In this document: positions 1 through 38,454 of the stretch, in pieces
How the letters are laid out: each line of letters starts with the position of its first letter
How positions within the stretch are numbered: the first letter of the stretch is position 1
Program-made: the position numbers and the translations under genes
Notes under the pieces: model-generated
Told to the model about the DNA's origin: nothing
The model's input: only the letters and a program-made list of their open reading frames with translations
Database searches by the model: none
IMG/VR virus record: IMGVR_UViG_3300037245_000690
Coordinates: 1-38,454 of that record
Source: a virus
Direction: 5' to 3' (one strand)
Length of the DNA: 38,454 nt

Positions 1-62
1 AAAACCCGCCCGTTGCGAGAACGACGTCCATAAATTAAAACGTCGAGTGGTCTGAGATGACG

Positions 63-124
63 GATCAAATTGTCATGATCTAGATCTGCTCAAACGGCTA
101 TAGTTCCGGATCGGGATCGCGATC
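63..124. repeat. Cluster of six GATC sites
   Basis: Six GATC tetramers lie within 62 bases, at 63, 77, 83, 109, 115 and 121, against about one per 256 bases expected by chance. Two belong to a 10-base palindrome GATCTAGATC (77-86) and two to GATCGCGATC (115-124). No gene is seen in the 1-138 stretch that contains them. Dense GATC is typical of Dam-sensitive regulatory regions and some replication origins, but nothing here proves either role. Confidence 0.6.
89..110. repeat. Left copy of a sequence repeated at the right end
   Basis: CTCAAACGGC, then TATAGT, then TCCGGA occur here in direct succession. The same blocks occur in the same order at 37971-38013, where a short hairpin-forming segment separates the last two. 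Both copies are noncoding, one near each end of the window. They could mark a regulatory or end-associated element; the role is unknown. Confidence 0.5.
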
Positions 125-138
125 GCTGGTCTCAAATC

Positions 139-174
139 AAAAAAATCAGGGCCGCGCCAATCGGCGCGGCCCTG
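139..174 (-). terminator. Rho-independent terminator of the 217-489 gene
   Basis: A 12-bp perfect stem (147-158 pairing with 163-174, core GGGCCGCGCC) with a 4-base loop is followed, on the minus strand, by a run of seven T (139-145). It lies 42 bases past the stop codon of the only leftward gene here, as expected for a strong intrinsic terminator. Confidence 0.9.
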
Positions 175-216
175 GTCGTCATCGTGGGGTTGGGCCATCC
201 TTGGCCCTGGTTCGCC

Positions 217-489
217 TTACTTGGCCCAGTTCACCCAGCCCTGCTTCAGCGCGTAACCCACAAATTTCCCGCCATCGCCAGCGGTTATGTAATCGTGCTT
301 GTGGGCAATTTCGGCGTAGGTCCGTCCAGCCTTTATCGCTGTGCACATCTGCGCATACTGGTCAATGGTATGCTCCACGCGGCCCTTAAACTCCTTGCAG
401 CCGTCCAGGGTCAGCATACGCTTATCCACTGGCTTTTCGGCCTTGGTGTTTTCCGGCTTGGTGTTTTCCGCTTGTGCATTCTTAGCCAT
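217..489 (-). CDS. Small hypothetical early protein, Lys/Glu-rich N-terminus
   Basis: A 90-residue protein of unknown function. Residues 1-25 are a low-complexity segment rich in Lys, Glu, Asn and Thr. The rest (from about MLTLDGCKEF) looks like a compact helical domain. The start is supported by an AGAGGA ribosome site 6-8 bases upstream. It forms its own transcription unit, with a promoter at 636-663, a long leader and a strong terminator at 139-174. Its codons end mostly in G or C, unlike most neighbours, which suggests high expression. The end of its leader (CTTAAACC, then ACAC, then GAGGA) resembles the leader of the short gene at 29232-29639, so the two may be co-regulated. No family is recognised. 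Confidence 0.8.
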   Translation of the reverse strand: MAKNAQAENTKPENTKAEKPVDKRMLTLDGCKEFKGRVEHTIDQYAQMCTAIKAGRTYAEIAHKHDYITAGDGGKFVGYALKQGWVNWAK

Positions 490-542
490 TGTAGTATCCT
501 CTGTGTAAAGGTTTAAGTGTTATTCCACGCGCACCACCTTCG

Positions 543-610
543 CCGCCCAACCCAGCCATCCAGGTCCGTCGCGGTATAGTGGCTACCGTTTTCGTAGCTT
601 GGTTGGGCGG
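543..610 (-). ncRNA. Structured 5' leader (long inverted repeat)
   Basis: CCGCCCAACC (543-552) plus AGC (554-556) pairs with GCT (597-599) plus GGTTGGGCGG (601-610), giving 13 pairs and one mismatch. Inside is a second small hairpin, CGGTA (572-576) with TACCG (584-588). The element lies between the leftward promoter at 636-663 and the start codon at 489, so it would fold in the roughly 140-base leader of that mRNA. It also lies about 110-177 bases upstream of the rightward sigma54-type start, a usual distance for an activator site, so a DNA role is possible. Confidence 0.55.
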
Positions 611-635
611 GTCCCCATACCTAAGCTGTAAATTC

Positions 636-663
636 ATTATACACCATCTGCCATCTTTTGCAA
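636..663 (-). promoter_or_regulatory. Sigma70-type promoter, leftward
   Basis: Read on the minus strand: -35 TTGCAA (658-663), 16-base spacer, -10 TATAAT (636-641). It starts with CTTGC like the promoters at 29681-29709, 35687-35715 and 35823-35851. Transcription would begin near 629, leaving a leader of about 140 bases before the 217-489 gene. Confidence 0.8.
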
Positions 664-692
664 GCTTTATCTTTATTTATTTTTCACCCATG

Positions 693-710
693 TTGGCACG
701 TTCCTTGCAT
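693..710 (+). promoter_or_regulatory. Sigma54 (RpoN)-type promoter of the late operon
   Basis: TTGGCACG (693-700), four bases, then TTGCAT (705-710) matches the sigma54 consensus TGGCACG-N4-TTGCA at every conserved position, with the required 12-base offset between the -24 G and the -12 C. The predicted start is near 720. An AT-rich tract (661-690) lies just upstream. It is the only such match I found in the window and sits in the intergenic region in front of the rightward structural operon. Sigma54 promoters need an AAA+ enhancer-binding activator; none is encoded here, so it would be a host protein. Confidence 0.8.
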
Positions 711-720
711 ACATGCTCAA

Positions 721-838
721 CTACTTTAGGTTGTATCTAACAACCTAAAGTTCTACCACTTTAGGTTGTATTCCTGGCTGCTGGCCGGACAACTTAAAGT
801 TGTAGAACCCCCCTGCCCCGATACAACCTAAACTACTA
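721..838. repeat. Five copies of an inverted-repeat motif (operator-like)
   Basis: The motif TACTTTAGGTTGTA or its complement TACAACCTAAAGTA occurs at 722-735 (+), about 739-756 (-), 757-770 (+), 789-805 (a near-palindromic variant CAACTTAAAGTTG) and 821-838 (-). Copies 1 and 2 face each other, as do 2 and 3. The cluster begins at the predicted sigma54 start site and ends before the first late gene. It could bind a repressor, a sigma54 activator or a replication initiator. The remaining 841-966 stretch holds a weak GGGG/CCCC hairpin and a run of T but no gene I can support. Confidence 0.7.
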
Positions 839-966
839 CCGGAAGACCGGGGGGGTATGAACCCCAACCAAAACTTTTTTCCCACTACCCGACATCCACA
901 CATGGAGACGAAATTCAAGACATTCAGGGATTGCATATCCCCGCGTATGCGCGTATAAAGGAGTGT

Positions 967-1128
967 ATGCCGTCGAAGTCCAATAAGCAGCGGAAATTCA
1001 TGCGTGCAGCGGCTCACGATCCCAAATTTGCGAAACGCAATGAGATTCCTCAGGGCGTAGCGCGAGATTTCGTCAATGAAGACGCCAAACGCAGACAGCG
1101 TCTCGTCGCACAAGAGGTGAGAAAGTAA
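967..1128 (+). CDS. Small conserved phage protein (MPSKS-type)
   Basis: A 53-residue basic protein. The pattern MPSKSxxQxxFMxAAAHxPxFAK, then IPQxVAxxFVxED, matches a small protein I recognise from many environmental phages, whose function is unknown to me. ATG 967 was chosen because the family starts there and an AAAGGAG ribosome site lies just upstream (spacing is short); a longer reading from TTG 931 is unlikely. It is the first gene of the late operon after the sigma54-type promoter. Confidence 0.8.
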   Translation: MPSKSNKQRKFMRAAAHDPKFAKRNEIPQGVARDFVNEDAKRRQRLVAQEVRK

Positions 1129-1129
1129 G

Positions 1130-1597
1130 ATGCCCAGCAAAATCAACCCGTATGCCGAAAATAGCACCGGAGCAGCGATGGAGGCTTGTTACAACTCCTG
1201 CCAGACTTGTAAGTTCTCCATGGACCATCACATGATGCTCCAATGCTGTCATCCGAAGCGTGGCAAGACTATGGCGTACGACATCAACGCCTGCCGCTCC
1301 ATGGATGAGAAGTACGAGAATGGCTTCATGCTGCAAGAGCAGAGTAACTACTGCGTGGAGACGAGTTGGTGGTGCAAGGAGTTCAGTGCCCAGGACATCG
1401 ACAACGACCCCAGTGACTATGGTGGAGGCAACAAAGCAGCGAGTGAGCGCTATATTAAACGAATGCGTGAGCAAGCAGGGCCAGAGCCGAAGGAGACAGA
1501 GGGAGACCGTAGAGAGCGTCTTCGCAAAAAGAAAGGCCCCAACCCGAAATATGGCGGTGGATCCGTAGGAGGCGCAGCGGCAGGCGGAGGCACTTAG
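1130..1597 (+). CDS. Cysteine-rich hypothetical protein
   Basis: A 155-residue protein of unknown function. The N-terminal half has a CxxxCxxC group (residues 20-27), a CC pair near residue 39 and further cysteines up to about residue 82 (NACR, NYC, WWC), consistent with one or more zinc or other metal sites. The C-terminal 50 residues are basic (RRERLRKKKG) and end in a Gly/Ala-rich tail. It begins two bases after the preceding stop and ends at the GTG of the next gene, so all three are probably translated together. Its place just before the terminase genes suggests, but does not show, a role in packaging or late-gene control. Confidence 0.75.
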   Translation: MPSKINPYAENSTGAAMEACYNSCQTCKFSMDHHMMLQCCHPKRGKTMAYDINACRSMDEKYENGFMLQEQSNYCVETSWWCKEFSAQDIDNDPSDYGGGNKAASERYIKRMREQAGPEPKETEGDRRERLRKKKGPNPKYGGGSVGGAAAGGGT

Positions 1598-1830
1598 TGA
1601 CCGACATAGCCAACTGGAGTATGCACGTCAACGGGACGAGAGCCCAAATCGCTACCTCTGACGAGCGTAACAATCCAGGAATACGTATTGCGAGCTTGCG
1701 GCGAAGACGGCGCAAAGGATACGACGATATACCGGGCAACCCCAGAGACAAGGCACGTAGAGATGTTACTCGTGGACACCGTGCGAGCCGTGGCCGCGGA
1801 AGACCTCCAGGACCACCAGGACCGCCCTAA
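1597..1830 (+). CDS. Arg/Gly/Pro-rich small protein
   Basis: A 77-residue, strongly basic protein starting at GTG. The start overlaps the preceding stop (TTAGTGA) and is preceded by GGAGG. Residues 30-42 hold a run of arginines, and the C-terminus ends in RGRGRPPGPPGPP, a short collagen-like tail. The frame exactly fills the gap between its neighbours (stop and start of the next gene overlap as TAATG), which is the main evidence that it is real. The charge suggests nucleic-acid binding, but no family is recognised. Confidence 0.6.
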   Translation: MTDIANWSMHVNGTRAQIATSDERNNPGIRIASLRRRRRKGYDDIPGNPRDKARRDVTRGHRASRGRGRPPGPPGPP

Positions 1831-2240
1831 TGCCAGAAGAAATTAAAATAGTAGAGACGATGTCCACTGAGCAGTATGAAGCTCAGCAGGCATTGGAGAG
1901 TAAGCTCAACGACATTGCCACGGCTTCTACACAGTACGGTGGAGGCAAGCTACTCAAGTTCACGCGCTCTACCAAAGTAACTCGGGCAGATGTAGTTGAG
2001 TCTTTTACCAACGCTTTCCAGATGATAGGGGGAGTTGATAGACTTGCGCTGTGGGCTGACCAGAACCCAGGCGATTTCTACAAACTGTTCGGCAAACTGA
2101 TGCCCCCCGCTGCGAGCGACTTACTGGACGGCCAGCGTGAGTTCGTGGTGAGGCACATCCTCCCGCCCCCTGAAATGGATACGAACCCACGCCAGACTCA
2201 GCGCACGCTGGAAGCGGAGTACACTGAGATAGATGCCTGA
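1830..2240 (+). CDS. Terminase small subunit (probable)
   Basis: A 136-residue protein just upstream of, and overlapping by eight bases, the large terminase gene. Its central segment (FTNAFQMIGGVDRLALWADQ, then NPxxFYKLFGKLMP) resembles small-terminase-like proteins of environmental podoviruses, in which an IGG-WA-NP-FYKL pattern recurs. The predicted role is recognition of concatemeric phage DNA and stimulation of the large subunit at the portal. The assignment rests on position and this motif; a helix-turn-helix is not obvious. Confidence 0.7.
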   Translation: MPEEIKIVETMSTEQYEAQQALESKLNDIATASTQYGGGKLLKFTRSTKVTRADVVESFTNAFQMIGGVDRLALWADQNPGDFYKLFGKLMPPAASDLLDGQREFVVRHILPPPEMDTNPRQTQRTLEAEYTEIDA

Positions 2241-3546
2241 AGTAACAGTCCCTTATGAACCACGACCACAATTCATGCCACTCCACCTGCGAAAGCAGAG
2301 ATGGGCGGTCGTGGTGGCGCATAGGCGAGCTGGTAAGACGGTGGCTACCCTCAATGACCTCGTGTCCATGGCGCTCTATACTGACAAGGAGCGAGCCAGG
2401 TATGCGTACATCGCTCCATTCTACAGCCAAGCGAAACAGATCGCTTGGGATTATCTGGTCCACTACTGCCGCGATGTTTCTGTCAAGGTTAGTATTTCAA
2501 GTCTTTCTATTGATTTATTTAACGGTGCTCGTATCACTCTATACGGTGCTGATAATCCTGACGCACTTCGCGGGGTTTACTTTGACGGCGTTGTCATTGA
2601 CGAGTATGGCGACTGCAAGCCTTCGCTATGGACTGAGATTATCCGTCCGACTTTGGCAGACAGACGTGGGTGGGCTACCTTCATTGGAACTCCGAATGGG
2701 CTGAACCATTTCTACGACATTTGGGAGTTTGCCAAGGCGCATCCAAACGAATGGTTCACTTTACAACTGCCACAGAGCGAAACAGGCATTCTCGACCAAG
2801 ACGAGGTCGAAGAAATGCGGACCATGATGGAGGAAGATGAGTTTGAGCAAGAAATTGAATGCTCGTTCATGGCCGCGACTCGAGGTGCGTTCTACAGCAA
2901 TGAACTCAAGAAGGCACAGATTGGCTCTTACCCGGTTGACCCCAGCCGAAAATCGAACTACGTTTTTGACCTTGGCTACACGGATTCTACAGCAATATGG
3001 CGATGGACGGAATACCCGGACGCCATTGAAATAAACTTGACTTATGAACAGGATAACAGGTCGATACAGTATTATATTGATTGGCTCCACTCTCAGCGGG
3101 AAGCCGGTCTTACGATTGGAGATGTGTGGTTGCCTTTCGACGCTAAGGCCAAGACCCTCCAAACTGGTAGAAGTATCGTGGAACAATTCCTCAGTGGTGG
3201 GATACGGCCTAAGATTGTCCCGAAACTCGATTTGCTGGACGGAATTCAAGCAGCCAGAATGCTTTTTCCAACCCTGTACTTTGACGAACAGGGCTGCAAA
3301 GATGGACTATTGGCGCTCCGTAGCTACCGGCGCATCTGGAATCCCGAGCGCAGCGAGTATGGAGCCAAGCCCGTCCACGATTGGTCCAGCAACTATGCGG
3401 ATTCCTTTAGGTACCTCTGTCTTGTCGCTAAAACCAAAGAAGACAACCTCCCTGGAGAGCCAAGGCCATTTGCACGAGAAATCAACTATGGCTTCTGCTT
3501 GGATGACCTCTGGAAGACAAGAGAAGAGCATGATGGGTGGCACTGA
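2233..3546 (+). CDS. terL: Terminase large subunit
   Basis: A 437-residue DNA-packaging motor: an ATPase joined to an RNase H-like nuclease that pumps DNA into the prohead and cuts concatemers. Residues 29-36 (AHRRAGKT) are the Walker A loop, VVIDE (120-124) is the Walker B strand with its catalytic Glu, and GTPNG further on fits the coupling motif. The nuclease domain starts near DLGYTDSTAIW, continues with PFDAKAK, and ends with HDWSSNYADSFRY, which supplies the last metal-binding Asp. Length is normal for the compact terminases. It overlaps the preceding gene by 8 bases and the next gene through TGATG. Confidence 0.96.
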   Translation: MPEVTVPYEPRPQFMPLHLRKQRWAVVVAHRRAGKTVATLNDLVSMALYTDKERARYAYIAPFYSQAKQIAWDYLVHYCRDVSVKVSISSLSIDLFNGARITLYGADNPDALRGVYFDGVVIDEYGDCKPSLWTEIIRPTLADRRGWATFIGTPNGLNHFYDIWEFAKAHPNEWFTLQLPQSETGILDQDEVEEMRTMMEEDEFEQEIECSFMAATRGAFYSNELKKAQIGSYPVDPSRKSNYVFDLGYTDSTAIWRWTEYPDAIEINLTYEQDNRSIQYYIDWLHSQREAGLTIGDVWLPFDAKAKTLQTGRSIVEQFLSGGIRPKIVPKLDLLDGIQAARMLFPTLYFDEQGCKDGLLALRSYRRIWNPERSEYGAKPVHDWSSNYADSFRYLCLVAKTKEDNLPGEPRPFAREINYGFCLDDLWKTREEHDGWH

Positions 3547-3983
3547 TGGCTAAGTCGCTCAAAAACCTCATAGCTCCTACGCCTCTGTGGTGTGCTGAAA
3601 TCACGAACAGACTAAAGCGTTTAGAGGACATTGTGTCATTTCTGGGGGGTGCCAGTTTCGTATTCGATAATAATACAAGTTCTGGCGACCCAGGTCCAGG
3701 TAGATTTCGTCTGGACAATAGCGTAAAAGCCTTGTCAGTCGCTGCTTTTGTGAGTAACATTACCGAGGGCGGCATAGATGTTGATGACATCTACGACGGA
3801 GTAGATCCTGGTGATCAAATGATTTTTGCACAAGAAAATGATCCTAGTCGCAATTTGCACGTGACCATCACTGCTGTGGCAGATAATGGAACGTGGCACA
3901 AATTTGATTATAATGTCGACGCGTCCAACGGAGCAGAATTCCAAAATAACCGCAGTTGCTCAATCTCCATAATTAGGAACTGA
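3546..3983 (+). CDS. Fibre- or spike-like protein with a beta-rich domain
   Basis: A 145-residue protein between the terminase and portal genes. After a short N-terminal helix (about 1-30, with NRLKRLED), residues 35-145 form a beta-rich segment: the DPGPGRFRLDN, DGVDPGD and HVTITA patterns recall the repeated domain of tail fibres in marine and environmental phages. It may be a small virion or head fibre. The start is ATG 3546, overlapping the terminase stop. Finding such a domain inside the packaging block is unusual. Function is inferred from composition only. Confidence 0.65.
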   Translation: MAKSLKNLIAPTPLWCAEITNRLKRLEDIVSFLGGASFVFDNNTSSGDPGPGRFRLDNSVKALSVAAFVSNITEGGIDVDDIYDGVDPGDQMIFAQENDPSRNLHVTITAVADNGTWHKFDYNVDASNGAEFQNNRSCSISIIRN

Positions 3984-3984
3984 C

Positions 3985-4176
3985 ATGGCTAACGAAATGA
4001 TGTACGCTCAGGCCCTCCGGCAGGACCCTACTCCTCAACCCTCAATGTTGGGCACAGGATCAGCGGCTTCGGCTGCACAGGACATCAAGGATAGAGGCTA
4101 CAAGCTACATGTCGCCGAATCTGAGGCGCTGGGTGAGACGCCCCAAACTTACGAAGCGTGGAAGGCGGGCCAGTAA
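3985..4176 (+). CDS. Small conserved protein upstream of portal
   Basis: A 63-residue protein with no predicted membrane segment. The C-terminus (HVAESEALGETPQTYEAWKAG) resembles the end of short proteins that sit just before the portal gene in several environmental podoviruses. Their function is unknown to me. The start has a TAGGA ribosome site and the stop abuts the portal ATG directly, which supports co-translation with the portal. Confidence 0.75.
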   Translation: MANEMMYAQALRQDPTPQPSMLGTGSAASAAQDIKDRGYKLHVAESEALGETPQTYEAWKAGQ

Positions 4177-6219
4177 ATGTCCACTACAGAAACCAGTTCG
4201 AGAGAAATGGGACAATCGCCTGTTGAACCTCGGGTAAATGATGACAAAAACCCCGATATACAAGGCGAACTTCTTGGTGTTCCCAAGTACGATATTCAGT
4301 ACTGGAAAGACCAGATAAATTTAGCCAGTAAGGAGTTACAGAAGTTCCATGAGCGTGGGCGTAAGACTCAGCGACGCTACCTCGATGACCGTGAAGCCAA
4401 TGACGAGCAAAGCAGAAAATTCAACCTTTTCTGGGCTAACACGGGAGTCCTTCGGGCTGCTCTATATGCTAACCCACCCTCACCCACCGTTAAGCGCGAG
4501 TGGGACGATTTCAATGACGACGTGGGCCGAGTGGCAGCGGAAATCCTGGAACGACTACTCAAACTTGGACTCCAGCGCCCAAGAGGCGATATGGACGTCG
4601 CCTTCTCCTACGCTACCGAAGACCGCTTAATTCCCGGGCTTGGGCAGGTCTGGCTGAGGTACGACGTACAGACACAGACTAAGCAGATTCCCAACACGCC
4701 CATAGAATACGAGCAAATTACGGACGAAGAGGCCATAACGGACTACATCTATTGGGAAGACTTCCTGTGGTCTCCGTGCCGTATTTGGGAAGAGTGTCGG
4801 TGGGTTGCGCGTCAGGCGCACATGACTAAAGAGCGAGCAGTTGCACGTTTTGGCGAAGAGGTTGCCAATCGGCTAACCTACAGCGATAAGTTTGAGAATG
4901 TGGACCGAGTGGGCGCACAGGACAATACCCCTGTTCGCCGCCCTGAGGCCACGTCCAGCGTGTGGGAGATTTGGAACAAAACCACCAGGACTGTCTACTG
5001 GGTTTCCACCACTGATGTAGATCGCGTACTGGATAAGAAAGAAGACCCACTTGGTTTGGAAGGGTTCTTCCCTTGCCCGAAGCCGCTCCTTGCTACTCAC
5101 AGCACGAGCAACATGACTCCGCGGCCGGATTACTACATGACCAAGGATCAGTATGAAGAAATTGACACGCTTAACACGCGAATCAACTGGCTTGTCAAAG
5201 CCTGCAAAGCTGCCGGAGTCTACGACAAGTCAGCAGAGGGCATCCAGCGCCTCTTCCAACAGGGCACCGAAAACTCGCTCATACCCGTTGATAACTGGGC
5301 TATGTTTGCAGAAAGGGGTGGTGTTCAGGGACAAATTGACTGGATACCTATTGAGCAGATTGCAGCGGTAATCACCATTCTTACTGCGAAACAGGGTGAA
5401 ATGGTCCAGCAACTTTACGAGTTGACTGGTATCTCCGACATCATGCGTGGGAATACCGAAGCACGAGAGACCCTCGGTGCCCAGCAACTCAAGGCTCAGT
5501 ACGGTAGTGTCCGGCTCCAGTATATCCAGGGCACCATCGCTGAGTTTGTCACAGAGGCTATGCGTATCAAGGCCGACATTATCTCCAAGCACTTTCAACC
5601 GGAGACGATTATTAAGAAAAGCCTTATACAGATGATTCCGCAGGTTGACCACCCGCTTATTCAGCCTGCTATCCAGCTTCTTAAGAATACGCCCGTCGCA
5701 GCCTACCACCTGGAGATAGAAGCGGACACCATGTCCATTCCGGACTATGCTGTGGAAAAACAGAGCCGGCTGGACTACATCACGGCTATGGGGCAACTTA
5801 TCAGCCAGAGCTGGCAGGCTATTGAGGCTGCGCCAGAGATGGCCCCCCTCGTGCTACAGACTCTCCAGTGGGGTGCGGCTGGGTTTAAGAACGGCAGGTA
5901 CCTGGAAGGTGTGCTGGATCAGGCTGTGGACCAGGCCATGAAGATGATGCAGAAGAAGCAGCAAGAGCCGCCTCCGCCTGACCCCGCAGTCATTGAGGCG
6001 CAGGCTGACGCGAAGCGTAAGGACCAGGAAGCCCAACAGGATGCGATGATTAAGGCGCGAGATGCCAACGCTGAGGTGCAACAGGGCAACATGGAGACGC
6101 AGAATGAAATCCAGCAGGATAATCTGGATGCTGCTAATGAGCGCCGTCTTGCTTGGCTCAAGGGGCACACTGACGCTGAAATCGCGCGCATGGTAGCGAG
6201 GGCTAGGACTGATGCGTAG
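4177..6219 (+). CDS. Portal protein
   Basis: A 680-residue protein of the size and position expected for a podovirus head-tail connector, the dodecameric channel for DNA entry and exit. The N-terminus has a helical region with many charged residues (YWKDQINLASKELQKFH), then the FNLFWANTGVLRAALYANPP segment often seen near the start of this portal type. The middle (DLxWSPxRxWEECRWVARQAHM) is typical of the clip and wing. The last 100 residues are a Gln/Glu/Asp/Ala-rich coiled coil (MKMMQKKQQEPPPPDPAVIE) that fits a barrel or crown. It is followed by scaffold and capsid genes. Confidence 0.9.
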   Translation: MSTTETSSREMGQSPVEPRVNDDKNPDIQGELLGVPKYDIQYWKDQINLASKELQKFHERGRKTQRRYLDDREANDEQSRKFNLFWANTGVLRAALYANPPSPTVKREWDDFNDDVGRVAAEILERLLKLGLQRPRGDMDVAFSYATEDRLIPGLGQVWLRYDVQTQTKQIPNTPIEYEQITDEEAITDYIYWEDFLWSPCRIWEECRWVARQAHMTKERAVARFGEEVANRLTYSDKFENVDRVGAQDNTPVRRPEATSSVWEIWNKTTRTVYWVSTTDVDRVLDKKEDPLGLEGFFPCPKPLLATHSTSNMTPRPDYYMTKDQYEEIDTLNTRINWLVKACKAAGVYDKSAEGIQRLFQQGTENSLIPVDNWAMFAERGGVQGQIDWIPIEQIAAVITILTAKQGEMVQQLYELTGISDIMRGNTEARETLGAQQLKAQYGSVRLQYIQGTIAEFVTEAMRIKADIISKHFQPETIIKKSLIQMIPQVDHPLIQPAIQLLKNTPVAAYHLEIEADTMSIPDYAVEKQSRLDYITAMGQLISQSWQAIEAAPEMAPLVLQTLQWGAAGFKNGRYLEGVLDQAVDQAMKMMQKKQQEPPPPDPAVIEAQADAKRKDQEAQQDAMIKARDANAEVQQGNMETQNEIQQDNLDAANERRLAWLKGHTDAEIARMVARARTDA

Positions 6220-6544
6220 GCGTTGGATTCAGAAAATTGACCCGGAAACTGGTAAAGGTCGGCTCGTTGAGGTACCCCTTAACCACTTCACGCCCCGACG
6301 TAGTCTCTCGGACACCGATGCACTTATTAGTGATAGACACTATGACGGGATGCGTGCAACGGACGGCGCTGATATCTCCACACGTGCGAAGCACAGAGAG
6401 TACATGCGCCGCAACGACCTCACTACCATCGACGACTTTAAGCAAGAATGGGCCGACGCCCCGCGTAAACGAGAACTAGCAGCTAAAAAAGGTACGCGGG
6501 AGTCTATTGAAAGAGCAATCCACCACCTAGAAGGACCAACGTAA
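6212..6544 (+). CDS. Hypothetical protein between portal and scaffold
   Basis: A 110-residue, highly charged and basic protein starting eight bases inside the portal gene. It reads as soluble and mostly helical, with RKRELAAKKGTRESIERAI near the C-terminus. The HFTPRRSLSDTDALISDRHYDGMRATDGADI section looks like a conserved core. Its place in the head-assembly block suggests a structural or assembly role. No domain is recognised. Confidence 0.75.
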   Translation: MRRRWIQKIDPETGKGRLVEVPLNHFTPRRSLSDTDALISDRHYDGMRATDGADISTRAKHREYMRRNDLTTIDDFKQEWADAPRKRELAAKKGTRESIERAIHHLEGPT

Positions 6545-7644
6545 TGGGCGAGTCACTTAAAGAAAGTTTGGAGGCCGCGTTTGATGAAGATCCCAGCACT
6601 CCTGAACCCAGTCCGGTGGTGGACGAGTCTCCGCCAGTGGTGGACGAACCTGTGGTGGACGACCCCAAGCCCGCCGAAGAAGCCCCTGCCACAGAAGAGC
6701 CAGCACCCGGCGATGACCGCACCGCTATCGAAGCCTCAGCCAAAGGCGAAGGCGAAGACAAAGGCGAAGGCAAAGAAGGGGAAGAAGTTCCAGCTACCAC
6801 CCCAGGATTAAGGCCTCCTTCTAGCTGGAAGCCCTCAATGCGGGATAAGTTCCTCACGTTGCCAGAGGATGTGCAACGTGAGGTTCTGCGGCGTGAGGTT
6901 GATATCTCCAAGGGTATGGAGATAGCCGCAGAGTCTCGTAAGTTCAAACAAGAATTCGACACGCACGTAGCTCCCTATGCGGCTGAGATCGCCAGCAGGG
7001 GAGTTACGGCGATGGACGCCTTCGACAATTATCTTAAGACTGCGTATGCTCTGCGCCACGCCCCTGCTCAGGAAAAGGCCGCTCTTGTAGCTGGCATGAT
7101 TCAACAGTACGGTGTAGACATTGGTGCGTTAGACCAAGTTCTTACTAACCAGATTGAGAATCCCGGTGCTCCTGGTGGTGGAAATGGAGTAGACCCGAAT
7201 GTCGCCGCAGCGGTGACCCAGGCCCTCCAGCCCTACCAGCAGATGTTCAGCAGCATACAGCAGCGAGAGATACGCTCTGCTGAGCAAACGCAGACGGACG
7301 TTACCTCTGAAATTGCAACGTTCAAGGCTGACGATGCAAATGAATTCTTTGAAGATGTTAAGGTCGAGATGGGCAATTTCTTGGAAGCCGCAGCAATGCG
7401 GAGCCAACCTATGACTTTACAAGATGCCTACGACCGTGCTATATTATTACGACCAGAACTAGCTGAGATCGTTGCCCAACGCAAGCTTCAAACGCAGGCG
7501 GAAGCAAAGACCTCAGCGGCGGCGGCAGCAAAGGCGAAGGCAGTAGGGATTACGGGCTCGTCACCCGACACAGGTTCGGGACGAGCACCAGCCCAAAGTC
7601 TGCGCGGAGCCATCGAAGCTGCCATCGATTCTACTGATATGTAG
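6544..7644 (+). CDS. Scaffold-like head assembly protein
   Basis: A 366-residue protein just before the major capsid gene, the usual place for the scaffold. Residues 10-90 are very acidic and Pro/Glu/Asp/Lys-rich, with short repeats (VVDEPVVDD, EDKGEGKEGEE). Residues 95-130 and 220-320 are helical with many Gln and Glu, fitting a coiled-coil assembly core. The C-terminus (SLRGAIEAAIDS) could be the capsid-binding helix. The predicted role is directing capsid-shell assembly and then leaving. It could instead be a head-decoration protein; the sequence alone does not decide. Confidence 0.75.
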   Translation: MGESLKESLEAAFDEDPSTPEPSPVVDESPPVVDEPVVDDPKPAEEAPATEEPAPGDDRTAIEASAKGEGEDKGEGKEGEEVPATTPGLRPPSSWKPSMRDKFLTLPEDVQREVLRREVDISKGMEIAAESRKFKQEFDTHVAPYAAEIASRGVTAMDAFDNYLKTAYALRHAPAQEKAALVAGMIQQYGVDIGALDQVLTNQIENPGAPGGGNGVDPNVAAAVTQALQPYQQMFSSIQQREIRSAEQTQTDVTSEIATFKADDANEFFEDVKVEMGNFLEAAAMRSQPMTLQDAYDRAILLRPELAEIVAQRKLQTQAEAKTSAAAAAKAKAVGITGSSPDTGSGRAPAQSLRGAIEAAIDSTDM

Positions 7645-7663
7645 TCTCCCAGTTCGGGGAGAC
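7644..7663 (+). promoter_or_regulatory. Hairpin upstream of the capsid gene
   Basis: GTCTCCC, a six-base loop, then GGGAGAC form a perfect 7-bp stem at the stop codon of the scaffold gene. There is no run of T after it, so it is more likely an RNA-processing or stability element for the capsid message than a terminator. The rest of the 7664-7746 gap shows no clear promoter; the capsid gene has a TGGAGA ribosome site. Confidence 0.6.
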
Positions 7664-7746
7664 CCTAGAGCATAGACGGCCCACTTGTCGTCGCCCACTA
7701 GGGGAAAGCCGAGCAGGTTTTTAGGTTCATCCTATGGAGATTACAA

Positions 7747-8727
7747 ATGGCATTCCCAAACGTATCCGACATCGTCACTACGACTATTGAAAGTCGTACG
7801 CGACAAATCGCGGATAACGTAACCAAGAACAACGCGCTACTCGCGCGTCTCGAGCAGAGGGGCAACGTGAAGCCCTTCGGCGGCGGTTCCGTTATCTATC
7901 AGGAGCTGAGCTTCGCCGAGAACGGCAACGCCGGTTGGTATTCGGGATACGACCTCCTGCCGGTGGCAGCGCAGGACGTGATTTCGGCAGCCGAGTACGC
8001 GATCAAGCAGCTTGCCTGCCCGGTCGTGATGTCCGGTCTCGAGATGCTCCAAAACAATGGCCGCGAGCGTATGATCGACCTGATGGAAGGTCGTATCAGC
8101 GTGGCCGAGTCCACGATGGCAAACGTCCTGGCGGACGGCGTCTATTCGGACGGCACCGGCGACGGTGGTAAGGAAATCGGTGGCCTCGATATCGCCATAC
8201 CTACGGATCCCACCGTGGGCACCTATGGCGGAATCGACCGCGCTGCGTTCCCGTTCTGGCGCTCCCAGGCATTTGACTCCGCCAGCATCAACGGTGGTGC
8301 CCTCACAGCGGCCAACGTCCAGAACCTCATGAATGAGGCATGGGCGAGCCTCGTGCGTGGCAGCGACCGGCCCGACCTCATCCCCATGGACTCGACGTTC
8401 TGGAACTACTACGTTTCCAGCTTGCAGAGCCTTCAGCGCTTCAACGGCACTGAAGTCGGCAAACTGGGGTTCCCGACCATCAAGTACATGGATGCGGACT
8501 GCGTGCTGGACGGCGGCATCGGCGGGTTCTGCCCAGCCGAGACAGCGTTTATGATGAACACCAAGTACATCTTCCTGCGGCCTCACCGCGACAGGAACAT
8601 GGTGCCCTTGATGCCCAGCAAACGCTACGCCATCAACCAGGACGCCGAAGTCCAGATCCTCGGCTGGGCCGGAAATCTCACTACCTCCGGTTCCGAGTTC
8701 CAGGGTCGTCTCTTCGACACAACCTAA
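7747..8727 (+). CDS. Major capsid protein
   Basis: A 326-residue protein of the size and position of the main head protein. It has the Ala/Gly-rich, mixed alpha-beta character of HK97-fold capsids: a helical start (SRTRQIADNVTKNNALLARLEQRGNV) followed by FGGGSVIYQEL, and a central helix with MIDLMEGRISVAESTM. Codons end mainly in G or C, in contrast to the neighbours, which fits the most highly translated late gene. Hairpins flank it on both sides (7644-7663, 8751-8779). A long reading frame on the opposite strand is a by-product of this codon bias. Confidence 0.88.
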   Translation: MAFPNVSDIVTTTIESRTRQIADNVTKNNALLARLEQRGNVKPFGGGSVIYQELSFAENGNAGWYSGYDLLPVAAQDVISAAEYAIKQLACPVVMSGLEMLQNNGRERMIDLMEGRISVAESTMANVLADGVYSDGTGDGGKEIGGLDIAIPTDPTVGTYGGIDRAAFPFWRSQAFDSASINGGALTAANVQNLMNEAWASLVRGSDRPDLIPMDSTFWNYYVSSLQSLQRFNGTEVGKLGFPTIKYMDADCVLDGGIGGFCPAETAFMMNTKYIFLRPHRDRNMVPLMPSKRYAINQDAEVQILGWAGNLTTSGSEFQGRLFDTT

Positions 8728-8750
8728 CAACTCAGGTGGTGGGTTGCTTC

Positions 8751-8779
8751 GGGCGGGGTAGATCCCCCGCCCATCTTTT
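8751..8779 (+). terminator. Terminator-like hairpin after the capsid gene
   Basis: GGGCGGGG (8751-8758) and CCCCGCCC (8765-8772) form an 8-bp stem with a six-base loop, followed by ATCTTTT. It lies 24 bases after the capsid stop. It probably ends or attenuates transcription so that capsid mRNA exceeds the tail genes; downstream genes would need read-through. Confidence 0.8.
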
Positions 8780-8799
8780 CAGGCTCAGGAGAGTAAACT

Positions 8800-9198
8800 A
8801 TGACTTTTCCAACTGCACGAGCCGGTTCCTTTATCGACCCCGACCCCTCACAGACCAACGACAATGCTGTGGATGACAATGGGGGTGGAGCGTGCGTAGG
8901 AATTGGCATTGGTTCCAAGCAAATTTGGGACCCTTCGGATTTGAGGGGCGGCTACCCTCAACCTTGGTCCACGCCTAATGACCTCACGAACCTCCAGCGC
9001 CGTATCGGCGAGGATGGTGCCGCAGTCGGCGGCCCCTCCATTGAGGGACAAGACGTGGAGTTTCAGCCTAACGAAATGGAGTTTGTCACAGCCGACGCAC
9101 AGATTGCGCCGAATGCGATAGTGACTCCGGGCACAGGACTTAACCGAACCGGTCAAACGATCGAGGCTGGGCAGTCTGTCTGGGCCGTCATTCCGTAA
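8800..9198 (+). CDS. Hypothetical protein after capsid
   Basis: A 132-residue acidic protein with many Asp, Gly, Pro and Asn and little predicted helix. FIDPDPSQTNDNAVDDNGGG near the N-terminus and TPGTGLNRTGQTIEAGQSVWAVIP at the end look like exposed beta-rich structure. A head-decoration or minor capsid role is plausible from its position immediately after the capsid gene, but no family is recognised. The start has an AGGAGAG ribosome site. Confidence 0.7.
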   Translation: MTFPTARAGSFIDPDPSQTNDNAVDDNGGGACVGIGIGSKQIWDPSDLRGGYPQPWSTPNDLTNLQRRIGEDGAAVGGPSIEGQDVEFQPNEMEFVTADAQIAPNAIVTPGTGLNRTGQTIEAGQSVWAVIP

Positions 9199-9199
9199 C

Positions 9200-9583
9200 A
9201 TGGCTCGCGTAACCCGAGAAATCGGTCGTGTCGTCAAAGGTGGCGACACGACCGTCTATTCTATAGTGTTTGATGACGCTGACGGCAGGATTGCGTCTCT
9301 CATTATGGTTGGCAATGCTAATGAAAGATCTATCATGGGCATTGGCGGTGGAGGGGCTTCTCGTACGGATGGTTTGAAAAATGACCCCACAGTGACTATA
9401 GACTTGCTTCCAGACAATATCTTCATGATTGACGATGGTGGTGTCTGGAAGAAGCCTGTTGGTCTTAAGACTGCTATTGAGATGTTTCACGAGCAAATGG
9501 CTCCTGCAGAGATTACTCGTAGGCGTGGAGGATTAAAGCCCGCCGAACCTATCCGCTTGCCTCCTAGAGTGATAACTCCGTGA
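9200..9583 (+). CDS. Hypothetical head/tail protein
   Basis: A 127-residue protein starting one base after the previous stop. The N-terminal half is beta-rich (VYSIVFDDADGRIASLIMVG, IDLLPDNIFMIDDGG); the C-terminus is basic (ITRRRGGLKP). It overlaps the GTG start of the next gene by four bases, so the two are co-translated. Its location between capsid and large decoration genes suggests a virion component. Function is unknown. Confidence 0.7.
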   Translation: MARVTREIGRVVKGGDTTVYSIVFDDADGRIASLIMVGNANERSIMGIGGGGASRTDGLKNDPTVTIDLLPDNIFMIDDGGVWKKPVGLKTAIEMFHEQMAPAEITRRRGGLKPAEPIRLPPRVITP

Positions 9584-12147
9584 CTATAGGAATTGGGTCT
9601 ACTACTGTCGGTGGTGACGAAGAAGTAGATGAAGTAACTGTATCTCACGAAACAGTCGCGGGTAAAGGCAGGCTCTTGATGGTCGGCCTTGCTTTCAATA
9701 ATTCCGAGGATGAAGTAGCAACTGGCGTCACTTACGACGGAGTGGCTATGGACTTCGTTATTGCTGAGATGCGGGATAATGATTCTCGTGCTGAACAGTG
9801 GAGGATGTACGACCCTCCCGTGGGTACGTTTGATGTTGTCGCTACTTTGGATGCCGTATTAGAAGCTAACAATGGCTTCGTTGTTGCGGCTATAAATTTC
9901 ACAGAGGTAAACTCCGCCGACCCATTGGGTGCTTCAGCTGCTGCAGAGGCTGAGACAGATTTTGCAGAGGTTACAGTAGCTTCGGCAGTTGGCGACATTG
10001 TCCTGGATACTTTTGCAGCTGAAGATATGGGCATACCCGGACCTCCGGGTGCTGGGCAGACCGAGCAATGGAATACTGCCGCTGGTAGCGGTACTCGAGA
10101 AGAGCACGCTGCTGGCAGTACGAAAGCCGGTGCCTCTCCTAACGTCACTATGGAGTGGGATATTGCTGACCCCGATAAGTGGGTGCTGCTTGCTACGTCT
10201 ATTCAGCCATCAGTAGTTCCTACTGTAGATGCTGGTGGTCCGTATACCGGCGATGTTGATGTTCCCGAATTACTCGCTGCTACAGTGACTCCGGGCACTG
10301 ACCCTGCTCCTACTTTCTTGTGGTCTATTGACTCTGGTCCTGGCGGCGGGGTGTTCACACCCAGTGCCACGGTTGAAGATCCTAGCTTTGAAGCTGATGC
10401 AGTTGGCACATACACACTGAGGCTTACAGTCTCTACTGTAGATGCGCCAGATGTATTTGACACGGCGAGCTTTGAGAGTGAAAGCGCCTTTACTGCCCCG
10501 ATAGTAGACGCCGGTGGTCCGTACAATGGCGACTCTGGGCAAGCTACCGCTCTCAACGCTACGGTAACTCCGGGCAGTGACCCAACTCCTGCCCTGCTGT
10601 GGACGATTGATTCAGGCGGCGCTGGTACGTTCTTACCTAGTGCGATAGTAGAAGACCCCACATTCACACCTACATTCCCGACAGTAGGTCCGTATACGCT
10701 GCGGCTCACTGTTACGCCTAGTGATGGCCCTCCCGTCTTTGATACGGCTGCTTTTGAGAGTGACCCTGTAGAGCCGATAGTAGACGCTGGTGGTCCGTAT
10801 TCAGGTACGGTTGACACCCCCATCGCTCTCAATGCTACGGTGACGCCGGGCACAGATCCTGCGCCTACGCTGTTGTGGACAATTGATTCAGGCCCAGGTA
10901 CAGGAGATTTCCTACCTAGTGCTACGGTAGAAGATCCTACGTTTACTCCAGATCTTACTGGCACCTACACGCTCAGGCTTACTGCTACTTCTAGTGATAC
11001 TGCGCCAGTTTTTGACACCGCCAGCCTCGATAGTCAGGGGTTCGTACCTGTTTCAGCACAGAGTGTTGTGGGGATAAAGACTGATAATTTAGGTCGTCCT
11101 GTTTGCGCCTTCCTGGGTATAGGTGACCCCCTCCCCGCTGGGGCAGTACATCTGGCTGGCGATGCTCTTGCCTTTGACGGCACCTTACTCGTAGCCATTG
11201 ATGACGGGGCGGCTCCCCGTACTGTGGTCAATGGTCTGCCACACACGAATAACGGCATTCGCATTGTTATAGAGGCACCGGGGGATGTAAACCTCAATGG
11301 TTGGCGTCTAAGAAGTGAGCCCCTGGCTCAGTGCATCAATGATGGTGCTCCCGGAGTTCCTTTCTACAACAAAGGCTTCGCTATTGATGGCACAGGGCTG
11401 ATGTTTGTAGTGGATGGTGGACCAGCGCCCACTCCTCCACCGGCTGAGTTTTTCCCGCCTGCTTTTTCAAATCTACAGCTTTGGTTTGATGTTCAGAGTA
11501 ACGATGTAACCTTTGGTCCTCTTAGCACTATCAATGGAGTGATTTCGCTAGACGGCCAAAATGTTCGTGAAATGAATAGTAGAGGTACGGGTGCTGTAGC
11601 CATGATTCAAAATGGGGGTAATCCTCCAATAATGCGTGATGATGGTAGTGGCCCTAATGGAACAAGGTTCCTTGAACACATAGGGACAAATGTGCTGATT
11701 TCCAACCCAGACCCTTCATATACTGGCGGGTTGACAGGGTATGCGTTCTATGTTGTTTGTCGCGCCAATACAATTCCACTCTCAGCCGTGAATAGAGATG
11801 CCTATAAGTGGGTTCCCACTCTTCTCTGGGGGAATAATACGGGGAATGCTTGGCAAGTAGGGTTTGGATCAACCGCCAGAGTTACTCTTAAATCCATGGT
11901 TCTAAATCAGTGGGTCTATTTGTACGGCACGATTGATAACGCCACAGATGCTTATGTGGCTAAGGCTTCTGGAGTAGCACAAATATCTGGAACTTACAAC
12001 ACTTACAACAATCCTTTTGTGAATGCAGATGTGCAACTTGGCGAAAGCAGCATTGATGTAGTAGAGGCAGCATCTTATGACAGAGAGTTGACTTTACTGG
12101 AGTTGACTGACTTAGAAACTTATTTTAACGATAAGTTTGGATTGTAA
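9580..12147 (+). CDS. Virion surface protein with three PKD-like repeats and a lectin-like domain
   Basis: An 855-residue protein starting at GTG. Residues 1-210 are a beta-rich head. Residues about 213-487 are three near-identical 90-residue repeats beginning VDAGGPY and ending with TYTLRLT and FDTA, typical of PKD/immunoglobulin-like beta-sandwiches that spread sugar-binding proteins over a surface. The last 230 residues (SNLQLWFDVQSNDVTFG onward) look like a concanavalin-type lectin fold and resemble two domains in the next gene. It probably forms a fibre or decoration that binds host or environmental glycans. Whether it sits on head or tail is not clear. Confidence 0.8.
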   Translation: MTIGIGSTTVGGDEEVDEVTVSHETVAGKGRLLMVGLAFNNSEDEVATGVTYDGVAMDFVIAEMRDNDSRAEQWRMYDPPVGTFDVVATLDAVLEANNGFVVAAINFTEVNSADPLGASAAAEAETDFAEVTVASAVGDIVLDTFAAEDMGIPGPPGAGQTEQWNTAAGSGTREEHAAGSTKAGASPNVTMEWDIADPDKWVLLATSIQPSVVPTVDAGGPYTGDVDVPELLAATVTPGTDPAPTFLWSIDSGPGGGVFTPSATVEDPSFEADAVGTYTLRLTVSTVDAPDVFDTASFESESAFTAPIVDAGGPYNGDSGQATALNATVTPGSDPTPALLWTIDSGGAGTFLPSAIVEDPTFTPTFPTVGPYTLRLTVTPSDGPPVFDTAAFESDPVEPIVDAGGPYSGTVDTPIALNATVTPGTDPAPTLLWTIDSGPGTGDFLPSATVEDPTFTPDLTGTYTLRLTATSSDTAPVFDTASLDSQGFVPVSAQSVVGIKTDNLGRPVCAFLGIGDPLPAGAVHLAGDALAFDGTLLVAIDDGAAPRTVVNGLPHTNNGIRIVIEAPGDVNLNGWRLRSEPLAQCINDGAPGVPFYNKGFAIDGTGLMFVVDGGPAPTPPPAEFFPPAFSNLQLWFDVQSNDVTFGPLSTINGVISLDGQNVREMNSRGTGAVAMIQNGGNPPIMRDDGSGPNGTRFLEHIGTNVLISNPDPSYTGGLTGYAFYVVCRANTIPLSAVNRDAYKWVPTLLWGNNTGNAWQVGFGSTARVTLKSMVLNQWVYLYGTIDNATDAYVAKASGVAQISGTYNTYNNPFVNADVQLGESSIDVVEAASYDRELTLLELTDLETYFNDKFGL
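10216..11040 (+). repeat. Three tandem PKD-like coding repeats
   Basis: Three units of about 275 bases (roughly 10216-10494, 10495-10770 and 10771-11040) encode VDAGGPY, ATVTPG, LLWTIDSG or LWSIDSG, VEDP and YTLRLT in the same order. Units two and three are the closest pair. Tandem copies of this kind can expand or shrink by recombination. Confidence 0.85.
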
Positions 12148-13619
12148 TGACTAAGTTCATTATAGTAGGTGCTCCAGGACCAGCTACGCTGCCTCCGCCA
12201 TTTATCAGCGGTTTGCAGCATTGGTGGGACTTCACTGACGCCAGCCAGGTCTTTCAGGATGTAGGAGGCACAACGCCTTCTGGAGATACTGACCCTATTT
12301 TGCGTGTGAATAACAAGGGGTACGACGGACAGCCCCTCATTGACTCTGACTCAGACCTTACCTACACAGAGAATTTACTTCCGGGCATTAACGTCGGTTC
12401 CAATGCGGGTCTGCTCCCCCTGATAACTGTGCTGAATAATGCGTTATCTACAGACGGAATAACAGTTGTTCTTATCGTACGTAGCCAGGATAGTGTTACC
12501 TCCAATCCTCTAAAGTGGGAGTTTAGTGGAGACGTTTCACAAATTCAAGCTGACATAGATGGCTCTGGCAACTGGGAAATTCAGTTTGACTTAGCAGACG
12601 AAAGAGATACTTTCAAGTCAGTAGTTACGGACGAATTGCTGTCCGTTTACGGAGCCATCAAGGGTGGTTCTTTAGACTACAAGGCTTCTGGTGCTCCTCT
12701 ACAATCTGGTTCTAGCGGCTACCCTGTCACTTCTGCAGGGCTTACGATCACGGTAGGAGACCTCACTGGTGATATTGCTGAAGTCTTAATTTATGATTTT
12801 AAGCTGAGTGTATCTCAACAGGCTGCACTGGACCAGCGAAACAACACCAAATACGATGGGTTGCCTGAGTTGATTCCTTCCGGGCCGGTGCCTCCTGCCG
12901 TTGGCAATCTTCTACATTGGGTTGATGCTGCTGACGCGGGAACTGTATGGGCAGACGCTGGGGGCACCATCCCCGCGACTAACGGTGTCACCGTTGAACG
13001 AATTGATAACAAGGGTAGTCGCGGTACGCCGTTCCTGAGAGTAGGGTTCGGCGGGGTTGAATACAAGACTGGCGTTCTCAACGGTCTGAACGTCATCGAA
13101 TTCACGTCAATCAGCGGGCAGCTTTCTATCATTGGCGAGACGCCAGGGCTTCCCATCAGTACAACTGGCTGCACTCTGGCAATGGTCACGCGTCGCATTT
13201 CAGCAACTCCGCCCAGTGGTACTCAGATTCTATGGCGGTGGACGCCGTTCATCGGGGTGCCCGGTCCAGGCTTGCGCCTTGGTAACTTTTTCGCTGATTT
13301 AAAGAGCGTCATTGATGGGATACCGGACGAGGTATTTGTCGCTGTGGCGGCGGTCAATACATGGTACCTCATCTACATCTCGCTTGAGCCATCCGGCTCT
13401 ACCAATGATGCGAAGTTCGGCAGCCCAGGTCCTGAGATAATAACTCCGTTCGGTGACCCCACTGATATACCTGACTTTGCAGATTTTCGCTGGAGTACCG
13501 GCAGCACGCCTATGGAACATGCAGAGGCATGGTTCTGGGACCGTCCGTTAACTTTAACTGAACGAGCGGATCTTGTCACTTACGCTAACACGAAGTATGG
13601 CGTTCTACCCCACTTATAA
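12147..13619 (+). CDS. Double lectin-like (LamG/ConA-type) virion protein
   Basis: A 490-residue protein whose start overlaps the preceding stop. It contains two related halves: residues about 22-240 (LQHWWDFTDASQVFQDVGGTTP) and 253-490 (LLHWVDAADAGTVWADAGGTIP). Both resemble concanavalin A/laminin-G-type beta-sandwiches, and the C-terminal domain of the preceding 855-residue protein looks like a third copy. Such domains usually bind carbohydrate. It may be a head or tail decoration that works with its neighbour in attaching to surface polysaccharide. Confidence 0.75.
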   Translation: MTKFIIVGAPGPATLPPPFISGLQHWWDFTDASQVFQDVGGTTPSGDTDPILRVNNKGYDGQPLIDSDSDLTYTENLLPGINVGSNAGLLPLITVLNNALSTDGITVVLIVRSQDSVTSNPLKWEFSGDVSQIQADIDGSGNWEIQFDLADERDTFKSVVTDELLSVYGAIKGGSLDYKASGAPLQSGSSGYPVTSAGLTITVGDLTGDIAEVLIYDFKLSVSQQAALDQRNNTKYDGLPELIPSGPVPPAVGNLLHWVDAADAGTVWADAGGTIPATNGVTVERIDNKGSRGTPFLRVGFGGVEYKTGVLNGLNVIEFTSISGQLSIIGETPGLPISTTGCTLAMVTRRISATPPSGTQILWRWTPFIGVPGPGLRLGNFFADLKSVIDGIPDEVFVAVAAVNTWYLIYISLEPSGSTNDAKFGSPGPEIITPFGDPTDIPDFADFRWSTGSTPMEHAEAWFWDRPLTLTERADLVTYANTKYGVLPHL

Positions 13620-13631
13620 AAGGAAAATGAA

Positions 13632-14252
13632 ATGAGCACACCACCTACAGTTATGGATTCCCGTTTCGTTGACGAGCCGAGCGCCACTGGTGCTCAACGT
13701 TTCCGACATGATGAGCGTTTATACGCTACATTCAACACCAAGCCGGTATTCGACCAGCATTCTTCCAACGAGAAGGGCAGGCCCATCTACTTGGACAGGG
13801 ACTTCATTACTATCATTGTCCCTGGCGACAAGCATTCCGTAGTCATGCGGCAGGCCCGCCCTGTGGATATTCAGCGTTTCCCGAAACAGTACGAGGCTTT
13901 CAAGTCTGGCAAGGAAGAGCAGCAGCAGGGCACTCCCTTGGGACTCATGCCTTGGATTTCCCCAGGGCGCGTGGAGGAGTACAAGTTTTTCAAGATTGTC
14001 ACGGTAGAGCAACTGGCGAATGCTTCCGACGAGGGCGGCAAGAATTTCATGGGTTTCCAGGCCGACAAAGTGAAGGCCAAGGAATACATGGACGCTGCTA
14101 ATCGCGGCATAGGTGTCCAGGAAATGGAGGACGAGCTTGCCAAACGTGATTTAGAGCTAGCTGCGCTGAGGTCTCAGATGGATGAGCTCATGGCGGCTAA
14201 GGATGCTCAGAAAAGTGACGACGATGTAATCGGGATCACTGTGGAGGCATAA
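13632..14252 (+). CDS. Hypothetical structural protein
   Basis: A 206-residue protein between the lectin-like proteins and the tail-tube gene. The N-terminal two thirds is mixed alpha-beta (DRDFITIIVPGDKHSVVMRQARPVDIQRFP). The C-terminal third is a charged coiled coil (EMEDELAKRDLELAALRSQMDELMAAK). An AAGGAAAATGAA ribosome-site region precedes the ATG. The stop overlaps the next start. Similar proteins occur just upstream of tail-tube genes in environmental podoviruses, but their role is unknown to me. Confidence 0.7.
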   Translation: MSTPPTVMDSRFVDEPSATGAQRFRHDERLYATFNTKPVFDQHSSNEKGRPIYLDRDFITIIVPGDKHSVVMRQARPVDIQRFPKQYEAFKSGKEEQQQGTPLGLMPWISPGRVEEYKFFKIVTVEQLANASDEGGKNFMGFQADKVKAKEYMDAANRGIGVQEMEDELAKRDLELAALRSQMDELMAAKDAQKSDDDVIGITVEA

Positions 14253-14998
14253 TGCCCTTTCAAATCTTACGTGATGACACGCTAATCAATATCGCCAATC
14301 GGGCGCTTGCGGCTGTCGGTTTTCCAGCTCAGACTGATGTGGCGGGGTCTAACGACCCCGCCGTTCAGCAAATGGTGCAATCTGTGAACCAGGCAGGTAC
14401 GGATCTGCTTGGTATGCACGATTGGCAGCAGATGTTGAAGACATTTGAGGTGTCCATTATTGCAGATTTCCCAGGGCAGAGCAGTAAGTTCGTAGACTTG
14501 CCCGAAGATTTCTTGATGTTTAAGGACCAGAGCCAATGGAACGTATCACAACAGCTCCCTATGATTGGCCCCGTTCTGTCACAGGATTGGCAGCGCGTCA
14601 CCGTTCGGACAGCCGACTTTGTTACGAGGTTGCTCTGGCGTGTGAGAGACAACCAGTGGGAGATAAAGAGCCCACCGGAAGATTCACAAGATCTGAGCAT
14701 GGAGTACATCAGCCAAGGCTACATACAAGATCAAGATGATGCCACGCTGTTCAAGAATTTCGCTGACAAAAACGGTGATTTGTTCTTAATCGACCAGTAC
14801 CTGATCTACTATCTGGCTAAAGCGAAGTGGCTGGAGGTCAAGGGCTTTGATTCAGCCGCTGCCATGCGTGATTTCCAGGTGTCGTTTGAGCAACGGTTCA
14901 CACAGGACCAGGGTGCTCCGGTGCTCAGCCTGATTAATCGCACTGGCTACCGATACCTGGATTACTGGAACATACCGGACACGAACTACGGGGTCTAA
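14252..14998 (+). CDS. Tail tubular protein A-like (head-tail adaptor)
   Basis: A 248-residue protein of the T7 gp11 type. It begins with the typical helix-rich sequence IANRALAAVGFPAQ and a long helical segment (VQQMVQSVNQAGTDLL), followed by a beta-rich DLPEDFLMFK region. It should form a ring between the portal and the nozzle. It overlaps the following nozzle gene by one base, matching the usual gp11-gp12 pairing. The family assignment rests on size, order and the motifs above. Confidence 0.82.
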   Translation: MPFQILRDDTLINIANRALAAVGFPAQTDVAGSNDPAVQQMVQSVNQAGTDLLGMHDWQQMLKTFEVSIIADFPGQSSKFVDLPEDFLMFKDQSQWNVSQQLPMIGPVLSQDWQRVTVRTADFVTRLLWRVRDNQWEIKSPPEDSQDLSMEYISQGYIQDQDDATLFKNFADKNGDLFLIDQYLIYYLAKAKWLEVKGFDSAAAMRDFQVSFEQRFTQDQGAPVLSLINRTGYRYLDYWNIPDTNYGV

Positions 14999-16644
14999 TG
15001 CCACTTCAACCGATACCGAAACAGAACGTAGGCGTTGGCATGAGGTCGGCGCAGACCAATGTCGTCCAGCGAGTGACCCAAGCTGCCCCCACGAATGGGT
15101 TGGTATCGCAGAAGCCCCTTGCGAATATGTCACCTGCCGATGCCCTCCAACTGCGCAACTTCTGGGTGAAGCCATACGGACTAGAGCTCCGTCCAGGCTA
15201 CCGTATACATCAAAACAAGCTTAATGACCCCGTAAATACACTTATGAGCTACGAAGCTCTGGTGCCGGGAGATAACAAGCTGTTCGCAGTGACGTTTGAG
15301 GGTATCACTGACGTGACCGATAGGCAGGATAACCCTATTCAGCCCGTACGTGATGTCACGTTTAGTGCGCAGGTTCCTGGTATCACTGACCAGTGGTCGT
15401 GGGTACAGTTCTCAACGGCAGGCGATAACTTCCTGTGTGCTGTCAATGAATTCAATGGATACTACACGTATTCTACGAGCACCGGCTGGGTTCAGCATAT
15501 AGCGGGTGTAGGAGTCGGTGAGATAGATGGCACTGACCCCACCAAGTGGGATTATGTAATGTCCTGGAAACGGAGGCTGTGGTTTATTGATCGCAATAGC
15601 ACGAAGGCGTGGTACCTCCCTGTTGACCAGATTGCTGGCGAGGTGCAAGAGTTTGATTTCGGTGCCTACATTCGTCAGGGCGGCACCCTCCAGCAGCTTG
15701 TATCCTGGACTCGTGATGGTGGCGACGGCCTTGATGACTTCCTTATCGTTATTGGTTCGCAAGGTGACGTCATTTCTTACCAGGGCACAGACCCGGAGAA
15801 TGCTGACACATTCGCTATGGTGGGCATCTGGGACGTTGGGCGTGTACCTACTGGTCGTAGAATTGCCATGAAATCAGGTGGTGACGTTCAAGTCTTATGT
15901 GAGACTGGCGTTATTCCACTAAGCGAGCTGTTTACCGGAGCATTGAAGATTGGCTCTAGTGAGTCAATGGGGTATAATATTCAGACTATCCTGGCTCGTA
16001 AGTTAAGCGAGAATTTAGACGAGCCACAATGGGAAATTCTGTACTACCCACGTGAAGAGCAACTGATGATTAAGGAGCCGGTCACCATTAACGAGCGAGC
16101 AGCTCGTATATGGACGGCCAGTGTTCACAATAATGCTTGGTCACAGTTGGTCAATCTGCCTGTTCAGACTATGGTAGTCTTTGAAAGCACCATGTATGCT
16201 GGTGATCAAGACGGCAACGTCTACGAATTGTTCATTGGCAACAGCGATAACGTGGGCTTTGATGGTCTACCCAATGAAGACCTCATTGGCCGAATGCAGA
16301 CAGGCTTCAGCAACTATGACGTGCCTGAGCTCAAGCGATGCCAGCTTGTTCAGCCTGTATTCCAGGGCAGTTCCGCCCCTGGTGTTCAGATAAAGATGTA
16401 CACTGAGTGGGACTTTGATAACCTACAGGGGTCTCCTGCATTCTTTGCTCCTAACGAGGGAGCTATGTGGGATGTGGACTTCTGGGACCAAGCCTTCTGG
16501 TCTGGTTCAGGCAATACCTATGAGGCTTGGGCAGGGTCGGGATGCCTTGGTAGGTTCCTGTCTCTGTACATGACAGTTCGTGGTCCGGCACGTCTAGTAT
16601 TCACACACTGGACGCTGTCGTTTGAGATAGGAGGCCTGATGTGA
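14998..16644 (+). CDS. Tail tubular protein B-like (nozzle)
   Basis: A 548-residue, beta-rich protein in the place of T7 gp12. The N-terminal section (LANMSPADALQLRNFWVKPYGLELRPGYR) is a signature of this nozzle family. The rest contains many Trp/Asp turns such as WDVGRVPTGRRIAM, as expected for a beta-propeller. It should form the distal part of the short tail to which fibres attach and through which DNA passes. Its stop overlaps the next gene, which starts at GTG. Confidence 0.82.
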   Translation: MPLQPIPKQNVGVGMRSAQTNVVQRVTQAAPTNGLVSQKPLANMSPADALQLRNFWVKPYGLELRPGYRIHQNKLNDPVNTLMSYEALVPGDNKLFAVTFEGITDVTDRQDNPIQPVRDVTFSAQVPGITDQWSWVQFSTAGDNFLCAVNEFNGYYTYSTSTGWVQHIAGVGVGEIDGTDPTKWDYVMSWKRRLWFIDRNSTKAWYLPVDQIAGEVQEFDFGAYIRQGGTLQQLVSWTRDGGDGLDDFLIVIGSQGDVISYQGTDPENADTFAMVGIWDVGRVPTGRRIAMKSGGDVQVLCETGVIPLSELFTGALKIGSSESMGYNIQTILARKLSENLDEPQWEILYYPREEQLMIKEPVTINERAARIWTASVHNNAWSQLVNLPVQTMVVFESTMYAGDQDGNVYELFIGNSDNVGFDGLPNEDLIGRMQTGFSNYDVPELKRCQLVQPVFQGSSAPGVQIKMYTEWDFDNLQGSPAFFAPNEGAMWDVDFWDQAFWSGSGNTYEAWAGSGCLGRFLSLYMTVRGPARLVFTHWTLSFEIGGLM

Positions 16645-17096
16645 TTGTCACTAACGGCACTCCCTTCTTGCACAAGTGGCTCAATGAACGAGTCAGTGTG
16701 TCATACTCTACAGACTTCCGTGCAATAGGTTGGGCTGAGTATGGTGTGTTGAAGGCCGTCGTAGGGTATACTGACGCCAATGGGAAGACAGCACAGATAC
16801 ACGTAGCCGCAGAAGGTAAGAACTGGATGCGCCGTGAGTTCTTGTGGTACACTTTCTACTACCCCTTTGTTCAGCTTGAGCTGAACTGGCTGATTGGAGT
16901 GGTCAACGCGAATAACGCCACCGCCCTCAAGATGGACACTAACATAGGGTTCAAAGAGTTCTGCCGTATACCAGACGGCTACGCTGATGGGGAAGATCTT
17001 ATTATGCTGCGCCTCCACCGGGAAAGTCCCCGAGTGCAGAGATGGCTCAGCTTAGGAGAACGATATGGGAAAGGCGTCACCGCCGCCACCGCCTGA
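16641..17096 (+). CDS. Hypothetical tail-associated protein
   Basis: A 151-residue protein starting at GTG 16641, after GGAGG and overlapping the nozzle stop. It has aromatic-rich segments (MRREFLWYTFYYPFVQLELNWLIGVVNANN), possibly beta-strands rather than membrane. Its C-terminal 11 residues overlap the start of the next gene by 32 bases. The position suggests a minor tail or internal protein. No family is recognised. Confidence 0.7.
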   Translation: MIVTNGTPFLHKWLNERVSVSYSTDFRAIGWAEYGVLKAVVGYTDANGKTAQIHVAAEGKNWMRREFLWYTFYYPFVQLELNWLIGVVNANNATALKMDTNIGFKEFCRIPDGYADGEDLIMLRLHRESPRVQRWLSLGERYGKGVTAATA

Positions 17097-18147
17097 TTAC
17101 GCGGGAGCAGCAGAGGCAACTGCTGAATCTAGCAGAATAGCTACGAATCAGCAAATGTACTTCAACCGTCCGGAGGTTCAAACTCCGTTCGGAAGTGAGT
17201 CGTGGAGTTACAGCCCTGTCACTGACCCTGTAACGGGCGAACAGTACACTACCGCTCAGCAGACTACTACTCTTGCACCAGAGGCACAGGAGGCACTGAG
17301 TAGTCAGCTCCGTATACAGTCGGCTCGCAGCGGCTTTGCTGAGGATATGATCGGCCGTGTGGAAGGCGGGTATACAGAAGACCCAAACTTTGACCAGTTC
17401 GGGGAGTACACTGGTGCTGCGACTGACGCCAATCAAATACGAGAAGACGCGTTTGGTCGTATGCAGAGTCTGTATGCCCCTCAGCGTGAACAAGACCGCA
17501 GCAGGCTGGAGACTCAGCTTAGCAACCAGGGCATCCAGCGAGGTACGAGTGCGTGGGATAACGCCATGCGTTCCATGGGCGATAACGAGATGCGCCAGGA
17601 CTTGCAGATGATGCAAGGGTCCATGGGCGAGGCTCAGGCCATGCAAGGTATGGACCAGAGTGCTGCCAATTACGCGAACAACCTGCGCCAGATGCAGATA
17701 GCCGAGATGCTTCAGCAACGCCAGACGCCGCTCAATGAGCTGAATGCTCTGCTTACTGGGCAGCAAGTCAGCGCTCCTCAGATGCCTGGGTTCCAGGCGG
17801 CTGGTCGTGCAGAGACTACGGACTACAGTGGTGCCATGAAGAACCAGACCGACTACGAAATGGACATCTTTAACGCTGAGCAGGCCAGCAAGGACGCCCT
17901 CATGTCTGGTGCCATGAACATGGGCAGTAGCATGATGATGTGCGATCTGCGTGTTAAGCGCAATCTGGAGCACATAGGCTACTACGAAGATGATATCCCG
18001 CAGTACGCCTTCCAGTACCTATGGTCTGACGAGTGGTTTGTCGGCCCCATCGCTCAGGAAGTGGAGCAGGTACACCCAGAACTTGTGTTTGATCACAATG
18101 GTATCAAGCACGTAGACATGAGAGGACTCGGCCATGCCGCAAATTGA
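17065..18147 (+). CDS. Internal virion protein with S74-like C-terminal segment
   Basis: A 360-residue protein. Residues 1-285 are Gln/Met/Ala/Asn-rich and helical (for example residues 150-260), like ejection proteins stored in the head. From residue 293, the segment CDLRVKRNL, then QYAFQYLW, GPIAQEVEQVHPELV and KHVDM matches the peptidase S74 intramolecular chaperone domain seen at the ends of tail fibres. There the catalytic Ser of SDxxxK is replaced by Cys293, with Lys298 kept. The 'IAQEV..PELV' core is clear. The protein could be a self-processing internal protein. The start has an AGGAGA ribosome site, and it overlaps both neighbours. Confidence 0.75.
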   Translation: MGKASPPPPPDYAGAAEATAESSRIATNQQMYFNRPEVQTPFGSESWSYSPVTDPVTGEQYTTAQQTTTLAPEAQEALSSQLRIQSARSGFAEDMIGRVEGGYTEDPNFDQFGEYTGAATDANQIREDAFGRMQSLYAPQREQDRSRLETQLSNQGIQRGTSAWDNAMRSMGDNEMRQDLQMMQGSMGEAQAMQGMDQSAANYANNLRQMQIAEMLQQRQTPLNELNALLTGQQVSAPQMPGFQAAGRAETTDYSGAMKNQTDYEMDIFNAEQASKDALMSGAMNMGSSMMMCDLRVKRNLEHIGYYEDDIPQYAFQYLWSDEWFVGPIAQEVEQVHPELVFDHNGIKHVDMRGLGHAAN

Positions 18148-18670
18148 CCCAAGAATGTTAGCTCAGGCCCAGGCCCTCAGGGGACCGCAGGGCGGGAACC
18201 CCTATATGCCGAATGCAAATCCTGCATCTATAGGGGCGACACCTCCTATGGCTCCGGCACAACCTGTCGCCCCTCAGGGTCCACCTCCTCAGAGTGGCCT
18301 TGGCCTCCCTGGGCAGGGCGGGATAAACGCAGGCATCCCTACGCAGCTTCAGCCAGGAGCGTCTAACCTCGTGGCAGGTATGCCTCAGGCACAGGAACGC
18401 TTCAGCCAAGGCCAACGTCAGGGAGTACAGGCTGATACACTGAGGCAGAGTGCTTCAGATCCAGCTATGGGCAAGATGGTCGGCAACGTGTATGTTCCTG
18501 CCTCTATAACTCAGCACGGTGCTAAGCTCATGGAAGCTTATGTTGTCCGCCAAAAAGAGAAGGAACAGAAGGAAGAGCGCAGGGGTGCCAGTGAGGAAAT
18601 GTCCATGCTGCGGTCTGGCTTCCTGGAGTCTTTGAAAGGAGGCGCTGGTAGCGACGAGGACGAAATCTAA
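18134..18670 (+). CDS. Pro/Gln-rich internal protein
   Basis: A 178-residue protein. Residues 1-90 are low-complexity and rich in Pro, Gly, Ala and Gln (GGNPYMPNANPASIGATPPM). Residues 125-165 form a charged helix (LMEAYVVRQKEKEQKEERR). It overlaps the preceding gene by 14 bases and touches the next start. It lies in a row of four internal-type proteins, so a role in DNA ejection is plausible, though no family is recognised. Confidence 0.7.
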   Translation: MPQIDPRMLAQAQALRGPQGGNPYMPNANPASIGATPPMAPAQPVAPQGPPPQSGLGLPGQGGINAGIPTQLQPGASNLVAGMPQAQERFSQGQRQGVQADTLRQSASDPAMGKMVGNVYVPASITQHGAKLMEAYVVRQKEKEQKEERRGASEEMSMLRSGFLESLKGGAGSDEDEI

Positions 18671-19743
18671 TGGCTGGACTAAATAAAAGCGAAATGGCGC
18701 AAATCGATGCGATGGCTGCGGCTGCGGGGAAGCCAAACATCAACTTGATGGCAGGCATGATTGCCGGCGACCCTCAAGCAGCCAACATGTCCTCACAGTT
18801 GCAGGCTCAAGCATCCCGTGCTGGTGCTCAGAGGGTGTCTGGTCTGCAGAGCGCACTCCAGGCTAAGGCCCAGAGCCGTGATGTGGGTGCGCGTCAGACC
18901 ACCCTCCAGGCTGCTCGGGTCAAGTCTACCAGGGATGCTGCTAATCTTGCACGCCAGCAGGCAGAGGCTGACTATACCCGGGATCGTAAAGATGAGGTCA
19001 CCGACCTGGAATTCAAACGCCAGCAGGCTATGGACTTAGCCGAGCTTCGTAATCAGCGGATGACGGCGCAAGGTGACAGAGAAAAGGCTCGCTTGAATAG
19101 ACAGGAGCGTCGGTTCCGTATGACGCACCACAAGACTCAGCAGCCGAAGGACCTTGGTCCTACTCTTTCTAAATCACTTCACGAAAAGGCCACGACAATC
19201 CGTCATATGGATGACTCGCTGACTACCTTTAGGGATGACTTTGCTGCTGATATCGGTATCATTGGCAGAGGCCAGAACATTATATCCGGTGAGTTTGGCA
19301 TCTCCACTTCCAAGGCAATGGATGATCAAGCGGCATGGTGGCGTGATTACAAACGCTTCATCGAGCTAGTGGAGCGGCACGAATTCTTCGGTGCTACGCT
19401 GACCAAGGGTGAGAACATTTCTTGGAAGCAGGCTGAAATTCAAGCTGGTATGAAGCCTGCTGAGATTCGTAAGAATCTTAAGAAGCGTGGGCGAATGATG
19501 AAGGATCTTCTTGAAGAGTATGCCGAGGGCATCACCATATCCAAGAAAAACTTCAACGCCGTTAACGCTCTGGTTGGGGGCTCTCTTCCCGGCTTTAATG
19601 TACCAAAAGAATTGTATATTGAACCCTTCCCCGAACATATTCTAGAAGGTCAGGCGGGAGTCGATGAGAAGGACATCGACGAAATGACCATGGAAGAAAT
19701 GCAAGAAGAAGTTAACAGGTTGAAGGAGGCCGGGGGTGGGTAG
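18670..19743 (+). CDS. Coiled-coil internal protein
   Basis: A 357-residue, mostly helical protein. Residues 30-155 are a long coiled coil with heptad-like Ala/Arg/Gln (RLNRQERRFRMTHHKTQQ). The rest has DDSLTTFRDDFAADIGIIGRGQNIISGEF and an acidic end (DIDEMTMEEMQEEVNRLKEAGGG). This suits an internal-core or ejection protein that is long in the capsid and refolds in the cell envelope. It overlaps the next gene, which starts at GTG. Confidence 0.75.
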   Translation: MAGLNKSEMAQIDAMAAAAGKPNINLMAGMIAGDPQAANMSSQLQAQASRAGAQRVSGLQSALQAKAQSRDVGARQTTLQAARVKSTRDAANLARQQAEADYTRDRKDEVTDLEFKRQQAMDLAELRNQRMTAQGDREKARLNRQERRFRMTHHKTQQPKDLGPTLSKSLHEKATTIRHMDDSLTTFRDDFAADIGIIGRGQNIISGEFGISTSKAMDDQAAWWRDYKRFIELVERHEFFGATLTKGENISWKQAEIQAGMKPAEIRKNLKKRGRMMKDLLEEYAEGITISKKNFNAVNALVGGSLPGFNVPKELYIEPFPEHILEGQAGVDEKDIDEMTMEEMQEEVNRLKEAGGG

Positions 19744-21580
19744 ACTAGAAGACTTACAGGCTGAACTCCAGCGGAAGCAGCTTGCTGCTGAGCTCCAGGC
19801 GCTTCGTAGTGGTCGGCAGGCTACACCTACCGCGACCCCACCTGTTGGAGCGCCTAGCGGTCCAGGGATGGCTCCTCAGAGGCCTTCCCCTGCTGCCCTG
19901 TCAGGCCCGCGCCCCCCCGACAACCAGTTCCCTGTGACAGTCGGCCGAGCAGCCATGCCGCAGACTATGAATAAGCTTATAGAGGAGCGGGGCACTCCTT
20001 CACTTTATCGCGCCGCTGAACATGCTATGGGTGTGCCTGAAGCTGAACGTACAGGTGGGTTTGAAAAAGATTCTTACGGTGCTCGTGCTGATGCTCTTAT
20101 AGGTAAGGGTGTCGCTGACTTAGGTCACGGTATCAAGCAGCTCACTGTCGGCCTAGACGAAGGTGACGAAGCTGATGTGCAAGCGTGGCGTGATCTCAGT
20201 GCAGGCGCAGGCATGGGCGAAGGCGAGGGTAGTTTTATCAATGCTGGTACGCTTGGAGATATCGCCGGCAACGTGGGAGCCTTGGCTGTTCCTCTAGGAG
20301 CGGCGGAGCAAGCCATCACGAAGGGCTTGACCGCCCTCCCCAAGTGGGCATCTAAAATCGGTGCTGCTATGGGAGTCGGTGGTGCTGAAGGCTTTGCCCA
20401 GCCTGTTCTAGAGGATGACTTCTTTGGCCGAGGAGCTAATACTGCTATCGGTGCGGCTCTACCCGGTGCGTTGAGCGGAACTATACAGGCCGGTCGTAAG
20501 GTAATCACTCAGCCCTTCAAGATGAGTAGAGCAGCCGAGTCACTGGAGGCTGAGGGCGCGCAGCTTACTCTAGGCCAAGGTGTTGATGAAGCCGGTATTG
20601 TGGGCAGACTGGCTAAGAACATAGAAGACAATCTGGAGGGGGTTCTACCTGGGATAGCGGGTGGTCGTAAGCGTGCTGAAAAAGAGGTAGCGGACATCCT
20701 TGCTCAGCGAGCTGTTCCACCAGGAGCACCTGCTCCTCAGCAGGCTGTGGGGTCTTCTGAATATTTCATGGAAATGGACGGCATCTTTGACACTTCATAC
20801 AAACAGGTGCTGGATACCATTGATGGTAGGATTGACGTGCTGCCCATGATGAACGCCGTCACTGATGCCATAGATTCAAAAGGCATGATGGTCAACCCCT
20901 CTGTTAAGAGGTCGATGCAGCGGCAGATGTCTTCTATGCTGGACGAGGCTGGCGGAGCGGCAGGGCTGAGTGTGCAGAACGCACGTAAGTTCCAGGAGAG
21001 GATTCGTAAGCAGCTCAGTAAACTCGCCTCTGTGGAAAACGCTACTGAGAATACTACAGGTGGAATTGAGATACTGGTCAGCATCAACGAAGCAATCACT
21101 GACATCTTTGCTGACAGGCTAGGCCCGGAAATGGCAGAACAACTGAAACAGGTTGACCTCGCCTATGCTAACAAGATGCTCCTGGAAACTGCGGCAGGAT
21201 TCAAACGTGCTGATCCACAACATATTTCAGTGCCAGCTTTAGAACGTGCAATGAGAGCACGAACAGGCAGGGGCAGGCGAGTACGTGGTAAGGGTCTTGG
21301 GCAGGATATCATAGACCCTGCGTTCGAAACTATGGGAGCACCGAAAGCTCCTCGTTGGGCGCGAGCATTATCAGGGGTAGGAGCCACGGTCGCAGCAGGA
21401 GTCGCTCCTATGGTAGCAGCGGTACCTCTTGGAGCTACCATGATAGGTACTCGCAGGGCTGGAGCCAAAGGTTTGTTCGGTCTGTATGCCCCACAGAGGC
21501 AACTTAAACGAGCAATGGAACAAGTGGTTGAGCCGAAGATAGGCACGGCAACTGCGACGATACACAGTAACGAGGATTAG
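19736..21580 (+). CDS. Internal ejection protein with hydrophobic segments
   Basis: A 614-residue protein starting at GTG 19736, eight bases inside the previous gene; GGAGG lies upstream. A Pro-rich linker (about residues 35-65) follows an N-terminal coiled coil. Two Ala/Gly/Val-rich stretches (near residue 175-225, and VGATVAAGVAPMVAAVPLGATMIG near 548-572) could insert in a membrane. The middle is helical. This resembles large ejection proteins that form a channel through the host envelope. The exact family is not recognised. Confidence 0.72.
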   Translation: MGRLEDLQAELQRKQLAAELQALRSGRQATPTATPPVGAPSGPGMAPQRPSPAALSGPRPPDNQFPVTVGRAAMPQTMNKLIEERGTPSLYRAAEHAMGVPEAERTGGFEKDSYGARADALIGKGVADLGHGIKQLTVGLDEGDEADVQAWRDLSAGAGMGEGEGSFINAGTLGDIAGNVGALAVPLGAAEQAITKGLTALPKWASKIGAAMGVGGAEGFAQPVLEDDFFGRGANTAIGAALPGALSGTIQAGRKVITQPFKMSRAAESLEAEGAQLTLGQGVDEAGIVGRLAKNIEDNLEGVLPGIAGGRKRAEKEVADILAQRAVPPGAPAPQQAVGSSEYFMEMDGIFDTSYKQVLDTIDGRIDVLPMMNAVTDAIDSKGMMVNPSVKRSMQRQMSSMLDEAGGAAGLSVQNARKFQERIRKQLSKLASVENATENTTGGIEILVSINEAITDIFADRLGPEMAEQLKQVDLAYANKMLLETAAGFKRADPQHISVPALERAMRARTGRGRRVRGKGLGQDIIDPAFETMGAPKAPRWARALSGVGATVAAGVAPMVAAVPLGATMIGTRRAGAKGLFGLYAPQRQLKRAMEQVVEPKIGTATATIHSNED

Positions 21581-21582
21581 TC

Positions 21583-23010
21583 ATGCCACGCAACGCAGCA
21601 GGTCAGTATATTCTGCCAGTAGGGAATCCGGTAATAACGGACACCCTCATTGAGTCTGATGGCTGGGCTAACCCCACCATGGAGGACCTGGGTGCAGAAA
21701 TAGAGGATTCCCTTAGTCGTGATGGCAAGGGGTCCATGAGAGCAGCCCTTGGTATCGTCGACGGCTCCCAAGCCAATCCAGGACTGCGGTTTATCGGTGA
21801 AACAGGCAGCGGTCTTTACCGCAACAGTGATGGTGAGTGGTGGCTTACGGTCAAGGGTGTCGGCAAGATACAGATTACTGAGTCTGCTGGCATAATGCTG
21901 GCAGATGCAGTCACTGTGAATGGTGACCACACGGTCAATGGAACAGGCACCTACAATGGACAGCTTCAGATTATCGGTCAAGAGGATATTGTTCAGCTAA
22001 TTATCACAGCCGATGCTGGACAGACTGAAAATCTAACGGAGTGGTGGACTGCTGGCGGGGAGGTTCTTGCCTACATCACTGAAAATGGTAACTTGGCTAT
22101 CCTTGGTACTGCTCCTGACATAGATGCTCAGCGATTGTTCATGGAGAACTCAGAGTTTATATCTAAGTTCACCAAGTTTACCGATGATGACACCGGCAGT
22201 TTTGTTGATGTTCAACACGATATCATCAGCACCGTACCTGATCCTGATTACTTTGCTCGCTGGCGTTTCGGCCGTGATACCATCGTTGATGAACTCAGGG
22301 TGGAGGTATTGCAAGGCGACGGCAGTGAGGTATCTGCCTTCGATGTAGATACCTCTACCGCTAACAACTTCACCACAGTTGGCAGTCGTCGACGTACTGG
22401 TGGTCAGACAGAAAACATGCACGAGTGGCGGGATGAAGCTGGTGCAGTCATGGCCGCTATTGACAAGGATGGCAACTTCATCGGTGGACCAGGAGGTACC
22501 GGAGAGGGTGGACAGACTCCCGACAACACCGGCAATGTTCCGGTCGGTGCCATCATGCAATGGCCCCTCGCCCCTCCGTTAGCTGGAGTGGAGTGGTTAG
22601 TTTGTGATGGTACTAGCCATCTTGTTGCCGACTTTCCCGACCTCCATGCTTATCTGGGATACAGCTATGGTGGAGCAGGACTCAACTTTAACGTACCTGA
22701 CTATCGTGGTAACTTCCTACGTACTCAGGACCAGGGCGCAGGCGTAGATCCACAAGCAGGCATTCGTACTGACCGAGGCGACGGCACTACGGGTGATAAC
22801 CCTGGTACGAGACAGGCTGAAGATGTTCTTGCTAGTGCTATCGGCGCCCATACTCATTTATACTTGGGGGTCGTGGGAGGTGGAGGGTTGTCTGGTGGTG
22901 GAGGTTTCAACGGAGTAATGAAACCTACTGGTCCAGCAGTCGGCGGTGGCACTGGAATTGAGACGCGCCCCGTCAACGTCTACACAGTGACAGCAATCAA
23001 GGCAGTCTAA
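21583..23010 (+). CDS. Tail fibre/tail spike with collar domain
   Basis: A 475-residue protein. The N-terminal half is beta-rich with repeat-like segments (QTENLTEWWTAGGEVLAYITENGNLAI and QTENMHEWRDEAGAVMAAIDKDGNFIG). The C-terminal third is a phage tail collar domain: PVGAIMQWPLAP at about residue 322, then WLVCDGTS, FNVPDYRGNFLRT and IGAHTHLYLG. Such proteins bind the host surface. The fibre probably attaches to the nozzle. The start has a GAGGA ribosome site after the preceding stop. Confidence 0.88.
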   Translation: MPRNAAGQYILPVGNPVITDTLIESDGWANPTMEDLGAEIEDSLSRDGKGSMRAALGIVDGSQANPGLRFIGETGSGLYRNSDGEWWLTVKGVGKIQITESAGIMLADAVTVNGDHTVNGTGTYNGQLQIIGQEDIVQLIITADAGQTENLTEWWTAGGEVLAYITENGNLAILGTAPDIDAQRLFMENSEFISKFTKFTDDDTGSFVDVQHDIISTVPDPDYFARWRFGRDTIVDELRVEVLQGDGSEVSAFDVDTSTANNFTTVGSRRRTGGQTENMHEWRDEAGAVMAAIDKDGNFIGGPGGTGEGGQTPDNTGNVPVGAIMQWPLAPPLAGVEWLVCDGTSHLVADFPDLHAYLGYSYGGAGLNFNVPDYRGNFLRTQDQGAGVDPQAGIRTDRGDGTTGDNPGTRQAEDVLASAIGAHTHLYLGVVGGGGLSGGGGFNGVMKPTGPAVGGGTGIETRPVNVYTVTAIKAV

Positions 23011-23321
23011 TGGCTAGAGAAGAAGATGACCTAGACTGGGAGTGGTTCAATGAACGCTACAATGAGCGGTATCCAGAGACAGGTGTGCAGTTCAACCCTG
23101 ATTCAATAAACTATGATATGGGAGATGCTTCTGCTGGTCGTGCGGCATACAGAAATGCTGGGCAATGGGGTGATCCTGAGTACCCTTGGAGGGAACAAAG
23201 GCCCCGCGCTGAGTATGGAGCGGAGTTAAGGAGACAGCAGAAGCTGGCTGACGAACTTCGTACCGGCATCGATGCCTATCTTCCGGGAGGAGGGTTTGCA
23301 ACTGAGGAAAACACTAGGTGA
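23010..23321 (+). CDS. Hypothetical protein after tail fibre
   Basis: A 103-residue acidic, aromatic-rich protein (DLDWEWFNERYNERYPE at the start; RYPETG). No membrane segment. It overlaps the tail-fibre stop by one base and the next gene by four. It may be a fibre chaperone or the first gene of the lysis block, but nothing in it shows which. Confidence 0.65.
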   Translation: MAREEDDLDWEWFNERYNERYPETGVQFNPDSINYDMGDASAGRAAYRNAGQWGDPEYPWREQRPRAEYGAELRRQQKLADELRTGIDAYLPGGGFATEENTR

Positions 23322-23653
23322 AGTGGAACGGCACGGCCTCAGCTATCACTGCCATAGCTGGAATCGTGGCGCTGGCATTCGGCGCATGGTTCACTGTCAC
23401 AGGGGCCATTGCCGGCGAAGCAGAGAAACTCAACACGCGCATAGATAGTGTCCAGCTTCAAGCTCAGGTAGAGGACGTTGACTTTGCTATCTACCAAGTC
23501 ACACACAAGATGGATGTTATAGAGGGGCGTATTCTCAATGGGGAGGGATACGCCAACGACGCCACCATATTGAAACAACTGCAACGTCAACTTGATGTTC
23601 TGTTACGCCGTCAGAACTTGGTACTCCAAAGAATTGAAAGTACGCTTAAATAG
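23318..23653 (+). CDS. Single-pass membrane protein, lysis cassette
   Basis: A 111-residue protein starting at GTG. Residues about 8-32 form one hydrophobic segment, followed by a long charged coiled coil (EAEKLNTRIDSVQLQAQVED, then LKQLQRQLDVLLRRQNLVLQRIE). An N-terminal anchor with a soluble coil resembles an inner-membrane spanin or a coiled-coil membrane protein of unknown role. It overlaps the DUF5675 gene by 20 bases or more, supporting a shared lysis-type operon. No motif fixes the function. Confidence 0.65.
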   Translation: MKWNGTASAITAIAGIVALAFGAWFTVTGAIAGEAEKLNTRIDSVQLQAQVEDVDFAIYQVTHKMDVIEGRILNGEGYANDATILKQLQRQLDVLLRRQNLVLQRIESTLK

Positions 23654-24017
23654 ATTCCTGCAGAATAACGAGTGCAGCCTCGGCGCCCTCGTAGCAGAGG
23701 GCTTCCGTGCCTATACGATGGAGCCTCCCTGGAAAAACAACAAGCCTAATGAGTCTTGCATACCACCTGGAGAATACGAGTGCTTTTGGCATCGTTCCCC
23801 TAAGTACGGTTGGGTCTACCTCGTATCTGGCGTGCCCAAACGAAGCCATATACTTATTCATCCCGGCAACATCCCCAGACATACCAGGGGGTGCCTCTTG
23901 CCCGGGAATAAAGTGGGAGCTCTGTCTGGTTTCACCGCTGTTCTAAACAGTCGCACGACAACCCGCAAGTTCTTTAAACATCTAGGAAAGCAACCGTTCT
24001 TATTGGAGGTGGCGTAG
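23634..24017 (+). CDS. DUF5675 family protein
   Basis: About 127 residues from TTG 23634. An upstream ATG at 23595 gives a longer reading, but the family usually starts near MKVRLxRF, as here. The sequence has the DUF5675 pattern: GALVAEGFRAYTMEPPWKNN, SCIPPGEY, VPKRSHILIHPGN and TRGCLLPG, with His and Cys residues that could form an active or metal site. Phage DUF5675 proteins often sit in lysis regions, and an L,D-transpeptidase- or endolysin-like role has been suggested but is unproved here. It overlaps the neighbours on both sides. Confidence 0.78.
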   Translation: MKVRLNRFLQNNECSLGALVAEGFRAYTMEPPWKNNKPNESCIPPGEYECFWHRSPKYGWVYLVSGVPKRSHILIHPGNIPRHTRGCLLPGNKVGALSGFTAVLNSRTTTRKFFKHLGKQPFLLEVA

Positions 24018-24496
24018 TGGATATCATACTAGGGTTACTGACAGGCGGAGCCACTGGTTTGATTGGTACTGTCATTAGCGGTGGTCTGAAATACTTCAAC
24101 ATGAAGCAGGAGCAAAGCCATGAACTCAAGGTCATGGACATGGAACTCAGGCACATGGATAAGGAAGCCGAAGTTGCTCTCGCTATCGAAGAGAAAAAGC
24201 AGGAGGGGAAGGAGGCAGAGGCAGCGTGGCGTGGTCTGGAAGCCAGCTATCGAGAAGCAGGCCAACGGTGGAGCACCGGGGACAGCGGTTGGATAGTCGC
24301 CGTAGATGTGGTGCGTGGGCTGATGCGCCCCCTCTTGACCCTGGCATTGGTCGTGTTGATGGGGGTTATTTACTTCACACTCGGGCCTGACAAGCCCACC
24401 ATGCAAGAGCAGATAGTCGCCACCGTTTTATATCTAGCGACGTCCGCTGTCCTGTGGTGGTTCGGTAGCCGCATGGCTGATGGCAAAAAGAAGTAA
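24017..24496 (+). CDS. Holin-like protein (3TM type)
   Basis: A 159-residue protein starting at GTG. An N-terminal hydrophobic segment (about residues 2-25) is followed by a long charged coil (about 30-85) and two membrane segments (about 104-120 and 131-149). The segment VRGLMRPLLTLALVVLMG resembles the RPLLT motif of 3TM holins related to gene-transfer-agent release. The predicted role is permeabilising the inner membrane at lysis. It is the last late gene before the convergent hairpin. Confidence 0.72.
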   Translation: MDIILGLLTGGATGLIGTVISGGLKYFNMKQEQSHELKVMDMELRHMDKEAEVALAIEEKKQEGKEAEAAWRGLEASYREAGQRWSTGDSGWIVAVDVVRGLMRPLLTLALVVLMGVIYFTLGPDKPTMQEQIVATVLYLATSAVLWWFGSRMADGKKK

Positions 24497-24507
24497 AACG
24501 ACGCCCT

Positions 24508-24540
24508 GTACGCCCCCCTGAGCGTTCTTCGGGGGGGTAC
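24508..24540. terminator. Long G/C hairpin between convergent operons
   Basis: GTAC-G-CCCCCC pairs with GGGGGG-G-GTAC: ten pairs and one mismatch, in a 33-base near-palindrome. It lies between the stop of the rightward late operon and that of the leftward accessory operon, so it may stop transcription from both sides, although neither strand has a long U tract. The rest of 24541-24614 shows no gene. Confidence 0.65.
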
Positions 24541-24614
24541 CAGGGGCATAGGTAGGGGTGCTAAGTGTGAACGGCACAGGCTGTCTGAGTAAATTCCCCA
24601 ATTAAAACAAAGGG

Positions 24615-25127
24615 TTACAGGCGTAGACTACGCAGAAGGTAGTCTTCTGCATAGTATTCTATTATTGCTGCTTCTAACTCCGGAGTGCGGTGCTGCTCAA
24701 ACCTATCCTCCCATGCGGCGTTCCTCCACGGCAAAGGATAGGGCAGGCCGAGTTTCCTGGTGAACTTTTCCATGCCATCCTCGGCACTTAGATCTCCATA
24801 AATGTCAGGGCGCACGCCTTCTAAGAACCATGACTGTCTAGCAAAGTGCCCATCTTCCATACCTATGCACTCCATAGGGTGTGGGACATTGTTGATGTTT
24901 GCATCTGTCAACCAGCCTGAAAAGTTGTACGCTGACTTGAACTTTTCTATGGGGTCACGCAGCATAGTCACCACAGTCAGATCTAATAGCTCCGGGTTTG
25001 TTTTGAAGTTTGCGTGGTGTGCTCCACGTTCTACCAATGCGTGAGCTAAAGACATGGAAGCACACTTAGGTATGAAAATAAAACAGAACGCATAATTCAC
25101 CACGCACGGTCCTTGTATAGTATTCAT
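24615..25127 (-). CDS. Sulfotransferase family protein (PAPS-type)
   Basis: A 170-residue protein with the two marks of sulfotransferases that use 3'-phosphoadenylyl sulfate. FIFIPKCASMSL (residues 16-27) fits the 5'-phosphosulfate loop with Lys21 and Ser24/Ser26. MLRDPIEKFKSAY (55-67) fits the 3'-phosphate site with Arg57 and Ser65. It is shorter than most family members (about 200-250). It overlaps the preceding gene as ATGA and ends the leftward operon. Its substrate is unknown. Because the same operon holds base-modification genes, a sulfated modified base or sugar is possible; a host surface glycan is the other option. Confidence 0.72.
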   Translation of the reverse strand: MNTIQGPCVVNYAFCFIFIPKCASMSLAHALVERGAHHANFKTNPELLDLTVVTMLRDPIEKFKSAYNFSGWLTDANINNVPHPMECIGMEDGHFARQSWFLEGVRPDIYGDLSAEDGMEKFTRKLGLPYPLPWRNAAWEDRFEQHRTPELEAAIIEYYAEDYLLRSLRL

Positions 25128-25489
25128 GGAGTAGTGAGGCGCTCGCTTACTTTGGACTCGCTGGTACGCCCGTTGACGTACTCAACATCCACGACGTCAC
25201 CAGTCTCCAGAGCATCCCAGTGTTCGATGATATGCTTGTGAGCTTCGGGCAGGGTGGTCGCCCCACCGGGCCATTCGTAAGGGTCGCAGCATGAGTGCCC
25301 GCTACCTCCCGCAAGGTTAATCATTTGTATGTACTGTCGTTGACTCATATAATCAACACCGTATCCAGCACGAGCAAGAAGGTAGCGTTCTTCCTCAGTA
25401 GTGGAGGTCAGGCGTATGCACATGACGGGCATGAACGTACCTTCGTCTCTTATTTCGAACAGTTTTACTTCCACGTTTTCTTTCTCCAC
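25124..25489 (-). CDS. Conserved hypothetical protein (VKLFEIRDxGTF type)
   Basis: A 121-residue soluble protein. It has the pattern VKLFEIRDEGTFMPVMCIRL, YLLARAGY, DPYEWPGG and TLPEAHKHIIEHW, which I recall from several phage proteins of unknown function. Its cysteines (HSCCDPY) might bind metal. The C-terminus is beta-rich (GDVVDVEYVNG). It overlaps the membrane-protein gene upstream by 25 bases and the sulfotransferase downstream by 4, so all three are probably translated together. Confidence 0.72.
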   Translation of the reverse strand: MEKENVEVKLFEIRDEGTFMPVMCIRLTSTTEEERYLLARAGYGVDYMSQRQYIQMINLAGGSGHSCCDPYEWPGGATTLPEAHKHIIEHWDALETGDVVDVEYVNGRTSESKVSERLTTP

Positions 25490-25701
25490 TTAACGTACCA
25501 CAGAATTATATCTGTGGCGAACATCATGCAGACACCGGCGGCAAGGAGTATTCCTCCGGCATACATAGACCAGATAAGCTCCAACCACGTCCCTGTTAAT
25601 ATGAAAAGTGCCCCAACCGTCCCGGATAACCACGCGTGACGGTTAAGAAATACCCCGTGATCTAGTAGGTCAGATAATTTTTGTCGTTGCCATTCTTTCA
25701 T
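25465..25701 (-). CDS. Small two-pass membrane protein
   Basis: A 78-residue protein with two hydrophobic segments (about residues 24-43 and 46-68), a charged N-terminus and a Lys-rich C-terminus (WRKKTWK). It could be a small inner-membrane protein, such as a host-takeover or superinfection factor. The ATG lacks a clear ribosome site, so expression may rely on coupling. The 96-base stretch upstream (25702-25797) holds two alternative GC hairpins but no clear gene. Confidence 0.6.
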   Translation of the reverse strand: MKEWQRQKLSDLLDHGVFLNRHAWLSGTVGALFILTGTWLELIWSMYAGGILLAAGVCMMFATDIILWYVKWRKKTWK

Positions 25702-25797
25702 AATATAAGCCGGATGAGCATGTCAACGGGTCCGGCAACTCCGCCACAGAGGTAGGACGCTTGTGGCGTCCCTTCGCCCATGCCCTAGGACGAATGC

Positions 25798-26097
25798 TTA
25801 CGAGTACCAGAACCTGCCGGGGTCATTGACCACGGTGCTTGGGTCCTCGTGTCTGTTGAATCTACGGTTTTCCTTTCCGCCTACTAGGGGGATGCACTCC
25901 ACCTCACGCGTCATGCGCTCAGCCATACCCTTCCAGTAGGCGGCTTCCTGCTTCGCGCCGTAGAGTCGGCCAGCGTGGGCAACCCTTTCGTGAAGGGCCT
26001 TACGAGCAGCCGTAAGAGAGCTCTGGTATTGGGTGTGCTGGTAGATCCCAGTCACTGCGCTGGAGACTACCAGCGTCATCACTATAATAGTTTTCAT
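25798..26097 (-). CDS. Hypothetical protein with N-terminal membrane segment
   Basis: A 99-residue protein. Residues 1-18 form a hydrophobic segment (signal anchor or short signal peptide; there is no clear lipobox). The rest is a charged helix (LTAARKALHERVAHAGRLYGAK) and a basic C-terminus. The start has an extended GAGGTGA ribosome site. The topology recalls a periplasmic or spanin-like protein, but the gene lies on the early-type strand. Function is unknown. Confidence 0.6.
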   Translation of the reverse strand: MKTIIVMTLVVSSAVTGIYQHTQYQSSLTAARKALHERVAHAGRLYGAKQEAAYWKGMAERMTREVECIPLVGGKENRRFNRHEDPSTVVNDPGRFWYS

Positions 26098-26111
26098 AAG
26101 TCACCTCTGTG

Positions 26112-26471
26112 TTAGTCTTGGTCAACATATCCTTTGCCTCGTGGCACCCCACTATCGGGGTTCATGTACCTGTTCATAGCATTCACACTTTCCAGGGCAT
26201 CCCTGGCTTCAGCATGTTCCTGCGCCAGCACGTCCCCTGTCTTTTCTACAGGTATTTCTGTGTGCTGTTCGAGCTCATGCTCAATTAGTTTGTCAATGAA
26301 ATGCTTCGCCTTACGCAGGTCTTCCACCCCATTCTTCTTACGCCAGCGCATCATATATTTGATAACCTGGGCTTCCATGTACGGGATGTCGTGCATTAGG
26401 ACGAAGTCCCAATGCTCAATGCGCTCCCCTTTATAGTGAGCGCCGCCTTCTTGTTTGTCGTTAGCTGCCAT
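26112..26471 (-). CDS. DUF3310 family protein (possible nucleotide kinase)
   Basis: A 119-residue protein with the DUF3310 pattern: GGAHYKGERIEHWDFVLMH (residues 9-27), VIKYMMRWRKKNGVEDLRKAKHFIDKLIEHE. This is a widespread small phage family; T7 gp1.7, which phosphorylates dGMP and dTMP, is usually placed in it, though I recall this from the literature and cannot verify it here. The gene overlaps the thymidylate synthase-fold gene by 11 bases. If it is a dNMP kinase, it could convert a modified dUMP for use in DNA synthesis. That is inference from context. Confidence 0.75.
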   Translation of the reverse strand: MAANDKQEGGAHYKGERIEHWDFVLMHDIPYMEAQVIKYMMRWRKKNGVEDLRKAKHFIDKLIEHELEQHTEIPVEKTGDVLAQEHAEARDALESVNAMNRYMNPDSGVPRGKGYVDQD

Positions 26472-27438
26472 TCTGCCTCCGTGTTAACCATGTGACGCAA
26501 GCGTGCCTCCAATCAGGAGCATCGATGTAGTTTGCCAAGTCAATTGCTATTGGCAGATCTCTTTCCTTATATGCCTGGAAGCTTTGCCACATAGGGTATG
26601 CTACACCAGATAAAAAAGAAGAGCCAGTATTATCGTGCGGCTTGTCTAGCCACCCCTTCAGCTCGTCATCAAAGACAGCGTAGTCTCCTTGGAATAAGAG
26701 GGGGCCGGGGGATATAGCCTCCCCTAGATAGTGGTTGATTGACCGCGGGTTCCCCCACAATTCTTCAAACCGGGGCATTCCTGGATAAACGTGGAAGTTA
26801 TTACTGAATTGATATAATTTACCGACTAGCTTTCTTAGCGAACAGGCTATATACTCCTGCAGAAAACTAAAGTGAACGACATTGGCCCCATAGCATCCCC
26901 AGATGGCATCGTTGCTCCGACACGTGATAGTCAGGTCTACGTAGTCTTGTCGAATGTTTACATACAACTGAGTGTTGCATGGTAGATCTTTAGAGTCTGT
27001 TCCCAAGTCCACGAGAGGGTCCCACATAGTGATGACCGCTCTCCTACTATCTGGGTGCTCCTCTAACAGATGTACGACCTTGTGTACTTGGTCTTCGTTC
27101 CAATGCTGACGCCATCTGTACCCGTATGCTCCTTGTAGAGTTTCACCGTCATCACTAAACTCACGCATACGGGGGAGCAGATACTCCACGTACTCTAGAT
27201 CTCTGCGTCCCGCCAGCATCCACATAGACTCAAAGAAATGGAAGAAAGGGTTGGCATCACGTTGTTCAGAAAACAGTACACGTTCACGGGGATTATGATA
27301 AACATTAACCACGGGATAAGGAGATACAATGACCTGACCATTTCTACTATCCTGTACCTCCCCTGATATCTTTAGCCACCACAGACCATCCCCGTAGTTT
27401 TCGTTGACGTTTAACCTGCTAATCGTGTGGACTGACAT
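26461..27438 (-). CDS. Thymidylate synthase-fold enzyme, probably dUMP hydroxymethylase
   Basis: A 325-residue enzyme of the thymidylate synthase/hydroxymethylase fold. Markers in order are FESMWMLAG, QGAYGYRWR, SRRAVITMWDP, LPCNTQ with catalytic Cys154, CRSNDAIWG (Arg174, Ser175, Asp177) and GAN with Asn186. In thymidylate synthase an Asn in this region contacts the uracil; dCMP hydroxymethylases carry an Asp. That favours dUMP as substrate. Whether it makes dTMP or 5-hydroxymethyl-dUMP cannot be read from sequence. Adjacent DNA-modification genes favour hydroxymethylation. The start is weakly supported (GGAG about 11 bases upstream). Confidence 0.82.
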   Translation of the reverse strand: MSVHTISRLNVNENYGDGLWWLKISGEVQDSRNGQVIVSPYPVVNVYHNPRERVLFSEQRDANPFFHFFESMWMLAGRRDLEYVEYLLPRMREFSDDGETLQGAYGYRWRQHWNEDQVHKVVHLLEEHPDSRRAVITMWDPLVDLGTDSKDLPCNTQLYVNIRQDYVDLTITCRSNDAIWGCYGANVVHFSFLQEYIACSLRKLVGKLYQFSNNFHVYPGMPRFEELWGNPRSINHYLGEAISPGPLLFQGDYAVFDDELKGWLDKPHDNTGSSFLSGVAYPMWQSFQAYKERDLPIAIDLANYIDAPDWRHACVTWLTRRQNGS

Positions 27439-27625
27439 TGTCTACGAACTCCAGTTTGTACACGAGGGCGAACCGCTCAGCACTATCTAGGCTGCTAAAG
27501 ATCTTGACCCAAGTTGGCGGTCCGTCCGGTACGTCTAGTATAGCACTGACCCGCCCATCTGCAAACAACGTTCTAGCTGTCAGGGTGCCTTCCTTGATAT
27601 CGCTGTTTTGGTTTTGAGGTTCCAA
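27419..27625 (-). CDS. Small hypothetical protein in modification operon
   Basis: A reading frame of about 50-87 residues whose start is unclear. The TTG at 27625 is used here; ATG 27682, CTG 27583 and TTG 27568 are alternatives. The C-terminal 50 residues (VSAILDVPDGPPTWVKIFSSLDSAERFALVYKLEFVD) look like a folded domain and overlap the next start by 20 bases. It lies between the HhH protein and the synthase-fold gene. No family is recognised. Confidence 0.45.
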   Translation of the reverse strand: MEPQNQNSDIKEGTLTARTLFADGRVSAILDVPDGPPTWVKIFSSLDSAERFALVYKLEFVDNVSPHD

Positions 27626-28436
27626 GGTATGTTCTATCCCATTTGTCAAACTCACACAGGCAATTCTGGAAGTCCTGTGCATCTATCTCTGGCATTGGAT
27701 TCAGAAGTCGGTCAACGGGCACCCGCGCCGCATGTAGGCGTGCCAGGAAGCCTGCCCGTGAGGGCCTGTGCGCCTCCTCGAGCCTTGCGAGACCCCGTAG
27801 GCTACCAGGGCCAGGGGTTGCCCAAGTGAAGCGGTCAGGGGCCTCTGACAGCGGGTGACCGGGGGTGTTCTTAAGGTCAGCAATGATTTGCCCAGCGAGG
27901 AAGTCCCCTAATCCTTTGGTCTGCGTTAGCCTTCTGTGAAAGTCCTCCAGTGGTACGAAGCAGGGTACCTTGAATACTGGGTCTCTGTAGACATCGTTGG
28001 CTACCCGGAAGACATAGTCCACTTTATCCATTTTCACACCGCAGGTGGTGATGAGGTATGCCCCGTTGAATATCTTTTTCTTGTCTGCTCGCAGGTCCTT
28101 GACTATCTCCGTCATGCGAATAACAGACCACTCATGGGGGAACCCAATCGCTCCAAGCGTAGACGGAAGATTAAACATACGGGCAAGGACCATCCCCGGT
28201 ACCAGATTAGGCTCACGAGCATTACCATCCCGCCATTGGTCAGCAATCCAGCGTGTAACCGCATCGTTTTCTCTATGAACGTTGCAGAATCTGAAATTCT
28301 GCAATATACGGTCGCTAGTCCAAGGTTTAGGTTCACCCGCTTCTTTCTTCCGGTGAATTATCCAGCGGTGGTTTATCCAGTGTGCCATTCGTTCTGCCGG
28401 AGTGGGTGTAGGCTCTTTTCCATTGGATTCTGACAT
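27573..28436 (-). CDS. aGPT-PPlase/HMUDK-helical type HhH DNA-modification protein
   Basis: A 287-residue protein I recognise as the helical family described with thymine hypermodification (alpha-glutamyl/putrescinyl-thymine pyrophosphorylase; also the helical half of 5-hydroxymethyl-dU DNA kinase). Markers are PWTSDRIL and RFCNVHREND (residues 49-58), ARMFNLPSTLGAIGF, IFNGAYLITTCGVKMDKV, TKGLGDFLAGQIIADL (173-188; helix-hairpin-helix, like a DNA glycosylase), GPGSLRGL (209-216) and LCEFDKWDRTY. The P-loop kinase half is absent. It presumably binds modified base in DNA. It starts with a GGAG ribosome site inside the preceding gene, overlapping by 104 bases. Confidence 0.82.
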   Translation of the reverse strand: MSESNGKEPTPTPAERMAHWINHRWIIHRKKEAGEPKPWTSDRILQNFRFCNVHRENDAVTRWIADQWRDGNAREPNLVPGMVLARMFNLPSTLGAIGFPHEWSVIRMTEIVKDLRADKKKIFNGAYLITTCGVKMDKVDYVFRVANDVYRDPVFKVPCFVPLEDFHRRLTQTKGLGDFLAGQIIADLKNTPGHPLSEAPDRFTWATPGPGSLRGLARLEEAHRPSRAGFLARLHAARVPVDRLLNPMPEIDAQDFQNCLCEFDKWDRTYLGTSKPKQRYQGRHPDS

Positions 28437-29160
28437 CTGTGCGCTCCTGTCCGCCCCATGCGGTCTTGGTTTGCTTCTTCACTACAGTAACGAACTTTGG
28501 AAAGTATTGCTTGAGCATATTGGCGGCATCTGCCTGCATCTCCATCGTACGATACTGACTACAGCCTCCGCTCTCATTGCTACCCCGCTGATTGTGGCAC
28601 CAGTTACTGAGCATTAGATTCTCGTACCCACGAGTCAATAGACTGAGAGCCACATAGAAATCTTCCATTACAGGTAGAGTTCTAAAGTCTATGTCATGTT
28701 TGCTCAGGGTGATGGTGTCGTAACCGAGTACGCGCAATAGACGTCCGTTGTAATAGAATTGGTTCGGGTACCTATTCCCGCCCTCCCTAGCGCATACTCC
28801 AACGAGGGGATAATCCTTTAGGTGATTCTCAATGCTGTCTAACATCTGTAGTATATCAGATCCAAAGGCATCTTCAAACTTGGTTGGGTCATCAACCCTG
28901 CGCCGGAAGAAAGTCAGATCATCATCAAGCATAAGCACTGGCTCTGGGTACGCAGCAGCGATAATGAATTGCCGGGTAGGACCAATGCCCTTATGAGGGC
29001 AGGGGATGACTGTACAGCCAGCTTCGGCTGCGACGGGGCAGTAGTCAGTGTACTCAGAATTGGGAACTACAAGTGCAGTCCTTGACATCCATTGGGTAGG
29101 GATCTGTTTTAGGGTGTGTTGTTCCCCCGCCCTACCTGAAGACGGTATATAGATTTGCAT
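28333..29160 (-). CDS. TAGT-like GT-A glycosyltransferase (DNA base modification)
   Basis: A 275-residue protein resembling the TET-associated glycosyltransferase family. It begins MQIYIPSSGRAGEQHTL, has KGIGPTRQFII and a DDD metal motif (residues 79-81, in VLMLDDDLTFFRRR), and later GSNESGGCSQYRT and a FPKFVTVV segment. GT-A enzymes use a nucleotide sugar and metal; members of this family glycosylate 5-hydroxymethylpyrimidines in phage DNA. No TET/JBP oxygenase is visible, so the hydroxymethyl base would come from the synthase-fold enzyme downstream. The start has an extended GAGGTGA ribosome site immediately past the terminator at 29171-29198. Confidence 0.75.
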   Translation of the reverse strand: MQIYIPSSGRAGEQHTLKQIPTQWMSRTALVVPNSEYTDYCPVAAEAGCTVIPCPHKGIGPTRQFIIAAAYPEPVLMLDDDLTFFRRRVDDPTKFEDAFGSDILQMLDSIENHLKDYPLVGVCAREGGNRYPNQFYYNGRLLRVLGYDTITLSKHDIDFRTLPVMEDFYVALSLLTRGYENLMLSNWCHNQRGSNESGGCSQYRTMEMQADAANMLKQYFPKFVTVVKKQTKTAWGGQERTDVRIQWKRAYTHSGRTNGTLDKPPLDNSPEERSG

Positions 29161-29170
29161 GGGTCACCTC

Positions 29171-29198
29171 AAAAAACCCCACCCCTGAATGGGGTGGG
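29171..29198 (-). terminator. Terminator before the modification operon
   Basis: On the minus strand CCCACCCC, a five-base loop and GGGGTGGG are followed by G and six T: a textbook intrinsic terminator. It ends the 29232-29639 gene and lies only 11 bases before the glycosyltransferase start, so the modification operon depends on read-through unless another promoter exists. A second weaker hairpin (ACCCCC/GGGGGT) lies between the gene and this one (about 29209-29230). Confidence 0.9.
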
Positions 29199-29231
29199 TT
29201 CACGTCAAACCCCCAGGGAGGTGGGGGTCGA

Positions 29232-29639
29232 TTACGCCGCTTTGTCTTCGCTTTTCTTGGCGTCGGCGGCTTTCTTCTTGGCGTCGGCAGCAGCTTTCTT
29301 CTCGGCCTTTTCCTTGTCGGCTTTGGCTTTCACTTCCACCTTGGCCTTCTGGTCGGCTTCCCATGCCTTGCGCTGCTCGGGGGTCTCGTTCACGGCAATG
29401 AAGCCGTGCTCGCTGTCCCACTTGAGGTCGGCGTACAGTACTCCGGCCTTGACAGCCGCTTCCACGGTGATGCCATTCTTGTAGTGGGCGAAGCGGTCGT
29501 AGCTCTTCGAGCCTTTCCGCTTCGGGTTGGATTCCACCCGCAGGCTGATCTTGCCGTCGGCCGGAAAGGAGGGACTTCCGCGCTGTTTGGTTTTCTTTTC
29601 GCCATCCTGCGCTTCGGTGGTGGTTGTTGCTTCGGGCAT
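29232..29639 (-). CDS. Small highly expressed early protein
   Basis: A 135-residue protein. Residues 1-30 are low-complexity (Thr, Glu, Lys). A middle domain (KGSKSYDRFAHYKNGITVEAAVKAGVLYADLKWDSEHGFIAV) looks like a small DNA-binding-type unit, a pattern I recall in other phage proteins of unknown function. The last 40 residues are Lys/Ala/Glu-rich (KAEKKAAADAKKKAADAKK), like a helical tail. It has its own promoter (29681-29709), GAGGAG ribosome site and terminator, and G/C-ending codons: a high-expression unit similar to 217-489. Function is unknown. Confidence 0.8.
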   Translation of the reverse strand: MPEATTTTEAQDGEKKTKQRGSPSFPADGKISLRVESNPKRKGSKSYDRFAHYKNGITVEAAVKAGVLYADLKWDSEHGFIAVNETPEQRKAWEADQKAKVEVKAKADKEKAEKKAAADAKKKAADAKKSEDKAA

Positions 29640-29680
29640 CGTGATACTCCTCGTGTGATGGTTTAAGCTGATGCATCATA

Positions 29681-29709
29681 ATAGTACCACCTGTCGCTGT
29701 TCTATGCAA
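29681..29709 (-). promoter_or_regulatory. Sigma70-type promoter, leftward
   Basis: On the minus strand: -35 TTGCAT (29704-29709), 17-base spacer, -10 TACTAT (29681-29686). The spacer contains GAACAGCGA then CAGG, as does the promoter at 35687-35715. It lies directly after the helicase stop and drives the 29232-29639 gene. Confidence 0.85.
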
Positions 29710-29716
29710 GCCTAAT

Positions 29717-31153
29717 CTACAGTCCAGAGTGGTTCTCTAAGCCCTTTAAGAATTCTTCCTCTGTGGCATTCTTCTTATACAGCACCTTCACTACTACTTC
29801 GTCTAATGTACCTTCTGAAATGATACGGTAAAGATAAACGCTCGCGGCTTGATTACCTTGTCTCCATACTCGCTGAATGGTCTGGAGGTAGTACTCCAGA
29901 TTCCATGTAATACCATAGAGAATGATGTTGCAACAGTTATCTTGTAACCCATCAATTCCATGGCCCATACTCGCAGGGTGCCCGATGAGGCCCGGAAGTG
30001 ACCCTGCTGCGAATGCCTTGATATATTCATCACTTTTCTTAACACTGGTCCCTCCTCCTATAGCAGGGAACTTAAACTTTTCCTGAAGCCGTGTGCGGTC
30101 GTGGTCATACTCATATATAATAAGAGTCGGCGCGTTTATCTGCTCCAGCAAGTCAGCGGTAGCATTGAGCTTTTCATCATGAACTATATGTACCTCTTTG
30201 TCAGGGCGGTAGTCCATATAGGAGCCGTAGACTGCACCATTCGCTATCTGCCTACACTTAGTTCCAGCCGCTGCCGCATTCATAGCGGTTATAGGAGACT
30301 CCCCCAGAATACTAAAGAAGTGTTCCTCGATTTCCTTATACAGCCTCATGGCATCAGGGGGGAGCTGTACTATGATGTCCTGTACTATGAGCTCAGGCAT
30401 ACCCTCAATGTCAACTATGGGCTGAAAGACATACGGTCTTATGGCATCTTGGATACGCTCCACCGCAGTTTCCTGAGGTGTCCAAGTATATCCCCCATAG
30501 CCTGAGGGATAAAAGTATTTTGACCGGTAGTGGGTGATGTACCTACCAAGCGACAGACCTTCGTCCAGGATGTATATCTGCCCAAACAGGTCCATGAGAC
30601 CATTAGGCGCAATGGTTCCGGTGAGTATGTAACGGCGTTTGAAATGACCGAGATGCTTTCGTAGTACCTTGGAACGAATACTCTGCGAGTTCTTAAACTT
30701 TGTGCTTTCATCAACGCACAGTATGTCTGGATTGAAAAGTCGTATCTTGTCGAGGTCACTTGCAAACCCCGATTTCTTTTTAACATAATTGAATAGCCAA
30801 GGGACTGCCTCCGGGTTTATTAAATAGATGTCTGCATCTAGGCGCAGCTTCTCCTCTTTATCCGGTCCGTGAATTACGGTCCAGGTAAGCTCTTGGAAAT
30901 TGTCCCATTTCTCCACCTCTTTCGGCCAAACGCTGTAGCAGACTCTCAAGGGTGCAACCACTAGCATCTTCTTGTTGATGCCTGAGTGCTTCAGGAGCTT
31001 CAGTGTTGTAAGCATCGTAGACGTCTTCCCGCGGCCTGGCTTCATAAGAAGGCCCATACAGGCAGACGTCAGCGAAAGGCGGACCCCCTCCTCCTGAAAG
31101 TCGTGAGGCTTCCATACAGGCTTGGGTGAAGAGTAAAGCGTTGTGTTCGTCAT
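29717..31153 (-). CDS. SNF2/SF2-type helicase
   Basis: A 478-residue ATPase. The Walker A loop is KPGRGKTS (residues 38-45). DILCVDESTKFKN carries the DExx-type box, YILTGTIAPNG motif III, and GHPASMGHGIDGLQ, then QTIQRVWRQGN, motifs V and VI. It belongs to the phage helicases found next to VRR-NUC nucleases and probably unwinds or remodels replicating DNA. Its first 98 codons overlap the preceding gene in another frame. The ATG has a weak GGAAA ribosome site. Confidence 0.88.
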   Translation of the reverse strand: MTNTTLYSSPKPVWKPHDFQEEGVRLSLTSACMGLLMKPGRGKTSTMLTTLKLLKHSGINKKMLVVAPLRVCYSVWPKEVEKWDNFQELTWTVIHGPDKEEKLRLDADIYLINPEAVPWLFNYVKKKSGFASDLDKIRLFNPDILCVDESTKFKNSQSIRSKVLRKHLGHFKRRYILTGTIAPNGLMDLFGQIYILDEGLSLGRYITHYRSKYFYPSGYGGYTWTPQETAVERIQDAIRPYVFQPIVDIEGMPELIVQDIIVQLPPDAMRLYKEIEEHFFSILGESPITAMNAAAAGTKCRQIANGAVYGSYMDYRPDKEVHIVHDEKLNATADLLEQINAPTLIIYEYDHDRTRLQEKFKFPAIGGGTSVKKSDEYIKAFAAGSLPGLIGHPASMGHGIDGLQDNCCNIILYGITWNLEYYLQTIQRVWRQGNQAASVYLYRIISEGTLDEVVVKVLYKKNATEEEFLKGLENHSGL

Positions 31154-31394
31154 CGAATGTTTCCACTATCTGCTGTCGCTTATGTAGTTCCCGTTGGAAC
31201 CACGCCTGTTGAGGGTAGAGAGGCTTCCCTGGCTGCTTGAACTCTATCCATATCACACCCCCTGGTCTCATCACTACGAGGCGGTCAGGGCGGGACTTGT
31301 GCCCTATGACATTCATCTTAATGCAATGGTTCCCCAAGGCAGCAGACAGATGAACGTACTTATCCTCTATATCTCTTTCTAACCGAAACGGCAT
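30858..31394 (-). CDS. VRR-NUC nuclease with overlapping C-terminal extension
   Basis: A 178-residue protein. Residues 1-80 are a VRR-NUC domain of the PD-(D/E)XK superfamily: ERDIEDKYVHL, RPDRLVVMRPGG (Asp37), then VIWIEFKQPGKPLYPQQ (Glu51, Lys53). The C-terminal 98 residues extend into the helicase gene, which is read in another frame; this part is Gly/Pro/Glu-rich and may be disordered. The overlap is 296 bases. Such nucleases pair with SNF2 helicases in many phages, suggesting recombination or junction resolution. Confidence 0.83.
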   Translation of the reverse strand: MPFRLERDIEDKYVHLSAALGNHCIKMNVIGHKSRPDRLVVMRPGGVIWIEFKQPGKPLYPQQAWFQRELHKRQQIVETFDDEHNALLFTQACMEASRLSGGGGPPFADVCLYGPSYEARPREDVYDAYNTEAPEALRHQQEDASGCTLESLLQRLAERGGEMGQFPRAYLDRNSRTG

Positions 31395-32029
31395 GGTCCT
31401 GCGTTGCTCCTTCTATAGTCACACCATTTACAGTACCATCCAGGACGGGGCGCACACTCGGTGTCAACCTCCATCATTGATACTCTGTCCATCCACTGGG
31501 ACTTGAGTCCTTCAAGCTGGTCTCGTGTGACAAAGACCGGCGTTCCCCATGCACCTGGATCTTCATCTAAGTAGTAGCATTTACCTTCGGCTCTTTCAAG
31601 CTCTGGGGCTTCTGAGAGGGCGGCTATACAGTAGAGCTCTAGCTGCTTTGCGTGGTCAGGGTACCTCTTACCTGACTTGTAGTCTATGATAGTCACCCAC
31701 TTCTTGTCCAGCACGTGATGGAGGTCTATGATACAGATAAGCCACCGTTCATCGTCCGCAGGGACAGGCACCCACCCTTCCATCAGCTTTACTACATGCT
31801 CCTTAGAGCCATCTTGGTACTGTTCTAGATAGGGCATGTGGGGTTTCATCCAGTCTGGCATCTCAGTTTTGCCGAGGTAAGTCTCCAGAGTTTCGTGCAT
31901 CTCGTTGCCACGAGCAGCGGCAGGTGATTGTGAACGGACAACCTCCACTTTCAGGTCATACTGGAACTGCTTCTGGGCAGGGCACCGTTCGTACTTTGAT
32001 AGCTTACTGTAGGACCAACTCATTTGCAT
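31379..32029 (-). CDS. Cas4/RecB-type PD-(D/E)XK exonuclease
   Basis: A 216-residue protein. It begins with SYSKLSKYERCP, then RGNEMHETLETYL and LICIIDLHHV, VTIIDYKSGK and AKQLELY, the Asp/Glu-x-Lys metal core of the Cas4/RecB nuclease fold. Cysteines near the start (ERCPAQK) and end (CKWCDYRRSNAGPC) fit a Cas4-like iron-sulfur cluster. Likely a replication-associated DNA exonuclease. The true start is probably ATG 32023, which overlaps the polymerase stop as ATGA and has GGAG at good spacing. Confidence 0.85.
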   Translation of the reverse strand: MQMSWSYSKLSKYERCPAQKQFQYDLKVEVVRSQSPAAARGNEMHETLETYLGKTEMPDWMKPHMPYLEQYQDGSKEHVVKLMEGWVPVPADDERWLICIIDLHHVLDKKWVTIIDYKSGKRYPDHAKQLELYCIAALSEAPELERAEGKCYYLDEDPGAWGTPVFVTRDQLEGLKSQWMDRVSMMEVDTECAPRPGWYCKWCDYRRSNAGPCRFG

Positions 32030-33831
32030 TTCTCCAAGTCAAACCAATTCGGCCCTACAAAGCCCTCGCTTTGAAAGGGTACATCAAATAAATCTGCGTC
32101 CATCACATGACGTAGGTCGTCCATGTCTGCCCTCCATATTTCCATGGGTGCAGATATGTTTATCTCGTCATGCACAGTAGCAAGGAAGACGGCATCTTGA
32201 TTGCGTTGTTCGTCCCATCTAATAACGCACTCTTTTGTTTGATCTGCTGCACTTCCTTGGATAAGGTAGTTAAGGAGCTTGTACTCAAAGGAGCGCATAC
32301 GCCCTTTGATAAGCTTTGGAGGTTCAGTATAATAAATTCTGCCTCCCCAGGTAGTGATGGGTCTACCAGAGTGCCCTCTGCGCTTAGTATCTTTACTGAG
32401 TTGCGCGATACCCGGGAACGCTCTAAAATAGGCATCAAGAGTACGAGCAGCGCGAGCATTATCAACACCCAAACCGGAAGCCAAACCCGGAATTCCCGAA
32501 CCATAGATAATTCTGAAAGCCGTAATCTTGACATGTTTCCTCGCTAGCTCTAGCTGTGACTGTGCAAGTATAATCTCCTGAGCTAGAGCATGTGGGTCCA
32601 GGCTGGGGTTCTGTATGTAAGCTTCAAGGAGTTGCCCGTCCTCGTAGTGGGCACAGATGCGTATCTCTTGACTACTAAAGTCACGCTTGAGCCACACATG
32701 CCCTTCCTCTGGCAGGAGGTACCTACGCATGAGGGGTGGGTCTGGGAGGCCAGCGGGTATTGTGATGTCATACTCGTTAGATATATTCATGAGATACGGG
32801 CGCGCCCCTGAAAGCCGTCCAGTCCTGGTACCAACAGATCCTCCGCCTAGGTCGGTACGCACTTGATTCCAGGTAGTGTGTAAGCGACCATCGGTGCTTG
32901 AATCCTGCTTCCAGGGGCGCATAAAGGTTTGAAGGCTCGTGGCTAGAGCCTGTCGGTATGATAACAGTACGACTGCCTCTGGGTCATTGCAGGCTAGCGC
33001 GATGTTATCCTTAGCTACAGATCGCCGGCCTGTAGGAGTGCGTATCCATTCTCCTATTAAACCCCCAGCGTCCAGAGCATCCGCCATGGATGCGGGGTTT
33101 CCCCAGTCAACATCCTTTTGTCCGACCTTAACTCCAAGATTATTCTCGACTTCCACCAACGCTTTTTCGTATATATCCAGGTCATGTGCAAGCCGGTTCG
33201 TGTCGCAGCGCACGCCTTTCTTTTCACTACCATAAAGGATAGGCATAAGTCGTTGTTCACGTTGATAAGCCTCAACCATACCCTGCCCTTCAATAGTAGG
33301 CATGAGGAGCTGGAATAATTCATAGGTCATGTCCACATCAGCGCAGGCATACTCGCCCACTAGCTCACCGGGAGCCAAAGATATATACGCTCCCCAGTCC
33401 TTGTTATTCGCACCATCTATGTTGCGGCGTATCCATTCCTCCAGCTTATCCTGTGCATCAGGGGCCATGTTGAGGAGACGCTCGGCATTGGGCTTGAGCT
33501 TAAGATTCGGGGAGTATGGGTCGTGGAGAAATATCAAATACATCGTATCGTGGATAAGGAGAGAATCCTTAGGCCACGGGAGGTCAAACCAATACGCTGC
33601 GACACTCAAGTCAAACTTAGAATGGTGGCAGAGTATAGGTTCACCGGAAGTTATGATGGCGGCTACCTCGGCCTTGCCACGCTCCCAGTCACAGTTATTC
33701 CCAATCGGGTGGCCCCAGCCAAGATATATGCTGGAGCCACCCTCATGTTTGAAAGCGACACCCACCGGCTTCGGTGGGTGCCAGGATGTGTTATCCCTTA
33801 TGCCTTCAGTTTCAAAATCAAGAGTCCACAC
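32020..33831 (-). CDS. DNA polymerase, family A
   Basis: A 603-residue replicative polymerase starting at GTG, overlapping the preceding stop (TAGTG). The 3'-5' exonuclease keeps Exo I LDFETEG (Asp5, Glu7), Exo II HHSKFDL and Exo III YACADVDMTYE. The polymerase keeps motif A RDFSSQEIR (Asp384), the finger helix RKHVKITAFRIIYG, and motif C VHDE (553-556, Asp555). It probably copies the phage genome with the primase-helicase. Length is normal for phage family A enzymes with exonuclease. Confidence 0.95.
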   Translation of the reverse strand: MWTLDFETEGIRDNTSWHPPKPVGVAFKHEGGSSIYLGWGHPIGNNCDWERGKAEVAAIITSGEPILCHHSKFDLSVAAYWFDLPWPKDSLLIHDTMYLIFLHDPYSPNLKLKPNAERLLNMAPDAQDKLEEWIRRNIDGANNKDWGAYISLAPGELVGEYACADVDMTYELFQLLMPTIEGQGMVEAYQREQRLMPILYGSEKKGVRCDTNRLAHDLDIYEKALVEVENNLGVKVGQKDVDWGNPASMADALDAGGLIGEWIRTPTGRRSVAKDNIALACNDPEAVVLLSYRQALATSLQTFMRPWKQDSSTDGRLHTTWNQVRTDLGGGSVGTRTGRLSGARPYLMNISNEYDITIPAGLPDPPLMRRYLLPEEGHVWLKRDFSSQEIRICAHYEDGQLLEAYIQNPSLDPHALAQEIILAQSQLELARKHVKITAFRIIYGSGIPGLASGLGVDNARAARTLDAYFRAFPGIAQLSKDTKRRGHSGRPITTWGGRIYYTEPPKLIKGRMRSFEYKLLNYLIQGSAADQTKECVIRWDEQRNQDAVFLATVHDEINISAPMEIWRADMDDLRHVMDADLFDVPFQSEGFVGPNWFDLEKCK

Positions 33832-34052
33832 TACGCCCGACGTCGCCTTTTAGTGGCAACTCGAACTGATGGTTGCATGTAGTCCATCCGATGTGCCAAG
33901 CGAGCAATCTGCCGCTTACGCTTGACGATATCAGTTGGAGAGCGATGCTTCCAGTAGTGCATTCCTGCGTAGCAGGCTAGACATAGCCCACTCCCGACAT
34001 ACGCACGGTCGTCAAAGCAACCTTCAACGATACAGTATACCCTTTTAGACAT
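33831..34052 (-). CDS. Small basic zinc-finger-like protein
   Basis: A 73-residue protein with CIVEGC near residue 7 and CLACY near residue 24, a CxxxxC...CxxC arrangement that could hold zinc. The C-terminus is very basic (ATKRRRRA). It resembles small zinc-ribbon proteins next to phage polymerase genes, which may be HNH-like or nucleic-acid binding; no catalytic HNH motif is seen. The start has a GAGGTGA ribosome site and the stop overlaps the polymerase GTG. Confidence 0.72.
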   Translation of the reverse strand: MSKRVYCIVEGCFDDRAYVGSGLCLACYAGMHYWKHRSPTDIVKRKRQIARLAHRMDYMQPSVRVATKRRRRA

Positions 34053-34066
34053 AGTTCACCTCGTTT

Positions 34067-34855
34067 TCAGTATTTAGTGCTTTCGGTAGTGGCCTCCTCA
34101 GGCTCACTGTCACCCTCACTTGGAGCATCGTAAGGGGCGGTCAAAGCAGGCATCACAGCCTCCCTCTTTGCGTTAAGCGGGGTCAGGAATGCCTGCTCCA
34201 CCGCGTTAACGCAATCAAAGAGTACCTTAAACTGGGTCTTCTGGTCAGGCACCACCTTGATAAGAGTTATCACGGACCACGGTGGGCGCTTAAGAGATGC
34301 TCCCACTTTGTTCACATAGTTACTCCAGTTCTTGACACTCGTGACTGGCAGCTTGATGACAGCCATTTCTGTGTCAGCCACGTTGTCCGGGTTCAGGGTA
34401 TCCGTGTAAGGGAGGACAGCCAGCCGGCGAATTTCCTTACAGGCTTTTCCACGACTTCCAGGGCGGGGGTCGCTACTCCACTCGTTCTTAGGACAGCCCT
34501 TGCACTGAGTTGATAGCCTGGGTTCCCCTTCCTCACCCTCCTTGGGTACAATCATAGGAGGCCTGCCATTTTCATGAGGCCGCAGCTCCTCCTTTTCCAG
34601 TGCGATGGCAAAGCACCGGGGAAGTTCAATGTTGTCGGGGTCGAACGCCTCCTCGTACCATCTGTTTTCAAAACAGTGGTTGACAACGATGCACTTCATT
34701 TCGTTGTCAGGCATAGCATTATCTTCGTAGGTCATGATGCCCCCACGCAGACTGATCTGGCTTACCGCAGGACGTTCCTTGGCGGATACTTCCACGGCTT
34801 GGCTTGCCAACTCGTCTTCCCAGTTAGTCAGTTCTTTGCTTTCGTCTTTGCTCAC
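34067..34855 (-). CDS. Single-stranded DNA-binding-like protein
   Basis: A 262-residue protein starting at GTG. The SQISLRGGIMTYEDNAMPDNEMKCIVV opening and CKGCPKNEW with GKACKEIRRLAVLP match a family annotated as phage ssDNA-binding protein; CxxCP may bind zinc. The acidic tail (PSEGDSEPEEATTES) is typical of SSB-type proteins that recruit replication partners. The gene precedes the polymerase. The function is inferred from family resemblance and tail. Confidence 0.8.
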   Translation of the reverse strand: MSKDESKELTNWEDELASQAVEVSAKERPAVSQISLRGGIMTYEDNAMPDNEMKCIVVNHCFENRWYEEAFDPDNIELPRCFAIALEKEELRPHENGRPPMIVPKEGEEGEPRLSTQCKGCPKNEWSSDPRPGSRGKACKEIRRLAVLPYTDTLNPDNVADTEMAVIKLPVTSVKNWSNYVNKVGASLKRPPWSVITLIKVVPDQKTQFKVLFDCVNAVEQAFLTPLNAKREAVMPALTAPYDAPSEGDSEPEEATTESTKY

Positions 34856-34866
34856 GTTTTCAGTCC

Positions 34867-35160
34867 TCAGTAGTAAGATTCAAGTTCTCCGAGCGCCTGC
34901 TTTGCTCGTGTTATCAGGCGCATAACGTCACCTTGTCTGTCCTCCATTTGGTTGATAAACCCCGGTTGACTCGGGGGACATTCAGCCAGATTTTTAGCTT
35001 CTTCTGGCGACGGCCCCCTTGCTCTACCCAGCATTTGCTCCAAGCGATGCACAAGGTTTTCAAGATTATCCTTGTGCTCACAAGCTCCATTGTAGATCTG
35101 GTCCATGCGTGGGTTAGCAGCAGCATCTGCTCCTGCTACTTGTATTCCTCCGTTGCTCAT
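34867..35160 (-). CDS. Hypothetical coiled-coil early protein
   Basis: A 97-residue acidic, helical protein with a central heptad-like segment (LENLVHRLEQMLGRARGP) and a C-terminal helix (VMRLITRAKQALGELESYY). The start overlaps the preceding stop (ATGA) and has GGGAGC upstream. It is probably a small DNA-replication accessory or structural-type protein; no family is recognised. Confidence 0.7.
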   Translation of the reverse strand: MSNGGIQVAGADAAANPRMDQIYNGACEHKDNLENLVHRLEQMLGRARGPSPEEAKNLAECPPSQPGFINQMEDRQGDVMRLITRAKQALGELESYY

Positions 35161-35549
35161 GCTCCCTCCGGTAGCTTAGTGAGTCCTAGTTTTTCCACTG
35201 GGAAGCTGCCTACTCCTGGCACCTCCTCCCCCTCGTCCCACCGCAGCTTCACAGCGGCCACCCCGACCCTCTTTTGCATGAGGTCCCACTCATCAGTTTC
35301 TTTGATGTGGGCGTGGAGTACATCCCAGTCTTCAACTGTTGGTTCGTTGGTAACTTTTCGGGTACATAGGTGGGTTGATCCCCCCATAACTGGCGACGCA
35401 CTATCTCGGAGCACCGTCAGTATTTGTTCTGCATATTCTTTTTCTTTGTCGTGTACCTTTTCCGCCTCCTTTTCCATAGCAAGACGGCGTATACGAGTCT
35501 GTTGGTACACGTCAACAAGGATCTTTAAGCTGGCAAGGTCAGTGGACAT
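35157..35549 (-). CDS. Conserved early hypothetical protein
   Basis: A 130-residue protein. The N-terminal half is a coiled coil (RRLAMEKEAEKVHDKEKEYAEQIL). The second half has the TVEDWDVLHAHIKET and VAAVKLRWDEGEEVPGVG pattern of a phage protein family whose role I do not know. It has a strong GGGAGGTGA ribosome site and overlaps the 36-residue gene by 11 bases. Confidence 0.75.
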   Translation of the reverse strand: MSTDLASLKILVDVYQQTRIRRLAMEKEAEKVHDKEKEYAEQILTVLRDSASPVMGGSTHLCTRKVTNEPTVEDWDVLHAHIKETDEWDLMQKRVGVAAVKLRWDEGEEVPGVGSFPVEKLGLTKLPEGA

Positions 35550-35649
35550 GCGTCACCTCCCACGCCCTTATCAGGTAGCCTCGGTCATTCCAATGCAATG
35601 CGATAAAGAACGATCCACCTTCTGTGAAGCCAAATTGGATAAACTTCAT
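35539..35649 (-). CDS. 36-residue micro-protein
   Basis: ATG 35649 follows a strong GAGGTGA ribosome site and encodes 36 residues (starts MKFIQFGFTEGGSFF, ends VTHVH). It is the first gene after the promoter at 35687-35715, and its stop overlaps the next start, so it may be translated as a leader for the operon or be a real small protein. Function is unknown. Confidence 0.65.
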   Translation of the reverse strand: MKFIQFGFTEGGSFFIALHWNDRGYLIRAWEVTHVH

Positions 35650-35686
35650 GTAATCACCTCTACGCTGACTGGGTGCCAGCTAAGTA

Positions 35687-35715
35687 ATTATATGCCTGTT
35701 CGCTGTTCCAAGCAA
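35687..35715 (-). promoter_or_regulatory. Sigma70 promoter of the replication operon
   Basis: On the minus strand: -35 TTGCTT (35710-35715), 17-base spacer, -10 TATAAT (35687-35692). The spacer shares GAACAGCGA with the promoter at 29681-29709. It drives the leftward replication genes. A hairpin lies just upstream at 35730-35750. Confidence 0.9.
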
Positions 35716-35729
35716 GCCCTGAAAAGCGA

Positions 35730-35750
35730 AACCCCTCATGAAGAGGGGTT
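35730..35750 (-). terminator. Hairpin upstream of the replication promoter
   Basis: AACCCCTC and GAGGGGTT form an 8-bp stem with a five-base loop. On the minus strand it is followed by a weak T-rich run (TCGCTTTTC). It may block read-through into the replication promoter from upstream leftward transcription. Confidence 0.55.
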
Positions 35751-35822
35751 GCCCGACGGGAGGTGACACCGTCTAGTGAGGCGGGGAAGCGTCACTTAGA
35801 CCATCATACTACCATAGAACAC

Positions 35823-35851
35823 TTGCCAGAGCAAGCGTTCTGGCGCATAAT
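35823..35851 (+). promoter_or_regulatory. Sigma70 promoter with internal palindrome (primase-helicase)
   Basis: -35 TTGCCA (35823-35828), 17-base spacer, -10 CATAAT (35846-35851), 26 bases before the primase-helicase ATG. GCCAGA (35825-35830) and TCTGGC (35839-35844) form an inverted repeat that overlaps the -35 box and spacer, as expected for a repressor operator. Confidence 0.8.
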
Positions 35852-35876
35852 GTAAGGCTAAGTCTGAGGTGTACAC

Positions 35877-37964
35877 ATGGCTAAAGATGGTGATCCTCCG
35901 TCATTTACGGTGATTGACGGAGGCTTAGGCCCGTCAACTCATTTCAAAGTCGCCCACGAATACCTTGCTAAACGGGGAATTGTGGGCGATATGATTGACA
36001 AATTAGGCATGGAAATCATGCCTGCCGCTAGTTGGTTCAATCAAGTCTACAATACCAAGTCTAAAGATGAGCGTATAGCCATCAAGTTTACCCACTATGA
36101 CCACAGTGGTAAGGAGATAGAATGGCACAGCGTGAAGTTTGTCAAAGCAAAGAAGGCAACGGGTCCGTCGTTCAGCCAACTGGTGGAAGACTCACGTCCA
36201 ACCCGCAGTTCACCGAAAGGCCAGATGATACATGGGTACCTCTGTCCACTCAACAACTGGCGGAACTTGGAAAAGGGACAGCGAGTTTATATCTGCGAGT
36301 CGGTGATAAAGGCAGCGAATGTATCCCTCTTAGGATTCCACGCTATTGGGCTGAACGGTGTAGCGGCATTTTCCTCCGCAAAAAAGAACGTGGACCTGAT
36401 AAGTGAGCTCAAAGAGCTGCCTTGGGAGAAGCTCCAACTACAACCTGTCATCATGTATGACAGCGATTACGAAAAATACGACATCACCCGCGCTTACGAA
36501 ACTCTTGCCAATAAGCTCAGCATTATCTGCCACTCGCCGGCTCCGGTATACCTCCCCCTCCCAAAGCAAGAAAATGACGAAGATTGGGGCTTTGATGATG
36601 CCAGGTCGGTCCTTGGGGAGGACTGGGCCAAGAAATTTCTCAACAGCGAGGGGATTCTTATTGCTTTGGACGATGTTCGCCAAGCTATGCACGATCTTAA
36701 TGAGCGCGTAGCTATCGTCGAGAACATCAGCAAGGTGGTTGAACTTAGCACTGGTACCCTCATGTCTCAGGCTGAGTTTAAGGGGTTGAATTATGCCAAC
36801 TGGATAAAATTCAATGCCGACGGTAAACCAATCTCCGTAGCCAAGGCTTGGATGGATTGGAAAGACCGCAACGCTGTTGAAGCCATGGATTACCTCCCAG
36901 GTGAGGAATCTATGGTTGGTCGAAAGTACAATACATGGAAGGGGATGGGGGTAGAGTCTAAGGAGGGGGACGTGGGTCCGTGGCTAGACCTCCTCAACAA
37001 CAGCATCCAAGATAAGGTGGCTCGCAAGTATCTAATTCAATGGTGTGCATATACTGTTCAGAACTTGGGGGCACCTGGCATCGTCACACCTATACTTGTC
37101 GGTATTCAAGGCACAGGCAAGTCTTTGTTCGCTCTAACACTCGGAGCGGTGCATGGTGAAGACAACTTTAAGTCTATTGAGCTGCCCATGTTTCTCAACT
37201 CGTTTAACTCATATTGGGCAACGAGCACTCTTATAGCTATAGAGGAGGCACACAGCGATGTTAAGACTAGTAGAACGTTCATGTCTCGGTTCAAGATGTA
37301 CAGTACGTCCGAGCACATCAGCGTCAACGCCAAGCACACCAAGGAATACAAGATCAAGAACAGTATCAACTGGCTTATCACGACCAACCATGCTGATGCC
37401 ATACCTTTCGAGGGAAACGACCGGCGTTTCTTCGTCGCGCACTTTGACCCTATTGTGGATCATTATAACGACAGTCCTTACTGGAATCGTTATCTGGTTT
37501 GGCTTCGTAGTGATGGTCCTAGTGCCTTGTATCATCACCTTATGGGTGTGGACATGGAAGGCTTTGACCCATCTAAGCCTGCAATTGAAACAGCATATAA
37601 GAACGTGATGGAGACGGCGGCTATGTCCGCCCCTGAATTATTCGTAAAGGACCTCCAAGAAGATGCAAAGACAGTCTGGCCTGGGAAGTGTGGCCTCGTC
37701 ACAGCTAAGGAACTTGCTCAAGTATTTTTTGAAGGTGACGTGCGTGACATCACAAGCGCAGCCAGAGCGATGTCTAAGTGCATGGCTAACCGAGGATTCA
37801 AGCAGGCTAACAGAGGTAAGCCAGTCAGATGGGGTGGGAAACTGGACAGGTACTGGATAATCTTTGACCATGACAAGCTGGTAGATTCCCCGCCCTCAGC
37901 CTGTAAGGAGTATCTCAGCAAATTTAAGAGTGAAAAAAGTAAAGTCGATGGCGAAAAGTATTAG
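35877..37964 (+). CDS. Primase-helicase (TOPRIM-like + SF3 helicase)
   Basis: A 695-residue replication protein, alone on the plus strand in a leftward region. The N-terminal half (about 100-230) has a DUF3854/TOPRIM-like fold: VYICESVIKAANVS and VIMYDSDYEKYDITRAY. The C-terminal part (about 340-600) is a DUF5906/superfamily 3 helicase: Walker A GIQGTGKS (409-416), TLIAIEEAH as Walker B, and LITTNHADAIPFEGNDRRFF as motif C with an arginine finger. It should prime and unwind phage DNA for the family A polymerase. Confidence 0.9.
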   Translation: MAKDGDPPSFTVIDGGLGPSTHFKVAHEYLAKRGIVGDMIDKLGMEIMPAASWFNQVYNTKSKDERIAIKFTHYDHSGKEIEWHSVKFVKAKKATGPSFSQLVEDSRPTRSSPKGQMIHGYLCPLNNWRNLEKGQRVYICESVIKAANVSLLGFHAIGLNGVAAFSSAKKNVDLISELKELPWEKLQLQPVIMYDSDYEKYDITRAYETLANKLSIICHSPAPVYLPLPKQENDEDWGFDDARSVLGEDWAKKFLNSEGILIALDDVRQAMHDLNERVAIVENISKVVELSTGTLMSQAEFKGLNYANWIKFNADGKPISVAKAWMDWKDRNAVEAMDYLPGEESMVGRKYNTWKGMGVESKEGDVGPWLDLLNNSIQDKVARKYLIQWCAYTVQNLGAPGIVTPILVGIQGTGKSLFALTLGAVHGEDNFKSIELPMFLNSFNSYWATSTLIAIEEAHSDVKTSRTFMSRFKMYSTSEHISVNAKHTKEYKIKNSINWLITTNHADAIPFEGNDRRFFVAHFDPIVDHYNDSPYWNRYLVWLRSDGPSALYHHLMGVDMEGFDPSKPAIETAYKNVMETAAMSAPELFVKDLQEDAKTVWPGKCGLVTAKELAQVFFEGDVRDITSAARAMSKCMANRGFKQANRGKPVRWGGKLDRYWIIFDHDKLVDSPPSACKEYLSKFKSEKSKVDGEKY

Positions 37965-37970
37965 GCTCTA

Positions 37971-38013
37971 CTCAAACGGCCTATAGTGGACAAAAGAAAA
38001 CCACTGTTCCGGA
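37971..38013. repeat. Right copy of the end-associated repeat
   Basis: CTCAAACGGC, CTATAGT and TTCCGGA occur here in the same order as at 89-110, but a segment beginning GGACAAAAG and ending CCACTG is inserted. The inserted segment carries one arm of the hairpin at 37990-38034. It lies between convergent genes and has no coding role I can see. Confidence 0.5.
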
Positions 38014-38034
38014 GGTGTAATCGTCACAGTGGTT
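37990..38034 (-). terminator. Hairpin terminator for the right-end leftward genes
   Basis: AACCACTG (37999-38006) pairs with CAGTGGTT (38027-38034), an 8-bp stem with a 20-base loop. On the minus strand it is followed by TTCTTTTG. It ends the leftward 38088-38454 genes. The loop contains the TTCCGGA of the repeat. Confidence 0.65.
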
Positions 38035-38087
38035 CAAGGGGAGCGCCATCCTTGCCCTTCGTTATTAGTAGAATGAGTGGGCTGCGC

Positions 38088-38315
38088 TTAGTCCTCGTCG
38101 CCAATACCGAATGTCTTGTCCTGACATTTCTGGCACAAGCCGCTGATCGTGTACTCCTTGCGGCTAAGGTCATCAACAAAGTTAACGGCTGGTCCTTCGC
38201 AGCCATAGGGCTTCGGGATACAAACATCACTACGGATATATTCCCGCCGGTCAAATCCAACCATGCCCGCGTAGGTCTTTTCCATTGCTTCTGATTTCTC
38301 GCTAGGGTTCGCCAT
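38088..38315 (-). CDS. Small cysteine-containing phage protein
   Basis: A 75-residue protein starting at ATG 38315, with GAGGTG upstream. The CIPKPYGCEGPAVNFVDD, then LSRKEYTISGLCQKCQDKTFG pattern (Cys pairs spaced as in a zinc ribbon) is one I recognise from other phages, without known function. It overlaps no gene, and follows another leftward gene two bases upstream. Confidence 0.8.
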   Translation of the reverse strand: MANPSEKSEAMEKTYAGMVGFDRREYIRSDVCIPKPYGCEGPAVNFVDDLSRKEYTISGLCQKCQDKTFGIGDED

Positions 38316-38316
38316 G

Positions 38317-38454
38317 TTACACCTCTTCAATTTGCCAAAATTCATCCATACCCTCAATTCGCGTAACGAGGTACTTACTACCTCCCGCAAATTTGATGAC
38401 CCATTCGTCGGAGTTAAGTCCGTTCATGTGACACTGGAATCCCTTATCAAATGC
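38317..38454 (-). CDS. Partial leftward gene running off the right edge
   Basis: The last 45 codons of a leftward frame that is open to the window edge; it ends two bases before the next gene. It reads WVIKFAGGSKYLVTRIEG and FWQIEEV, a small beta-rich domain. An internal ATG (36 codons before the stop) lacks a good ribosome site, so the gene probably starts beyond the edge. Function is unknown. Confidence 0.6.
   Translation of the reverse strand, partial: AFDKGFQCHMNGLNSDEWVIKFAGGSKYLVTRIEGMDEFWQIEEV

Follow-up and report, generated by a model that had tools for sequence, protein, structure and literature searches.

A conserved sigma54-type site upstream of viral late genes as a candidate host-activated promoter

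Introduction

Can a site of the -24/-12 type in front of a virus's late genes serve the sigma54 RNA polymerase of its host and, if so, is it the switch on which virion production depends? The question is raised by an uncultivated bacterial virus, record IMGVR_UViG_3300037245_000690, whose whole analysed stretch of 38,454 nucleotides is here called the window, and in which such a site lies upstream of the terminase and head genes. Phages that use host sigma54 have been described as rare, with Pseudomonas phage YuA, whose development depends on it, as the example (PMC5053324).

Results

A divergent hub in front of the late genes

Genes on the + strand run from 967 to 24496, via the large terminase subunit (TerL), portal and capsid, and the gap before them holds candidate promoters and a repeat array:

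217-489, - strand: gene for a small protein with a charged, low-complexity tail, transcribed away from the late operon and kept beside the hub in relatives
636-663, - strand: TTGCAA-N16-TATAAT, a sigma70-like promoter for the small - strand gene
693-710, + strand: candidate sigma54-type -24/-12 promoter, TTGGCACG-TTCC-TTGCAT, predicted start near 720
720-837, no strand: five 15-bp palindromes, mostly imperfect, of the type ACAACCTAAAGTTGT (720-734, 740-754, 755-769, 789-803 and 823-837)
843-866, + strand: G-rich hairpin CCGGGGGGGTATGAACCCC in the leader, a motif common to many lineages
931-959, + strand: candidate sigma70-like promoter, rival or partner of the sigma54-type site (TTGCAT 931-936, N17, TATAAA 954-959; ATG at 967 after 7 nt)
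967-1128, + strand: first gene of the late operon, 53 aa, phrog_16759
1830-2240, + strand: gp4, a conserved gene directly before TerL and the anchor of the comparative test
2233-3546, + strand: TerL
4177-6219, + strand: portal protein
7747-8727, + strand: major capsid protein
8751-8772, + strand: terminator-like hairpin 3' of the capsid gene

The gap at 490-966 had been taken for the only large one, which is incorrect, as there is another at 35550-35876. The original prediction also had the site facing the entire structural operon (967-24496); + strand genes do extend over that range, but the hairpin behind the capsid gene means that one transcript across the whole operon is not assured. No terminator-like site was found on the + strand between 693-710 and the first gene at 967. 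Judged by its position, gp4 is possibly small-terminase-like; a search of the phage collection for its relatives gave no match and no isolate with one. The product of the small divergent gene has a conserved ..YA(V/L)RRGW(L/V).. end and matched no family; among relatives its gene lies beside the hub in either orientation.

The site and its match to sigma54 promoters

The site reads TTGGCACG at 693-700, the spacer TTCC at 701-704 and TTGCAT at 705-710, with the exact N10 spacing between GG(-24) and GC(-12) in a TGGCACG-N4-TTGCW context; it is intergenic, points towards a gene, and is the only zero-mismatch consensus match in the window. Transcription would be predicted to start at about A720. 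On a position matrix made from 29 ChIP-detected intergenic sigma54-bound sites of Salmonella (PMC3844500 Table 3), it scores 19.3, against a median of 19.4 for those 29 sites and 11.5 for the window's runner-up. The claimed agreement with the consensus at every key base, and in spacing, stands. The accompanying estimate of a one in a thousand chance is sound for the 13-14 base string itself (TTGGCACGN4TTGCAT occurred in 0/1000 dinucleotide shuffles of the window), but too optimistic for any equally good site in 38 kb: YTGGCACGN4TTGCW was found in 1% of 1000 dinucleotide-shuffled windows, and the matrix score was reached in 8/300 shuffles of the whole window (and in 1/2000 of the gap 490-966). 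It is the comparative evidence, and not these odds, that excludes chance.

Conservation among relatives

Relatives were fetched from viral contigs with TerL, portal and gp4, and loci were treated as separate where upstream identity fell below 90% over 200 bp; as their descent is not fully independent, the counts that follow overstate independent events. Upstream of gp4, 18 of 51 loci held sites scoring at least 14 on the matrix, 36 sites in all over 71 kb, against none in 147 kb downstream of gp4 and none in reversed sequence. The perfect consensus behaved likewise, with 25 occurrences in 95 kb upstream of gp4, none in 249 kb downstream, and none in 419 kb downstream of the terL start. In an open enumeration of 1.5 million gapped 6+4-mers, TGGCAC-N5-TTGC ranked first, occurring in 13 of 49 lineages. 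Perfect or near-perfect -24/-12 sites precede the late genes in L002, L007, L009/L010, L095/L096, L099/L100, L103-105, L185, L186, L189, L207/L208 and L209, among others. Conservation in related phages, put forward with the original prediction as a check, is thus borne out.

The most telling comparison is with a near-identical sister. The L002 contig differs from the window at 271 positions in 27.5 kb, nearly all of them within 1-850; identity within 490-845 is only about 55%, yet ATGTTGGCACG and CTTGCATAC are unchanged. An intact core in so diverged a stretch is the best single argument for selection on the site. More broadly, the window is near-identical to L002/L164 over 27 kb and departs from them almost solely in the regulatory stretch 1-850, a pattern that resembles the exchange of a cassette.

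Several relatives lack the site, carry it reversed or have something else in its place. Since the best sites face the opposite direction in some (L008 3580-, L184 2780-) and precede the small neighbouring gene in others (L205, L207, L094), their target would appear to be the regulatory hub, and not in every relative the late operon. Some sites are multiplied: face-to-face pairs sharing a TTGC..GCAA centre occur in L207 (1855-1990, three tandem pairs), L209 (1117-1152) and L065 (3610-3645), and ahead of the small gene in L094/L182, four 28-bp tandem repeats at 20-120 each hold a sigma54-like site.

A second candidate promoter at the first late gene

The strongest alternative accepts the site as real and differs from the preferred reading on which promoter matters: the late operon would be driven mainly by the sigma70-like element at 931-959, with the sigma54 site secondary, for special conditions or for transcription of the leader or of non-coding RNA. 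We consider the odds of this to be even. The hexamers of 931-959 agree with consensus at 8 of 12 bases, their spacing falls within 16-18 bp, and the element is conserved. A TTG-N16-18-hexamer arrangement whose end lies 5-9 nt ahead of the first late gene was seen in about 20 of the 31 loci checked; the rates were about 3% for other ORF starts and 1.9% for ATGs overall. Its conservation is wider than that of the sigma54 site, and it is present in lineages without one (L102, L097, L199 and L215), as well as in the cultured Stenotrophomonas phage BUCT555. That phage lacks a strong sigma54 site (best matrix score 11.3), and its late genes open with an ATG that TTGACT-N17-TATACT precedes by 7 nt. 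Set against this, the -35 hexamer is mostly TTGCAN rather than TTGACA, and in the window TATAAAGGAG overlaps the ribosome-binding site, the -10 sharing bases with its GGAG, because of which the element is likely, but not certain, to be functional; its mRNA would be leaderless or nearly so, starting at the ATG or no more than about 2 nt from it. That the sigma54 core is so strictly conserved speaks for a role of the sigma54 site as well. What the wider conservation of the sigma70-like element does make unlikely is that virion production depends on sigma54 alone.

Relatives may even have exchanged one promoter class for the other: L095 and L099 carry a sigma54 site in the slot where their sister L098 has TTGCAT-N17-TATCAT, an apparent single sigma54/sigma70 exchange, with the shared slot placed only loosely by the three-sequence alignment.

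The leader and its palindromes

The palindrome array occupies the first 120 or so nucleotides past the predicted start, and the G-rich CCGGGGG..CCCC motif (848-864), widespread among lineages, falls between the two promoters. Arrays stand beside the site in relatives as well, downstream in L002, L007, L095, L189 and L209 and upstream in L103, with units that differ in sequence from the window's, those of L002 and L007 being related. Coliphage 186 (at tum), GIL01 and CTXphi have promoters controlled by LexA. Like these, two lineages have boxes of the SOS pattern CTGT-N8-ACAG, here next to the sigma54 site, three in L095 (3912-3993) and five in L103 (1519-1618), and nowhere else in the examined parts of those records; the boxes were found in L095/L096 and L103-105. 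LexA may bind them. The window's own palindromes are of another type, and it contains no CTGT-N8-ACAG box. A GCTACAACTGCTACTT-like repeat array also lies upstream of the terminase genes of Rhodoferax phage P26218 (KP792623.1, 33660-33300), without a sigma54 site.

Such arrays invite another explanation, in which the palindromes form a replication origin (iterons) or a leader RNA element that the sigma54 promoter mainly serves. Short arrays of 15-18 bp repeats do adjoin the site in several lineages, and the leader at 719-848 folds far better than shuffled sequence (z -7.0); palindromic units, however, fold as RNA by construction, the unit sequences are unrelated between lineages, and the L103 array, being upstream of the start, is outside any leader. 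This explanation is accordingly unlikely. Two narrower ideas were rejected: that leader RNA structure is a feature in its own right, the palindromes accounting for the strong fold, and that the small divergent protein binds the array. The latter is unlikely because L095 and L099 have similar small proteins but unrelated palindromes; the protein's model, of moderate confidence (pLDDT 73), had no PDB match with E <= 0.001.

That TGGCAC-N5-TTGC is instead the binding site of some other phage or host DNA-binding protein, and no promoter, is highly improbable. Its clustering, its occurrence in both orientations and the face-to-face palindromes TGGCAC-N6-TTGC..GCAA-N6-GTGCCA of L207, L209 and L065 would suit such a protein, but the positions that stay fixed match sigma54 (TGGCAC/TG, N4, TTGC, A/T at -11) with the spacer free, matrix scores equal those of proven sigma54 sites, the majority of sites stand alone ahead of a gene, and a sigma70-like promoter fills one homologous slot instead. 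A chance match, for all that an equally good site turns up in roughly 1 to 3% of shuffled windows, has a negligible probability given the clade-wide enrichment with zero in controls and the core kept inside a diverged segment.

Sigma54, its activator and the host

HMM searches of the window and of the relatives searched found neither sigma54 (PF04552) nor an enhancer-binding protein (PF00158), in line with the original prediction that neither is encoded, and a host activator would hence be needed. No phage-encoded S24-type repressor was found, nor, among a short list of known motifs scanned in the window, any activator or IHF site near the promoter that might point to the host state being read, whether stress, nitrogen or motility. 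Scanned with TerL in search of the host, 84,980 species genomes gave three distant matches only, at no more than 43% identity; a host that carries rpoN is assumed. The best annotated relatives are a Manatee Spring podovirus and Methylophilales/Pelagibacter phages by TerL, and BUCT555 and Mx8 by capsid.

Discussion

On balance, we put at about 0.75 the probability that 693-710 is a functional host-sigma54 promoter, activated by the host, that stands beside a sigma70-like promoter and adds a conditional input to the late genes. Within the divergent hub, host sigma54 RNA polymerase would use this site, with a host enhancer-binding protein required, and rightward transcription would begin near 720 and pass through a leader with a palindromic, operator-like array into the terminase and head genes. 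The promoter would work alongside the more widely conserved sigma70-like element abutting the first gene, as a condition-dependent input to the late genes and, in certain relatives, to the adjacent small gene. The proposed tie between virion production and a host enhancer-binding protein is therefore upheld in part: a conserved site and the lack of a phage activator speak for it, but with 931-959 in place, sigma54 is probably not the only switch for the late genes. A counterpoint is the distance of about 250 bp from the predicted start to the first gene, within which the array and hairpins could block elongation, and the sigma70-like promoter alone could suffice.

Sigma54 late promoters are already known from phage YuA (Yuavirus, with phage M6): three strong -24/-12 promoters of the host-sigma54 type are annotated in the structural gene region of its record. 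The arrangement differs, however, in that the three YuA promoters lie inside the structural region, whereas the window has one consensus-quality site, accompanied by an array, in a divergent hub ahead of its terminase genes; the YuA record tops out at 11.8 on the Salmonella matrix, compared with 19.3 here; and TerL and capsid relatives place the window phage outside the YuA lineage (Mesyanzhinovviridae). YuA also has a homologue of the window's 5-hmdU kinase (PF18723), which is encoded at 26461-29160 with a thymidylate-synthase-like protein and a TET-associated glycosyltransferase, genes from which the phage DNA probably contains hypermodified thymidine. The idea that this modification forces the use of sigma54 finds no support as a general rule, the kinase being present in relatives with and without the site.

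With bacterial RpoN promoters the site shares TGGCACG-N4-TTGCA, the exact spacing and an equal score, but the window has no recognised upstream activator site and its repeat array is downstream of the start. BUCT555 resembles the window in layout and has a related capsid gene, with 75.5% DNA identity across 234 bp. Sites of similar quality on the Salmonella matrix were not found in YuA, BUCT555 or P26218; Mx8 has one sigma54-type site, at 14.9, in a position not before the terminase. What would appear to be new, as far as sequence allows, is the conservation of sigma54 sites across a clade for which no isolate was found in the phage collection, together with the site clusters, the lineage-specific palindrome arrays (SOS-box-like in two lineages) and the one apparent exchange of sigma54 for sigma70.

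The locus is a compact hub in which the class of sigma factor, the number of sites and the adjoining operator array vary among relatives. Use of the site would tie the making of virions to enhancer-binding proteins of the host and make the phage's choice of host signal testable. A bolder and rather doubtful extension would see the hub as an exchangeable sensor of host state, a single slot before the late genes that takes either a sigma54 or a sigma70 promoter, with arrays of host-regulator operators, different from lineage to lineage, flanking it; were that true, close phage relatives would differ mainly in which host signals license the production of virions.
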